Shown: piece after piece, positions 1 to 64,000 of the stretch
Layout of the letters: every line of letters starts with the position of its first letter
Numbering within the stretch: the first letter of the stretch is position 1
NCBI GenBank assembly: GCA_015065545.1
Contig: SVQA01000005.1
Location: 93,337-157,336 of the forward strand
Direction of reading: 5' to 3'
Source: Oscillospiraceae bacterium
GTDB lineage: Bacteria > Bacillota > Clostridia > Oscillospirales > Acutalibacteraceae
Length of the DNA: 64,000 nucleotides
Program-made: the position numbers and the translations under genes
The notes under the pieces: generated by a model
Told to the model about the DNA's origin: nothing
Seen by the model: only the letters and a program-made list of their open reading frames with translations
The model's database searches: none

Positions 1-89
1 CGGGCATAGCCCTATTTTTACTGGCAACGCACAAGTGCGTTTTTTATTGGCCTGCCAGCCATGCATAAATTACTAGTTACCAGTAAACT

Positions 90-245
90 GGTTTTTTTCA
101 ACAACCTCAGCTCCCTCTGACGAGGGAGCTGTTGAGCGAAGCGAAACTGAGGGAGAGAAAACAATACTAAGATACACTTTACAGGTATTCTCTCCCTCCG
201 AGTTTTGCTATCGCAAAACCCACCTCCCTCATCAGAGGGAGGCAC
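90..245. repeat. Palindromic intergenic element (MITE/REP-like) with two terminal hairpins
   Basis: cagctccctctgacgagggagctg hairpin at one end and cctccctcatcagagggagg at the other; resembles the tail of the element at ~33845-33893. Confidence 0.6.
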
Positions 246-405
246 GACATTGTTTTATCTTTTCTTTCTGTTTATCGGTTAACCTCTTTTGAACCACGCG
301 ACTATCGCGTGGTTTTCATTATACACCAATAAAAAACACCCCCGGATATGCGGGGGTGAATTTTTTATGGATAATCGTAAAATAAATCGAAAGATTTACT
401 ATTGA

Positions 406-2829
406 TTACTTACCGATATTGCTGTCTGTAAGGATACCTGCAACCCACTTCTGGATAGCTGTTGCGTCCTTAACGTTAACGCTGCCGTTCTCGTCTGCAT
501 CAGCAACTGCTTCGTTGTAGGAAATAACCTCAAGACCTGCAACTACCTTCTGGATAGCTGTTGCGTCCTTAACGTTAACCTGACCGTCGCCGTCAGCGTC
601 GCCAAGCTTGAGCTCGGGATCAACAATCTCACCGGGAGTTGTAGTTGTAGCTTCTGTTGTAGTAGTTGTAGCCTCTTCGCCAAGGAACTCCTTAACTGTG
701 AGCTCAATAAAGTTGGGTGCCCATGTACCGATTGTGTACTTGCCACCGGACTGAGTGGACATATACATACCGGTGCTCTCTGTTACGTCAAGGTCAACAG
801 TCTGAGCGCCGCTGCCGTTGTTGATGATGTAGCAGTCATACTCAACAGGAATCATTGTGTAGAACTGGTTCTCACCATACTCGTTCTTAAGAGCAAATGT
901 CATCTCGTTGCCGGGCCAAGAACCGAGGTTCTCTTCTGTGCCGTTCATCCAAGCATAAACATAAGCCTTTGTCCAAGAGCTCTGTGCGGAGAATACGATT
1001 GTGTTTGCACCGGGAACGATGGGATATTCGCCGTTGGAAGCATCCCACTTAGCCATACCCTTGTAGAGATCATCCATTGTAACCACGGAATCATCGATTA
1101 CGGGGAATACAGGCTCTGTATCCTCTGCATAGTATACGCAAGCAATACCTGTGGAGCCGATCTGACCTGTGAGTGTGCCGCCTGCAACTGTGAACTCGTT
1201 GCCTGTAAGAGCATCAATGTAGGAACCATCAGGAAGGTTTCTAACTGTGATGGAAGCTGTCTTGGAAGTACCTGCAAGGTTAACAAGTGTAGCACCTGCT
1301 ACAAGTGTCTCTCTGTCAAAACGCTCGATAAGTGTAACCTTATCCTTAGTTCTGCAGAACTCATCAGCTGAGCCGAAGAAGTTATCGAACTGGTTTACAG
1401 CCTGAACTTCGGGGTTAGCCCAAGATGTTACGTTTGCTTCGCCGAGGATGATGTTTTCACAAATCTTCTCAATAGCAGCACGGTTGGTACCTGTTCTGTC
1501 ATCGGGACGTGCAAAGTAAACGCCTGTGATCTCCTGACGAGCAGCTGTAAGAGCCCAGATCTTGTTTCTCTGCTGAACTGTGAAGGAGGATGTGCCGCCG
1601 TCGATGTATGTATCGTGGGACTCATTCCACTGGATTACGTTCTCTTTTGTAAAGTTAGCATTGGGATATTTGGGTGTGGGATTACCGCCGTTACCGTTGT
1701 TGCAAACAGCGTCCTTGATGCCCCAGAAGGAGCTGGAGTCTGTAACGTCCATAAGCTCTGTGTACTCAGAGAAGGGACGCTCGTCACCGCACTTGTTAAG
1801 GATTTCGCCATAAGCGAAGCACTCAACGTCGGGATAGTTCTTTCTGAGCTTCTGGAGTGTATCCTCCCAGAAGTCGGATGCAAAGTATGTGTCGTGAACT
1901 GTCTCAATGTGCTTTGCTGCGTCGAAACGGAAGCCGTCTGCACCTGCCTCGATAAGCTCTACAAGGTAATCATAGATTGTATCCTGAACGAGCTGTGTCT
2001 CTGTTGCAAGGTCGGGAAGACCGGATGTACAGTGCTGTGTCAGAGACTCTTCGATGTCATAAGCAGTAGCGGAGCCGCCTGTCTTGTACTCGGGATAGCC
2101 CTGTGCATTGTAGATGATGTTACCCTTAGAGTCTGTCTTGGGAATGGGCTTGCCTGTCTCATCATAGAGTCTCATAGCCTGACCCATGTTCTCAACATAA
2201 GTCATATCTTTCCAAGGAGAGTGGAATGCCTTAGCTGCAAGGAGCTCGGGCTCGAACTCAGCTGCTCTGGGGTTAATGTGATCCATAGGATCTACAGAGT
2301 CATTTTCGTACTTGCCAACGTGGTCGTCATCAGTACCCATGTGGTTGATAACTGCGTCAACAAGGATCTTGATGCCGTACTTCTTAGCTTCTGTGCACAT
2401 CTCAACGAACTCAGCCTTTGTACCGAGAGCATTGTCCTCAGACTCGTTGAGCTGGAAGCCTGCGGGCTGGTAGAACATCCACCAACCATTGGGAGCGATA
2501 CCGTCAACGGGAGCTGCACAAACAGCTACACCCTTTGTGGGCATCTTAATCTCATTGGGGGGAGAGATCTGCATTGTTGTGAAGCCCTGCTCAGCAACCT
2601 TGGGCATCATAGCGATTGCATTCTCGTATGACCAGTTCCAAGCCTGGAGGATCTTACCTTCGTTTACTGTGTCAGTAAGACCGTAGTGGTTCTCGGGCGT
2701 AATGGACTCTTCAAACTGTGCGTATGTGTTGTAGCTTGTCTCTTCTGCAGATACAAAGCTCATACCAGCTACGCAAGAAAGAACTACCATCAAAGCGAGA
2801 ACTACGCTAAGTAATCTTTTTGCTTTCAT
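406..2829 (-). CDS. Secreted GH13 alpha-amylase with starch-binding-like region and C-terminal type I dockerin
   Basis: GH13 motifs DAVINHMG, GFRFDAAKH, YGEILN, ESHD; signal peptide MKAKRLLSVVLALMVVLSCVAG; CBM26-like AYVYAWMNGTEENLGSWPG; duplicated dockerin GDADGDGQVNVKDATAIQK / ADADENGSVNVKDATAIQK. Start moved to 2829 (ggaggcttttcacg RBS). Confidence 0.92.
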   Translation of the reverse strand: MKAKRLLSVVLALMVVLSCVAGMSFVSAEETSYNTYAQFEESITPENHYGLTDTVNEGKILQAWNWSYENAIAMMPKVAEQGFTTMQISPPNEIKMPTKGVAVCAAPVDGIAPNGWWMFYQPAGFQLNESEDNALGTKAEFVEMCTEAKKYGIKILVDAVINHMGTDDDHVGKYENDSVDPMDHINPRAAEFEPELLAAKAFHSPWKDMTYVENMGQAMRLYDETGKPIPKTDSKGNIIYNAQGYPEYKTGGSATAYDIEESLTQHCTSGLPDLATETQLVQDTIYDYLVELIEAGADGFRFDAAKHIETVHDTYFASDFWEDTLQKLRKNYPDVECFAYGEILNKCGDERPFSEYTELMDVTDSSSFWGIKDAVCNNGNGGNPTPKYPNANFTKENVIQWNESHDTYIDGGTSSFTVQQRNKIWALTAARQEITGVYFARPDDRTGTNRAAIEKICENIILGEANVTSWANPEVQAVNQFDNFFGSADEFCRTKDKVTLIERFDRETLVAGATLVNLAGTSKTASITVRNLPDGSYIDALTGNEFTVAGGTLTGQIGSTGIACVYYAEDTEPVFPVIDDSVVTMDDLYKGMAKWDASNGEYPIVPGANTIVFSAQSSWTKAYVYAWMNGTEENLGSWPGNEMTFALKNEYGENQFYTMIPVEYDCYIINNGSGAQTVDLDVTESTGMYMSTQSGGKYTIGTWAPNFIELTVKEFLGEEATTTTTEATTTTPGEIVDPELKLGDADGDGQVNVKDATAIQKVVAGLEVISYNEAVADADENGSVNVKDATAIQKWVAGILTDSNIGK

Positions 2830-3118
2830 CGTGAAAAGCCTCCATAAAAAATATTTTGTACCCCATCTGCATAAGACTATGCAGACAAGCGGCGAAGCAT
2901 AATACCTCACCTTTTCATACAGCATTATTATACTATATAAATTGCAAAAAGACAACAGTTTTTTGCCATAATTCTTCCCTTTTTTATAAAAGGTGATAAA
3001 AGCGGAAGAAAACTGCAAAAGATAATATTTGTACACAAGAAATCCAATAATAATCGTAAAAAAACCGACTTGCAACAAAGGCAAATCGGTTTAATGCAAA
3101 CTTATTTAAGTAAACATT

Positions 3119-3991
3119 TTATCTATTCTCTGCGGGAAATGAAGAAATAATCCCCGCTGTGTACTTCTGCACTGCAGTTGCATCCTTAACGGTAATTCTC
3201 AAGTCCCCGTCTACATCTCCGTATAGGCTTTGATTTGCGTCGAAATCAACAAGACCTGCAACAAACTTTTGAATCAGTGTTGCATCAACAACATTAACCT
3301 TATCGTCAGAGTTCACATCGCCGAATTTGCCTTTGCTCGAAGCAGAAGAAAAAACAACTAAAACATCTGTGGTTTCTGTAATCTGCGGAAGCTCCATCTG
3401 AAATCTTGTAATCTTTATAACATCAGTCTGTCCGTATTTTGTAAGGTCAATCGCTTCGCCGTTTACAGTAATTGCAGTAATTTCGAAGCCCTCCTGTGCT
3501 TCTGCATAGAAAATAAAGTTTTCGCCTACAGGAAGAGAAACAGAGGTTCTGTCGGTTTGAGGCTCAATTATACTCACACTGCCGTTACCGATGCTTTTAA
3601 CACTACAGGTATATGTCTGTATTTCATAAGTGATCTTCAGCGAATGGTCAGAACCAAAATTCTCGATAGTCATATTAAGCTCCTGTGCAGGATCTCCAAA
3701 CCCCATAGGTACACCGTCATAAACCACTTCTGTAATCACAGAACCAGGCACTGCCTTAATTGTTACTTTAATATTTTCACCTTTGGGAATCTGAGTTGTA
3801 TCTCGGTCGCCGGAAAGAGTAATCTTCTCTTCTGCATATTCAATCAAAACATATCCGTCACCTGTGGAAACATCCCTTTTAAGATACTCAAACTCGCAAA
3901 GCTCCGTGTTCTCCTGTGCACCTACGGTTAAAGAAACTGCAGAAAAAAACATAAAAACACAAAGAAGCATAGAAATAAATTTTATTTTCAT
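3119..3991 (-). CDS. Secreted dockerin-containing protein, no recognised catalytic domain
   Basis: N-terminal signal peptide; C-terminal dockerin GDVNSDDKVNVVDATLIQK / GDVDGDLRITVKDATAVQK. Confidence 0.8.
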   Translation of the reverse strand: MKIKFISMLLCVFMFFSAVSLTVGAQENTELCEFEYLKRDVSTGDGYVLIEYAEEKITLSGDRDTTQIPKGENIKVTIKAVPGSVITEVVYDGVPMGFGDPAQELNMTIENFGSDHSLKITYEIQTYTCSVKSIGNGSVSIIEPQTDRTSVSLPVGENFIFYAEAQEGFEITAITVNGEAIDLTKYGQTDVIKITRFQMELPQITETTDVLVVFSSASSKGKFGDVNSDDKVNVVDATLIQKFVAGLVDFDANQSLYGDVDGDLRITVKDATAVQKYTAGIISSFPAENR

Positions 3992-4226
3992 ACCATATCC
4001 TCCGAGAAAAAAATTCAGTATTCAAAGTATATAATAAAACATGGACTTAGTAAAGCATTCAAATTGCGATTTGTAACTTTTACATACACAAAACTTCAAG
4101 CAAACCAATAAATATGCAAATAACAAGCAAAGTTTTTCTATCATTTGATTCTTTTTATTTTTATCATTGAAAAGAACTTCTATATATGTTATACTTTTTA
4201 AATATTATCATACGGAGTTGAAACTA

Positions 4227-4604
4227 ATGAAAACCTGTGAATACTGTGCAAAAGAAATAAGCTATCACGAGATGTACTGCTCTGATGCCTGCGAACAAAA
4301 ACATAATACATATTTCAGAAAACGCACTAAATTCCAAAAAGTTATATCTATAATAAACATATTGGGTACATTCTCCATTGCAATCGGCATTTTCCTCTAT
4401 GCCCTGCAAAATCTTGTAGGCTCAATGATGATTGCCTGCGGTGCTCTTGCAATAGGAGTTCTCACCTCTCTCCTTCCTGCACCTACAGACAATATGATAA
4501 AAAAGCATAAGCTCCAAAAGGCTGTAAAGCTAACAAGATATTTCGGCTTTGTGCTTCTTGCAATCGGTATCGGTGCACTTATTTTTGCTTTAACAAAAAT
4601 TTGA
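4227..4604 (+). CDS. Small zinc-ribbon membrane protein
   Basis: CEYCAKEIS...YCSDAC motif then TM segments; start adjusted to the ATG after cggagttg. Confidence 0.55.
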   Translation: MKTCEYCAKEISYHEMYCSDACEQKHNTYFRKRTKFQKVISIINILGTFSIAIGIFLYALQNLVGSMMIACGALAIGVLTSLLPAPTDNMIKKHKLQKAVKLTRYFGFVLLAIGIGALIFALTKI

Positions 4605-4661
4605 ATAATTTTAAAAAGTCAGTCAAAACTAATAGAGCAAATATAAATAGGAGGTTTTTAT

Positions 4662-4898
4662 ATGCTCGATAAATTAGCTTTGACGCTTCTTATCATTGGT
4701 GGAATCAACTGGGGCAGTGTTGGTCTGTTCCAATTTGACATTGTTGCCTGGATTTGCGGCGGTCAGACAAGCGTTGTTGCCAGAATCATTTATGCGCTTG
4801 TAGGACTTTGTGCTCTTTGGTGCATCACTTTCCTTTTCAGAGAACACGCTGTTACCAGAACTCCCGACAAGGGCGAACTTACAGGCGACGGCATTTAA
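4662..4898 (+). CDS. DUF378-like small membrane protein
   Basis: LALTLLIIGGINWGSVGLFQFDIVAWI motif; aggaggt RBS. Confidence 0.8.
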   Translation: MLDKLALTLLIIGGINWGSVGLFQFDIVAWICGGQTSVVARIIYALVGLCALWCITFLFREHAVTRTPDKGELTGDGI

Positions 4899-4906
4899 AA
4901 TAAAAA

Positions 4907-4935
4907 GGGCGATAGCAGAAGCTATCGCCCGATTT
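4907..4935. terminator. Rho-independent terminator, probably bidirectional
   Basis: gggcgatagcagaagctatcgccc followed by gatttta. Confidence 0.8.
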
Positions 4936-4959
4936 TATTATATAAGCTGAAAAATTAGA

Positions 4960-6168
4960 TTATGCGTTCTTTTCAACAAGAGCCTTTGTATCTCTTGCGA
5001 TAACAAGCTCTTCGTTTGTCTCAATAACCCAAACTTCGATTTTAGAATCATCAGCAGAAATTCTGCCAGTCTTACCTCTTGTTGCCTCGTTAGCAGCATC
5101 ATCAAGCTTAACACCAAAGAACTTGAGGTAATCACAAACCTCTTTACGAAGCTGTGCCTGATTCTCACCAAGACCTGCACAGAATACGATACCGTCACAG
5201 CCACCGAGAGCTGCCATATATCCGCCTACGTACTTTGCAATCTGATAGTAAAGCATCTCATGTGCAAGGTGTGCACGCTCGTTGCCCTCTTTCTCTGCTG
5301 CAGAAACATCACGGTCATCAGAAGATACACCGGAAATGCCGAGAAGACCGCTCTTCTTGTTGAGCATCTGGCTCATTTCTTCGGGAGTAAAGCCCTCTTT
5401 CTCTGCGATAAATGTAACAACCGAAGGATCAAGACCGCCTGAACGAGTACCCATAAGGAAGCCGTCAAGGGGTGTAAGACCCATAGATGTGTCGATAACC
5501 TTACCGCCGTCAACAGCAGTGATAGAAGAACCGTTACCGATATGGCAGGTAATGAGCTTAAGGTCTTTGATGTCACGACCCATATTCTTTGCCATTTCAC
5601 CGCTTACATATCTGTGAGATGTACCGTGGAAACCGTAGCGACGAACCTGATACTTCTCATAATACTCATAAGGAACAGCATACATAAATGCCTTCTGGGG
5701 CATTGTGGAATGGAATGCTGTATCAAATACTACAACCTCGGGAACGCTGTCACCGAATACGGAGAGACATCCTCTGATAGCCTGAACGTGACCTGAGTTG
5801 TGCAGAGGTGCAAGAGGAATAAGGCTTTCGATACCCTTGATAACTTCTTCGTTAACAATTACAGACTCGCTGAAAAGTGCACCGCCCTGAACGATTCTGT
5901 GACCGATAGCAGAAACCTCGGAAAGCTCCTTGATAACACCGTACTCGGCATCGAGGAGAGCATCCTTAACCTGCAGGAATGCAGTCTTATGGTCAGGCAT
6001 ATCGATTTCCTTTGTCATCTGTCTGCCGTCAGCAGTTTTGTGGCCGATAAAAGAACCTGTATTACCGATTCTTTCACAGTTACCCTTTGCAAGCATCTGC
6101 TCGTTATCCATATCGATAAGCTGATATTTAAGAGAAGAGCTGCCTGCATTAATTACAAGAATTTTCAT
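4960..6168 (-). CDS. ackA: Acetate kinase
   Basis: MKILVINAGSSSLKYQLID...RRYGFHGTSHRYV...CHIGNGSSITAVDGG...GTRSGGLDPS. Confidence 0.97.
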   Translation of the reverse strand: MKILVINAGSSSLKYQLIDMDNEQMLAKGNCERIGNTGSFIGHKTADGRQMTKEIDMPDHKTAFLQVKDALLDAEYGVIKELSEVSAIGHRIVQGGALFSESVIVNEEVIKGIESLIPLAPLHNSGHVQAIRGCLSVFGDSVPEVVVFDTAFHSTMPQKAFMYAVPYEYYEKYQVRRYGFHGTSHRYVSGEMAKNMGRDIKDLKLITCHIGNGSSITAVDGGKVIDTSMGLTPLDGFLMGTRSGGLDPSVVTFIAEKEGFTPEEMSQMLNKKSGLLGISGVSSDDRDVSAAEKEGNERAHLAHEMLYYQIAKYVGGYMAALGGCDGIVFCAGLGENQAQLRKEVCDYLKFFGVKLDDAANEATRGKTGRISADDSKIEVWVIETNEELVIARDTKALVEKNA

Positions 6169-6259
6169 AAATCTTCCTCCATTTCTTGAATTCGTTATAT
6201 TTTTAACCTATAATATAATAGTACAATATGTAAAAAGTTTCAAGTACTTTTTTGAAGAG

Positions 6260-7429
6260 GTGAGTTTTTTGTCAGTAGGAGCCTTAATTTGCGAATACAA
6301 TCCCTTTCATAACGGACACAAATATATGTTGGATGAAATGCGAAAAGACGGTTGTGACTATATAGTTGCAGTTATGAGCGGAAGCTTTACTCAGCGCGGA
6401 GATGTAGCTGTTTACTCTAAATTCGCAAGAGCAACCGAGGCACTCAGAGGCGGTGCTGATTTAGTAATAGAGCTTCCTGCTGTATGGGCAGTATCCTCAG
6501 CACAAAGATTTGCCAAAGGCGGTTGCGAAATCATTAAAGCTTCAGGTTCTGTAGACAGAGTATATTTTGGCTCCGAATGCGGTGATATTTCTTTACTCAA
6601 GGCTGTAGCCGATGCCACCGATGACGAAAAGGTAAGTGAAAAAGTAAAGGAATATATGAGCGAGGGCGACTACTACCCTGTTGCACTTACAAAAGCAATT
6701 ACAGAAATCTTTGGCAAAGAATATGCAGATGTACTCTCCTGCCCCAACAACACTCTCGGCATTGAATATATCAAAGCACTGAAAAACAGCGGTATTGAGG
6801 TCCGCACAATCAAACGCACAGGTGTCACTCACGATAGCACTACCACCACCGATACAATTGCAAGCGCCTCAAAAATCCGAAAATTAATTTCAGAAAACTC
6901 CGATTTTGATTCCTTTATACCCGAAAACATAGAGAGCAATAACCCTGCATTTCTGGAATATGGTGAAAGAGCACTGCTTCTAAAGCTCCGAGAAACAAGT
7001 GAAGAAATTTTAAAAGAAACAGCTGATGTTACCGAAGGACTTGAAAATCGGATTTTCTCGATTGCAAAGCAGCATAATTCCATAGAAGAAATTTTGAACG
7101 AGGTTAAGACCAAACGATACACCCACTCTCGACTTCGAAGAATTCTTATTTGTACTCTGTTGGGAATAAAAAACGAACACTACGAACAAAACGTTCCTTA
7201 TATCCGTATTTTAGGCTTCACTCAAAAGGGTGCTGAGCTTGTAACGATGATAAGCTCCACAGCAAAGCTCCCCCTTGTCATCAATACAGCAAAGGATATT
7301 CAAGCGCTTAACGAAAAAGTCAAGGAGATTCTTGATATAGATATAAAAGCCACCGACATCCGTACCATTTTTGAAAAGACCCCTACCCCCTGCGGAGCAG
7401 ACTTTACAAAGGGAATTATAAAAATATAA
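6260..7429 (+). CDS. tmcAL: tRNA(Met) cytidine acetate ligase
   Basis: VGALICEYNPFHNGHKYML...VMSGSFTQRGDVAVYSKFARA nucleotidyltransferase motifs. Confidence 0.88.
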   Translation: MSFLSVGALICEYNPFHNGHKYMLDEMRKDGCDYIVAVMSGSFTQRGDVAVYSKFARATEALRGGADLVIELPAVWAVSSAQRFAKGGCEIIKASGSVDRVYFGSECGDISLLKAVADATDDEKVSEKVKEYMSEGDYYPVALTKAITEIFGKEYADVLSCPNNTLGIEYIKALKNSGIEVRTIKRTGVTHDSTTTTDTIASASKIRKLISENSDFDSFIPENIESNNPAFLEYGERALLLKLRETSEEILKETADVTEGLENRIFSIAKQHNSIEEILNEVKTKRYTHSRLRRILICTLLGIKNEHYEQNVPYIRILGFTQKGAELVTMISSTAKLPLVINTAKDIQALNEKVKEILDIDIKATDIRTIFEKTPTPCGADFTKGIIKI

Positions 7430-7450
7430 AAATAACACATATTTATAACA

Positions 7451-7480
7451 AAACCTCCCTGTAAATAAACAGGGAGGTTT
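7451..7480. terminator. Rho-independent terminator
   Basis: aaacctccctgtaaataaacagggaggttt. Confidence 0.75.
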
Positions 7481-7508
7481 AATTCTTTTTAAGAAATATT
7501 ATATGAAA

Positions 7509-8918
7509 TTATACAGGATATGTACCCTTGTTCTTGTCAAAGTATTCGGGATTAAGTCCTAATTGAGCCTGTCTTCTCTTCTCGAAGAAATCTACAGACA
7601 CCTTGGGGAACATTGCGTAAGAAAGCACGTCCTCTTCCTGCTGAACATACTGTGCTACCTCAGCCTTGAGCTTCTCAAGCTCGGGAGCAATCAGATCTGC
7701 AGGTCTGCAGGTTACAGGCTCCATATCGCCGATAATCTTCTTTCTGAACTCGTCAGAGATAGGCATGGGAGTTGTGCCGTACTTGCCTGCTACCATATCC
7801 TTGAACTCGTTTGTGCACATCTTGTAGCGCTCGCCTGCAATAACATTGAACACAGCCTGAGTACCAACAATCTGAGATGTAGGAGTAACAAGAGGAGGAT
7901 AACCTGAATCCTCACGAACTCTGGGAACTTCCATAAGCACCTCGGTAAGCTTATCTTCCTTACCTGCCTGTTTAAGCTGAGAAAGAAGGTTTGAGAGCAT
8001 ACCGCCGGGAACCTGATAAATAAGTGCGTTTGCATCGGTTGCAAGCATCTGAGGGTCTATAAGACCCGATTTAATATATTTATCTCTGAGAGTCATAAAG
8101 TAATCGCGGATCTCGGTAAGAGCCACAAGGTCAAGACCTGTGTCGTACTCTGTGCCCTGAAGTGCAGCAACCATAGACTCGGTAGGTGCGTGAGATGTAC
8201 CGAGTGCCAAGGGGCTGATTGCAGTATCAATCATATCTGCACCTGCTTCAATACCTTTGAGAAGACACATTGAAGCAAGACCCGATGTGTAGTGAGTGTG
8301 AATCTGAACAGGAAGGTCTACTGCACCCTTAATAGCCTTAACAAGAGCCTCTGTCTTGTAAGGTGTCAGCAAAGCCGCCATATCCTTTATGCAGATTGTA
8401 TCTGCACCTGCATCTGCGATACGCTTTGCGTAGTCAACATAGTATTCGTCAGTGAACACAGGACCTGTAGTGTAGCTGATTGCTACCTGAACCTCTGCGC
8501 CCTCTTTCTTTGCGGCTTTAATTGCACTTTTGAGATTCTTAATATCGTTGAGTGCATCAAAAATACGGAGAATATCAATACCGTTTGCTACAGAACGTTC
8601 TACAAAATACTCAAGCACATCGTCTGCATAATGACGATAACCCAACATATTCTGTCCTCTGAAGAGCATCTGAAGCTTTGTATTCTTACATTTATCCTTA
8701 ATGGTACGAAGTCTTACCCAAGGGTCTTCGTTTAAGAAACGCAGGCAAGAGTCAAATGTAGCACCGCCCCAGCACTCAAGGGAATAAAAGCCGATTTTAT
8801 CCATCTTCTCAAGAATGGGAAGCATATCGGAGGTGGGCATTCTTGTAGCAAGCAAGGACTGGTGAGCATCACGAAGTCCTGTTTCTGTAATTTTAATCTG
8901 TTTTGCCATTTTGGTCAC
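7509..8918 (-). CDS. Carboxyltransferase of OadA/pyruvate carboxylase subunit B/transcarboxylase 5S type
   Basis: ITETGLRDAHQSLLATRM, ECWGGATFD, IHTHYTSGLA motifs. Confidence 0.93.
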   Translation of the reverse strand: MTKMAKQIKITETGLRDAHQSLLATRMPTSDMLPILEKMDKIGFYSLECWGGATFDSCLRFLNEDPWVRLRTIKDKCKNTKLQMLFRGQNMLGYRHYADDVLEYFVERSVANGIDILRIFDALNDIKNLKSAIKAAKKEGAEVQVAISYTTGPVFTDEYYVDYAKRIADAGADTICIKDMAALLTPYKTEALVKAIKGAVDLPVQIHTHYTSGLASMCLLKGIEAGADMIDTAISPLALGTSHAPTESMVAALQGTEYDTGLDLVALTEIRDYFMTLRDKYIKSGLIDPQMLATDANALIYQVPGGMLSNLLSQLKQAGKEDKLTEVLMEVPRVREDSGYPPLVTPTSQIVGTQAVFNVIAGERYKMCTNEFKDMVAGKYGTTPMPISDEFRKKIIGDMEPVTCRPADLIAPELEKLKAEVAQYVQQEEDVLSYAMFPKVSVDFFEKRRQAQLGLNPEYFDKNKGTYPV

Positions 8919-8919
8919 C

Positions 8920-9285
8920 TTAGCTTAAAGTGATGAGAACAGCACCTGTCTCAACGGAAGCACCCTTATCAACATTGATGCTGGCAACTGTACCTGCACA
9001 GGGTGCGGGAATTTCGTTTTCCATCTTCATAGCCTCGAGAACTGCAACTGCCTGTCCTTCCTCAACCTTCTGACCTACGGAAACATTCACAGCGAGGATT
9101 GTACCGGGCATGGGAGCAGTAACCTTTGTGCCGCCTGCAACACCTGCGGGAGCTGCTTTGGGAGCCGCCTTGGGAGCGGATGCAGGAGCAGGAGCTGCTA
9201 CTGCTGCGGGAGCTGCACCTTCACCGAGTTCTTCTACCTGTACGTCATAAGCTACGCCATTAACTGTAATACGAAGATTTTTCAT
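8920..9285 (-). CDS. Biotin carboxyl carrier protein (1.3S/GcdC-like)
   Basis: Ala/Pro-rich linker then VLEAMKMENEIPAP biotinylation motif. Confidence 0.93.
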   Translation of the reverse strand: MKNLRITVNGVAYDVQVEELGEGAAPAAVAAPAPASAPKAAPKAAPAGVAGGTKVTAPMPGTILAVNVSVGQKVEEGQAVAVLEAMKMENEIPAPCAGTVASINVDKGASVETGAVLITLS

Positions 9286-9300
9286 TTTAATTCCTCCTGA

Positions 9301-10548
9301 TTATATGGTTGAATGTTTCTTGGGCAGAGCGGTCTCACGCTTAGAGCCAAGAATATCAAGATAGTTTATAAGTTTTGTTCTGATAGTTTCAGCATCTGCA
9401 ATATCATCGATAAAGCCGTTCTTTGCGGCATTCTCTGCAGAAAGCTCATTTGCGATATATTCCTTAATCTTTGCATCCTGCTCGGCTACAGTCAAGCCTT
9501 CAAGCTCTGTGCCGAGTGCTATGTAAGCAGCAGCTTCGGGCTTAATGGGAGAAATAACTGCTCCCTCCATACCGATAACTGCATCGCATCTTGCAGCCTT
9601 GCCTGCAAGTGCCATATAAGCAGCACCTACTGCTGTACCCTCCACAACAGAAATCTTAACTGTTGTAGCTTCTGTGTAAGCAGAAAGCACCTTGTTTGCA
9701 CTGCCGATACAGCAGAATTCTGCAGCATCCATCTGAGTGATAACCGGCAGAGAGAAAGCATCGCAGAAACGAACAAAGGAAGCTATCTTCTTTGCACCCT
9801 TTTTATCAATCTCTTTAGAGAGAGCCTTAACACTGCCTACTGTTCTGCCATCGATTCTTGCAAGAGCAATCGATACCTTGTCATCCTTATTATCATAAAG
9901 CTTAAGCTCGCTGTCAGCATCAAAGAATAAACCATCTGAAGCTTCTGCGAAAGGCACCTGTGACAGATTGTTTGCAGGCAGGTAAGAAATAAGCTCTGCT
10001 ACCTTATCCACAGCCTGCTGTGCATCCTCGGCAACGATTGCCGCCTTGCCTTTGCCGCTGCAGTCGCAATCAGCAGAAAGTGTGAGCTTTGCATCCTCGG
10101 TCATAATAACGAAATCCGCACTTGCCGAAAGCATTGCATTGGAAGCAACGCAATCACCCATAACAACAGAAATACGGGGAACAATACCTGAAAGACGCAT
10201 AGAGCTTGCGAGCAAATCTCCAAGAGCATCAAGGAGCATATTACCCTCTGTTACCTTTGCTTTGCTGTCTGTATAGAAGCTTACGACAGGGCAACCGGTT
10301 TTAAGAGCCAAAGCATAAACCTTTTTGAGTTTTTCTGCCTGTGCCACGCTCATAGCACCGCCTGCACCCTCGTCACACTGAGAGTATGCATATATATTCT
10401 GTCCGCAGACTCTGCCGCTGACAGCCTTCACCTCTGCCATATTGCCGTTAATGCTCATTGCAGGCAGAAGCTCTGTGTAAACTCCATCATCAAATAGTAG
10501 CGCAAAAAGCTTCTCGGGTGAAACTTTTGCATTTTTTGAAACGCTCAT
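9301..10548 (-). CDS. Divergent acyl-CoA carboxyltransferase (PCC-beta/MmdA/12S-like)
   Basis: Crotonase-fold carboxyltransferase layout; C-terminus KRETALPKKHSTI typical of the family; operonic with the carrier and the 5S-like gene. Confidence 0.75.
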   Translation of the reverse strand: MSVSKNAKVSPEKLFALLFDDGVYTELLPAMSINGNMAEVKAVSGRVCGQNIYAYSQCDEGAGGAMSVAQAEKLKKVYALALKTGCPVVSFYTDSKAKVTEGNMLLDALGDLLASSMRLSGIVPRISVVMGDCVASNAMLSASADFVIMTEDAKLTLSADCDCSGKGKAAIVAEDAQQAVDKVAELISYLPANNLSQVPFAEASDGLFFDADSELKLYDNKDDKVSIALARIDGRTVGSVKALSKEIDKKGAKKIASFVRFCDAFSLPVITQMDAAEFCCIGSANKVLSAYTEATTVKISVVEGTAVGAAYMALAGKAARCDAVIGMEGAVISPIKPEAAAYIALGTELEGLTVAEQDAKIKEYIANELSAENAAKNGFIDDIADAETIRTKLINYLDILGSKRETALPKKHSTI

Positions 10549-10666
10549 AAGATTCCTCCTTATGCTTTATCCGTACATAAAAGTACCTAAAGTATATTAT
10601 ACATTTAACTAAATCTAATTACAAGCAAAAATCTGCAAAAAACAAGAACTTTTTTACATATGCTTA

Positions 10667-11068
10667 TTATTTGCAACCATTACAGCCTTCACAGCCCGAA
10701 CAACCCTTTGCAAAAAGCCTTGAAAGGTACAGAGTATAGTACTCATTGTGCTTAAAAAATCCGAATTTTTTCCACAATGATTCAAGGCTATCGTCCTTTG
10801 TGCAAAGGGTGAGTGAACCCTCTCCCAGTGCAATTGCACCTATAGAGCGTATAAGCGCATCTGCATGCAGGAACATTTCATTTGAAACACTGCCGTCACC
10901 TGAAAGCTTTACCCCTGTATCCATAGATAAAATCTCAAAAGCAGATTTATTGCGGACATAGGCTATATGACCTCGCTCTTTACCGTCCTCTTTGTAAATA
11001 AGCAGGGTTGTCCCCTGAGGGTAAGCCTTAAGCTTGGCTTCGTCTTTGCAGGGTAGAATTGAAAACAT
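10667..11068 (-). CDS. GNAT-like hypothetical protein with Cys-rich C-terminus
   Basis: Compact 133 aa ORF with RBS; GNAT-like layout; tail KGCSGCEGCNGCK. Confidence 0.5.
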   Translation of the reverse strand: MFSILPCKDEAKLKAYPQGTTLLIYKEDGKERGHIAYVRNKSAFEILSMDTGVKLSGDGSVSNEMFLHADALIRSIGAIALGEGSLTLCTKDDSLESLWKKFGFFKHNEYYTLYLSRLFAKGCSGCEGCNGCK

Positions 11069-11080
11069 TGGAAAACCTCC

Positions 11081-11833
11081 TTACTGCAGATGGCGGGAAG
11101 GATTGGGATCTGCCATAAGCTTCTTAACTTCCTCTTCGGTCAGATCACGCCAGTCGCCCTTTTTGAGCATACCAAGCTTAACTTGTCCGATTGCGGTACG
11201 TCGAAGTCTAGCAACCTCTAAGCCTAACATCTCGCACATTCTTCTGATCTGACGGTTTCTGCCTTCACGCAGGAGTATCTCAAGCACAACTCTGCCCTCC
11301 TGACGAGTAATAACACGAACCTCTGCAGGAGCGGTTTTTCTGCCGTCGAGTATCATACCGTTTTCAAACTCTGCAATCATTTCGTCTGTAACGGCAGGTC
11401 GCACAGTTACACGATAAACCTTATAAATATCCTTTTTAGGATGCATAATCTTGTTTGCAAAATCGCCATCATTGGTAAAGAGAAGCATACCCTCGCTGTC
11501 ACGGTCAAGTCTGCCTACGGGATATACTCTCTCGGGAATATCCGCAACCAGCTCCGCAACGCATTTTCTGCCCTTCTCATCACTCATTGTGGTTACATAG
11601 CCACGGGGCTTATTGAGCATAATATAACGGTACTTCGGTCTTGCATTACCTGTAATGCGTCTGCCGTTTACCATTACCTTATCTTTGTAAGGGTTAACCT
11701 TATCGCCTATCTCTGCCACCACTCCGTTTACCTTTACAGAGCCCGCACGAATCAAGTCCTCTGCCTTTCGTCTGGAGGCAACTCCACAGTCTGCAAGCAT
11801 TTTCTGCAGACGTACATAATTACTGTTAGCCAT
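11081..11833 (-). CDS. rluB: Pseudouridine synthase RluB/RsuA family
   Basis: RLQKMLADCGVASRRKAEDLI S4 domain; VGRLDRDSEGMLLFTNDG. Confidence 0.92.
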   Translation of the reverse strand: MANSNYVRLQKMLADCGVASRRKAEDLIRAGSVKVNGVVAEIGDKVNPYKDKVMVNGRRITGNARPKYRYIMLNKPRGYVTTMSDEKGRKCVAELVADIPERVYPVGRLDRDSEGMLLFTNDGDFANKIMHPKKDIYKVYRVTVRPAVTDEMIAEFENGMILDGRKTAPAEVRVITRQEGRVVLEILLREGRNRQIRRMCEMLGLEVARLRRTAIGQVKLGMLKKGDWRDLTEEEVKKLMADPNPSRHLQ

Positions 11834-11888
11834 AATTAAATCCTTTTAAACTTTCCTTTATATTTATCAGTTTCAGATTACACAATAC

Positions 11889-13013
11889 TCATCTGAACAA
11901 ACTGCGGAAAAACCGCAGAAAAAACGATATTTCCATATACCCTGCGTCTTCTTGTGCCAAAATCTCGTTTTCCGTTACAACTTTACCCTTTAAAGTACAC
12001 ACAACCTTGCCTACTATATCTCCCTTTTTAACAGGAGCAAACAACATAGGCTTCATATAAACCTGTGTTTTTACTTCTTTAGCTGTATCACAATCAGACA
12101 CAAATTTCTGTGTTCTTAAAACCTTCGCCGAAATATTTTTCTTTGAAGAACCGATTACATTCACTTTGTAGATTTCTTTTGAATCTCCAACTAATACAGC
12201 ACCCAGCTTTTCAAACCCGTAGTCATACAGCTTAATATGGTCCTGCCAATCGCTTGGAGCATTGAAAGTAACCGCAACAAGACGCAAATTATTCTTTTCA
12301 CTGCAGGTTACAAGACATCTGCCGCTCGCCTTTGTATATCCGGTTTTACCGCCGATACAGTACTCATACATTGACAGCAGGCGGTTATGATTATTATATG
12401 TAGCTCTTTGACCCTCGGGCTTTACAAAATCCACAGTCACGCTCTTTTTTGCTGTCATATCCTCAAAAGCCTGATTCTCCATAGCCTCTGACATAAGCAG
12501 TGCCATATCGTAGGGTGTAGAAAAATGACCTTGTGCACTGAGTCCGCTGGGATTTTTGAAGCAGGTGTTCTCCATTCCTATCTCTTTTGCTCTTTTGTTC
12601 ATTAGCTCTGCGAAGTCCTCTGTATTTCCAGACACAGCTACTGCCGCCGCATTTGCGGCATCGTTGCCGGATACGGTCATCATACCCTTAGCCAAATCAG
12701 AAAGCCTTACTCTGTCTCCTGCCTTGAGATACATCGAACTTCCCTCGGCTTGCATCTTTGAAGTAAACTCTACTGCTTTATCCTCTTTTTCTGCATATTC
12801 AAGTGCCAGAAGAGAGGTCATGATCTTGGTAGTGCTTGCCATACCTGCAGGGGTATTAAGTCCTCGACCAAGGAGCACCTCCTTATTATCGGGACAATAA
12901 AGTACATAGGACTGAGCCGAAACCGACGGTGCAGTGTTATCCTTCTCTGCAAAAACAGAAAAACTGCAAAAAAACAAAACAAAAGAAAAGAAAAAAGACA
13001 GTAATCTTTTCAT
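11889..13013 (-). CDS. dacF: D-alanyl-D-alanine carboxypeptidase (DacF-like)
   Basis: STTKIMTSLLALE, SGNDAANAAA, KTGYTKASGRCL (SxxK, SxN, KTG); signal peptide. Confidence 0.9.
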   Translation of the reverse strand: MKRLLSFFFSFVLFFCSFSVFAEKDNTAPSVSAQSYVLYCPDNKEVLLGRGLNTPAGMASTTKIMTSLLALEYAEKEDKAVEFTSKMQAEGSSMYLKAGDRVRLSDLAKGMMTVSGNDAANAAAVAVSGNTEDFAELMNKRAKEIGMENTCFKNPSGLSAQGHFSTPYDMALLMSEAMENQAFEDMTAKKSVTVDFVKPEGQRATYNNHNRLLSMYEYCIGGKTGYTKASGRCLVTCSEKNNLRLVAVTFNAPSDWQDHIKLYDYGFEKLGAVLVGDSKEIYKVNVIGSSKKNISAKVLRTQKFVSDCDTAKEVKTQVYMKPMLFAPVKKGDIVGKVVCTLKGKVVTENEILAQEDAGYMEISFFLRFFRSLFR

Positions 13014-13062
13014 AAAGACACACCCCGATACATTGCTATGCTCGGGGAGTGCAGGTTATTCA

Positions 13063-13473
13063 TCAGAAGCTTTCGTCGTCGCCAACCTCTGCGTTTGTCT
13101 TTTTATCCTTTGAGAATAGTCCCTTAATCTTATCAAAAAGCTCGGGTACCATACCAACAATTCTGTCAGCAGGTCCATCGTACTTTGTGATGGGAATAAA
13201 CTTTACGTCACCCTTGAATACAGAAAGGAAGCCAACAGGGTTGATAGTAACACCTGCACCTGTACCGCCGCCAAAGTTGGGAGCCTGATTTTCCTTTTTA
13301 GCACGAATATCAGAACCGCCGGATGCAAAGCCGTAGCTAACCTTTGACACAGGAATAATAACTGTGCCGTCGGGAGAAGTGATGGGTGTACCGATAATTG
13401 TATCTACATCCACCATACTCTTGATTTTATCCAGAGTTGTATCCATAAGTCCATTAATAGGATGTTCGCTCAT
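13063..13473 (-). CDS. ytfJ: GerW family sporulation protein
   Basis: HPINGLMDTTLDKIKSMVDVDTIIGTPI...GGGTGAGVTINPVGFL; start adjusted to MSEHP. Confidence 0.92.
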   Translation of the reverse strand: MSEHPINGLMDTTLDKIKSMVDVDTIIGTPITSPDGTVIIPVSKVSYGFASGGSDIRAKKENQAPNFGGGTGAGVTINPVGFLSVFKGDVKFIPITKYDGPADRIVGMVPELFDKIKGLFSKDKKTNAEVGDDESF

Positions 13474-13498
13474 TTTTATTTCTCCTTTTATTTTAAAA

Positions 13499-14128
13499 TT
13501 ACTTTGTATATTTAAGAATTGCCTCTGTTGCAACCATATTATCAAGCAGAGCTTTCAGAAGATGCAGAAGCTTTATATTGAAATTCAGGTCAAATTCCGC
13601 AGAAGGCACAGCATCATCCGAGAAATCCGGCTTTATCTCCACATTATAATCATCAAAGCTCATAACGTTTTCAACAATAGCCGCTACAATGGGATAAACA
13701 ACCGCATTTGCATAGCCGTAGGTTACTGCTGTATCTGCCGCATCATCAGAGGCAACATTCATCTTAAAGTCCAGTTTTTTGAGGGTTGCATTATTGAGAA
13801 TCGCTTTCAGCAAAGACCAAATGCTTTTAACAATTTCTGCAAGACTTTTAAGAAACCCCATTAAACCATCGCTCTCATCATAAAGCTCGGAAAGTGATAT
13901 AACCTCATCGGGAGATCTGCCTTTTTTTATTCTTCTCTTTGCCTTTTTGCGTTTACTCTTTTCGCTCTGTGGGATAAGCACCTTTTTAAGAAACAGATAT
14001 TTTACTAAACACTGAAGCTGTTTTTCATCATCATAATGAAGAAATATCTTTATGTTGATATTAAGAAGCAGCACAACAAGTGCCACAAAAGCCACAATTA
14101 CAAGCAGTACTTGCAATACATATATCAA
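13499..14128 (-). CDS. DUF2953-like membrane-anchored protein
   Basis: N-terminal TM, basic linker; located between gerW and scpB homologues. Confidence 0.6.
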   Translation of the reverse strand: MIYVLQVLLVIVAFVALVVLLLNINIKIFLHYDDEKQLQCLVKYLFLKKVLIPQSEKSKRKKAKRRIKKGRSPDEVISLSELYDESDGLMGFLKSLAEIVKSIWSLLKAILNNATLKKLDFKMNVASDDAADTAVTYGYANAVVYPIVAAIVENVMSFDDYNVEIKPDFSDDAVPSAEFDLNFNIKLLHLLKALLDNMVATEAILKYTK

Positions 14129-14161
14129 GGGTCTCCCCCCTTAAAACGATTTGATTTAAAC

Positions 14162-14857
14162 TTAAAAATCCTCTGTAGCCGCTTTGATGATTTCTCCCAC
14201 TTCCATAGCAATCATTGCGTCGGTTTCATCCTGCACATCATCTTCTGCCTCTGTTACAGGCTCTTCGTCCTCTGCATCGCCTTGGAAGATACTCAGCTGG
14301 GAATCATCCTCATCACTCTCTTCTGCCTCATCCCTCACCTTAGGCTCGCTTGAAGGAATTTCGGGAAGCTCGCTCAAATCAGAAATACTGAAGCAACGAA
14401 GGAAGTTCTCGGTTGTGCCGTAGATAAGAGGTCTGCCGGGAAGCTCAAGCCTGCCCTTTTCTTCGATAAGATCCTTAGCTGTTAGGCTTCCGATAACACC
14501 CGAGCAATCAACACCTCTTACCTGCTCAATAAAGGCTTTTGTAACAGGCTGGTTGTAAGCAATAACCGCCAAAACCTCCATAGCTGCCTGAGAAAGGGGT
14601 GTGTTACGACGCAAATCCATAACAGTTCTTATCTGAGGAGCATATTCCTCTGCAGACACCATCTGGTATGCATCATCAAGCCTGATTATAATTATTCCAC
14701 CATTCTTATCTTCATATTCCTTCATAAGAGCTTCAAGGTGTTTTTTTGTTTCTTTTTCAGAAAGTTCAAGGGCAGTGGCCATTCGGGACACAGGCACGGA
14801 AGCACCGCTTGCAAAGAGAATAGCCTCTACCGCATTTCTTATGTTAAGTTCACTCAT
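14162..14857 (-). CDS. scpB: Segregation and condensation protein B
   Basis: AVEAILFASGASVPVSRMA...AAMEVLAVIAYNQPVTKAFIEQVRGVD. Confidence 0.95.
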   Translation of the reverse strand: MSELNIRNAVEAILFASGASVPVSRMATALELSEKETKKHLEALMKEYEDKNGGIIIIRLDDAYQMVSAEEYAPQIRTVMDLRRNTPLSQAAMEVLAVIAYNQPVTKAFIEQVRGVDCSGVIGSLTAKDLIEEKGRLELPGRPLIYGTTENFLRCFSISDLSELPEIPSSEPKVRDEAEESDEDDSQLSIFQGDAEDEEPVTEAEDDVQDETDAMIAMEVGEIIKAATEDF

Positions 14858-15576
14858 CGTTTATTTTCCTCCACCATTGTAACAGTTGCTTCGTCACCAT
14901 CACCGTCGATAATAACTCTCTTACCCTTTACAAGTTCAAGCACCGCAAGGAAGGTAGCAACCAGATCACTCTTGCCGTTGCAAGCCTCAAAAAGCTCGCT
15001 GTATCGCACATTCTTTTTGTGCCAGAGATTACGCATAACACGGATAATTCTTGAGCTTACAGAGATAATCTTCTTCTCTACAATACCCGAAAAAGCCTCT
15101 CTTTTGGGAGGAAGCTTTCTCTTACCTCTGCCGACTGCATTTACATAAGCCTTTGCAATGTCTGCAGGTGGATGAATTCTGTTATATGTAAGGTCAAATT
15201 CCACAGGCGAAGGCTCTCGCTGGAATTTATCAAAGCTTACCATAGGTGCAAGCATAGCCGCAACCTGACGGCAAAGCTGATACTCAATAAGCTGACCCTG
15301 AAGCTCACTTTTGAGCTGTTCTGCCTCTTCCTCGTATTTGGGCAAAAGCATTACAGATTTGATGTAAACAAGTCTTGACGCCATTTCAAGAAAGTCAGAG
15401 GCAATATCCATATCCGCTTCCTGCATAGCACTTATCTGCTCCATATACTGCTCAAGAAGCAGAGAAATCTCTATGTCGTATATATCGATTTTATTTTTAG
15501 AAATCAGAAGCAGCAACAAATCAAGAGGTCCCTCAAAAACAGGGAGCTTGTACTGAAGCTGGGTATTATTCTGCAT
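14854..15576 (-). CDS. scpA: Segregation and condensation protein A
   Basis: LPVFEGPLDLLLLLISKNKIDIYDI...DFLEMASRLVYIKSVMLLP. Confidence 0.95.
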   Translation of the reverse strand: MQNNTQLQYKLPVFEGPLDLLLLLISKNKIDIYDIEISLLLEQYMEQISAMQEADMDIASDFLEMASRLVYIKSVMLLPKYEEEAEQLKSELQGQLIEYQLCRQVAAMLAPMVSFDKFQREPSPVEFDLTYNRIHPPADIAKAYVNAVGRGKRKLPPKREAFSGIVEKKIISVSSRIIRVMRNLWHKKNVRYSELFEACNGKSDLVATFLAVLELVKGKRVIIDGDGDEATVTMVEENKR

Positions 15577-15602
15577 AAGGGATACCTCCTTTTATAGCTT
15601 TA

Positions 15603-16307
15603 TCATTGAAAGAACAGGCATAATTTCAACACAAATTCTCTTCCCGCCCCGAGAATACCGTCAAGAGCACCCATATAAAGAAGGGCAAAAATGAAAATAG
15701 ATGTGAAGTGCTGGTATCTGTAAAAGAAATTTACAATTCTGTCAGGCAGGAAGATAAAAAGGATTTTACTTCCGTCAAGGGGCGGTACGGGAAGAAGATT
15801 GAATACGGCAAGAGAAGCATTGATCAAAATATAATAGCTTAAGAACATCCACACATATTCGCCGATTTCGGTAAGATACAGATAATCTCCGATTTTGTAT
15901 TCAACAAGAGCCGAAGGGGCTGTTTTTGCAAGCAAAAGCATAAGTGCTCCGCCAAACATACCGCAGAGTATATTTGCAAGAGGACCTGCAAAAGCACAGA
16001 GTCCCATATAAAGCTTTGGATACTTAAATCTGTTAGGATTTACGGGTACAGGCTTTGCCCAACCGAATCCGAAAAGAAGCATACACAAAGCACCAAAGGG
16101 GTCAATGTGTACCAAGGGATTAAGAGAAAGTCTGCCTCTGTGCTTTATATCCTTATCGCCTAAGAGATATGCCGCACCTGCATGAGCAAATTCGTGAACA
16201 GGCAGGATAAGAAAAATCATAAGTGCCATAACAGCAAGCTGAATTAAAACACCTGTAAAATCAACCGAACCGTAAGTTCGTATATCCCTGATTAAATCTA
16301 TAAGCAT
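15603..16307 (-). CDS. Site-2 protease family (M50) membrane metalloprotease
   Basis: ILPVHEFAHAGAAYLLGD (HExxH) and NLLPVPPLDGSKIL. Confidence 0.93.
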   Translation of the reverse strand: MLIDLIRDIRTYGSVDFTGVLIQLAVMALMIFLILPVHEFAHAGAAYLLGDKDIKHRGRLSLNPLVHIDPFGALCMLLFGFGWAKPVPVNPNRFKYPKLYMGLCAFAGPLANILCGMFGGALMLLLAKTAPSALVEYKIGDYLYLTEIGEYVWMFLSYYILINASLAVFNLLPVPPLDGSKILFIFLPDRIVNFFYRYQHFTSIFIFALLYMGALDGILGAGREFVLKLCLFFQ

Positions 16308-16351
16308 TTATTATGCCTCCAAAAATGATATAAAAATTTATTGACTAAAAT

Positions 16352-17107
16352 TTATTTGCCATACAAAACACGGACAGCTGAATCGAAAATATCCATAATA
16401 GAAGAACTCGTATTTGATATAACTCCTCCTGTTTGTCCGAGCAAGAAGAAAGATATAACAAAGATTACAAAAGAAATAATAAGCTCACTGTTTCTTAAAG
16501 CATCCTGCCAGTTAAGAGGAAACCACTCGTAAAGTGCATCACCCATATCCAAAGGGAAAGCAGGAATAAGATTCAGCAAAGCTGAATTCAGACAACAAAT
16601 AGCAAGATAATGAAGCATTGCATAAACAGCATAATACGCATATCCGCCGAAATTGTTATTAACAGTCCAAAAGGAATTCAGACCTAAGTCTAAAACATTA
16701 TTTTGCATCAGGGAAGCACAAGAAAAGTAAACTACGCCAAAACAGCACAGATATGTTAAAACACCTGATATAGCGATGACAAACGAATATAATCTTGGTT
16801 TTTTGAACTCGTGGGTATCAAAATAAGAAGGAGCTGCAAATCCCATATTAAGAAACAGCGATAATAAAACTCCCACAAGATGCAAGTTATATCTGGGATT
16901 TATGGAGCGGAGTCCGTCTCTGACACCGGTAACATCACCAAAACGATTAATCAAGGTGTATTTTACATAATTGTGCAAAGGATTAATAAGAAAGTTAAAA
17001 ATAACCGATGATAAAATAAAGCCGATAACAAGCGCAACATAAAAATGCGGAAGGTCCGTATATGCCTCATACAACTGAACAATTCTATACAAATCAAAAT
17101 CCTCCAA
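16352..17107 (-). CDS. Site-2-protease-like membrane protein lacking HExxH (pseudoprotease candidate)
   Basis: Aligns by eye with the 15603-16307 product; NPLHNYVKY replaces LPVHEFAHA and LIPAFPLDMGD replaces LLPVPPLDGSK. Confidence 0.65.
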   Translation of the reverse strand: MEDFDLYRIVQLYEAYTDLPHFYVALVIGFILSSVIFNFLINPLHNYVKYTLINRFGDVTGVRDGLRSINPRYNLHLVGVLLSLFLNMGFAAPSYFDTHEFKKPRLYSFVIAISGVLTYLCCFGVVYFSCASLMQNNVLDLGLNSFWTVNNNFGGYAYYAVYAMLHYLAICCLNSALLNLIPAFPLDMGDALYEWFPLNWQDALRNSELIISFVIFVISFFLLGQTGGVISNTSSSIMDIFDSAVRVLYGK

Positions 17108-17283
17108 AAATGCAAAAAAACATAGTTTTTTCCATTATAAATACTATATCTATCTTATTATATAATAAGTCAAATAAAAAAACAAGAAAAGTTTTTCAAA
17201 AAAAGACTTGCATTTTGTAATGATTTCTGTTATGATAACAGAGTTACAAATGCTACTATGTCATTTAAGGAGGTGCGTAAAGC

Positions 17284-17472
17284 ATGGCAAAATGTGAATT
17301 CTGCGGAAAAGACGTTAAGTTCGGAATTAAGGTTTCTCACTCTCACAGACGCTCCAACAGAACTTGGAAGCCCAATGTACAGAGAGTAAAGGCTGTTGTT
17401 AACGGCACACCCAAGCACGTTTATGCTTGCACCCGTTGCTTACGTTCAGGTAAGGTTCAGAGAGCAGTTTAA
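17284..17472 (+). CDS. rpmB: 50S ribosomal protein L28
   Basis: MAKCEFCGKDVKFGIKVSHSHRRSNRTWKPNVQ. Confidence 0.97.
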   Translation: MAKCEFCGKDVKFGIKVSHSHRRSNRTWKPNVQRVKAVVNGTPKHVYACTRCLRSGKVQRAV

Positions 17473-17502
17473 TTCTGCATCTAAAAACTTAAAACGGTAT
17501 GT

Positions 17503-17532
17503 AAAGCCCTTCGAGAAATCGAAGGGCTTTTT
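17503..17532 (+). terminator. rpmB terminator
   Basis: aaagcccttcgagaaatcgaagggctttttac. Confidence 0.85.
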
Positions 17533-17547
17533 ACTATTCAGAAGCAC

Positions 17548-17675
17548 CGACCACCGTAGCCAAATCCTCCCTTTTGTAGGGGAGGTTCACGAACCTCCCG
17601 AAAGGATTTTGTATTGATGTAAGACTTGCGGGCGGATGATATCCGCCCCTACAGTTAGTGAATCGTCCCTATGAT
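17548..17675. repeat. Intergenic palindromic repeat element
   Basis: aggggaggttcacgaacctccc and gggcggatgatatccgccc palindromes in non-coding DNA. Confidence 0.5.
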
Positions 17676-17688
17676 GTAAACATAGAAT

Positions 17689-17725
17689 AAGCGGTCAGAA
17701 CAGCTTATCTGTTCTGACCGCTTTT
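17689..17725. terminator. Terminator of the pullulanase gene
   Basis: aagcggtcagaacagcttatctgttctgaccgctttt. Confidence 0.8.
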
Positions 17726-17753
17726 GTCATTTCGTCTTAAGTTTTATACAAAA

Positions 17754-20700
17754 TTATTCTGCAGGGATTGCTGCTGCTCTTAAAGCCGCCAAATCTGGTT
17801 CTTCTTCATATATTGTGATGAAGTTACCCTTGTTTGCGGTATTGTAGTCATCAATTACAATCCAAAGCTCACTGCCCGAAAGACTTGCATAGTCTGCTGT
17901 CTGGGGTGTGCCGTTGTTGGAAATGATAATAGAGAAGTTATCTGTGGGAAGCTCTGTGTCAACAAAGAACCAACCATTCTCCCCTTCTTCCATTCTTGCA
18001 CCGGGCCAGGATGAGAATGCATTACCCTTAGAAGACCATGCCCAGAGGCAAGGTGTCCAGGTGGCAGTTTCGTCAAGGTGTGCTGCATAGATTGTAACAC
18101 CGTCTGTTGCGTACTCATAATAGAATTCAAGTGTAATATTACCTGCAGGCATTATACCCTTTGTGCTGTCTGACATTTCTTTATTGAGAACATAGCGGGT
18201 AATCTTCATAGGTTTAATATTATACTCTGCACCAACTCTGTACTCAACAGTTTCAGAAGATACCAACTCCATATTAGCGTCAATAGCAGGTTCAGCATCG
18301 TTCTCAATAAGCTTATAATAATTTACCGTCATGTTACCGATACTTACTTCAAAATCTGCAAGGTACTTCTGAATCATTGTAACATCCTTAACGTTTGTGA
18401 CGCCGCTATAGTCTACGTCACCAAGCATAAGCTTCTCGTCGTCAAGTGTGATGATAGACGCAAGGTGCTTCTGAATTGTTGTAGCATCTCCGATAGCAAC
18501 TCTGCCGTTTGAGTCGATATCAGCCTTAAGCAGTGAAGGTGCTACATACTTATCGTAAAGATATGTAACAACGATATCTTCCTCTGTAAACTTACCTGCT
18601 ACGGTACCCTCAGCCTTTGAAAAATCATATCTGAGGAATTCCTTTGCAGGAAGCTTAATCTCATAGCCACTTCCAATCTCGCCTGTTATTACATCGGACT
18701 CACCGATTTCTTTGCCTGACTGTGCATCTACGTGTTTGATGATAACTTTACCATTGTCAGACTTAATACCGAGAGCATTATAGCTTTCTGTATCAACAGC
18801 AATAATCATGCTGTTAGGCTGTATCTCAAAGAAACTGCATTCTGTAACATCCAATGCATCAAGACCTGCACTCTTGTTATTTGCAATAACTGTCCAGGAA
18901 TGAGATTCTGCATTAACAGGTATCATGTGTGACTCAGATGAGGGGTTGAAGATCACAAGCATTTCTTTCCACTCGCCCTCGGTGTCATTCTCTACAGTGA
19001 AGGCAACATAGTCGGAAGAAAGTATAAACTCATCCGAAGAGGATGTGGAAGCGGGATTCTCTACCTCTACCTCGTTTGTATAGAAGGTGTAGCTATCCTG
19101 ATATTTATTGGTACTCTCATTAAAGGGAGAGAATACTTTTCTAATGTCAATAAGACCTCTGTAATAAGAAACAAGGTCTGCGTTCTGTGTAATAAGAGAC
19201 CAGTCGATAGCATTAAGCTCTACAGCAGATTTGTAGCTGTTGTCGTCGCCATCCTTTGAGCGACCCATCTCTTCACCTGCAAGCATAAAGGGAATACCTT
19301 GAGAGGTAAGCACCATACCTGCAGCCATTTTGTTCATTGCAATAAGGTCCTCGTATCTCTGTCTGTAATCAGCACCACTGCCGTAAACAGAGCTTACAAG
19401 TCTGTCGTAGAGGGTGTGATTATCGTGACAGCTTGAATATGTAACTGTCTGGGAAGGCACTTTAGCATACCACTCGCACTCGTCGCCTGTGGTGTTTGCT
19501 CTTACACCGTCAATGATACCAATATAGTCAATGCCGTCACCCTGAACATAGCCCTTATCAGCAAGCATAAATACCTCGCCCTTAACTGCGTTACGGATTT
19601 CATCGTTGAAGCAAGCGATTCTATCGTCGAGCTTATCTGCATTAGCCTGCACAGCACTTAAGGTTTCTGCACCTGTGCAGGTTGTTTTGTCCTGAGTTGC
19701 AGTGTTGCTTGCCTTCCAGCCCTCACCGTACATAAGGATACGGGGATCGATTGTATCAAGCTCCTGACGGATAAGGTTCATGGTCTCTACATCGTGAACA
19801 CCCATAAGGTCAAAACGGAAGCCGTCAATATGATACTCCTCTGCCCAATACATAACAGAGTCAATCATAAACTTACGGAACATTGCTCTTTCGGAAGCTG
19901 TATCGTTACCGCAACCGGAAGCACTTGACCAAGCACCCTTATCATAAAGACGATAGTAGTAGTTTGGAACAATCTGCTGGAAGTTGGACTGACCACCGAA
20001 GTAGGTGTGGTTATACACAACATCCATAATTACTCCGATGCCTGCATCGTGGAGTGCCTTAATCATCTGCTTGCACTCGTTGATTCTTACATTACCGTCG
20101 TAGGGGTTTGAGGAATAACTGCCGTCCGGAACATTGTAGTTTTCCGGGTCATAGCCCCAGTTGTACTGGTCATCAAGAGGGGCTGTTTCGTTTACTGTTG
20201 CAAAGTCGAAGATAGGATTGAGCTGAACGTGAGTGATACCGAGCTGTTTGAGGTAATCAACACAAGTAGCTACATTTCCCTCGCCATTTAAAGATGTTCC
20301 CTCTTCTGTAAAAGCAAGGAACTTACCTCTGTTCGCTTCAGAAACACCTGAGGTTTCGCTTGCGGAGAAGTCACGAACAACAAGCTCCCAAACAATTGCA
20401 TCAGTCTGAGTCTCAACAAGCACGTGCTTATCATCATCCCATCCCTCAGGGTCTGTTGCATCAAGGTCAACTACCATACCGCGCTTACCGTTAACACCCA
20501 CAGCCTTTGCATAGGGGTCAACTGCCTCGTAGGTTCTCTCTACACCTGTAACGAGTGCCGCACTTGTTACAAGATAGGTATAATAAACATTAAGAAGGTC
20601 ACCTTCAATTGTAACTACCCAGCAACCTGTCCACTTATTGCCGTCCATATCCTTTGACATTGCGTAAGCGCCAAGATTCTGAGCACCCTCTTCGTTGTTA

Positions 20701-21041
20701 TTACCTGTTGAATACAGCTTAACAGCAATTTCCTTTGCTGTTGGCGACCAAACCTTGAAGGTTGTAGCAGAGGGTGTATAGGTTGCACCCAAGTCGTCGC
20801 CTGCATAAGCATACTCTTTATCAAGAGCCTGTGCGGCTTCTGTAAAGGGATTTACAGGCTCCAAGGGAAGCTCGGGCTCATCGATTGAAGAATCAGACTC
20901 GTCACCTGAAGCCTCTTCACCTGCAGTTAAGTTTAAAGTAGCTGTCGACGCTGTAGCCCCTGCTGTAAACACTGTGCCCGTAAAAAGTGAACACAGCATC
21001 AAAAGAGCAAGAAGTGCCGACAAAATTCTTTTTGCTGACAT
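17754..21041 (-). CDS. pulA: Secreted type I pullulanase (GH13) with internal dockerin, MucBP-like modules and C-terminal starch-binding-like module
   Basis: YNWGYDPENYNVPDGSYSSNP, VIMDVVYNHTY, DGFRFDLMGVHD, YGEGW; dockerin ADIDSNGRVAIGDATTIQK / GDVDYSGVTNVKDVTMIQK at ~18340-18540; signal peptide. Confidence 0.92.
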   Translation of the reverse strand: MSAKRILSALLALLMLCSLFTGTVFTAGATASTATLNLTAGEEASGDESDSSIDEPELPLEPVNPFTEAAQALDKEYAYAGDDLGATYTPSATTFKVWSPTAKEIAVKLYSTGNNNEEGAQNLGAYAMSKDMDGNKWTGCWVVTIEGDLLNVYYTYLVTSAALVTGVERTYEAVDPYAKAVGVNGKRGMVVDLDATDPEGWDDDKHVLVETQTDAIVWELVVRDFSASETSGVSEANRGKFLAFTEEGTSLNGEGNVATCVDYLKQLGITHVQLNPIFDFATVNETAPLDDQYNWGYDPENYNVPDGSYSSNPYDGNVRINECKQMIKALHDAGIGVIMDVVYNHTYFGGQSNFQQIVPNYYYRLYDKGAWSSASGCGNDTASERAMFRKFMIDSVMYWAEEYHIDGFRFDLMGVHDVETMNLIRQELDTIDPRILMYGEGWKASNTATQDKTTCTGAETLSAVQANADKLDDRIACFNDEIRNAVKGEVFMLADKGYVQGDGIDYIGIIDGVRANTTGDECEWYAKVPSQTVTYSSCHDNHTLYDRLVSSVYGSGADYRQRYEDLIAMNKMAAGMVLTSQGIPFMLAGEEMGRSKDGDDNSYKSAVELNAIDWSLITQNADLVSYYRGLIDIRKVFSPFNESTNKYQDSYTFYTNEVEVENPASTSSSDEFILSSDYVAFTVENDTEGEWKEMLVIFNPSSESHMIPVNAESHSWTVIANNKSAGLDALDVTECSFFEIQPNSMIIAVDTESYNALGIKSDNGKVIIKHVDAQSGKEIGESDVITGEIGSGYEIKLPAKEFLRYDFSKAEGTVAGKFTEEDIVVTYLYDKYVAPSLLKADIDSNGRVAIGDATTIQKHLASIITLDDEKLMLGDVDYSGVTNVKDVTMIQKYLADFEVSIGNMTVNYYKLIENDAEPAIDANMELVSSETVEYRVGAEYNIKPMKITRYVLNKEMSDSTKGIMPAGNITLEFYYEYATDGVTIYAAHLDETATWTPCLWAWSSKGNAFSSWPGARMEEGENGWFFVDTELPTDNFSIIISNNGTPQTADYASLSGSELWIVIDDYNTANKGNFITIYEEEPDLAALRAAAIPAE

Positions 21042-21223
21042 AATAATCCTCCTATTTATAAATCCGCCTCTAAAATCCTTGAAGCAGAAAACTATACATA
21101 TACATTATAGTACATAATATTTAAAATTTCCATATAAATATTAAAATAGTTAGATTTTTTTTATAAAAAAAATACAGAGGACAATAGAAAGTGTCCTCTG
21201 TAACATTTATATTATTGAATTTA

Positions 21224-23200
21224 TCAGGGTGTTATCTCATCCTGCTCTACAAGGATGAGAGCACTTGTGCCGGGAACACAGATTGTACGGCTGTATTCGC
21301 CGATAAATTCTATGCCTGCTTCCTCTGCGTTTACAAGTGCATCCCACCAACCTTTAAGGTCATGAGCGGCAAGGTCAAAGCAAGCAGGCTCCTTGGAGCC
21401 GTTAAAGAGAAGAAGCATTTTTCTCCATTTGCCGTAAGCATCACCCTCAAGTGTAAAACCTACACCACAAGGGTTATCTGTAAAGAGCCACATACCCTTG
21501 TAAATTGTGTCATGGGTATGATCACGGAATGGTGCAAAGTTTTTACGAAGCTTGATAAGACCCTTATAATACTCCACAAGGTCTTTATATTCCTCGATTC
21601 TGTTCCAATCTATACGATTAATCTTTGAGTGAGACTTATAGCTGTTATGCTCTCCGAGTTTTGTTCTTGCCATCTCCTCGCCTGCAACCATAAAGGGAAT
21701 ACCCTGACTTGTAAGATTGATTGCAGCGGCAAGCTTATTCATACGGATAATATCCTCATGACGTTTTTCGTACTGAGGATTTTGGTGATGAACAGAAACG
21801 CAGAGCTTATCATACATAGTTCTGCCATCGTGGCAAGAGCAGTAGTTTACTGCCTGAGAGGGAGTTCTTGCCCAGAAGTCCGTGTCTGCACGAACACCGC
21901 GGAAAACCTGATTACGCTTTGAGCCGTTCTGAACAAAGCCACAGCTGCCTGCGTCGAACTCGTTACCCTTTATAGCATCACGTATATTATCGCAGAAAGC
22001 ACCTACATTATCGGGAAGATGATGCATATTGTGCTGATTTGCCATAATTGTACCGGGCTGACAAGCGGTAAACATATCCCAAGCCTCACCGTACATAAGC
22101 ATTTTTTCACCATTCGGGAGAGTATTGAGAGCCGCTCTGATAGCCATGATTGTTTCTACATCATGCAAGCCCATAAGGTCAAAGCGGAAGCCGTCAAGGT
22201 GATATTCCTTTGCCCAGTACATAATGGAATCAATCATAAACTTGCGGTACATCTTATGCTCGGAAGCAGTATCGTTACCACAGCCTGAGCCATTGGACCA
22301 TGTGCCGTCCTGATTGTATCTGTAATAATAACCGGGTACAGAAATATCAAACCAAGAACCATGGCTTGCATAGGTGTGATTGTAAACAACATCCATTACA
22401 ACAGCAATACCGGCTTTATGGAGTGCTTTTATCATTTCTTTACATTCTCTGATTCTTACTTTACCGTCAAAGGGGTTTGTAGAGAAGCTGCCTTCGGGCA
22501 GATTGTAATTTTTAGGGTCATAACCCCAGTTGTACTGTTCTTCAGTTGATGCCTCGTCAACAGAGCCGAAATCGTAGAAAGGGTTTATCTGTACACAGTT
22601 TATACCAAGCTCTTTGAGGTAATCAACGCAGGTAGCAGGAGCACCCTCTTTGCCGCCCAGGGTGGTATGCTCTGTAAACGCCATAAACTTACCGCGGTGC
22701 TTCTCAGAAACACCTGAGGACTCGCAGTAAGAAAAATCTCTTACCTGTACCTCCCAGATAATTGCATCTGTAGGATGCTCAAAGAGTACTCTTTTATCCT
22801 CTTCCCAACCCTCAGGATTGGTATCGTGCAAGTTAACTACCATTGAACGATCGCCGTTCACACCTGCTGCCTTAGCATAAATATCGCCTGTTTCTCTCTG
22901 ACCGAATTCAGGATGAGTAACAACATAGGTGTAGTAGATACCGCAAAGGTCACCTGCGGCAATATAGCTCCACACACCTGTGTCCTGATTTTTAATCATC
23001 TGGTGAATACCAAGATACTTTGCACCGAGCTCGTTGTCGCTACCTGTTGAGTAAAACTTAACTTTTACGTCGGTAGCGGTAGGAGACCAAAGTCGAAACT
23101 CGGTACAGCCTTTATTATAAATTGCTCCCAGTTCACCGTCAAAGTAAAACTTATCAAGCTTAATACCGGAATTTTCTAAAATATGCTTGTAATTGTTCAT
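21224..23200 (-). CDS. pulA: Cytoplasmic type I pullulanase (GH13), no signal peptide or dockerin
   Basis: YNWGYDPKNYNLPEGSFSTNPFDG, VVMDVVYNHTY, DGFRFDLMGLHD, YGEAW. Confidence 0.92.
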   Translation of the reverse strand: MNNYKHILENSGIKLDKFYFDGELGAIYNKGCTEFRLWSPTATDVKVKFYSTGSDNELGAKYLGIHQMIKNQDTGVWSYIAAGDLCGIYYTYVVTHPEFGQRETGDIYAKAAGVNGDRSMVVNLHDTNPEGWEEDKRVLFEHPTDAIIWEVQVRDFSYCESSGVSEKHRGKFMAFTEHTTLGGKEGAPATCVDYLKELGINCVQINPFYDFGSVDEASTEEQYNWGYDPKNYNLPEGSFSTNPFDGKVRIRECKEMIKALHKAGIAVVMDVVYNHTYASHGSWFDISVPGYYYRYNQDGTWSNGSGCGNDTASEHKMYRKFMIDSIMYWAKEYHLDGFRFDLMGLHDVETIMAIRAALNTLPNGEKMLMYGEAWDMFTACQPGTIMANQHNMHHLPDNVGAFCDNIRDAIKGNEFDAGSCGFVQNGSKRNQVFRGVRADTDFWARTPSQAVNYCSCHDGRTMYDKLCVSVHHQNPQYEKRHEDIIRMNKLAAAINLTSQGIPFMVAGEEMARTKLGEHNSYKSHSKINRIDWNRIEEYKDLVEYYKGLIKLRKNFAPFRDHTHDTIYKGMWLFTDNPCGVGFTLEGDAYGKWRKMLLLFNGSKEPACFDLAAHDLKGWWDALVNAEEAGIEFIGEYSRTICVPGTSALILVEQDEITP

Positions 23201-23362
23201 AAATACCCCTCGTAAATTTTGGAGAATCCCTTAATAAAAAATATTCCCCATTAAACATACTCGTGTATTATAACATAATATTTAGTTTTGTGTAAAGATT
23301 TTCAGTTTAATAAAATAATATTTTGCTAACAAGGTTAAAAATTATCCTGATAAAAAATCATA

Positions 23363-24619
23363 TCAAAATGAATACTCGGCAATTTCTGCTAAATCCTCTT
23401 CTATCTTAAGAAGTCGATTATACTTTGCTGTTCTCTCACTTCTGCAGGGTGCACCTGTTTTTATCTGTCCCGATGAAACCGCTACAGCAATATCTGCAAT
23501 TGTAGTGTCTTCGCTCTCACCCGAACGGTGAGATATTACCGAAGTGTAGCCTGCTCTGTGTGCTCTCTCGATTGCGGCAAAGGTCTCTGTAAGAGTTCCT
23601 ATCTGATTTACCTTTATAAGAATCGAATTAGCCGCACCTGAGTCTATTCCCTGCTTAAGCCGTTTTTCGTTTGTAACAAAGAGATCATCCCCAACTATCT
23701 GCACCTTACTGCCAAGCTTTTCGGTGATCTTTGTAAAGCCCTGCCAGTCATTTTCGGACAACGGGTCTTCAACAGATACGATGGGATACTTGGCACAGAG
23801 TCCGTCAAAATATGCAATAAGCTCGTCTGTTGATTTTATTACATTTCTTTTAGGAAGGGTATACCCTCCGTTTTCATACCACTCAGATGCCGCCGCATCC
23901 AATGCTATCTTCGTATCCTTTTCGCTATAGCCTGCTTTTTTGATTGCTTTGAGAATAACCTCAATAGCCTGCTCATCGCTGTCAAGGTCCGGAGCAAAGC
24001 CTCCCTCATCGCCCACCGCTGTAGACTTACCCAGACTCTTCAGAATATCCTTAAGAGAATGATAAATCTCACAGCACTGCCTAAGTCCCTCAGAGAAATT
24101 CTTTGCACCCGTAGGCATAATCATAAATTCCTGAATATCAATGTTATTGGATGCGTGTTTACCGCCGTTCAATATATTCATCATAGGTACGGGCATTCGG
24201 TTTACAAAGGGATTTCCCAGATATCTGTAAAGCGGAAGCTTAAGATACTTTGACGCCGCCTTTGCTACAGCTATCGATACTGCCAGGGTAGCATTTGCTC
24301 CAAGCTTACTCTTATTGTCTGTGTAATCCATCCGAAGCATAAGTCCATCTATCTCGGGCTGTTCCATAGAACATCTGCCCAAAAGTGCAGGTGCAATAAT
24401 ATTATTGATATTATCCACAGCATTCTTTACGCCTTTACCACAAAAGCGATTGTCGTTATCCCTAAGCTCTACCGCCTCGTACTGTCCTGTTGAAGCACCC
24501 GAAGGCACAATGGCACTGCCCACATCGCCGGAGCATAAAGTAACATCACACTGAACAGTCGGAAAACCTCTTGAATCAAGCACCTCTCTTGCTTTAATCT
24601 CTTTAATAGTTGAGTCCAT
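23363..24619 (-). CDS. eno: Enolase
   Basis: [13 protein letters not shown]...[14 protein letters not shown]...[11 protein letters not shown]...[18 protein letters not shown]. Confidence 0.97.
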
Positions 24620-24722
24620 ATTTATCCTCCTTTTTTCTTATTATCATCACATAAGTTTAAAATATTCCCGAACACAATAAGGAGTTTCGGTATATTATTT
24701 TAATAGAAAGGAGGTTTCATAA

Positions 24723-25034
24723 TTGGAACCTGTGCTCTATACGGTTTTGCCGGGAAACACCCTCTGGGGTATTGCTAACTTTTTCGGCACAACTACCGAA
24801 GAAATAATCAAGCTCAACGACTTAAAAGAACCTGAACTTATTTATCCAAATCAAGTTCTAAAGATTCCTGTAAACAAGGTAATGGCACCAAGATACTATG
24901 CTGTACGTCCCGATGACACACTCTTCTCGGTTGCAATGCGCTATAATCTTGATGTAAATGATCTTGCAAGGCTCAACAATCTTTCAAATCCCAATATAAT
25001 CTATCCGGGTCAGATCCTTATGCTCAGACCCTAA
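24723..25034 (+). CDS. LysM-domain protein (two LysM repeats)
   Basis: YTVLPGNTLWGIANFFGTTTEEIIKLNDL and YAVRPDDTLFSVAMRYNLDVNDLARLNNL; possibly starts at upstream TTG. Confidence 0.88.
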   Translation: MEPVLYTVLPGNTLWGIANFFGTTTEEIIKLNDLKEPELIYPNQVLKIPVNKVMAPRYYAVRPDDTLFSVAMRYNLDVNDLARLNNLSNPNIIYPGQILMLRP

Positions 25035-25041
25035 AGAAAAG

Positions 25042-25076
25042 CAGGGTGTACCTCTCAAAGTACACCCTGTATTTTT
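25042..25076 (+). terminator. Rho-independent terminator
   Basis: cagggtgtacctctcaaagtacaccctgtattttt. Confidence 0.85.
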
Positions 25077-25188
25077 GCAAAATACATCCATTTTATTCAA
25101 AATTTGCATTTTTTGTTATTATGTGTTATACTCCCATAGAGTCAAAAAAATACATAAATCCAACAGAATGACTCACAAAGGTGATAAT

Positions 25189-26361
25189 ATGGTAAAAATT
25201 CTGTCCTCAATTTTCTTAAAAGGTGTTGATAAAACCACAGAAGCAGGCAGAAGGCTCTATGGAATGCTCTGCAGTCTTTTGGGCATAGGTCTTAATATTC
25301 TGCTGTTTGCAGGCAAGCTCACAGCAGGCACGCTCTCAGGCTCTATTGCCATTACCGCAGATGCTTTCAACAACCTTTCCGATGCAGGTTCATCTGTAAT
25401 TACCCTTATCGGATTTAAATTTGCCGGAATGAAGCCCGACACAAAGCACCCCTTCGGACACGGAAGAATAGAATACATCTCAGGTCTTGTGGTATCCTTC
25501 ATTATTGTAATTGTAGGGTTTGAACTTCTTATCTCCTCTATTCAGAAGATTAAAACTCCCGAAGAGCTTGCAGGCAACTACCCTGTTACAATAATTATTC
25601 TGGTGGCTTCCATCCTTATTAAAGGCTATATGTTCTTCTACAATCACAAGGTAGGCAAAGAAATTGACTCAGCAGGAATGAAGGCAACAGCATTTGACAG
25701 TATCAGCGATTGTGCCGCTACCTTGGTTGTACTTATTTCTGTTATTATCTCTGCATTAACGGGTGCAAACGTTGACGGTTGGTTTGGTGCTGCAGTATCA
25801 CTCTTTGTGCTCTTTGCAGGCTTCCGCTCTGCTATCGAAACAATACAGCCTCTTCTCGGAAACCCTCCCGAAGAGGAATTTGTTAAAAACGTAGAAGCTA
25901 CCGTTATGAGCCACAGCGTTGTGCTCGGTATTCACGATATGATTGTTCACGACTACGGTCCCGGCAGAGTGATGATGTCACTTCATGCCGAAGTTGACGG
26001 CAAAGGTGATATTTATGCTATTCACGATGAAATAGACGTTATCGAAAACGAACTTCGAAATAAATTCGGATGTGAAGCAGTTATCCACATGGACCCTATA
26101 GAAACCGACAATGAGATTACAAACAAATACAAGGATCAGGTTGTGGAGCTTATTAAGACTATACACAAAGACGCTACCATTCACGACTTCCGTATGGTAC
26201 CGGGCCCTACACATACTAACCTTATTTTTGATGCGGTTATTCCCTACGAGATTAAAGCTGCAGAAGAAAATATAAAAGAAGACATCTGCAAGCTTATTGA
26301 AGAAAACTGCAAAGACTGCTTTGCAGTTGTTATGATCGACAGACCTTACACAACAATCTGA
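25189..26361 (+). CDS. Cation diffusion facilitator transporter
   Basis: GSIAITADAFNNLSDAGSSVITLIGFK...HPFGHGRIEYI; start adjusted to ATG at 25189. Confidence 0.93.
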   Translation: MVKILSSIFLKGVDKTTEAGRRLYGMLCSLLGIGLNILLFAGKLTAGTLSGSIAITADAFNNLSDAGSSVITLIGFKFAGMKPDTKHPFGHGRIEYISGLVVSFIIVIVGFELLISSIQKIKTPEELAGNYPVTIIILVASILIKGYMFFYNHKVGKEIDSAGMKATAFDSISDCAATLVVLISVIISALTGANVDGWFGAAVSLFVLFAGFRSAIETIQPLLGNPPEEEFVKNVEATVMSHSVVLGIHDMIVHDYGPGRVMMSLHAEVDGKGDIYAIHDEIDVIENELRNKFGCEAVIHMDPIETDNEITNKYKDQVVELIKTIHKDATIHDFRMVPGPTHTNLIFDAVIPYEIKAAEENIKEDICKLIEENCKDCFAVVMIDRPYTTI

Positions 26362-26382
26362 TGCAAGCCCTTTAGAAAACAG

Positions 26383-27414
26383 GTGATCACCATGAGAAAA
26401 CCCACAGTAGGAATATTCTGCGAAGCAGAATTTTATAGAGAAAACTCATTTACTCATTTTATTATGAAGCTATGTTACGCATACTGTGCCGATGTTGTAG
26501 CCTTCACAGATAAAGACATAAACGAAAAAGACAACACCATATTGGCACACTACTGGACACCGGATGGTATAAAAAGTGAAACCACCCTTATGCCCCATTG
26601 GGTAGAATGCGGTCCCTATATAAAATGGCATCCTTTTTTCAGAGAAAGATGTAAAATCGTAGACGACTGTATACTCTCAAAGAAGGATGTAAGCGATGCT
26701 ATGGCAAAAAGCAGACTTTCTCCCTATGTAATTCCCACCATGTATACAAGTTCTCCTCAAAAGGTATTTACTCTTCTCTCAATGTGGTCTGCGATAATAG
26801 TAAAACCTTTGGTCGGTGCCAGAGGAGAAGATATAATCACTATCGAAAAAATTGCAGACGACAAATATGTTTTCAGGAATACATCCGAATTTATTGGAAC
26901 CTTTAATATCAGCCAATGTATAGCATTACTTACTAAACTCTACAATGGACAGGCAGTCATTGTACAACCCAAAATGAAATTCACGAACAAAAACGGACAG
27001 CTTATGGATTTCCGTATCAATGTTACAAAAGGTGCAAAAGGTAATTGGAACATTATATATATGATTGCACGAACCGCCAGAGATAACATTGTTTCCAACT
27101 TAAGCAAAGGTGGTTACGCTTCTTTAGTTGAGCCTACTCTCACTACAGATTATGGGAATAGTGCCCATAAAATCCTCAACACCTTTAAAGAGCTTGCACA
27201 AGATATTCCTTTGTTTATGGAAGAAATATCAAACTGCAATATGTTATCTCTCGGAATAGACGTAGGTATTGATTTTGACACACTTCACCCATATATTATC
27301 GAAGTCAATTATGTTCCTCAGATAACATTCAGAGGCAAAGCTAAATATGCAGATAACGTGGCACAGTATTATGCGTACCTAACAAATGAATCTCATAAAG
27401 AAAACATACTATAA
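26383..27414 (+). CDS. YheC/YheD-like ATP-grasp protein (spore coat-associated family)
   Basis: IIVKPLVGARGEDI...VIVQPKMKF...DFRINVTKGAKGNW...LGIDVGIDF...YIIEVNYVPQ. Confidence 0.75.
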   Translation: MITMRKPTVGIFCEAEFYRENSFTHFIMKLCYAYCADVVAFTDKDINEKDNTILAHYWTPDGIKSETTLMPHWVECGPYIKWHPFFRERCKIVDDCILSKKDVSDAMAKSRLSPYVIPTMYTSSPQKVFTLLSMWSAIIVKPLVGARGEDIITIEKIADDKYVFRNTSEFIGTFNISQCIALLTKLYNGQAVIVQPKMKFTNKNGQLMDFRINVTKGAKGNWNIIYMIARTARDNIVSNLSKGGYASLVEPTLTTDYGNSAHKILNTFKELAQDIPLFMEEISNCNMLSLGIDVGIDFDTLHPYIIEVNYVPQITFRGKAKYADNVAQYYAYLTNESHKENIL

Positions 27415-27529
27415 TACTCACATCCCATATTAAAAAGCATTTGAATTATTTTATATATACTGAGGGTAATCATTGACAATTAAAAACATAAATGCTATAA
27501 TTTATTTTAATCTTCAAAAGCACAAATGC

Positions 27530-27812
27530 GTTGACCGGAAAGAAGTAAGCTCAGGTGCAGTTTTCAGAGAGTCGGCGGCTGGTGTGAGCCGACAGCAAGC
27601 CTTTGCCCAATACATTCCGAGAGCAGTACACCGAACATCAAAATTATTTGATAAGTAGGCTGTAACGGCAGTCCTCCGTTACGGGACAGGGTATTTTTTC
27701 ATATACTCACTGAGGCTTCTGCTGTAAGGCAGAAGCAAATTGAGGTGGTACCGCGATTTATTCGTCCTCAAAAGCACTTTTTCACACTGTGCTTTTGGGG
27801 GCTTTTATTTTA
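27530..27812 (+). promoter_or_regulatory. T-box riboswitch leader with terminator
   Basis: CGGAA (27536-27540)/TTCCG (27615-27619) helix I, AGTA (27544), AGAGAG (27566), GGTG (27581), GTAACGG/CCGTTAC stem III, T-box aggtggtaccgcg (~27743-27755), terminator cctcaaaagcac..gtgcttttgggg then gcttttatttt. Confidence 0.93.
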
Positions 27813-27830
27813 TCCGAGGGAGATTATCCT

Positions 27831-29468
27831 ATGACTATTATTGATATGCTTGAAAAAAACGCAAGGGAATTTGCAAACGATACCGCCCTTGTTGAAATTA
27901 ACCCCGGTCAGCCGGAGACAAGACGTCTTACCTGGCGTGACTATGACTTGGTGCAGGAAACCGAAAAAAAATACTTCAGACGAGAAATCTCATGGAGCGT
28001 CTTTAACGAAAAGGCTAACCGCTTCGCAAACGCTCTTATGGAGAGAGGAATCAAAAAAGGCGACAAGGTTGCAATTCTTCTTATGAACTGCATCGAGTGG
28101 CTTCCCATTTACTTCGGCATTCTCAAAACAGGTGCTCTGGCGGTTCCCCTTAACTTCCGCTATTCCAGCGACGAAATCGAGTATTGCCTCAATCTTGCAG
28201 AATGTGATGCTCTTGTTTTCGGCCCCGAATTCATCGGTCGAGTTGAGGATATTGTAGAGAGCATAAGCCGTAACCGTCTGCTTATCTTTGCAGGCAATCA
28301 GCAAAGCCCCACCTTCTCAGAGGACTATAACGATATGACTCTGGACTGCTCATCCCAGTCACCCAACGTAGAACTTTGCGAGAATGACTTTGCCGCTATC
28401 TATTTTTCTTCAGGCACAACAGGCTTTCCCAAGGCTATCCTTCATAAGCACCAAAGCCTTACTCACTCCTGCAAGGTAGAGCAGAATCACCACGGACAAA
28501 CAAAGGACGATGTGTTCCTCTGCATCCCTCCCCTCTACCACACAGGTGCAAAAATGCACTGGTTCGGAAGCCTTTTAGTCGGCGGTAAGGCAGTGCTCCT
28601 CAAGGGTACAAAGCCCGAGTTTATTCTTGATGCCGCATCAAAGGAGCAGTGCTCTATTGTATGGCTCCTTGTTCCCTGGGCACAGGATATTCTCAACGCA
28701 CTGGACTCAGGTGCTCTTAATATCAAAGACTTCGACCTCTCAAAATGGCGTCTTATGCACATCGGTGCACAGCCTGTACCCAGAAGCCTTATTAAACGTT
28801 GGAAGGAATACTTCCCTCACCACGATTACGATACAAACTACGGTCTTTCCGAGTCTATCGGCCCCGGTTGTGTACATCTCGGTGTAGAGAATATACATAA
28901 AATCGGTGCTATCGGTAAAGCAGGCTACGGCTGGGAAGTTAAAATTGTTGACGAAGCAGGTAGCATTGTTGAAAAAGGCGAGGTCGGTGAGCTTTGCGTT
29001 AAAGGCCCCGGTGTTATGACCTGCTACTATAATGACGAAAAAGCAACCGAGGCTTCAATCAAAGACGGCTGGCTCTTTACAGGTGATATGGCTAAAGAGG
29101 ACGAGGACGGCTTTATCTTCCTTGTTGACAGAAAGAAAGACGTTATCATCTCGGGCGGTGAAAATCTCTATCCCGTTCAGATTGAAGACTTCCTTCGCGG
29201 TCACAATGCCATCAACGACGTTGCTGTTATCGGTTTGCCCGACGAACGTCTTGGCGAAATTGCTGCTGCAATCATCGAGCTTAAAGAAGGCTTTACCGCC
29301 ACAGAAGAAGACATCAATGAATTCTCCAAGGGTATGCCAAGATACAAGCGTCCTCACAAGATTATTTTTGCCAAGGTTCCCCGTAACCCAACAGGCAAGA
29401 TTGAAAAACCCAAGCTCCGCGAAATTTACGGTGCCGCAAAGCTTGTTGACGCACAGAATAAATCTTAA
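27831..29468 (+). CDS. AMP-dependent acyl/aryl-CoA synthetase, T-box controlled
   Basis: YFSSGTTGFPKAILHKH, TNYGLSESIGPG, GWLFTGDMAKEDEDGFIFLVDRKKDVIISGGENLYP, NPTGKIEKPKLR; start MTIIDMLEKN after gagggagatt. Confidence 0.92.
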   Translation: MTIIDMLEKNAREFANDTALVEINPGQPETRRLTWRDYDLVQETEKKYFRREISWSVFNEKANRFANALMERGIKKGDKVAILLMNCIEWLPIYFGILKTGALAVPLNFRYSSDEIEYCLNLAECDALVFGPEFIGRVEDIVESISRNRLLIFAGNQQSPTFSEDYNDMTLDCSSQSPNVELCENDFAAIYFSSGTTGFPKAILHKHQSLTHSCKVEQNHHGQTKDDVFLCIPPLYHTGAKMHWFGSLLVGGKAVLLKGTKPEFILDAASKEQCSIVWLLVPWAQDILNALDSGALNIKDFDLSKWRLMHIGAQPVPRSLIKRWKEYFPHHDYDTNYGLSESIGPGCVHLGVENIHKIGAIGKAGYGWEVKIVDEAGSIVEKGEVGELCVKGPGVMTCYYNDEKATEASIKDGWLFTGDMAKEDEDGFIFLVDRKKDVIISGGENLYPVQIEDFLRGHNAINDVAVIGLPDERLGEIAAAIIELKEGFTATEEDINEFSKGMPRYKRPHKIIFAKVPRNPTGKIEKPKLREIYGAAKLVDAQNKS

Positions 29469-29630
29469 TAACATAAACAAAAACAAACCTCGCAGTTTAA
29501 TTTTTCTCTGTGAGGTTTTTCATTTATATACGTCTAACATATAAATGAACAAATACCTATTGACGTCTTTTGTCTATTGTGTTAGTATAGATATGAAAGT
29601 TCATATACTTATTTTTAAGGAGGAATTCTT

Positions 29631-30560
29631 ATGAAAAAAATCATATCCGTTTTAATGGTAATTACAATGGTACTGTCACTTGGAGTATTTTCAGCAAGCG
29701 CCGAAGAAGAAACATCTGTCAACTACTGGATTGCGGAAACTCCCGATATTGACCCCGATGAACTCCCGGGTACAGTATTCGGATATTTAGGCGACGCTGA
29801 CAGAAACACCTTTGTAAATGTTAAGGATGCAACCGCCATTCAGAAACATGTTGCAGGCATCATCACACTTGACGATAGCGCTCTCGACTTATCTGATGTT
29901 GACTTTTCTGAAAACATTAACGTTAAAGACGCAACCGCAATTCAGAAATGGGTTGCAGGTTTGCTTTTTGACAACTCATTCATCAGCCACGCATTATACG
30001 AGGCATACGAACTTGATGAAAGACTCTTTGGCAAGTGGGAATGCACTACCGACATCGGCGCAGAGATGAACGAGCTTCTTCCCCTGTTTTTTGACGACCC
30101 TAAGATTTCCAAATATATTAAAATCAGAAGCTGTATGGTTACCGAAACCTATGAATTCTTTGATGACTACAGCTATTGCATAACTACCGACGAAATCTCT
30201 GCAAACAAAGCAATTGACATAATCAAATCAGACTTCGGATACGGACTTCTTGATTATATGGTGGCAGTTACAAAGGAAAGCGGCTACGACGTAACCCCAA
30301 AGGAACTTCTTGCAGCAATGGGATATTTATCAATGGATGAATACATCAACGATATGTTCCCTGCAGATTTATTCGGCGATATATCCGAGCCTGTGGTAAG
30401 CTTTTATCGTACTACTCCCGACGGCAAACTCTATCTTGATGAATACTCAGATACAGTATATAATTTCTATACAGTTGAGACAGACACCTTTACTCTCACA
30501 GGTGACAACGAAAATCTTATGCCCGAGCTTTATCCCATAACCTTCACAAAAATAAAATAA
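29631..30560 (+). CDS. Secreted protein with N-terminal dockerin and uncharacterised C-terminal module
   Basis: Signal peptide; dockerin GDADRNTFVNVKDATAIQKHVAG / SDVDFSENINVKDATAIQKWVAG; then ~190 aa module starting LFGKWECTTD. Confidence 0.85.
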   Translation: MKKIISVLMVITMVLSLGVFSASAEEETSVNYWIAETPDIDPDELPGTVFGYLGDADRNTFVNVKDATAIQKHVAGIITLDDSALDLSDVDFSENINVKDATAIQKWVAGLLFDNSFISHALYEAYELDERLFGKWECTTDIGAEMNELLPLFFDDPKISKYIKIRSCMVTETYEFFDDYSYCITTDEISANKAIDIIKSDFGYGLLDYMVAVTKESGYDVTPKELLAAMGYLSMDEYINDMFPADLFGDISEPVVSFYRTTPDGKLYLDEYSDTVYNFYTVETDTFTLTGDNENLMPELYPITFTKIK

Positions 30561-30580
30561 CATAAAGCTATATTATATAA

Positions 30581-30616
30581 AAAGGCTGGCATCATTGAGT
30601 GATGTCAGCCTTTTGC
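30581..30616. terminator. Rho-independent terminator
   Basis: aaaggctggcatcattgagtgatgtcagcctttt. Confidence 0.8.
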
Positions 30617-30632
30617 TTTAATTTATTAATTT

Positions 30633-31898
30633 TTATTCACCGAAGGTCATAATCAGATTTTCAGGCAAACGGTCATCATCACCGTCGTCATATTCAATCT
30701 GATCACGCGGTGCTCCAAAGGTAACAGAAGTAAGTGCCTCATCTCCTCTGAATGCACCGTATTCTACCTTATTTACAGTAGCGGGAAAATCAAGTGAGCC
30801 CAGAATATCACACCAAGAGAATGCAAATCTTGATACAACTTCAAGGCTGTCTCCGATTGTTACCTCTTTAAGAGCTTTGCAGCAATAGAATGCAGATTCA
30901 CCGATAATCTTTGTATTCTCTCCTGTATTAACAGTTGTAATAGATTTATGGGAAGAAAATGCATAATCTGCAATTTTTGTAACACTTGAAGGTACTGTTA
31001 ACTCCTTAAGATTAGGGTCAACACAAGCAATAAGAACTGTTTTATCCTTATTATAAAGGATGCCGTCTTCAACTACGTAGTTCTCGCCTACCTCAAGTTT
31101 AACGTCCTCTGAACAATCATACATAAAGTTTGGCACATCATCATCAGATGCGTAAAGCTTTATAGATTCAAGAGAATAGCAAGCCCGAATAGCACCTCTG
31201 CCAATTTCAACTACACTTTCAGGGAATGTAAATTCTGTAAGTCCCGAGCTTGCAAAAGCACTCTCGCCTATGCTTTTAACACTGTTTGGGATATTAACCT
31301 TAGTAAGAGAATCGCAGTAAGAAAAAGCATCCTCTCCTATCTTAACCAGTGTAGAGGGCAACGTAACACTCTCAAGTTCTTCGCAGCCCTCAAATGCTGA
31401 AGCTTTTATCTCTGCAAGTCCCTCAGGCAATTCTATCGACTTGAGCTCATAGCAATCGGTAAAAGTACATGTTCCTACATATAAGAGAGTAGAAGGTAAA
31501 GACACACTCTCAAGGCTTGAGAAGCGGTAAAAGTTGCTTTCTCCTATGCCAACAATGCCTTCTTCCACTACAATCTTTGTAGTTTCATCGGCGTGAACAT
31601 TCCAAGGATGACTGCTGGACATACCATTCGGCATTCTGCCGCTACCCTTTATGGTAAGAACGCCGCCCTTAAAGCTCCAATCTACATCAGCCATAGGATA
31701 ATCAGATAAATTCAAGGTAGGATACAAAGGCTCAGGCTCATTTTTACCTGTTGTTTGAGTCTGATTCTGAGTATCTCCTGTGATTTCTGTTATATTTTCA
31801 GCAGATGTGTTTTTATTGTCTGCATCATTCTTTTCACCGCAAGCAGTAAAGCTGAGAATAATCAACAGTGAAAAGAGTACTGCCATTATTTTTTTCAT
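30633..31898 (-). CDS. BspA-like leucine-rich repeat lipoprotein
   Basis: Lipobox FTACGEKND; repeated AFxxCxxLxxVxLPxxLxxIGxxAF units. Confidence 0.88.
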   Translation of the reverse strand: MKKIMAVLFSLLIILSFTACGEKNDADNKNTSAENITEITGDTQNQTQTTGKNEPEPLYPTLNLSDYPMADVDWSFKGGVLTIKGSGRMPNGMSSSHPWNVHADETTKIVVEEGIVGIGESNFYRFSSLESVSLPSTLLYVGTCTFTDCYELKSIELPEGLAEIKASAFEGCEELESVTLPSTLVKIGEDAFSYCDSLTKVNIPNSVKSIGESAFASSGLTEFTFPESVVEIGRGAIRACYSLESIKLYASDDDVPNFMYDCSEDVKLEVGENYVVEDGILYNKDKTVLIACVDPNLKELTVPSSVTKIADYAFSSHKSITTVNTGENTKIIGESAFYCCKALKEVTIGDSLEVVSRFAFSWCDILGSLDFPATVNKVEYGAFRGDEALTSVTFGAPRDQIEYDDGDDDRLPENLIMTFGE

Positions 31899-31922
31899 AG
31901 GTTAGTTCTCCTTTTATTCTGT

Positions 31923-33026
31923 TCAGATATTCTTCACTCTGGTTTCGCAGTACTTGCAACGAAGAATGTTCTTCTCCTTATCAACAAGTCTGAATGCCTG
32001 AGAAAGTTCCTGCTCTGTATGAGTAATACACTTGGGATTCTCGCACTTATACTTGCCGTTTGCATCATCTGCAATAGGCTTGGGTCTTACAGCGTCTGCG
32101 CTGATGCCCTGCTTTGCACCCTCCAAAAGCTTGAGGATAAGTGCCATACGCATATATTTACCATTGAGCACCTGCTTAAAGTAGCAGGCACGGCTGTCGT
32201 AGTCCACCTCAACAGAAATCTCGTTAACTCTGGGCAGAGGATGAAGTATAATCATATCCTCTTTTGCGGTATTGAGCTTGTCTGCTGTGAGGATATAGCT
32301 ATCCTTAAGACGCTCATACTCCGCTTTATCCTCAAATCTCTCGCCCTGCACACGAGTCATATAAAGAATATCGAGTTCGGGCATTGCTTCCTCAAGACTC
32401 TCTACCTCTACATACTCAATGTTATTCTTCTCAATTACCTCGTAGATAAGGTAGCTGGGAATCTTAAGCTCTTTTGGTGCGATAAACACAAACTTAACAT
32501 CCTTATAACGAGAGAGAGCAGTACAAAGAGAATGAACCGTTCTGCCGTATTTAAGGTCGCCGCAGAAGCCGACTGTAAGACCTGAGAATTTACCCTTCTC
32601 ACGTCTGATTGTGAGCAAATCTGCCAAAGTCTGTGTGGGATGATTGTGACCGCCGTCGCCTGCATTGATAACAGGTACAACGCAGTTTCTGTCTGCTACA
32701 AAGGGTGCACCCTCGATAAAGTGACGCATAGCAATAATATCTGCATAGCATCCTACAACTCTTGCAGTATCAGCAACACTCTCGCCTTTTACCGCAGAGG
32801 AATTGTCACCGTCAGAAAATCCGATAACAGAGCCGCCCAGCTCGTGCATAGCCGCTTCAAAAGAAAGACGGGTTCTTGTTGAAGGCTCAAAGAAAAGTGT
32901 AGCAAGCTTCTTTCCCTTACAGCTTTCTGCGTATTTCCAAGGGTTTGCAATTATATCTTCGGCTACATCCATCATAGAGTCAAGCTCTTCTATGGTGAGT
33001 TCGCCAATATCAAGAAGTCCTCTCAT
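31923..33026 (-). CDS. pyrB: Aspartate carbamoyltransferase with C-terminal PyrI-type zinc domain
   Basis: [20 protein letters not shown]...[13 protein letters not shown]-terminus [16 protein letters not shown]...LRCKYCET. Confidence 0.95.
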
Positions 33027-33098
33027 AACTTACACCACCTTATTAATCTTAATTACTTGCAAGGAAACGGAGGGATATTTACTACCCCTCCGAATTTA

Positions 33099-33731
33099 TT
33101 AAGCGCCAATCCAGCTCTCGTCAGAGGGATTGTTTCTGAACTTGATAAGTCTTGCAACGTCCTCTGCCTTGATGTAGCCTGTTTCTGCAGCACACTCTGC
33201 TACTGCATCAAGGTTTGTAAGGCTTACGTTACGAACTTCTGCTGCAGCCAGTCTGTCAAGACCCTTCTGCATACCATAAGTGAAGATAGAAACGATACCC
33301 AGAACCTCTGCGCCTGCCTCGCGGAGAGCCTCAACAACATCAATAACGGAGCCGCCTGTAGAGATAAGGTCCTCAATAACTACTACCTTCTGACCCTTCT
33401 CAAGTCTGCCTTCGATACGGTTCTGTCTGCCGTGGTCTTTAGCAGCACCGCGAACATAACCCATAGGCATACCAATAAGGTGTGCAGCGATAGCGGCGTG
33501 TGCGATACCTGCTGTGGATGTACCCATAAGTACCTCTGCCTCGGGATACTCTCTCTTAACTGTGTCAGCAATAGCCTGTTCTACGATGTTTCTTGCCTCG
33601 GGAGAAGTGAGGATAAGACGGTTATCGCAGTAGATAGGGCTCTTAATGCCTGAAGCCCATGTAAAAGGCTCATCGGGACGCAGGAATACTGCTTTTATCT
33701 CAAGTAATGCTTTTGCAACTTTCTTTTCCAT
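33099..33731 (-). CDS. pyrE: Orotate phosphoribosyltransferase
   Basis: FTWASGIKSPIYCDNRLILTSPEAR...VVVIEDLISTGGS; start adjusted to MEKKV. Confidence 0.95.
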   Translation of the reverse strand: MEKKVAKALLEIKAVFLRPDEPFTWASGIKSPIYCDNRLILTSPEARNIVEQAIADTVKREYPEAEVLMGTSTAGIAHAAIAAHLIGMPMGYVRGAAKDHGRQNRIEGRLEKGQKVVVIEDLISTGGSVIDVVEALREAGAEVLGIVSIFTYGMQKGLDRLAAAEVRNVSLTNLDAVAECAAETGYIKAEDVARLIKFRNNPSDESWIGA

Positions 33732-33828
33732 AATAAAAAAATTCCTTTCTATGTAACATAATATTGCAGGCTCCTCTTTTGGAAAGCTTGCATAAATCAA
33801 CGATTTTTTCCCGAAGGAGTAAAAATAG

Positions 33829-33895
33829 CTCTATAAAATACTCCTTCCGTCATTTGCTTTGCAAATGCCATCTCCCTCGGTGAGGGAGGCACATT
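33829..33895. repeat. Palindromic intergenic element within the pyr operon
   Basis: catttgctttgcaaatg and ctccctcggtgagggagg palindromes. Confidence 0.5.
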
Positions 33896-33915
33896 TGTTA
33901 TGTGCCATTCTATAA

Positions 33916-34614
33916 TCAGCCTACAAACTCAGCAACGCATCTCTTGTATGCTGCTACAGGATCCTCTGCTGCTGTGATGGGTCTGCCTACAACTATGTAG
34001 TCAGAGCCGATCTCTTTTGCACGCTCGGGAGTTGTAACTCTCTTCTGATCACCCACATCGCCGTCTGCAAAGCGAACACCGGGAGTAACGGTTACAAAGT
34101 TCTTGCCGCATTTGTCGTGTACCTTACCTGCCTCCAAGGGTGAACAAACCACACCGTCAAGACCTGCGTCTGCTGCATTCTTTGCGTAGTGCATAACAAC
34201 CTCGTCAATGGGAGCATTGATAAGAAGGTCCTCTTTCATAGCCTCTTCGCTTGTAGATGTAAGCTGTGTTACTGCGATGAGGATAGGACGTGTGCCGTCT
34301 TCTCTTGTCAGTCCCTTAAGTGCTGCTTCCATCATAGCCTTTGTACCTGCAGCATGGAGGTTTGTCATATCAACATCAAGGTTACGGAGTACAGACATAG
34401 ACTTCATAACTGTGTTGGGAATATCGTGGAGTTTGAGGTCGAGGAAAATCTTGTGGCCTCTTGCCTTAATCTCTCTTACAATCTCGGGACCTGCTGCATA
34501 AAACAGCTCCATACCGATTTTTACGAAAGGTTTGCAGTCTGTGAATTTGTCGAGAAACTCGATGCACTGCTCTTTGCCTGCAAAGTCGCAAGCGATAATA
34601 ACGTCCTTACCCAT
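33916..34614 (-). CDS. pyrF: Orotidine 5'-phosphate decarboxylase
   Basis: [11 protein letters not shown]...[15 protein letters not shown]...[16 protein letters not shown]. Confidence 0.95.
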
Positions 34615-35525
34615 TAGTGTGCGCCTCCTATAATATCATTTAAATCTTTAATGCCGTATTTTTCCATTACAGCAGGTAATTCTTCTATAATCTTCTTACA
34701 AGCGTAGGGGTCAACAAGATTCTGTGCACCTACCTGCACTGCAGTTGCGCCTGCAAGCATCATCTCGATAACATCCTCTGCAGTGGCTACACCGCCGATG
34801 CCGATGATTGGAATATTTACTGCCTCGTAAACCTGATAAACCATTCTCAGAGCCATGGGGAAAATTGCAGGGCCGGAGAAACCGCCCATCTTGTTTGCGA
34901 TAACAGGCTTCTTTGTTTTAGGGTCAATTCTCATACCCAGGAAGGTGTTACAAAGGCTGATTCCGTCTGCACCTGCAGCCTCAACTGCTTTTGCGATAGG
35001 AACAATGCTTGTAACATTGGGTGTGAGCTTTATATACACAGGCTTTGTGGTAACAGCCTTAACCGCTCTTGTGATTTCTGCTGCCATCTCGGGATCTGTA
35101 CCCAGAGCCATACCGCCGCCGTGTACGTTGGGACAGCTTATGTTGATCTCAATAATACCAACGCAGTCCTCTTTGTCTATCTTCTCACAGCATTTAACAT
35201 ATTCCTCTACACAGAATCCGCTGATATTAGCAACAACAGGTTTATGGAAAACCTTTCTCATTTTGGGGAGCTCTTCTGAAATCACCTTGTCGATACCGGG
35301 GTTCTGCAAACCAACCGCATTAATCATACCAAAAGGTGTTTCTGCAATTCTGGGAGTAGGATTGCCAAAACGAGGCTCAAGAGTTGTACCCTTAAAGGAA
35401 AAAGAGCCTAAGATATTAATATCGTAAATCTCTGCAAATTCGTAGCCAAAGCCGAAGGTACCGCTGGCAGGGATAATGGGATTATCCAAAGTAAGCCCGG
35501 AAAGTGTAACCTTTGTGTTTACCAT
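34614..35525 (-). CDS. pyrD: Dihydroorotate dehydrogenase (class 1B catalytic subunit)
   Basis: [21 protein letters not shown]...[13 protein letters not shown]...[29 protein letters not shown]; start adjusted to MVNTK. Confidence 0.95.
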
Positions 35526-36250
35526 ATTATCTCCTCCTTTGTAAGTACGGGACCTTCTTTGCAGATTCGCTTGTTGCCGTACTTTGTCTTGCAAGAACAA
35601 CCCATACAAGCGCCGAAACCGCAACCCATTCGCTCTTCAAAGCTGAACTGACCGCTTGTTTTGCTCTCATTATATACAGCCTTGAGCATAGGCTCAGGAC
35701 CGCAGGTATAAACATAAGTGTAGTCGTCCATAGTCTTCATAACATCGGTTACAAAGCCCTTTGTTCCTACACTGCCGTCAACTGTTGCAACAAATACCTT
35801 TGCACCAAGTTTCTCGAACTCGTCTTTATAAAAAATCTCTTCAGCCTTATTGAAGCCAAGGATAACAGAAACTTCCTTTCCCTCGCGAATAAGCTGTTTG
35901 CAAAGCTCATACATAGGAGGTACACCTACACCTCCGCCGATAAGCAGAGGCTTTTCTCCGCTTTTCGTCAGGTCGTAGCCGTTGCCAAGACCTGTGAGTA
36001 CATCAAGCTCTGTGCCCGAGAGCATACGGCTCATAGCCTCTGTACCCTTGCCTACTACCTTGTAGATAAGTGTCAGTTCCTCGCCCTCTACCTCGCAGAC
36101 GGAAATAGGTCTGCGAAGGTAAAGACCGTCAATCTGAATGTTTACAAACTGTCCGCAGCGGATATCCTCGCAGTCACCTGCAAGCACCATTTTGTAAACA
36201 TCCTTTGCTATTTTAACATTGGAATTTACTGTAAAAATCAACTTTTTCAT
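35519..36250 (-). CDS. pyrK: Dihydroorotate dehydrogenase electron transfer subunit
   Basis: YLRRPISVCEVEG...LIGGGVGVPPMYEL...ERMGCGFGACMGCSCKT. Confidence 0.94.
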   Translation of the reverse strand: MKKLIFTVNSNVKIAKDVYKMVLAGDCEDIRCGQFVNIQIDGLYLRRPISVCEVEGEELTLIYKVVGKGTEAMSRMLSGTELDVLTGLGNGYDLTKSGEKPLLIGGGVGVPPMYELCKQLIREGKEVSVILGFNKAEEIFYKDEFEKLGAKVFVATVDGSVGTKGFVTDVMKTMDDYTYVYTCGPEPMLKAVYNESKTSGQFSFEERMGCGFGACMGCSCKTKYGNKRICKEGPVLTKEEIIW

Positions 36251-36261
36251 ATTATCACCTA

Positions 36262-39200
36262 TTACTCTGCGTCAATAGTAGAGATAGTGAGTGTTGTTTC
36301 CTCCAGTACATCAAGAAGTACCTTAACTGTATCCAGAGCTGTAAACATTGTTACATTGTTCTCTGATGCACAAGCACGGATTTCGTAACCGTCTGTTGCC
36401 TGACTCATAGAGCCTACATCACGGGTGTTGATTACATAAGCGATGTGACCCTTACGGATAGCCTTGGGAATATCCTCGGAACCATCGGAAATCTTGCCCA
36501 TCTTATGAGTACGGATGCCGTTCTCTATAAGGAAGTTTGCAGTACCCTCTGTAGCCTGAATGTTGAAGCCAAGCTGATAGAAGCGGCGGATAAGAGGCAG
36601 AGCCTCTTCCTTATCCTTGTCTGCAATTGTTGCAAGGACTGTGCCGTAGTTCTGAACTGTCATACCTGCTGCCTGAATAGCCTTGTACATAGCACGGTTG
36701 AGCTTTCTGTCGTAACCGATAGCCTCGCCTGTGGATTTCATCTCAGGAGAGAGATATGCGTCCAGACCCTTGATTTTATTGAAAGAGAACACAGGAACTT
36801 TTACATACCAGCGATCCTTCTCTGTGGGATAAATTGTGAAGATTCCCTGCTCCTTCAAGGTCTTGCCCATAATTACGTTTGTAGCAATGTCAGCAAGGGA
36901 GTAGCCTGTAGCTTTTGAGAGGAAGGGAACTGTTCTGGAAGAACGGGGATTTACTTCGATGATATATACATCCTCGTTCTTGTCAACGATGAACTGGATG
37001 TTGTAAAGACCCACGATACCAAGGCCGAGACCTAACTTCTTTGCATATTCAAGGATAACACCCTTAACCTTGTCAGAGATACTGAATGCAGGGTATACAC
37101 TTATGGAGTCACCTGAATGAACACCTGTACGCTCTACAAGCTCCATAATACCCGCAACGAAAACATCCTGACCGTCGCAAACTGCGTCAACCTCTACCTC
37201 TTTACCCATAATGTACTTATCAACAAGTACGGGCTTGTCTTCGTCAATTTCAACGGCTGTTCTGAGATAACGTCTGAGCTGATCCTCGCCTGCAACAATC
37301 TGCATTGCACGACCACCAAGAACGAAGGAAGGACGAACAAGTACGGGGTAGCCGATTTCGGCTGCAGCATTTACGCCGTCCTCAATATTTGTAACAGCCT
37401 TACCCTTGGGCTGAGGAATGTTAAGCTCTGCGAGGATTCGCTCGAAGCTCTTTCTGTCCTCTGCTCTGTCAATAGCCTCAACGTCTGTACCGATAACCTG
37501 TACACCGCGTCTGCCGATAGGCTCTGCAAGGTTGATAGCTGTCTGACCGCCAAGAGAAGCAATTGCCTCCCAAGAATTTTCAAACTCAACAACGTTCATT
37601 ACATCCTCGGGAGTAAGAGGCTCAAAGTAGAGCTTGTCTGCTGTTGTGTAGTCTGTGGAAACTGTTTCGGGGTTATTGTTGATGATAATAGCCTCGATGC
37701 CTGCTTTGCGGATTGTGGAAACCGCGTGAACTGTTGAGTAGTCGAACTCAACGCCCTGACCGATACGGATAGGACCTGCACCGAGTACAAGTGTCTTCTT
37801 TCTGTCTGTTACAATCGACTTGTTCTCACCTGTGTAGCTTGAGTAGAAGTAAGGAATATATGCACCTGTGTGGCAGGTGTCAACCATTCTGTAAATGGGG
37901 AAAATTTTATTTTCTTTACGCAGAGCAAAGATTTCGTCGTCTGTCATTCCCCAGAGCTTTGCAATAAATTTATCTGCAAAACCGATTTTCTTTGCTTCTT
38001 TGAGTGTTTCAATATCACCCTTGTTCTCTTTAATTACAACCTCAAAATCTGTAATCTTCTTGAGGCTTTCAAGGAAGAGCTCTGTGATTGCGGTAATCTC
38101 GTGGAGTTCCTCAATGCTTACGCCTCTTCTGAGAAGCTCTGCAACACCGAAGAAGTTATCATCATGGAAGCCTCTGATATACTCTTTGAGTTCTGCTGTT
38201 TCGATTGTATCAAACTTGGGCATATAGAAGTGGCATACACCTGTTTCAAGAGAACGAACAGATTTAAGGAGGCACTCCTCAAGTGTAGATCCAATACCCA
38301 TAACCTCACCTGTTGCCTTCATCTGTGTAGAAAGCTCGTTGGAAACTGTGGGGAATTTATCGAAGGGGAATCTGGGAAGCTTTGCAACTACATAGTCAAG
38401 GTCAGGCTCAAAGGCTGCAGTTGTGTTTGCAATACCGATTTCCTCCAAAGTCATACCAACTGCAATCTTTGCAGTAACTCTTGCGATAGGATAGCCTGAA
38501 GCCTTGGATGCAAGAGCAGAAGAACGGGAAACTCGGGGGTTAACCTCAATAAGATAGTACTCAGAGGAATCGGGATTGAGTGCATACTGAACATTACATC
38601 CGCCTGCGATTTTAAGGGACTTGATAATCTTAAGAGCAGACTCCTTGAGCATTGTAAAGTCGTGGTCATTGAGCGACATAATGGGAGCAACAACCATTGA
38701 GTCACCTGTGTGAACACCAACAGGGTCGATATTCTCCATACCGCAAATCATAATTGCATGGTCGGTGCTATCACGCATAACCTCGAACTCGATTTCCTTA
38801 TAGCCCTTTACGCTCTTTTCGATAAGAACCTGAGATACAGGAGAAAGTCGGAAAGCATTGATTCCTTTCTCTACCAGCTCTTCTTCATTATATGCAAAGC
38901 CGCCGCCTGTACCGCCAAGGGTAAACGCAGGACGAAGAACAACGGGATAGCCGATTTCTCTTGCAGCTTCTTTTGCTTCTTCAAGATTGTAAGTAATTCT
39001 TGAGGGAATAACAGGCTCACCGATGCTCTCGCAAAGTTCTTTGAAGAGTTCTCTGTCCTCTGCACGCTCGATACTCTCGGAGCTTGTGCCCAGAAGCTCA
39101 ACGCCGCATTCCTCAAGGATTCCTTTCTTTTCAAGCTGGGTAGCTAAATTCAGACCTGTCTGTCCGCCGATACCGGGGATGATAGCATCGGGTCTCTCGT

Positions 39201-39438
39201 AGCGGAGAATTCTTGCGATATACTCCAGTGTGAGAGGCTCCATGTAAACCTTATCGGCAATGGTTGTGTCTGTCATAATTGTTGCAGGGTTGGAGTTGCA
39301 GAGAACAACCTCATAGCCCTCTTCTTTAAGTGCAAGACAAGCCTGTGTGCCTGCGTAGTCAAACTCTGCAGCCTGTCCGATAATGATAGGACCTGAGCCG
39401 ATAATCAGAATTTTTTTAATATCCTTGCGTTTTGGCAT
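36262..39438 (-). CDS. carB: Carbamoyl phosphate synthase large subunit
   Basis: MPKRKDIKKILIIGSGPIIIGQAAEFDYAGTQA...; duplicated ATP-grasp halves. Confidence 0.97.
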   Translation of the reverse strand: MPKRKDIKKILIIGSGPIIIGQAAEFDYAGTQACLALKEEGYEVVLCNSNPATIMTDTTIADKVYMEPLTLEYIARILRYERPDAIIPGIGGQTGLNLATQLEKKGILEECGVELLGTSSESIERAEDRELFKELCESIGEPVIPSRITYNLEEAKEAAREIGYPVVLRPAFTLGGTGGGFAYNEEELVEKGINAFRLSPVSQVLIEKSVKGYKEIEFEVMRDSTDHAIMICGMENIDPVGVHTGDSMVVAPIMSLNDHDFTMLKESALKIIKSLKIAGGCNVQYALNPDSSEYYLIEVNPRVSRSSALASKASGYPIARVTAKIAVGMTLEEIGIANTTAAFEPDLDYVVAKLPRFPFDKFPTVSNELSTQMKATGEVMGIGSTLEECLLKSVRSLETGVCHFYMPKFDTIETAELKEYIRGFHDDNFFGVAELLRRGVSIEELHEITAITELFLESLKKITDFEVVIKENKGDIETLKEAKKIGFADKFIAKLWGMTDDEIFALRKENKIFPIYRMVDTCHTGAYIPYFYSSYTGENKSIVTDRKKTLVLGAGPIRIGQGVEFDYSTVHAVSTIRKAGIEAIIINNNPETVSTDYTTADKLYFEPLTPEDVMNVVEFENSWEAIASLGGQTAINLAEPIGRRGVQVIGTDVEAIDRAEDRKSFERILAELNIPQPKGKAVTNIEDGVNAAAEIGYPVLVRPSFVLGGRAMQIVAGEDQLRRYLRTAVEIDEDKPVLVDKYIMGKEVEVDAVCDGQDVFVAGIMELVERTGVHSGDSISVYPAFSISDKVKGVILEYAKKLGLGLGIVGLYNIQFIVDKNEDVYIIEVNPRSSRTVPFLSKATGYSLADIATNVIMGKTLKEQGIFTIYPTEKDRWYVKVPVFSFNKIKGLDAYLSPEMKSTGEAIGYDRKLNRAMYKAIQAAGMTVQNYGTVLATIADKDKEEALPLIRRFYQLGFNIQATEGTANFLIENGIRTHKMGKISDGSEDIPKAIRKGHIAYVINTRDVGSMSQATDGYEIRACASENNVTMFTALDTVKVLLDVLEETTLTISTIDAE

Positions 39439-39470
39439 AATAATCTCCTCCAAATATATTTTCTAATCTA

Positions 39471-40736
39471 TTATTCATTATCCTTCCAGACAACTGTGCC
39501 ATCGCACATCGTCATCAGGCATTTTCCATAAACTTCAGCACCTTTAAAGGGAGTTGCTCTGCCCTTTGAGATGAACTTCTCAGGGTCTATCTCATATTTG
39601 CTTTCAAGGTCGAATACCGTTAGGTTTGCATTCTTACCTTCTTTTATCTCTATATCAAAGCCGAATCGCTTTGAAGGATTGACACTCATAAGCTCTATAA
39701 GCTTTTCAAGAGTAATAACCCCTGTTTTAACAAGGTTTGTGTAGAGAGTTGCAAAGGAGGTTTCGATACCCACAATGCCCATTGCACTCTTCTCGAGTCC
39801 CTTGCTCTTTTCTTCCAAAGAATGAGGTGCATGGTCGGTAGCTATCATATCAACAGTGCCGTCTTTAATTCCCTCAATAAGTGCCAGTCGGTCTTCCTTT
39901 GCTCTGAGAGGAGGATTCATCTTAAACCTTCCGTCTTCCTGCAAGCAGGAGTCATCAAGCACAAGGTAGTGAGGTCCTGTTTCGCAGGTAATATCCACAC
40001 CCTCAGCTTTTGCCTTGCGGATAACCTCAACGGACTCCTTTGCAGACACATGGCATACATGGTAGGGACAGCCCGTTTCCTTTGAGAGCTTTACGTCCCT
40101 CGCAATAGGACCCCACTCACTCTCGGAGCAGATGCCCTTGTGGCCGTGTTCCTTTGCATATTCACCGTCGTGGATATAACCGCCGCAAAGTAGGGAGTTA
40201 TCCTCGCAATGAGCAACAATCATCTTGCCGAGTTTTTTTGAAATAAGCATTGCTTCTTTCATCATTTCTTCGCTTTGTACTCCCCTGCCGTCGTCAGAGA
40301 ATGCAATTGTGTCCTTTGCCATACCCTCTAAGTCAGAAAGTTCTTCACCAAGCTGACCGACTGTAATAGAGCCGTAAGGCAAAACATTTATTACTGCATC
40401 TTGTTTAATAATATCAAGCTGTTCGCGAAGGTGCTCTACACTATCAGGCACAGGATTCAAGTTAGGCATTGTGCATACAGTAGTGTATCCGCCTGCAGCC
40501 GCTGCCTTTGAGCCTGTAGCGATAGTTTCTTTATACGAAAAGCCCGGCTCACGGAAATGCACATGCACATCCGCAAAGCCGGGAAATATAAAGCATCCAT
40601 TATAATCGAGAACAACAGCATCATCGCTCTGTAAACACTTGCCCAGAGCGACAACAACAGAACCGTCAACAAGAACATCAGAAAGTATGAACTTGCCGTC
40701 GGTATATACATTTGCGCCTTTGAGTAAGTACTTCAT
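39471..40736 (-). CDS. pyrC: Dihydroorotase
   Basis: FPGFADVHVHFREPGFSYKETIATGSKAAAAGGYTTVCTMPNLNP...IATDHAPHS; start adjusted to MKYLLKG. Confidence 0.95.
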   Translation of the reverse strand: MKYLLKGANVYTDGKFILSDVLVDGSVVVALGKCLQSDDAVVLDYNGCFIFPGFADVHVHFREPGFSYKETIATGSKAAAAGGYTTVCTMPNLNPVPDSVEHLREQLDIIKQDAVINVLPYGSITVGQLGEELSDLEGMAKDTIAFSDDGRGVQSEEMMKEAMLISKKLGKMIVAHCEDNSLLCGGYIHDGEYAKEHGHKGICSESEWGPIARDVKLSKETGCPYHVCHVSAKESVEVIRKAKAEGVDITCETGPHYLVLDDSCLQEDGRFKMNPPLRAKEDRLALIEGIKDGTVDMIATDHAPHSLEEKSKGLEKSAMGIVGIETSFATLYTNLVKTGVITLEKLIELMSVNPSKRFGFDIEIKEGKNANLTVFDLESKYEIDPEKFISKGRATPFKGAEVYGKCLMTMCDGTVVWKDNE

Positions 40737-40810
40737 AATTCTCTCCTCAATAAAATGGAATTCTAATCTTAATTTAACTAAAAAGAGGGTAAATATGAAA
40801 AAAATCCTGC

Positions 40811-40886
40811 CGCAGATACACGACAAGACAAAGCTACATAAGGTACGCAGATACACTGCGGACATATATATACACAAATCTTGTCG
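40811..40886 (-). promoter_or_regulatory. Possible structured 5' leader of the pyr operon
   Basis: cgacaaga (40821-40828)/tcttgtcg (40879-40886) inverted repeat; cgcagatacac repeated at 40811 and 40846; inner cgca..tgcg. Confidence 0.35.
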
Positions 40887-41103
40887 GCATCTCTGTACCG
40901 CTCTTAAAGATTTATTGCAAATATAATATCATTTTACCGGAGAATTGTCAATGCTGCAGAAGAATTATAATAAAAAAATCCTTACCAATTCAAAGGGCGG
41001 TATAGGCAAATAATATGTTTATCTTGACAAGTAGCTTTTATTTCTTGACACTCTACTTATATAAGAATAAAATATATATCATAATACCAAAGGTGGAATA
41101 AGT

Positions 41104-41778
41104 ATGTTAAGTATTCTGATTGCCGATGACGACAAAAACACAAGACTCCTTTTAAAAGCCCTGCTTGAAGCCGAAAAATACAATGTGTTCACAGCCAAGG
41201 ACGGAGAAGAAGCCTTGAAGCTCCTCGAAAAAGAGCATGTAGACTTAATCGTACTGGATATTATGATGCCTAAGATGGATGGCTATGAGTTCACAAAGGC
41301 TCTGCGTGATGCAGGAAGTGAACTCCCTATCCTTATGGTATCTGCAAAGCAGTATCCCGAGGACAAACGTAGAGGCTTTCTTATGGGCACAGATGATTAT
41401 ATGACAAAGCCTATTGATGAAGAAGAAATGCTCCTGCGTATAAAAGCTCTTTTGCGTCGTGCTAAAATTGCAACAGAGCGAAAAATCGTTATAGGTGATG
41501 TAGTACTTGACTATGATTCACTCACCGTTACAAAGGGCGAAGAAACACAGGAACTTCCTCAAAAGGAATTTTTGCTTCTTTACAAACTCCTCTCCTACCC
41601 CGGCAAAATTTTTACCCGCATTCAGCTTATGGACGAGATATGGGGCTGTGAATGTGATACAGGCTGGGAAACCGTTACCGTACACATCGGAAGACTCAGA
41701 AAACGTTTCGAAAATTTTAAGGAGTTCCAAATTGAATCTGTAAGAGGACTGGGCTATAAGGCGGTAAAGAAAGTATGA
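41104..41778 (+). CDS. OmpR-family response regulator
   Basis: LIADDDKNTRLLLKALLE...LIVLDIMMPKMDGYEF...winged-helix C-terminus. Confidence 0.94.
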   Translation: MLSILIADDDKNTRLLLKALLEAEKYNVFTAKDGEEALKLLEKEHVDLIVLDIMMPKMDGYEFTKALRDAGSELPILMVSAKQYPEDKRRGFLMGTDDYMTKPIDEEEMLLRIKALLRRAKIATERKIVIGDVVLDYDSLTVTKGEETQELPQKEFLLLYKLLSYPGKIFTRIQLMDEIWGCECDTGWETVTVHIGRLRKRFENFKEFQIESVRGLGYKAVKKV

Positions 41779-42854
41779 AAAACAAAGAACAAGTAAACAA
41801 AGTCACTTACCGAAACCGACTATCTCTCACCTTGGTGTTTGCACTTCTGATTTTTGCGGTTTTGCTACTATCAATTGCCATATTCGTTGCTGCTACCTTT
41901 ACAATTTCAAAGCTCGGCTGGTTAGAGGCAGACAAGATAAACAACCCCGACATCATCACCCTTATAATCGATGTGGGTCTTATAAGTATTGCAGTAGGCT
42001 TTATTGTTGCGATGCTCACACTCAAGTACCCGCTTAAACCCTTCAATCAGATTATCACCCAGATGAACCGACTTGCTGCAGGCGACTTCAAAGCAAGGCT
42101 TCACTTCTCAAAGCCTATCGCCTCTCACCCTGCTTTTAAAGAAACCGCTGACAGCTTTAATAAAATGGCAGAAGATCTCGAGGGCAGTCAGCTTCTGCGT
42201 TCTGACTTCATAAACAATATATCCCACGAATTCAAAACTCCCATTGTTTCCATAGCGGGTTTTGCAAAGCTTCTAAAAAGAGACGACTTAACCGATGATC
42301 AAAAGAAAGAGTACATCAATATTATCGAAGAAGAATCGCTCCGACTTGCGTCTATGGCAACAAATGTACTCAATCTTACAAAGGTCGAAAATCAGTCTAT
42401 CCTCACCGAAGTATCAGAGTTTAATTTAACAGAGCAAATTCGCTCCTGCCTTCTTCTTTTGGAGAATAAATGGGCAAAGAAAAATATAGAGCCTTTCATC
42501 ACAATGGAAGAGCTGCAGATAAATGCTAACGAGGAGCTTTTAAAGCAGGTCTGGATAAATCTTCTGGACAATGCCATTAAATTTGCTCCCGAAAGCACTG
42601 AAATTTCCATAGGCTCTGTTATCACAGGTAATAATATCAGACTCTCTATCAAAAATCAGGGAGAAATCGCCGAAGAATACAAGAGCAAAATCTTCAACCG
42701 TTTTTATCAGGCAGACGAGTCACACTCAAAAGAGGGTAACGGAGTAGGTCTTGCAATAGTCAAAAAAATCGTAGAGCTTCACAACGGAAATGTCGATGTA
42801 AAATCCGAAGACGGCTTTGTAGAATTCCTCGTAACTCTGCCAAAAGCTCAATAA
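41775..42854 (+). CDS. HAMP-domain sensor histidine kinase
   Basis: FINNISHEFKTPIVSIAGFAKLL...GNGVGLAIVKKIVELHNG; overlaps RR stop. Confidence 0.94.
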   Translation: MKNKEQVNKVTYRNRLSLTLVFALLIFAVLLLSIAIFVAATFTISKLGWLEADKINNPDIITLIIDVGLISIAVGFIVAMLTLKYPLKPFNQIITQMNRLAAGDFKARLHFSKPIASHPAFKETADSFNKMAEDLEGSQLLRSDFINNISHEFKTPIVSIAGFAKLLKRDDLTDDQKKEYINIIEEESLRLASMATNVLNLTKVENQSILTEVSEFNLTEQIRSCLLLLENKWAKKNIEPFITMEELQINANEELLKQVWINLLDNAIKFAPESTEISIGSVITGNNIRLSIKNQGEIAEEYKSKIFNRFYQADESHSKEGNGVGLAIVKKIVELHNGNVDVKSEDGFVEFLVTLPKAQ

Positions 42855-42861
42855 CACTTTC

Positions 42862-42892
42862 AAAAGAGCATCCTTTTCGGGTGCTCTTTTCT
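42862..42892 (+). terminator. Rho-independent terminator
   Basis: aaaagagcatccttttcgggtgctctttt. Confidence 0.85.
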
Positions 42893-43012
42893 TTATCCCT
42901 TTAAGTTTCTTTTCAGTTTATAAAGCTATGCTAAAATTGTCGCATAATGGTGTAAAATGTCTTTTGCACTTTTAAATTTAAAAATCTACTGATTTAGATT
43001 TGGGGTGGATAA

Positions 43013-44662
43013 ATGAACACTACTAAACTTTACGGCAAAATGTATCTGCAGATGCTTTTAGGCGGTGCCACTACACTCTCAGAGAATGTAGAAAGGCTCA
43101 ACGACCTTAACGTATTCCCTGTGGCAGACGGCGATACAGGCACAAATATGTACAGAACTATGCAGGGCGGTCTTATGGAGGCTACAACTGAGGACAGCGA
43201 CAGCATAGGCAAGGTTTCCAAAGCGTTTGCAAAAGGAATCCTCCTTTCTGCAAGAGGCAACTCCGGGGTTATACTTTCTCAGATTTTTACAGGCATCAAC
43301 GAGATACTCAAATATTTTGATAAAGCAACACCCATACAGCTTGCCGACGCTTACAGAAAGGGTATCGAAAAAGCCTACTCAGCTGTACAGAATCCCACCG
43401 AAGGCACTATACTTACCGTGTTCAGAGAGAGCACCGAATATGCCGCAAATATTATGAACGAAAACTCAACCATTGAGGATTTCTTTGAGCTTCACATCAG
43501 AGAAGCAAGACGCTCCTTAGAACGCACAAAAGAGCTTCTTCCGGTACTTGCAGAGGCAGATGTTGTGGACTCGGGTGCCGCAGGCTATCTTGCAGTTGCA
43601 GAGGGTATGTACAAAGCCCTTACAGGTGAGCTTATTCCCGAAGAGTTCCAGCCTGCACAAGCAGAAACAACTCCCGCTATCAACATAGATTCCTTTACCC
43701 GTGACAGCGTACTTGAGTTCGGCTACTGTACAGAATTTCTTATAAGACTTACCACCGCAAAGGTAGACCCCGACACATTTAATGTTCAGACTGTTATCAA
43801 CGACCTCAACACCCTTGGCGGTGAAAGCATCGTTGCATACAAACAAGATGATATTGTGAAGGTACACGTTCACACCTTCACTCCCGGTTTAATCCTTGCA
43901 AAGATGCAGGAGTACGGCGAATTCCTAACAGTTAAGGTTGAGAATATGTCCGTAGGCCATTCAGAGAGTGAAAAGCAAAAAGACAAAAAGAAAAAGCGTA
44001 AAAAGTTCTCTGTTGTATCCGTGTCCACAGGCGATGGTATTTCTGCCCTCTTCACCGATATGGGTGTTGACCGAATAATCAGCGGCGGTCAGACCCAGAA
44101 CCCCTCCACAGAAGAGTTTATTGAGGCTTTCTCCGATTGTAGCAGCGAACACATTATCGTTCTGCCCAACAACAAAAATATCATCCTTGCCGCAAAGCAG
44201 GCAGGTAAAATCTACACAGATGCACAGGTGCACGTTGTCGAAACCAAAAATCTTGCAGAAGGCTACTGTGCCCTTGCTGTTATCAACCCCGGCTTTACAG
44301 ATATGCAAGTACTCACAGACAGTGCTCTGCGAGCCGCAAAGGATGTTCAAAGCATTGAGGTAACAAAGGCTATACGAAATGCCACCATTGACGGAGTTAA
44401 CGTTAAGAAAGACGACTATATGGCAATCGGTGCAGGCAAGGTTCAGTCCACTGCCCCAACTGCCGAGGAAGCTGTGCTCAAAGCTTTAGACTCCCTTGAC
44501 ACCGACCTTGCAGAGATAATTACACTCTTTGCAGGCAAGAATGTAACAGCAGATAAAAGAGCCGCTCTCACAGAAAAGCTCGAGGAAATCTACGACGAAT
44601 GTGAAATCGTAGTTTACGAAGGCGGTCAGGAAGTTTACGACTACTATGTTGCAGTAGAATAA
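43013..44662 (+). CDS. fakA: DAK2 domain fatty acid kinase catalytic subunit (FakA/YloV-like)
   Basis: LNDLNVFPVADGDTGTNMYRTM...ARGNSGVILSQIFTG...VVDSGAAGY. Confidence 0.92.
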   Translation: MNTTKLYGKMYLQMLLGGATTLSENVERLNDLNVFPVADGDTGTNMYRTMQGGLMEATTEDSDSIGKVSKAFAKGILLSARGNSGVILSQIFTGINEILKYFDKATPIQLADAYRKGIEKAYSAVQNPTEGTILTVFRESTEYAANIMNENSTIEDFFELHIREARRSLERTKELLPVLAEADVVDSGAAGYLAVAEGMYKALTGELIPEEFQPAQAETTPAINIDSFTRDSVLEFGYCTEFLIRLTTAKVDPDTFNVQTVINDLNTLGGESIVAYKQDDIVKVHVHTFTPGLILAKMQEYGEFLTVKVENMSVGHSESEKQKDKKKKRKKFSVVSVSTGDGISALFTDMGVDRIISGGQTQNPSTEEFIEAFSDCSSEHIIVLPNNKNIILAAKQAGKIYTDAQVHVVETKNLAEGYCALAVINPGFTDMQVLTDSALRAAKDVQSIEVTKAIRNATIDGVNVKKDDYMAIGAGKVQSTAPTAEEAVLKALDSLDTDLAEIITLFAGKNVTADKRAALTEKLEEIYDECEIVVYEGGQEVYDYYVAVE

Positions 44663-44682
44663 TTTAAAGAGAGGTAAAATTT

Positions 44683-45582
44683 ATGTCTAAAATTAAGATT
44701 ATGTGCACATCCACAGGATGTATTGAATATGCTCCCGAAAGATACAGAGAAATGGATATTGAGATTATCCGTGTACTCGTTCACTTCAACGGCAAGGAAT
44801 ATAAAGAGGGTATCGGTCTTGACCCTGTTGAATTCTATAACTTCCTCGAAACAGTAGAGGATCCCAAGTCAAACCTCCCCCATACCGATATGCCCAATAC
44901 AGAGGACATTCGTGCAGCATTCGACAAAGCAATTGCAGACGGCTATGACGAAGCAATTGTATTTGCTATTTCAGCGGGTCTTGGCGGCACTTATAATAAA
45001 ATCTGCTTGGTTGCAAAAGAATATGAAGGCAAGCTCAAAATAAATGTTGTAGATACCGAAATCACCTGCTTCGGTGAAGGTCTGCTTGCTATCAAGGCTT
45101 ATGAATTTGCACAGAAGGGTATGTCTTCCGAGGATATTCTCAAAGAAATCAACTGGATGAAACGTCATCAGGAATTAATCGGTATTGACGGAAAACTCGA
45201 TTACCTTATTTATAACGGAAGACTCAAGGGCGGAAAAGCCTTTATGGGTCAGCTTCTCAACATTTGTCCTGTTATTCACATGGATAAAGGCGAGATTGTT
45301 CCCCTTGAAAGTGTACGCACACAGAAGAAAGCTCTTGCCCGTACCTGCGAGTTATTAAAAGAAAAGCTGGGTGACAGAAATCCCGAGGACTATGTTCTCT
45401 GGCATATCTACACAGGCCGTTCCGTTATCGATAAGCTCCTTGAAATTGAGAAGAAATACGACATAAAAACTAACCATGAGGATGTTATTATGTCTCCTGT
45501 AAGCGGATGTCACAACGGACCTTGGCTTGCAGCTTACGGTTACACATTCCTTCGTCGCGAAGACGAGCCTCTGGAGGACTAA
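44683..45582 (+). CDS. DegV family fatty-acid-binding protein (FakB-like)
   Basis: DegV fold features; LPHTDMPNTEDIRAAFDKAIADGYDEAIVFAISAGLGGTYN; adjacent to fakA. Confidence 0.88.
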   Translation: MSKIKIMCTSTGCIEYAPERYREMDIEIIRVLVHFNGKEYKEGIGLDPVEFYNFLETVEDPKSNLPHTDMPNTEDIRAAFDKAIADGYDEAIVFAISAGLGGTYNKICLVAKEYEGKLKINVVDTEITCFGEGLLAIKAYEFAQKGMSSEDILKEINWMKRHQELIGIDGKLDYLIYNGRLKGGKAFMGQLLNICPVIHMDKGEIVPLESVRTQKKALARTCELLKEKLGDRNPEDYVLWHIYTGRSVIDKLLEIEKKYDIKTNHEDVIMSPVSGCHNGPWLAAYGYTFLRREDEPLED

Positions 45583-45583
45583 T

Positions 45584-46726
45584 ATGATAACCGTTAAAGA
45601 GGTAAAAAGCCAAAAGGATATAAAGGAGTTTATTGAGTTTCCTTTAAAACTTTATAAGAAAAACCCTTTCTTTGTTCCTCCTCTTTACAGTGATGAAAAG
45701 AAACTTTTAAACCGTGAAAAATCCACCCCTGCTTTTGATACAGTCTATTTTCTTTGCAAAAAAGACGGAAAGGTTGCAGGAAGAATTCAGGGTATAATTC
45801 AAAAGCAATATAACGAACTCCATAATTGCTCTCAAGTACGATTCAACCGATTCGACTCTATCAATGACAAAGACGTAGCCTCTGCTCTCTTTAAAGCAGT
45901 AGAGGATTGGGCTAAAAAAAGGGGTATGACCCATATCTGCGGTCCTTTAGGCTTCAGCGATTTGGACAGAGAGGGACTTCTTATCGAGGGCTTTGAGGAA
46001 GAATCCACCTTCGAGGAGCAATACAGCTTCCCCTACTACCCTGCACTTGTAGAGAGCTTCGGATTCAAGAAGGATGCAGACTGGCTGGAATATGAACTGA
46101 CTCTCCCAAAGGAACGCAACCAAATCCTTGAGCGAGTTGCAAAGCGTTCTATGGAAATGAACAAGCTTCACGTTGCCGACACAAGCATCCCAAAGAAAAA
46201 GTATATTGAAAAATACCGCAACGGTTTCTTTGATTGCCTTGACGAATGTTATCGGGAGCTTTATGGCACAGTGCCTATCACAAAAGAGGCACAGGATGAG
46301 CTTGTCAGTCAATTTATGATGATACTCAACAAAAAGTATCTTGTGTTTATCTGCGACGAAAAGGAAGAGGTAGTAGCCTTCGGAATGTGTCTGCCTGCCA
46401 TAGGCAACGCACTCAAGGGTACAAGCGGAAAACTCACTCCCATAAACCTTTTGCGGATATTAAAAACAGTCAAGAATCCTAAAACCATTGACCTTGCTCT
46501 TGTAGCGGTGCGTCCCAAATACCAGAAAAAAGGTGTAAACGCCATTTTGCTTATGGATATGCTTAGTATTCTTGAGAGCGGTAAAATAAAAAAATTCGAA
46601 ACAAACTTAAATCTTGAGACTAACACCGCCGTTGTGGCTCAGTGGAAGTATTTTTCATCTCGTCAACACAAACGCAGACGCTCTTACATTAAACAAATAG
46701 GAGAACAAAATGCTCAAAAAAATTAA
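45584..46726 (+). CDS. YghO-like GNAT-family N-acyltransferase
   Basis: IEFPLKLYKKNPFFVPPLYSDEKKLLNR...AGRIQGIIQKQYNE...GPLGFSDLDREGLLIEGFEE...PYYPALVESFGFKKDADW; start adjusted to MITVKEV. Confidence 0.8.
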   Translation: MITVKEVKSQKDIKEFIEFPLKLYKKNPFFVPPLYSDEKKLLNREKSTPAFDTVYFLCKKDGKVAGRIQGIIQKQYNELHNCSQVRFNRFDSINDKDVASALFKAVEDWAKKRGMTHICGPLGFSDLDREGLLIEGFEEESTFEEQYSFPYYPALVESFGFKKDADWLEYELTLPKERNQILERVAKRSMEMNKLHVADTSIPKKKYIEKYRNGFFDCLDECYRELYGTVPITKEAQDELVSQFMMILNKKYLVFICDEKEEVVAFGMCLPAIGNALKGTSGKLTPINLLRILKTVKNPKTIDLALVAVRPKYQKKGVNAILLMDMLSILESGKIKKFETNLNLETNTAVVAQWKYFSSRQHKRRRSYIKQIGEQNAQKN

Positions 46727-46931
46727 GGAAATCATAAAAAGCATTTTACCAAGCATCGATATATCACAAATCAGCGAAAGCACTCGTTTTTCTGATGACC
46801 TGTGTTTTGATTCAATAAATATGATGGTGTTTTCCATAGAGCTCGAAGAAACCTTTTGCTTTAAATTTTCTCATCCTGTAGTTTTCGAAACCTTAGGCGA
46901 TGTCTGCGGCTATCTTGACAGCAGAATATGA
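46710..46931 (+). CDS. Acyl carrier protein
   Basis: 73 aa, FSDDLCFDSINMMVFSIELEETF (DSx 4'-phosphopantetheine site); overlaps GNAT gene. Confidence 0.88.
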   Translation: MLKKIKEIIKSILPSIDISQISESTRFSDDLCFDSINMMVFSIELEETFCFKFSHPVVFETLGDVCGYLDSRI

Positions 46932-46950
46932 AATCATAATATAGTATATT

Positions 46951-46990
46951 AAAAAATGCCATCTCGCTTGATTGCGAGATGGCATTTTTT
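46951..46990 (+). terminator. Rho-independent terminator
   Basis: aaaaaatgccatctcgcttgattgcgagatggcatttttt. Confidence 0.9.
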
Positions 46991-47028
46991 ACACACTGAT
47001 AATTATATTTACAGCACTCTGTTACTGC

Positions 47029-48093
47029 TTAATTTTTTTTAGATTTAGCCTTAACCTTATCAACAATAAAGCTAAACAAAATCGAAGCTATAATAGTTAT
47101 TGAATAGTAGAGCACAATTCTAACAGACAAAGGCAACCCATATCCTTTACTTTCGAGAAAACTTTTACACAACCAGATAAATGTACCGACACTCCAGTGA
47201 ATGGTATAAACAGGCAGCGAAATCTTACCCAAATAAGATAAGAACTTGCCCTGAAGCTTTATGGAATAGCTGCAACCTGACAGCATAATCAGAACACCTA
47301 TACCCAACAAAACCACTATAATGTTAAACTTATCAACACGGTTCAAAGCTGTAAGCACAATAGTCGAACCAAAGCAGAACAATTCAACAATAGTCAACAA
47401 GAATCGTGTTTTCGCAGATATATAAACTTCTGACAATCTTGATGCAACAAAGTACAGGAAACATCCAACAGATAAATAACAATATGCCCTCATAATCGCA
47501 TCAAACCCATCAGCCGAAGGGAACACTCCGCCACGAGTAACAAAAATCAATACCGGCACAAACCATGATAACAAATAAGCAAAAACTTCTTTAAATCGTA
47601 GGTACAGAAAGCACAACAAAGGCATAGCAATAAGCATTGCAGAAATATACCATATAGGCGGTAGAAATCTGGTACTTGTCAAAGGAGCAATCATCAAAAG
47701 CTCCAAGGGCAAGTTAGTTAATATTTTACCAATCTGACTTATGCCCCCTGAAGAAACCAAGCAAGAAACAATACGCAGAAGATACTCCAACAATATGCAG
47801 GGAACAACATAGAACATCAGAGATTTATATTTTCGGAATGTATATTTAAAAGCCTCTTTCGCAGAAGATTCTATACTCACACTGCTATGTAAATTCTCAA
47901 AATGCTGTATCATAAAAAAGCCGGAAATCATAAAGAAAAATTCAACATAAATAAGAGCTGCATGAAAAGGAGCATTTACGAAACCAATCTGATAAATATG
48001 GTGTGCCATAATTAAAAGTGAAAACACAAACCTTAGCAAATCACATGAGCCATATCTACCATTAACTCTACTTAACAGTTTATTATTTGTCAT
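47029..48093 (-). CDS. Acyltransferase family 3 (OafA-like) membrane protein
   Basis: CDLLRFVFSLLIMAHHIYQ...VEFFFMISGFFMIQHF. Confidence 0.88.
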   Translation of the reverse strand: MTNNKLLSRVNGRYGSCDLLRFVFSLLIMAHHIYQIGFVNAPFHAALIYVEFFFMISGFFMIQHFENLHSSVSIESSAKEAFKYTFRKYKSLMFYVVPCILLEYLLRIVSCLVSSGGISQIGKILTNLPLELLMIAPLTSTRFLPPIWYISAMLIAMPLLCFLYLRFKEVFAYLLSWFVPVLIFVTRGGVFPSADGFDAIMRAYCYLSVGCFLYFVASRLSEVYISAKTRFLLTIVELFCFGSTIVLTALNRVDKFNIIVVLLGIGVLIMLSGCSYSIKLQGKFLSYLGKISLPVYTIHWSVGTFIWLCKSFLESKGYGLPLSVRIVLYYSITIIASILFSFIVDKVKAKSKKN

Positions 48094-48187
48094 AATACAT
48101 CACCCTTGCTTATATTACTTTAATAGTAGGAACCTGTCAATTGTTTTTTGAATACACAAACTCTTCAGAAAATCACACTTCCAAACA

Positions 48188-49579
48188 TCAATCTTCTACC
48201 AGATTCTTTGCCCAGACACCTTTTTTCACCAGTATATACCCCAGTACACACTTGATAATATCAAGACACTGTACAATAAGATACATAGGCACTATAGGAA
48301 TGTCTGTAAATCTTGAAAGAGTAAATGCGGCAACAATAAGAATTACCCACACATAGACGCTATCGAATAAGAAAGTAATAACCGTCTTTCCTCCCGAACG
48401 CAAGGTAAAGTAAGCAGTATGTATAAAGCCGTGAAAAGGCATCATAGCCGCGCTAATAAGCAGACATTTTGTTGCAATATCCTTTACTGTATCTGTGGTA
48501 TTGTATATCTGTGGGAACAAGGGCGACAAAGCTGCCATAACACCGCCGATAAAAAGGCATACCGCAACGGCACAAAAAATAAGCTTTCTGTCCTCGTCCT
48601 TGGCTCTTTCTATCTCACCTGCACCGAGAAGCTGACCAACGATTATACTTATAGCACTTCCGAAGGCAAAGTATGCACAGAAGAACAGGTTTGATACCGT
48701 TGAGCTTATGTTAAGCGCCGACACAGCTTCCAGTCCTCTTACCGAATAGCATTGAGTAAGCACAGCTTGTCCTGTTGACCAGAGCACCTCGTTGAGCATA
48801 AGGGGAAAGCCTTTTCTGAGAATTCCGAAAAGCAAATCCTTAGGTATTCTGAAGCTCTTATATGCACCCACAACAAATTTATTTTTATCCTTATTGCCAT
48901 GAGTCCACAAAACCACCACAAGAAACTCACAAACTCTGGATATAACGGTAGCAATAGCCGCACCTCTGATACCCATAGCAGGTATACCCACAAATTCAAC
49001 GCCGAAAATAAGTGCATAGTCAAGCACAATATTAACACAAACCGCCACTATTCCGCCAACCATAGGAGGCACTGTTCTGCCTGTTTCTCTGAGTGTACCC
49101 GAATAAGCCGAAGTAAGTGCAAAAAGAGGTATCTGCCAAAGCATAATTGCAAGATATTCTTTGCCGAATGCAAGGGTTTTATCAAGGTTCAGATTATCCT
49201 GACCCTTATGCAGAAACAGAGAAATAAGCTCTGTATCAAACAACAAAAACAATCCGATACAAATCAGAGCCATGACGCTTACAATAATAACCTTTGCTCT
49301 GAAGGTTGCCCTTACTCCCTTGTGGTCGCCTTTGCCAAAGTACTGGGCGGTAAAAATACCTGCTCCCGAAACACCGCCGAAAATGCAGACATTAAACACA
49401 AAAATAAGCTGGTTTACAATGGCAACACCCGACATCTGCTCGGTACCAATCTGACCAACCATTATATTGTCCACAAGGCTTACAAAATTAGTGATAATCT
49501 GCTGAACAAGTATGGGCAGGGTTATCACAAAAACTTTTTTATAAAATTCTTTTGTTCCTATGTATTTCCTTAAAATCAT
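48188..49579 (-). CDS. MATE family efflux transporter
   Basis: VFVITLPILVQQIITNFVSLVDNIMVGQIGTEQMSGVAIVNQL; start adjusted to MILRK. Confidence 0.93.
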   Translation of the reverse strand: MILRKYIGTKEFYKKVFVITLPILVQQIITNFVSLVDNIMVGQIGTEQMSGVAIVNQLIFVFNVCIFGGVSGAGIFTAQYFGKGDHKGVRATFRAKVIIVSVMALICIGLFLLFDTELISLFLHKGQDNLNLDKTLAFGKEYLAIMLWQIPLFALTSAYSGTLRETGRTVPPMVGGIVAVCVNIVLDYALIFGVEFVGIPAMGIRGAAIATVISRVCEFLVVVLWTHGNKDKNKFVVGAYKSFRIPKDLLFGILRKGFPLMLNEVLWSTGQAVLTQCYSVRGLEAVSALNISSTVSNLFFCAYFAFGSAISIIVGQLLGAGEIERAKDEDRKLIFCAVAVCLFIGGVMAALSPLFPQIYNTTDTVKDIATKCLLISAAMMPFHGFIHTAYFTLRSGGKTVITFLFDSVYVWVILIVAAFTLSRFTDIPIVPMYLIVQCLDIIKCVLGYILVKKGVWAKNLVED

Positions 49580-49590
49580 ATTACACCCTA

Positions 49591-49625
49591 AACCGCAGAA
49601 GTCCAAAAGGATTCTGCGGTTTATT
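49591..49625. terminator. Terminator between MATE and MBL genes
   Basis: aaccgcagaagtccaaaaggattctgcggtttatttt. Confidence 0.7.
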
Positions 49626-49637
49626 TTCTTATCTTGC

Positions 49638-51251
49638 TTATCTTTTGTATTTTTCTATAAGGTCGAGAATATCCTTTCGCAGTGCCTTTTTCTCCTTATT
49701 GGGAATACTGTCAAGAGAAGAAATAAAGTCTGTAAGTTTTTTAGCCGCATCGGTCAAAGACTTAAACTCAACTCTGTTTTTCGAGAAAGAAACTGTTTGT
49801 GCAGAATTTCTCTTAACAGGCACAGGCTTGGCAACATACTCAAACCTGCCTTCTTTTAAATCATACACAGTACCGCTGTAAGGAGCATTTGCCGTCACAC
49901 CGAACTCCTCCTCAACACTCTTTGCAAAATCCGTAGCAGAAGCATCCTCGCCGTGATTCACAAAGACCATAGAGGGCTTTTTCTCCATACTCTCAACAAA
50001 GCGGAGAAGCCCCCTCTTATCTGCATGACCGCTGATACCGCTTAAAGATTCTATTCGGGCATTAACTGCAATCTCGTCCCCGTAAATTTTAACCGACTCT
50101 GCTCCGTCTAAAATTCGTCTGCCCAAAGTACCCTGTGCCTGATAGCCTACAAAAAGCACCGTGCAGTTTTCTTTCCAAAGATTATATTTAAGGTGGTGGC
50201 ATACTCTGCCTGCCTCGCACATTCCGCTGGCAGAAATAATAACCTTAGGGCTTGGGTCACTGTTAAGCTTCTTCGACTCCTCTATTGATACATAAGTTTT
50301 AAGTCCGGGAAACACAAGAGGATTCTCTCCCCTCTTCATAACCGCTAATATCTCGACGTCAAAGCAATCTGTACTGCACTGCATATAAATGCTTGTAGCC
50401 TCATTTGCAAGAGGCGAATCCACATAAACAGGGAAATCATCGTGGCCGTGCACCATACCGCTTGCCTTTATTTCACGGATAAAATAAAGAAGCTCCTGGG
50501 TTCTGCCCACAGCGAAGGAAGGTATAACCAGGGTACCTTTTTTATCAAGAGTAGACTGGATGTAACCGGCAAGAAGCTCTATGGTATTCTCTCTGTTTTC
50601 CTCATGAAGACGATTGCCGTAGGTAGACTCTATCACAAGATAATCACAACCGTCAACATATTTCGGGTCATTGATTATGGGCTGATTTGTGTTACCCACA
50701 TCACCGCTCATAACAAGCTTCTTCTCAACATTATCTTCCGACAGCCAAAGCTCTATTGCGGCACTGCCGAGAAGATGACCAATATCTGTAAATCGCAAAG
50801 AGATATTTTCATTAATCTGCACCCTGTCGCTGTATTTCATTCTTCTGAAAAGCTTAAGTGCACCCTCTGCGTCCTCCAAAGAATAAAGAGGCTCGACCAC
50901 CCCTCTGCCTGCTCTTCTTGATTTACGGCTCTTGAAATTTGCTTCCGATTCCTGAATATACGCACAGTCACGGAGCATAATCTCGCAAAGGTCGCAGGTC
51001 TCTGCTGTAGCAAACACCTGACCCCTGAAGCCTTTTTTATAAAGCAAAGGAATATATCCCGAATGGTCCACATGAGCGTGAGTAAGAAAAAGATTTTCTA
51101 TCATAGAAGGCTCAACGGGCAAAGGTGCATTTTCGAACACATCTATCCCCTGAGGCATACCGAAATCCACAAGGGAATATTTGCCGCCCACTTCCAGAAG
51201 TGTACTGCTGCCCGTTACTTCGTGGCAAGCACCGATAAAGGTGATTTTCAT
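49638..51251 (-). CDS. Metallo-beta-lactamase/beta-CASP RNase-like protein
   Basis: LFLTHAHVDHSGYIP...STYGNRLHEENRE...ISASGMCEAGRVCHHL. Confidence 0.93.
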   Translation of the reverse strand: MKITFIGACHEVTGSSTLLEVGGKYSLVDFGMPQGIDVFENAPLPVEPSMIENLFLTHAHVDHSGYIPLLYKKGFRGQVFATAETCDLCEIMLRDCAYIQESEANFKSRKSRRAGRGVVEPLYSLEDAEGALKLFRRMKYSDRVQINENISLRFTDIGHLLGSAAIELWLSEDNVEKKLVMSGDVGNTNQPIINDPKYVDGCDYLVIESTYGNRLHEENRENTIELLAGYIQSTLDKKGTLVIPSFAVGRTQELLYFIREIKASGMVHGHDDFPVYVDSPLANEATSIYMQCSTDCFDVEILAVMKRGENPLVFPGLKTYVSIEESKKLNSDPSPKVIISASGMCEAGRVCHHLKYNLWKENCTVLFVGYQAQGTLGRRILDGAESVKIYGDEIAVNARIESLSGISGHADKRGLLRFVESMEKKPSMVFVNHGEDASATDFAKSVEEEFGVTANAPYSGTVYDLKEGRFEYVAKPVPVKRNSAQTVSFSKNRVEFKSLTDAAKKLTDFISSLDSIPNKEKKALRKDILDLIEKYKR

Positions 51252-51256
51252 AAAAA

Positions 51257-51838
51257 TCAGCCGTCCTTTAAATCTTTAACAAGTTGGTTTTCGGGCTGAG
51301 GAGTTTCAAGGAATTCAAAAAGCTCCTCCAAATTATCTGTAGTCTTATAGAGCGAGTCTACTGCAGAACGGACAAAGCCTTTATCAACCGCCGCCTGCAT
51401 CATGGCACCAAGCTCGTCATAGTAGCCCATAATATTATAAAGCGCTATGGGTTTATTATGCCTGCAAAGCTGACGCAGTGTCATAATCTCAAAGAATTCC
51501 TCAAAGGTTCCAATTCCGCCGGGAACAATTATAAAGGCGGCAGACAGCTCCTCCATAAGCTGTTTTCTCTCGCGCATTGTCTTGGTTTCAAAAACATGGT
51601 CACAATGAGAGAACACAGCCTCAATCTCTTCATTCTCAAAGAAGCTGGGAATAACTCCCTCGATGTATCCGCCTTCCATCAGAACACCTCTGGCTACAGC
51701 ACCCATAAGTCCGTTGGCACCGCCGCCAAAGACAAGAGAGTGACCTCGCTTCACCATCTCCTGACCGAGCTTTTCAACCTCCTCTATATAAACTTTATCA
51801 ATCTTTGGTGACGCAGCACCAAATACGCAAATTTTCAT
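51257..51838 (-). CDS. LOG family (TIGR00730) protein
   Basis: LVFGGGANGLMGAVARG...VPGGIGTFEEFFEIMTLRQL (PGGxGTxxE). Confidence 0.93.
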   Translation of the reverse strand: MKICVFGAASPKIDKVYIEEVEKLGQEMVKRGHSLVFGGGANGLMGAVARGVLMEGGYIEGVIPSFFENEEIEAVFSHCDHVFETKTMRERKQLMEELSAAFIIVPGGIGTFEEFFEIMTLRQLCRHNKPIALYNIMGYYDELGAMMQAAVDKGFVRSAVDSLYKTTDNLEELFEFLETPQPENQLVKDLKDG

Positions 51839-52009
51839 AGAATCACTCCTACATAAATTCTTAGATTATTATACCACGACTTACATAGATTAGGCAACAA
51901 ATCTTCTGTAAACAAACAAAAAACTTTTAAAAGGGGTACTCTTTATAGTATGTCAGCAAACCTTCCGATATAACAAAACGGCAATCAGAACAGACTGCCG
52001 TTTAAAAAC

Positions 52010-53047
52010 TTAAATAACCTCAATAAGTTTTTCTACTGTTTCTCTCTTTGTAGCCCAGCTTGTAACAAAGCGGATTACAGCACGCTCTTTATCGAGTCTC
52101 TCCCAAACCTCAAAAACTGCCTTCTCGCGAAGCTTTTCAAGCTGTTCGTTAGAAACCACAATAAACTGCTGATTTGTAGGAGAGTCAACGTGGAGCTTAT
52201 ATCCCTTCTTCACAAAACCTTCTTTAAGAAGCTTTGCCATATCTATAGCATTCTTTGAAAGCTTTAAGTAAAGGTCATCGGTAAAGAGAATATCAAACTG
52301 CATACCTGTAACCCAGCCTTTAGCCATAAGCGCACCGTGCTGCTTAATCTGTGCAACAAAGCATTTAGGCATATTGTTTCGTGTAAACACCACAGCCTCA
52401 CCGCACAAAGCACCAACCTTTGTACCGCCTATGTAGAAAACATCACAAAGCTTTGCAATAGTCTTAAGGTCAAGGTCAGACCCCTCGCTCATAAGGCCGT
52501 AACCAAGTCTTGCACCGTCAAGGTAAAGAGGAAGGCTATAGTTCTTGCAAACGTTTGCAATTGCCTCAAGCTCTGCTTTAGTGTAAAGAGTACCCAGCTC
52601 CGTAGGATGAGAAACATACACCATACCGGGATAAACCATGTGTTCGTGACTTTCGTCATTCCAGAAGGTTTCTATAAGGTCCACAAGTTCCTTGGGATCA
52701 ATCTTGCCGTCGTGCTGAGGCAGTGTAAGCACCTTGTGGCCTGAATACTCAATTGCACCTGCTTCGTGAGCGGCGATATGAGCAGTCTGTGCACCGATAA
52801 CTCCCTCAAACGGCTGGAGCATTGTGCTTATAACAAGCTGGTTTGTCTGTGTACCGCCACAGATAAACTTAACCTGTGCATCCTCAATGCCTGTTGCCTT
52901 GCGGATTTTCTCCTCAGCACTTTTGCAGTATTTGTCTGTACCATAGCCTGTATTCTGCTCAAGCTGAGTACTGAGAAAGCCCTGCAGAATTTCTGTAGCC
53001 GCACCCTCGGAATAGTCGTTTTTAAAATAAAGTTTTTCTAAAGACAT
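52010..53047 (-). CDS. ltaE: Low-specificity threonine aldolase/beta-eliminating lyase
   Basis: FKNDYSEGAATEIL...CGGTQTNQLVI...LDGARLGYGL...YIGGTKVGALCGEAVV. Confidence 0.9.
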   Translation of the reverse strand: MSLEKLYFKNDYSEGAATEILQGFLSTQLEQNTGYGTDKYCKSAEEKIRKATGIEDAQVKFICGGTQTNQLVISTMLQPFEGVIGAQTAHIAAHEAGAIEYSGHKVLTLPQHDGKIDPKELVDLIETFWNDESHEHMVYPGMVYVSHPTELGTLYTKAELEAIANVCKNYSLPLYLDGARLGYGLMSEGSDLDLKTIAKLCDVFYIGGTKVGALCGEAVVFTRNNMPKCFVAQIKQHGALMAKGWVTGMQFDILFTDDLYLKLSKNAIDMAKLLKEGFVKKGYKLHVDSPTNQQFIVVSNEQLEKLREKAVFEVWERLDKERAVIRFVTSWATKRETVEKLIEVI

Positions 53048-53075
53048 CTTTTTATACCTCTTATTTTTATTTTCA

Positions 53076-53738
53076 TTATAAGGTCTGGTTATTAAGTTCA
53101 GCCAAATCCTCGTAAATACCGATTAAATACATAGCATACTCACGCTTTGCCTCATAGCAAAACTGAGCATAAACAAGAGAAGCTCCGATTTGGTCGGGAC
53201 CATTCTCTATCTTTTCGATGTAAAGATTGCTCTGACTTGCAAAGGACATCTCCCAGTCACTCTTATACTGCTCAAGGAAGCTGTGAAGCTGCTCGTCGGT
53301 ATTATAGTTTTCTGTCTGAGGGGTATCGCCCTTGTACAGGAGAAGCTCATTATAATATCTTTGTGCAAGAGTTTCCCACTCTGTAGTATATTTATTGCAG
53401 ATTGCAATTCTTTCATCTACGGTAAGACCTGCCTGATACTCTGCATCAAAGGGAATATCAATCTTGTCACTGTGCTTTTGCTGAAGAGTTCCAAGTACAT
53501 CATCCTCTTCATAAAAGGGTGTGGTATTGGGAATTTCCTGAGTAGCCTCTGTTTCCTTTACCTGTGTATCGTTGTAAGAAGTTGAAATATCATCAGAAAC
53601 CGAAGCGGTGTCCTGCACAGAACTGTGGTTATGATTATGTTCGGAAGGTTCATCATTCTCTACACTTTTGCAAGCACAAAGAGAAAAAATAGAAACAGTA
53701 ATTAAGAAAAAAGCGAAAATTCGTTTCAAACAAATCAC
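53076..53738 (-). CDS. Lipoprotein of unknown function
   Basis: Lipobox SLCACKS; low-complexity linker, globular C-terminus. Confidence 0.7.
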   Translation of the reverse strand: MICLKRIFAFFLITVSIFSLCACKSVENDEPSEHNHNHSSVQDTASVSDDISTSYNDTQVKETEATQEIPNTTPFYEEDDVLGTLQQKHSDKIDIPFDAEYQAGLTVDERIAICNKYTTEWETLAQRYYNELLLYKGDTPQTENYNTDEQLHSFLEQYKSDWEMSFASQSNLYIEKIENGPDQIGASLVYAQFCYEAKREYAMYLIGIYEDLAELNNQTL

Positions 53739-53863
53739 CTCATTATGATTATACTACATAACACCTCGTATTACAACATAGATTTGAAGTAAATCGCAAA
53801 AGAAAATCCCGAAGCATCAGCCTCGGGACATCCGAAAAGTTTTCAAGAGAAAAAATAAACGAA

Positions 53864-54247
53864 TCAGGAAATACGTGTCAGGTATTGGCAGTAAACATAA
53901 ACATTCTGAATCTTCTTAGCCTCTACCCCATCGTCTGCCTGAATAACAGGCTGGGTCTCAGAGGGAGTAACATAGAGCTTGAATACTATAGCATCCTGAC
54001 CCGCACGCATATTACGGATACGCTTGTATTCAAAATTACGCTTTGCACAGCCTAAGTAGTCAAAAATGATGGTCTCAATATCCTGATTGCTGAAGCAGCG
54101 AAGAATATCGGACTCGTCGTAAATATCTACCAAGTGCTTTGCTTCTTCAAAGCTTAAGTTGGAGCATTTAAACTCACCCTCGTTAAGAACGGACATCATT
54201 GAGCTGTTGTCAAGTAACAGCAAAGGTAAATCTTTGTGACTAAACAT
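53864..54247 (-). CDS. DUF1874-like protein (STIV B116/AcrIII-1 fold family)
   Basis: LSFEEAKHLV...CFSNQDIETIIFDYLG...RIRNMRAGQDAIVFKLYVTPSE matches family layout by eye; start adjusted to MFSHKD. Confidence 0.6.
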   Translation of the reverse strand: MFSHKDLPLLLLDNSSMMSVLNEGEFKCSNLSFEEAKHLVDIYDESDILRCFSNQDIETIIFDYLGCAKRNFEYKRIRNMRAGQDAIVFKLYVTPSETQPVIQADDGVEAKKIQNVYVYCQYLTRIS

Positions 54248-54463
54248 AAATACAAGCCTCCTTAATATTTTAGAGAAGTGAATCTCTTTGTATTTATTAT
54301 ATGCAGGTTTGCATAATTTGTCAAGCATTCTTGCAAATTTTATGCTATTTTTTTATTTTTCTTCACGTTTCTGCAAGTTCATACACATCTTTCTTGCACC
54401 ACATTTTTTAAAAGCAGATAAAAAGAGCAGAATTCCAAAAACAGAATCCTACTCTTTCCTACA

Positions 54464-55033
54464 TTAATATCTGTTTGCATTATTACGGAAACTATCAAGT
54501 GCATCGTGTCTCATACCATCAAGAACTTCTTGCATTTTAGCTCTTTCACTTGCATAATACTCTGCAAGTCTTTCTGCTTCTATTCTGTCGCCTTCAATAA
54601 GCCACACAATAAGGAAAACAGCCGCCAGTATCATACAAATATACACAACTATACTGCATTTACCTTTTGAACGGAAATATTCGATACAAGATATAACAGC
54701 ACATAAAATAGCAAGAACAGAAGAAATAACAATGTGCATCTTGATGCCTTTAGCCGCCTCACCCTTAATCAAAGAATTAACAAAAGCATATCCCACAAGC
54801 AACGCAGAAATAGTACAGAAAACAGTACCTCGTATCATTGCACCGCGTTTTACCTTTTCCTCTTCAGGAATATTATCCTTGAAGCTCGTACCGCAATTAT
54901 CACAAAACAAGCTTTCAAAGGAAACAGGATTCCCGCAATTTTCGCACACAAAAGGAAGCTTTATTTCGGCACCGCATTTACCGCAAAACTTGGCATTATC
55001 CATTATCTGTGCACCGCAATTCTCACAAACCAT
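54464..55033 (-). CDS. Double zinc-ribbon membrane protein
   Basis: VCENCGAQIMDNAKFCGKCGAEI...VCENCGNPVSFESLFCDNCG plus TM segments. Confidence 0.8.
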   Translation of the reverse strand: MVCENCGAQIMDNAKFCGKCGAEIKLPFVCENCGNPVSFESLFCDNCGTSFKDNIPEEEKVKRGAMIRGTVFCTISALLVGYAFVNSLIKGEAAKGIKMHIVISSVLAILCAVISCIEYFRSKGKCSIVVYICMILAAVFLIVWLIEGDRIEAERLAEYYASERAKMQEVLDGMRHDALDSFRNNANRY

Positions 55034-55137
55034 ACTTCTTATCCTTCCCTAACATTATAGTCTTATTTTATCCTACTTTATACTACTTGTCAATATTCAT
55101 TACGATTTTATCTTATAATAACAACAGAGGTGATAGG

Positions 55138-55287
55138 ATGAAACCCTTGAAAGAAAAAATAAGCATTACCATTGACGGCGATTTGCTGGAGAAAATAAAA
55201 AAGTATGCAGAACAGGACGATCGTTCACTCTCACAATATATAAATCTTGTGCTTAAGGAGCATATTAAGCAAACAGAACATAATTAA
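55138..55287 (+). CDS. Small ribbon-helix-helix protein
   Basis: KISITIDGDLLEKIKKYAEQDDRSLSQYINLVLKEHI; start adjusted after agaggtgatagg. Confidence 0.75.
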   Translation: MKPLKEKISITIDGDLLEKIKKYAEQDDRSLSQYINLVLKEHIKQTEHN

Positions 55288-55377
55288 TACACAAAGGAGC
55301 AGATTCAAAAAAGAATCTGCTCCTATCATTTTATATGTTATATATTTTTAGCTGACAAGACACATTTCTCTTTCCGG

Positions 55378-55788
55378 TCACAAAAGCCAAATCAAAAGAC
55401 ACGACAAGCCGATGCCCAGAATTCCAACACCAAAACTTTTAAGAGTAAGTGAATTTCCAAGATACTGCTTATGAACAATCAAAAACAGATTGCACAAACC
55501 CACGCTCAAACCCATAGAAGATATAAATCCTAAAATAAATATAATATTTTCAAGGAAGGAAAAATGCTCTATTACAACTGTATCCATATTGAGTGCAGGG
55601 TCTGTCAACATAACAGCTGCAATGAAAGACACAGGACCCACCATGACCAGAAGAAGTATACCTGCAATTGTTAATCCATATAAAAAGGGATGCTTTTTCT
55701 TTAGTTCGTCATCACGATGCGGATCGAATTCCTCGCTCGCATTCTCCATAAATTTTCTGTAAAACAATCTGCTGAACCAATACTTCAC
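55378..55788 (-). CDS. Membrane protein of unknown function
   Basis: 136 aa with several hydrophobic TM segments. Confidence 0.5.
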   Translation of the reverse strand: MKYWFSRLFYRKFMENASEEFDPHRDDELKKKHPFLYGLTIAGILLLVMVGPVSFIAAVMLTDPALNMDTVVIEHFSFLENIIFILGFISSMGLSVGLCNLFLIVHKQYLGNSLTLKSFGVGILGIGLSCLLIWLL

Positions 55789-55880
55789 TCTCTCACCGTC
55801 TTTAATCAGATGTGTCTATATGTCATATGGAATTCCATGGTTAAACGTCTATGTACATATTGATAAGTAATAAAAACAGC

Positions 55881-56690
55881 TTATGCACCACAGAACTTTG
55901 CTCTAAACTCTTTAATGACGTTCTTCATCATATTATCAATTCGATTATAGCAAAACTCAGAGATGTTTTCGGGTATTTCGCCGTAAAACGCCTCAGCAAT
56001 TCCTCCTGCTATACATGCCTGTGTATCTGCATCTCCCCCAATGGAAATCGCATTTCTAATTGCACTCTCATAATCGGTAGATTCCAAAAATGCAATAATC
56101 GCAGGCGGTACACTGTAAGAGGCACGGCTGTCAAACTCATAATTCTTTCGAATATCATCAATACTGCACTCCAGATTGTAGCCGAATTTCTTTTGAAGTG
56201 TCAACTTTATGCCTTCTTTACTAATGCCTGTACGAGCAAGATATACAGCAAGTGCTACTGCTCGAGCGGCTTTAATTGCCTCACGATTATTATGCGTATA
56301 GTAACAACTTGCTTTTGCTTGAAGTAAAACCTGCTTTTCAGAGTTATATGCATAACCAATTGGAACAGCCCGCATAGCCGCACCATTACCATAGCTATGG
56401 TTTATGCTAAACTCCTCACTTCTTGCCCAATGAGAAAACATCGTGCCAAATCCAGCCGACGGATGAAGAGAATAATATCGTCGATATTGTGCGGCATATT
56501 CAAGACCTCTTTTTTCAGTATTCCATTTGCTTATCTTGTGAGGATTATGCAGTATAGCCTGACAGGTTGCAACGGTTAAAACAGTGTCATCTGTATAACT
56601 GCTGTCAGGATGAAACGGAAAATCATAGTCCTTTGTCCCATGGGTTTCGTAATAAGAACCTATCACATCACCATAAATCGCACCAAACAC
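55881..56690 (-). CDS. ADP-ribosylglycohydrolase family protein
   Basis: GAIYGDVIGSYYE...YTDDTVLTVATCQAI...ISIGGDADTQACIAGGIAEA. Confidence 0.92.
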   Translation of the reverse strand: MFGAIYGDVIGSYYETHGTKDYDFPFHPDSSYTDDTVLTVATCQAILHNPHKISKWNTEKRGLEYAAQYRRYYSLHPSAGFGTMFSHWARSEEFSINHSYGNGAAMRAVPIGYAYNSEKQVLLQAKASCYYTHNNREAIKAARAVALAVYLARTGISKEGIKLTLQKKFGYNLECSIDDIRKNYEFDSRASYSVPPAIIAFLESTDYESAIRNAISIGGDADTQACIAGGIAEAFYGEIPENISEFCYNRIDNMMKNVIKEFRAKFCGA

Positions 56691-56782
56691 ACAATCACCG
56701 CCTTAGGTGTATTATAGCACAAAAGTGGTGGAGAAACAACGATGATTTATAAAGCAAGCAAATTAACTAGATAAGAAAGATA

Positions 56783-56811
56783 GCGGCAAGGAGAATTGTT
56801 CTCCCTGCCGC
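56783..56811 (-). terminator. Hairpin at 3' end of the VTC operon
   Basis: gcggcaaggagaattgttctccctgccgc. Confidence 0.65.
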
Positions 56812-56834
56812 CGCTGCTTGTTATGTGCAAATTA

Positions 56835-58688
56835 TCAACTTGCTTCAAACTCTCCCGACTCTGAACCTACCGTAATGGTATAGGTCTCACCGGACACAAT
56901 ATCGGGACTGCTGAGAATCACAACTGCAAAAGATAATTCTGGAGCATACTCGATAATCGTATTACCACCTTTATCTTTCAGCGTAATATTCGTCCCTGCG
57001 CTTTGATTGCCCATACTGACCGCTACAACGCCTTGCTTGGATTCACTAAAGGTCTGCGCCATACCTTGAGCACCGGTACCGATAAACATGCCACCCGTAA
57101 TTGTTGCACTCTTATCATAATCAAGGGTTGCGGTATCGCCTTGTGTAGGACCGACAACTATAGTATATCCGCCGCTGATTTCCAACGTGCCGTTGGCATC
57201 AATTCCGTCACCAGATGCTTTTACATAAAGATTTCCGCCTGAAACTTTAATGCTTCCGTTAGAGTTTGAGGACATACCACCGTGACCTCCTATGCCACCG
57301 GGTTTGCCACCACCTCCGAACATTCCGTCACGGCCTCCGGTAGTTCCGCTTTGATCCGTTCCGCCTGCGGCATTGAGTCCGTCATCACTGGCGACTATCT
57401 TAAATTCTCCTCCCTTAACATCGATGTTGAGTGCTTCCAAGCCCTCATAACTTTCGGTAATATTGAACGTACCTGCCGTTACTGTAAGGGTTTCTTCTGC
57501 GTGGATAGCATCATCACCTGATGCTATTTCAAACGTGCCACCGTTTATTGTAACAGATACATCCGAGTGAACAGAGTCATCGGCAGAGTCGATCTTAAAA
57601 GTACCGCCACTGATCAGAAGACTGTTTGCTGCTTTAATGCCCTTCATACTCGTACCGCTTTCATCGGTCGTTATGGTTGAGCTTTGTGAACTGCCCGGTC
57701 GCATTTCACCAGGTCTGCCACCGCCGTGACCTCCGCCCATGAAACCGCCAAAGTTATCTGAGTGTTCCTTACTTCCGTTTTCGCTGCCACCGCCGATAAG
57801 AAGATCGAAGGTACCATTTTCAATCTGCACATAAGCACCTGCGGAAATACCGTCACCCTCGGCTTCGATATTCATCGTTCCGTCAGAGATGTAAATAAAG
57901 CCCAGTGAAGCATCATCGGTATTTTCGCAGTGAATCCCGTCCTTACCTGCATCAATAGTGAGTTTTGTTGAACTTGAGATCCTAACGCTGTCATTAGCAT
58001 CCAAACCGTGAGATGCAGAATTTACGGTATAAGTTCCGCCTGTGAACACAAGGTCATCTTTGCAGGCAATACCGTGCGCTTCTGGAGAGGTCACCGTCAA
58101 ACTGCCTGAACCATTGAAGGTCAAGTCTTGTTTAGAAAATATAGCCGCATCAATGTTATTCTCATCAATGGCGGTGAAAGTACCGCCGTTGGCAAGGGTG
58201 TTTTCCGTTCCATCTGCAAGTGTTACAAACACTTTATCCGCTTCAAGAATATACAGTGCAGCCGAGGTCTTACTGGTAATATCCACGCCGTTCAGTACGA
58301 TCTGCAATTTAGCGGTATCCTCAGCATTGATGATAATCATACCATCCGTAAGTGTTCCTGAAATAACATAGGTTGCTTCTTCTGTTATTGTTACTGTACT
58401 GCCGGATATTTTTACACTGTTGGAGCTTGAGGTTGCCGAGGTTCCGTTCAGTTGAATGGATACAGCCTTGCTTTCATCATACTCGGTTTTACAATCACGC
58501 TCGGTAAACATATCAGCATCTGCCTTTGAAAAGTCAACATCTACAGGATCGGAAGATGTGTCTGATGGTTTGGTAACACTTGTTTTGCTATTATTGATTG
58601 TTCCACCGTTATCACTTGGTTTTCCGCAGCCTGTAAGGAGACAGCATACCAAGGAGAAAACTAATATTATAGATAAGTATTTCTTCAT
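56835..58688 (-). CDS. Carbohydrate-binding domain-containing (DUF4353-like) beta-helix lipoprotein with Gly-rich inserts
   Basis: Lipobox LLTGCGKPS; repeated ITISGGTF/GDGI/DDAIHAE units; GGFMGGGHGGGRPGEMRPG and GMFGGGGKPGGIGGHGG inserts. Confidence 0.85.
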   Translation of the reverse strand: MKKYLSIILVFSLVCCLLTGCGKPSDNGGTINNSKTSVTKPSDTSSDPVDVDFSKADADMFTERDCKTEYDESKAVSIQLNGTSATSSSNSVKISGSTVTITEEATYVISGTLTDGMIIINAEDTAKLQIVLNGVDITSKTSAALYILEADKVFVTLADGTENTLANGGTFTAIDENNIDAAIFSKQDLTFNGSGSLTVTSPEAHGIACKDDLVFTGGTYTVNSASHGLDANDSVRISSSTKLTIDAGKDGIHCENTDDASLGFIYISDGTMNIEAEGDGISAGAYVQIENGTFDLLIGGGSENGSKEHSDNFGGFMGGGHGGGRPGEMRPGSSQSSTITTDESGTSMKGIKAANSLLISGGTFKIDSADDSVHSDVSVTINGGTFEIASGDDAIHAEETLTVTAGTFNITESYEGLEALNIDVKGGEFKIVASDDGLNAAGGTDQSGTTGGRDGMFGGGGKPGGIGGHGGMSSNSNGSIKVSGGNLYVKASGDGIDANGTLEISGGYTIVVGPTQGDTATLDYDKSATITGGMFIGTGAQGMAQTFSESKQGVVAVSMGNQSAGTNITLKDKGGNTIIEYAPELSFAVVILSSPDIVSGETYTITVGSESGEFEAS

Positions 58689-58703
58689 TGGATACCTCGC
58701 ATA

Positions 58704-59399
58704 TTACAGTTCTGTCACAACAGTTTCTTGCCTGGATACGGTAATCTCAAGATTGCCGTTGCGACAGCGGATCTTGTCGATCATTTCCTTTTCCTTAGTT
58801 ACATCACGGAGCGTTACATTATATGTTAGCTTAAACATACTTCCCATATTAGTGCTTTTCACGCGGGCGAGTTCAAAGGATGTTGTATATGCTTTGAAAA
58901 TATCATCAAACACACCTGTGTAATCCAAATCTTCGGGAATAACGATGGTAAAGGTTTTGTAGGTAGCGGCGTTCTTTTTTGAGCCAAAATCCAAATGGTT
59001 GTATAGCAAAAACATGATGCACATAACAAGGGTGAATAATGCTGCAAAGCCGAGATATCCCATACCTGCAATAAGTCCTGCGCCCATTGCGAGAAACAGT
59101 GTGCAGATTTCTTTTGCAGTACCGGGAACAGAACGGAAACGCACAAGGCTGAAAGCTCCGGCAACCGCAACACCAGCGCCTACATTACCGTTGACCATCA
59201 TAATAACGATACAAACGACCGCCGGAAGCAAGGCAAGTGTAACAACAAAACTCTTCGTATATCGGGTGCGGTACATATAGGCAAACGCCATTACAAGCCC
59301 TAATACAAGAGAGCCCCCTAAGCAGAGAAGAAAATCGGTCACGCTGATGACCATAGTTAAATCTGTATCAAATAGTCCTTTAAATAAATTTTCAAGCAT
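58704..59399 (-). CDS. DUF4956 membrane protein
   Basis: YRTRYTKSFVVTLALLPAVVCIVIMMVNGNVGAGVAVAGAFSLVRFRSVPGTAKEI. Confidence 0.92.
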   Translation of the reverse strand: MLENLFKGLFDTDLTMVISVTDFLLCLGGSLVLGLVMAFAYMYRTRYTKSFVVTLALLPAVVCIVIMMVNGNVGAGVAVAGAFSLVRFRSVPGTAKEICTLFLAMGAGLIAGMGYLGFAALFTLVMCIMFLLYNHLDFGSKKNAATYKTFTIVIPEDLDYTGVFDDIFKAYTTSFELARVKSTNMGSMFKLTYNVTLRDVTKEKEMIDKIRCRNGNLEITVSRQETVVTEL

Positions 59400-60135
59400 T
59401 TATAGCTACCTCCAACATATTATGTTCGTTAATTATATGGTTTTGAGGAAAAATCAGCGTTCTGTACGCCGTTCCGTATTTTGAAAACGATGTTTTATAG
59501 ATATGCTCTTTGGAAAGCACCTGTGTCATCCAAAGCGGAATACCGCCCGAACACTTAATTTCCATTAAAACCATTCCTTCGGGAAGAATCGGCGTTCCGT
59601 ATACTTCGGATTCCAAAGATAAGTCCTCTTGTCTGCAAAGTATATTATCATCAAAGGTCACACGGAAGTCGCTGCCGTCATTTGTATAAAAAGCTTCTCG
59701 TTCATAGGAAAGAAATACCGTAGGATGAAGCGTGCCGTAGCAATCCATAAAATAATCAATTTCGTTAGAAATCTGCGTGCACTTATTGGTGTGTCTTTCT
59801 CCAGACAGCCATCCCATTGCTTCATTGTTCGGCAAAGATATTCTCCGCTTATATACCACGTGCTTATATTTTTTCTTCAGTTCTACAAACACCGTACTGT
59901 CCGGCTCAGCTCTGCCGTAGCTGCGGATACGGAGTTTTTCTTTGTATGTCGGTTTCTCAATCGACCTGCGAATCAGAAGATAGGTATCAGTATCGTAATA
60001 AATATTGCGGATCGTGGCACGACCATACTTATCCAGCTTCATATATGGCTTCATTGCATCAAGCACTTTTTGCTTCTGTTCAAGGGTTATCATATATTTA
60101 ATTTCATAGCGCTTGAACACTGTTTGAAATGCCAT
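59392..60135 (-). CDS. VTC domain (polyphosphate polymerase-like) protein
   Basis: KRYEIKYMITLEQK...RNIYYDTDTYLLIRRSIEKPTYKEKLRIRSYG...VFVELKKKYKHVVYKRR...LMEIKCSGGIPLW. Confidence 0.92.
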   Translation of the reverse strand: MAFQTVFKRYEIKYMITLEQKQKVLDAMKPYMKLDKYGRATIRNIYYDTDTYLLIRRSIEKPTYKEKLRIRSYGRAEPDSTVFVELKKKYKHVVYKRRISLPNNEAMGWLSGERHTNKCTQISNEIDYFMDCYGTLHPTVFLSYEREAFYTNDGSDFRVTFDDNILCRQEDLSLESEVYGTPILPEGMVLMEIKCSGGIPLWMTQVLSKEHIYKTSFSKYGTAYRTLIFPQNHIINEHNMLEVAINA

Positions 60136-60213
60136 AAAAACAAATCCTCCTGTACCTTGATAGCATCATTGTACAGGAGGAAGATTGAAGTTTGATTGAA
60201 AATACTTTTATTT

Positions 60214-61452
60214 TTACGTTTTAGGGACTTGAACAGTAAAGCACACCTTACCATCATAGCAGGATACTTCTATTTTACCGTGATGTGCTTCTACGATAGC
60301 CTTGGCAATCGCAAGTCCAAGTCCGTAATGCTTGTCCTCGCCGTTACGGGCTTCATCTGCACGGTAAAAGCGCTCAAACAACTGTGCCATTTGTTCCTGC
60401 GGTATTGATTCTCCGTCATTGATAACCGAGAATACAGCATTGCTTCGGGTGTGAGTAAGGCTAATAAATACCTCTTTCCCGTTACGAGAGTGTCTTATAG
60501 CGTTGTCAACGAGAATGGAAACCAGCTGACTGAGCTGTGTGCTATTTCCCAAGGAGATAATGCCGTCCGCTATCTGCGAATTGAGCGTTAGTCCGTTCTC
60601 AAAAGCGACGCTTTCAAATGGCAACACACCACCGGCAACCAAGCGGCTTAAATCAAGATACTCCATTTGCGGCGTTACATTCTCAGTACGAGCAAGCTCC
60701 AGGAGTTGTCCAACCAACTTTCCCATTCTTTCGTTTTCGTACTGAATATTCGCAAGCCATTGGTTATCGCCAATCTCACGGGATAATAGCTCGGCATTGG
60801 CACTAACCACCGATACAGGCGTTTTCAGTTCGTGACCTGCATCCGAGATAAACTGCTTTTGCTTTTGATAACTTTCTTCAAGGGGTGTTACGATCTTTTT
60901 GGCCAAATATACCGCAAGAAAATACAGCGCAACGATGGCTACGCCGCCAAAGATGAGTGTATATCGGAACAGCGTATTCATACTTTCACGGATAATGGTA
61001 TTGTCCATAAATGAAACAAGCGTGTAGCCACCCTTGTCCATCCTATAATACACCAAGTTATCGATCACACCGTTTGTATCGGATTTTTCAAGTACCTGTC
61101 TTGCTGCGCTTTCAAGCTCGGCATCGGTATAAACGGCGGCATCGTCATTTCGTATCTCTATTACCTTGTTATCATAGGAGATTGCGACCGAGTAAAAGGT
61201 GGATAACTTGAATTGATTTGTGTCAAAATGGGGACCTCTGTCGGGGAAAGGCTTCATAGGATCAAAAGCACCGCCCATAGGCTTTTCCAGCATATAATGC
61301 TCTGCGTGTTCCTTTAGCATTTCCCGATTTGTCGTGGCAACCTCAAAGTAACTGGAGATATAAATAACGCAAAGTGTTCCTACCCACAGAAGCGTTAAAA
61401 TACTCATAATGGCGACAACGATCTTTTTTCTTGATTTCTTAAACATCATCAC
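60214..61452 (-). CDS. Sensor histidine kinase
   Basis: FISDAGHELKTPVSVVSANAELL...HYGLGLAIAKAIVEAHHG. Confidence 0.94.
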   Translation of the reverse strand: MMMFKKSRKKIVVAIMSILTLLWVGTLCVIYISSYFEVATTNREMLKEHAEHYMLEKPMGGAFDPMKPFPDRGPHFDTNQFKLSTFYSVAISYDNKVIEIRNDDAAVYTDAELESAARQVLEKSDTNGVIDNLVYYRMDKGGYTLVSFMDNTIIRESMNTLFRYTLIFGGVAIVALYFLAVYLAKKIVTPLEESYQKQKQFISDAGHELKTPVSVVSANAELLSREIGDNQWLANIQYENERMGKLVGQLLELARTENVTPQMEYLDLSRLVAGGVLPFESVAFENGLTLNSQIADGIISLGNSTQLSQLVSILVDNAIRHSRNGKEVFISLTHTRSNAVFSVINDGESIPQEQMAQLFERFYRADEARNGEDKHYGLGLAIAKAIVEAHHGKIEVSCYDGKVCFTVQVPKT

Positions 61453-62122
61453 ACCTCAATTCATAGCCGATACCACGCACCGCTTTGATCTCCGCCTTTG
61501 CACCAACGAAGTTCAGTTTTTTACGGGTAAAGGACATATATACTTCAACGTTGTTGTATTCTGCTTCACTCTCAAAGCCCCAGATCTTAACCGCAAGCTG
61601 CTCACGGGTAAGTATCTGCCCCTGATTAGCAATGAGATATTCAAGAATACGGTACTCTTTTTCACTCAGCCGCACGCTCTGCCCATTAGTCGTACAGGAT
61701 AGTGTGGATGTATTTGTATCAAGGGAAATATCGCCGTAACAGAGTGTACCGTCTGCTGTGTTTATATTTCGTCTGCCAAGAGCACGAAGGCGAGCCAGCA
61801 ATTCCTTAGTCATAAAAGGCTTTGTCAGGTAATCGTCTGCACCGCTGTCAAGACCGGTTACTTTGTCGTCAAGCTCCGCTTTCGCCGTAAGCATCAGAAT
61901 CGGTGTGCGGATACCGTTTTGCCGTGCCTTCTTTGCAACCTCGTATCCGTTCATTCCGGGGAGCATAACATCAAGGATGATAATATCGTATATATCGCTC
62001 TCGATGGCGGCTAAACCATCAAGCCCGTTAGCGTAATGATCCACTTCATATTTTTCCTGACGCAGTATTTCGCACAGAGCCTGCGCCATTCTTTTTTCAT
62101 CTTCAACAAGCAAAAGTCGCAT
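61439..62122 (-). CDS. OmpR-family response regulator
   Basis: RLLLVEDEKRMAQALCEILRQE...IIILDVMLPGMNGYEV...ADDYLTKPF. Confidence 0.94.
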   Translation of the reverse strand: MRLLLVEDEKRMAQALCEILRQEKYEVDHYANGLDGLAAIESDIYDIIILDVMLPGMNGYEVAKKARQNGIRTPILMLTAKAELDDKVTGLDSGADDYLTKPFMTKELLARLRALGRRNINTADGTLCYGDISLDTNTSTLSCTTNGQSVRLSEKEYRILEYLIANQGQILTREQLAVKIWGFESEAEYNNVEVYMSFTRKKLNFVGAKAEIKAVRGIGYELRCDDV

Positions 62123-62189
62123 ATCGACACCTCCACTTATACATCATTATACCATAAAAGATTGAAAAATGATTGAAGAAATTGAAAAG

Positions 62190-62214
62190 GCGGCAAGGGA
62201 GTTCTCCCTGCCGC
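62190..62214. repeat. Hairpin near-identical to 56783-56811, upstream of the RR gene
   Basis: gcggcaagggagttctccctgccgc. Confidence 0.6.
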
Positions 62215-62304
62215 TATACATAACACATACCATTCCCTATTTTCTAAAAATGCTGTACGATATAAAGGGATTTCCCAATATATCATTTTTAGGAGATGAG
62301 CATA

Positions 62305-62463
62305 ATGAAGAAAACCTATACTGAAGAACAGAAAAATGAGGTTCTGTCTCGGATTTTCGCCGGCGAACCAATCGCAAGCATTTCAAAAGATACCGGCATT
62401 GCCAAAATCACACTTTATGCCTGGAGTAAATCCGGTGAAAAAAAGAAGAAAACAAGGCGTTAA
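62305..62463 (+). CDS. IS3-family OrfA (short HTH protein)
   Basis: MKKTYTEEQKNEVLSRIFAGEPIASISKDTGIAKITLYAWSKSGEKKKKTRR (hand translated). Confidence 0.8.
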   Translation: MKKTYTEEQKNEVLSRIFAGEPIASISKDTGIAKITLYAWSKSGEKKKKTRR

Positions 62464-62465
62464 AT

Positions 62466-63443
62466 ATGACAGACTACCGAATTCTAAAACAGCGTTGCGA
62501 AACTTTAGAGAAAACGGCAGAGATTCTGCAACTCTACCCTTGCGCTGTCAGTGCTCCTTTACACGAACGTTACCAAGTCATCAAAGATTTGTCCAATCAC
62601 TATTCCGTCAATCTGCTATGCCAAGCACTAAAAGTAGCAAAAGGTAGTTACTACAATCACATACTTAGAAATGCTAACGAGAACACCTCATATATGCGTA
62701 AGAGGAAAGAGCTAACACCGATCATCGAGCAAATCTTCCACGAGACAAATCAGGTCCTCGGTGCTCGCAAAATTATGACCATACTCAAAAGTCGCGGATA
62801 TAGTGTGGGTAAAAAAACAGTCGCTTCCATTATGCACGAAAACGGATGGTTCAGCATCCGTGGCGGTGCAAAAACAATCTATGAATCCACTAAGCAGCGA
62901 AAGGAAAATATCTTATCACAGCAATTCATTGTCTCATCACCAAACGAGGTATGGGTAAGTGATGTCACTTACTTTTCATTTAAAGATGACAAGTATTATA
63001 TTTGTGTGATTATTGATCTTTTCGCCAGAAAGGTTATAGCTTATGGTATTTCGACAAGTAATAGTACCAGACTGACAAAAGGGACACTCAGAAAAGCGTA
63101 CAATGAACGTATGCCCAAAAATGACTTGATCCTTCATAGCGACCGTGGTTCCAACTATACCGCACGCACCTTTATCGATTTTTGCAAAACGATAGGCATC
63201 ACGCAATCACTATCAAGAACAGCAATGCCTTATGACAATTCCGTTATGGAAGCATTCTTCAAAACATTGAAGGCCGAAGAATTATATCGAAACAATTACC
63301 GATCAGAAAGAGAGTTCCGAGAAAGTGTCCAAAAATACATAGAATTCTATAATGCTAAACGGCCTCATAAGATCAACCGGTATAGACCGCCTAACGCAGT
63401 TGAAGAAGCGTATTTTAAACGCCATTACGATCTGCCATTTTAA
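62466..63443 (+). CDS. IS3-family transposase OrfB (DDE integrase core)
   Basis: WVSDVTYFSFKDDKYYICVIIDLFARKVIAYGIS...LHSDRGSNYTA...NSVMEAFFKTLKAEELYRN. Confidence 0.95.
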   Translation: MTDYRILKQRCETLEKTAEILQLYPCAVSAPLHERYQVIKDLSNHYSVNLLCQALKVAKGSYYNHILRNANENTSYMRKRKELTPIIEQIFHETNQVLGARKIMTILKSRGYSVGKKTVASIMHENGWFSIRGGAKTIYESTKQRKENILSQQFIVSSPNEVWVSDVTYFSFKDDKYYICVIIDLFARKVIAYGISTSNSTRLTKGTLRKAYNERMPKNDLILHSDRGSNYTARTFIDFCKTIGITQSLSRTAMPYDNSVMEAFFKTLKAEELYRNNYRSEREFRESVQKYIEFYNAKRPHKINRYRPPNAVEEAYFKRHYDLPF

Positions 63444-63632
63444 TCGAACTGCTATGGTTAATTTTAGAGAAATTTTAAGTATCTATCACAGATTTTCGGA
63501 CTTTCTGTATTTTGAGTTCGATTAAATTAAAAATAGGGAACAGCCCGAAAAGCCGTTCCCTACAGGGCGTATTAAAAGAAGAATGACACCTCAATCGAAC
63601 CGCAATGGTTCAGATTTGGGGTGTCATTCAGT

Positions 63633-63707
63633 TGGAGGCGTCACCCGGATTTGAACCGGGGAATCAGAGTTTTGCAGACTCGTGCCTTACCACTTGGCTA
63701 TGACGCC
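63633..63707 (-). tRNA. tRNA-Cys(GCA)
   Basis: ggcgtcatagccaagtggtaaggcacgagtctgcaaaactctgattccccggttcaaatccgggtgacgcctcca. Confidence 0.95.
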
Positions 63708-63764
63708 GAATGAAAAAGCACTTAAAATTCAAACTGAACTTAAGTGCCTTCCCTTCGCCTTTTT

Positions 63765-63840
63765 TGGAGCGGATGACGAGGCTCGAACTCGCTACCTCCA
63801 CCTTGGCAAGGTGGCGCTCTACCGGATGAGCTACATCCGC
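63765..63840 (-). tRNA. tRNA-Gly(GCC)
   Basis: gcggatgtagctcatccggtagagcgccaccttgccaaggtggaggtagcgagttcgagcctcgtcatccgctcca. Confidence 0.95.
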
Positions 63841-63843
63841 ATC

Positions 63844-63919
<76 letters not shown>

Positions 63920-63927
63920 AAAAAAAA

Positions 63928-64000
63928 TGGCGACCCGGAACGGGCTCGAACCGTCGACCTCTAGCGTGACAGGCTAGCGTTCTAACCAACTGAACTACCG
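63928..64000 (-). tRNA. tRNA-Asp(GTC), 5' end truncated by window edge
   Basis: cggtagttcagttggttagaacgctagcctgtcacgctagaggtcgacggttcgagcccgttccgggtcgcca. Confidence 0.93.

Follow-up and report, generated by a model that had tools for sequence, protein, structure and literature searches.

In the rhodobacterial ceramide pathway (aasR, acpR, spt, cerR, cerS/yghO), a free fatty acid is activated by an acyl-ACP synthetase and carried by a dedicated acyl carrier protein (ACP) that is encoded near a GNAT of the YghO/CerS family (PMC9386255, PMC11324152); this ACP is known to serve serine palmitoyltransferase (SPT). Escherichia coli yghO is listed with CC_1154, the Caulobacter CerS, as an N-acyltransferase of ceramide synthesis (PMC9386255). 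In the E. coli record, yghO lies beside genes for an aminotransferase-class (SPT-like) protein, an ACP, an epimerase, and a fatty acyl-AMP ligase—a logic of acyl activation, private ACP, and GNAT that is shared with the cassette described here. The FakAB-PlsX system with the auxiliary carrier AcpB (Enterococcus faecalis, Lactobacillales) offers a second likeness, with FakA, a DegV-type FakB, PlsX, and a plsX-linked ACP that feed phospholipid synthesis and FabT regulation; the E. faecalis PlsX efficiently charges AcpB from acyl-phosphate (PMC6509188). FeeM, OlsB, and GlsB, which comprise N-acyl amino acid synthases and aminolipid N-acyltransferases, are GNAT-type enzymes of N-acyl amino acid synthesis, and acyl-ACP donors have been discussed for this group (PMC11631085).

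Here we describe a fakA-degV-GNAT-acp cassette in a window of 64,000 nucleotides from a gut Clostridia bacterium, the whole stretch of DNA that was analyzed; its parts are known, but their combination is new. The cassette differs from the rhodobacterial pathway in that activation would proceed by FakA/FakB/PlsX, in that cerR is not part of it, and in that SPT, the enzyme the rhodobacterial ACP serves, was not found in the genome to which the window belongs. In contrast to the Enterococcus system, the FakAB-type parts are co-operonic with a GNAT of an N-acyltransferase family and are duplicated relative to housekeeping copies. An acyl-phosphate system known from phospholipid synthesis would thus use a private ACP to supply an acyltransferase resembling ceramide synthase; if this is true, amide lipids are produced from fatty acids of the host or the diet by ruminant-gut Clostridia that apparently lack fatty acid synthesis of their own. 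The literature that we searched, which includes few subscription journals, contained no description of the cassette and no report of such amide lipids in ruminant-gut Clostridia.

All four genes are co-directional on the + strand and have intact ORFs in the window. The predicted catalytic subunit of a fatty acid kinase, FakA (43013..44662, 549 aa), is followed after 20 nt by degV (44683..45582, 299 aa; PF02645), for a FakB-type fatty-acid binding protein, and after a further 1 nt by the gene for the YghO/bacterial-ceramide-synthase-like tandem GNAT (45584..46726, 380 aa), whose start codon we corrected to the ATG at 45584. The predicted dedicated ACP (46710..46931, 73 aa; PF00550; DS motif, Ser35) begins 17 nt inside the GNAT ORF, and a GGAG precedes its start. 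A bidirectional intrinsic terminator on the + strand (about 46950..46992; 18-bp stem, −29.3 kcal/mol, z −10) closes the cassette; a simple terminator scanner missed it, probably owing to pairing of its T tract with an A tract. Both ORF inspection and folding agree with the first-pass annotation, which had noted four co-directional genes, a GNAT/acp overlap, and a strong terminator. Convergent with the cassette is an Acyl_transf_3 gene (47029-48093, − strand); such a gene also occurs downstream in one type II relative, but it was rejected as a conserved cassette partner.

FakA contains the domains PF02734, PF21645, and PF13684 (DAK2, FakA-like_M, and FakA-like_C); it scores above the cut-off of TIGR03599 and below that of the NF038248 equivalog, and its PDB matches are 7w7h and the domains of Staphylococcus aureus FakA. 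More than 95% of 45 cassette FakAs keep residues N33, D39, D41, C239, H285, and H287; by motif these match S. aureus Asn32, Asp38, Asp40, Cys240, His282, and His284, which have been shown or argued to be important (PMC9136124). DegV matches DegV and FakB1 structures in the PDB and scores below the cut-off of NF038249, the FakB1 equivalog. Positions T68, S97, R180, H277, and G279 are conserved in both cassette DegV types, and we take the Thr, Ser, and His (T68, S97, and H277) to be FakB ligand-site residues. By motif, we equate R180 with the catalytic FakB Arg173 (PMC9136124). The phosphopantetheine serine (DS motif) is kept in all 42 of the distinct cassette ACPs, and the phosphopantetheinyl transferase family is represented by one match in the window genome. 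This sole ACPS-family match is a 333-aa protein with LRAT and phosphopantetheinyl transferase domains on contig C15 of the same genome (L065:1432-2690), where an acyl-AMP-ligase-like protein and an ACP are also encoded. Fatty-acid activation of the FakAB type by the cassette is well supported by homology.

Conservation of the gene set was assessed at two scales. Among 150 genomes of the window genome's family, nine have a relative of the GNAT, and it was in their neighborhoods that plsX came to light as a cassette gene. A wider scan with one genome per species returned 470 GNAT relatives; the best 80 of these were retained, and they come mostly from metagenome-assembled Clostridia of ruminant and other animal guts, with a few labelled Bacilli or Spirochaetes. 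All neighborhood counts refer to these best-matching relatives: HMM-based gene calling gave 88 loci, or 86 distinct ones once L079 and L134, duplicates of the G126 and G037 contigs, were removed. At the 86 distinct loci degV, adjoining the GNAT, occurs 59 times, fakA 47, acp 42, and plsX 38, and the degV-GNAT pair is the tightest in the survey. The first-pass annotation had named a lack of conserved gene order in relatives as refuting its proposal, but the order is conserved, and fakA, plsX, degV, GNAT, and acp occur together at 35 of the 86. The commonest order, fakA-plsX-degV-GNAT-acp, is found at 31 of the 88 loci, plus two variants (a doubled degV and a split fakA); fakA-degV-GNAT-plsX-acp is complete at three, with further loci incomplete or interrupted by contig ends. 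Seven of the 88 loci have degV-GNAT alone, and 27 have the GNAT without any partner; no consistent partner gene emerged from the neighborhoods of these orphan GNATs. Purifying selection acts on the cassette genes, with dN/dS of about 0.04-0.27 at unsaturated dS; such selection, and a gene order found again in dozens of species, show that the cassette is not a chance arrangement. None of the GNAT-locus relatives checked lies on a viral contig.

Two DegV types, about 24% identical, go with GNATs of two clades. Independent assembly of the two cassette types was considered, but on a smaller set a tree test did not reject a single DegV clade (p 0.345), so that separate origins of the DegVs are not supported. 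A response regulator of the OmpR/PhoB type (41104..41778, + strand; PF00072 and PF00486) and its paired sensor histidine kinase (41775..42854, + strand; HisKA and HATPase_c) lie upstream of fakA in 13 distinct type I loci, the window and 12 others. The pair may be dedicated to regulating the cassette. In the window a hairpin terminator (42862..42890, + strand; 12-bp stem, −16.8 kcal/mol, z −6.1) separates the pair from fakA. A type I sub-clade (L083, L085, L086, L102, and L143) keeps fakA-degV-GNAT and lacks plsX and acp; at least some of its members have a small predicted lipoprotein-like ORF between fakA and degV, and L102 is truncated on the GNAT side. At L101, where the cassette is otherwise complete, fakA appears as two ORFs, through a frameshift or an assembly error.

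Most relatives encode plsX within the cassette; the window and L074, its nearest relative by GNAT, do not. Since L074 likewise lacks a cassette plsX, the branch leading to the two probably lost the gene, with the window organism relying on the single plsX of its genome, on contig C4. The position of plsX varies between the two gene orders, which indicates that it was retained with the cassette despite rearrangement; in type II relatives it adjoins acp. In trees, cassette PlsX proteins fall into clades apart from housekeeping PlsX, type I far from it, and the tested genomes with a cassette PlsX (G126, G037, and G066) have a second PlsX as well; for these reasons the cassette PlsX proteins look dedicated. 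Canonical invariant PlsX positions kept in at least 80% of members number 39 of 55 in type I and 50 of 55 in type II. A similar tree test for PlsX did not reject one clade (p 0.32). Together with the conserved catalytic residues, the plsX genes in the cassettes of relatives strengthen the earlier proposal that the locus is a dedicated activation module.

The GNAT belongs, by full-length sequence comparison, to the CerS/YghO family. In tblastn it matches the annotated E. coli YghO along 99% of its length with 26.6% identity (E 3e-32), an end-to-end homology that bears out the YghO-like label of the first-pass annotation, and the two proteins share invariant positions in a 9-sequence alignment. 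The only Pfam match is PF00583 (Acetyltransf_1), in the C-terminal half; Acetyltransf_5 (PF13444) and OlsB-type matches, which would recall FeeM, OlsB, and GlsB, are absent from its Pfam hits.

The reading that we favor, with a confidence only a little past the midpoint, is a route from exogenous fatty acid to an N-acyl product. DegV, as FakB, would bind the fatty acid for phosphorylation by FakA. From the resulting acyl-phosphate, PlsX, whose gene lies in the cassette of most relatives and elsewhere in the window genome, would load the acyl group onto the phosphopantetheine arm of the cassette's own ACP. The tandem GNAT would pass it from acyl-ACP to a candidate amine, so that an N-acyl lipid is formed. 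The FakAB chemistry and ACP priming are indicated by homology and by the conservation of catalytic residues, and the PlsX step onto the cassette ACP is suggested by gene association; from family and context we infer the use of acyl-ACP by the GNAT, the amine acceptor, and the lipid product. The neighborhood survey revealed no conserved acceptor-making gene in the cassette. GNAT enzymes as a group use many donors and acceptors. Since 27 of the 88 loci have no partner and some have degV only, the GNAT may in some cases work without acyl-ACP.

The window genome (1.9 Mb) is 90.9% complete, so that each single absence carries some risk; within it we found no match to FabF/FabB ketoacyl synthase (controls 14/14) or to FabH (KAS III; controls 11/14). 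FASII is apparently missing entirely from the organism, which, with these synthases not found, must import fatty acids. The first-pass annotation had spoken of a dedicated "non-FAS" ACP; this qualifier has to be reworded where FASII is apparently absent and no ACP serves it. In such a cell fakA, degV, plsX, and acp might simply feed exogenous fatty acids into phospholipids, the GNAT being accessory or regulatory; in Lactobacillales, plsX-acp pairs handle exogenous fatty acids, and such a role has been proposed for the FAS-less Lactobacillus johnsonii (PMC6509188). We consider this unlikely, however, because the genome has other copies for that task—three FakA, five DegV, one PlsX, and several ACPs in total—and a second locus, degV-fakA-MFS transporter-acyltransferase (PF01553), is better suited to phospholipid work. 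These further copies indicate that the cassette is an additional and apparently specialized one. The tight degV-GNAT pairing also argues against an accessory GNAT, as does a same-genus relative (G074) that lacks both ketoacyl synthase and GNAT. Across the family, a ketoacyl-synthase match is missing in 96 of 150 genomes, suggesting that loss of fatty acid synthesis is widespread, and it is found in none of the nine genomes with the GNAT; loss of FASII as the cause of the cassette was nevertheless rejected, the association being weak given these 96 genomes and G074.

In another explanation, the GNAT is a ceramide synthase that N-acylates imported sphingoid bases (from host, diet, or Bacteroides) with cassette-activated fatty acids, with no need for SPT. 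The first-pass annotation had noted no SPT in the window, and this holds genome-wide: TIGR01825, for alpha-oxoamine synthases, matched the 90.9% complete genome only partially, at 22.8 bits, and the enzyme is also absent from most cassette relatives tested. De novo ceramide was therefore rejected for this genome; with FabF/FabB and FabH likewise not found, its synthesis is unlikely, as is an acceptor sphingoid base made de novo. Salvage agrees with these absences, with the homology of the GNAT to CerS/YghO, and with the origin of the related loci, largely ruminant gut genomes, where sphingoid bases could be available; PMC11324152 likewise suggests that CerS might serve bacteria in sphingolipid salvage, a point it leaves open. 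However, the identity to YghO is low, family-level homology does not fix the acceptor, no uptake or reductase gene was found in the cassette, and the Bacteroides and Vescimonas homologues of the GNAT have unrelated neighbor genes, so that we rate this explanation as doubtful, somewhat below phospholipid incorporation. If it were true, ceramide-like lipids would be made by bacteria that apparently produce neither fatty acid nor sphingoid base. The cassette makes the question of bacterial sphingolipid salvage (PMC11324152) directly testable with a few purified proteins.

The AlphaFold2 model of the GNAT (pLDDT 89.6, pTM 0.86) resembles tandem GNATs in the PDB; a sequence search of the PDB gave no homologue. 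The closest solved folds, at about 10-14% identity, are mostly acetyl-CoA enzymes, which would suit a GNAT that regulates fatty-acid use by modifying, with acetyl-CoA, either a small metabolite or one of the proteins FakB, ACP, and PlsX, but this is improbable given that its sequence kinship is with the CerS/YghO family and that the operon ACP would be unnecessary. YghO itself is among the clones tested for lysine acetylation in PMC6199490. One locus shows a further arrangement: at L147 (2494-4164), where no fakA was detected, a 556-aa protein that is acyl-AMP/CoA ligase-like by the start of its sequence is encoded upstream of degV-GNAT-acp, and is possibly an alternative activation route.
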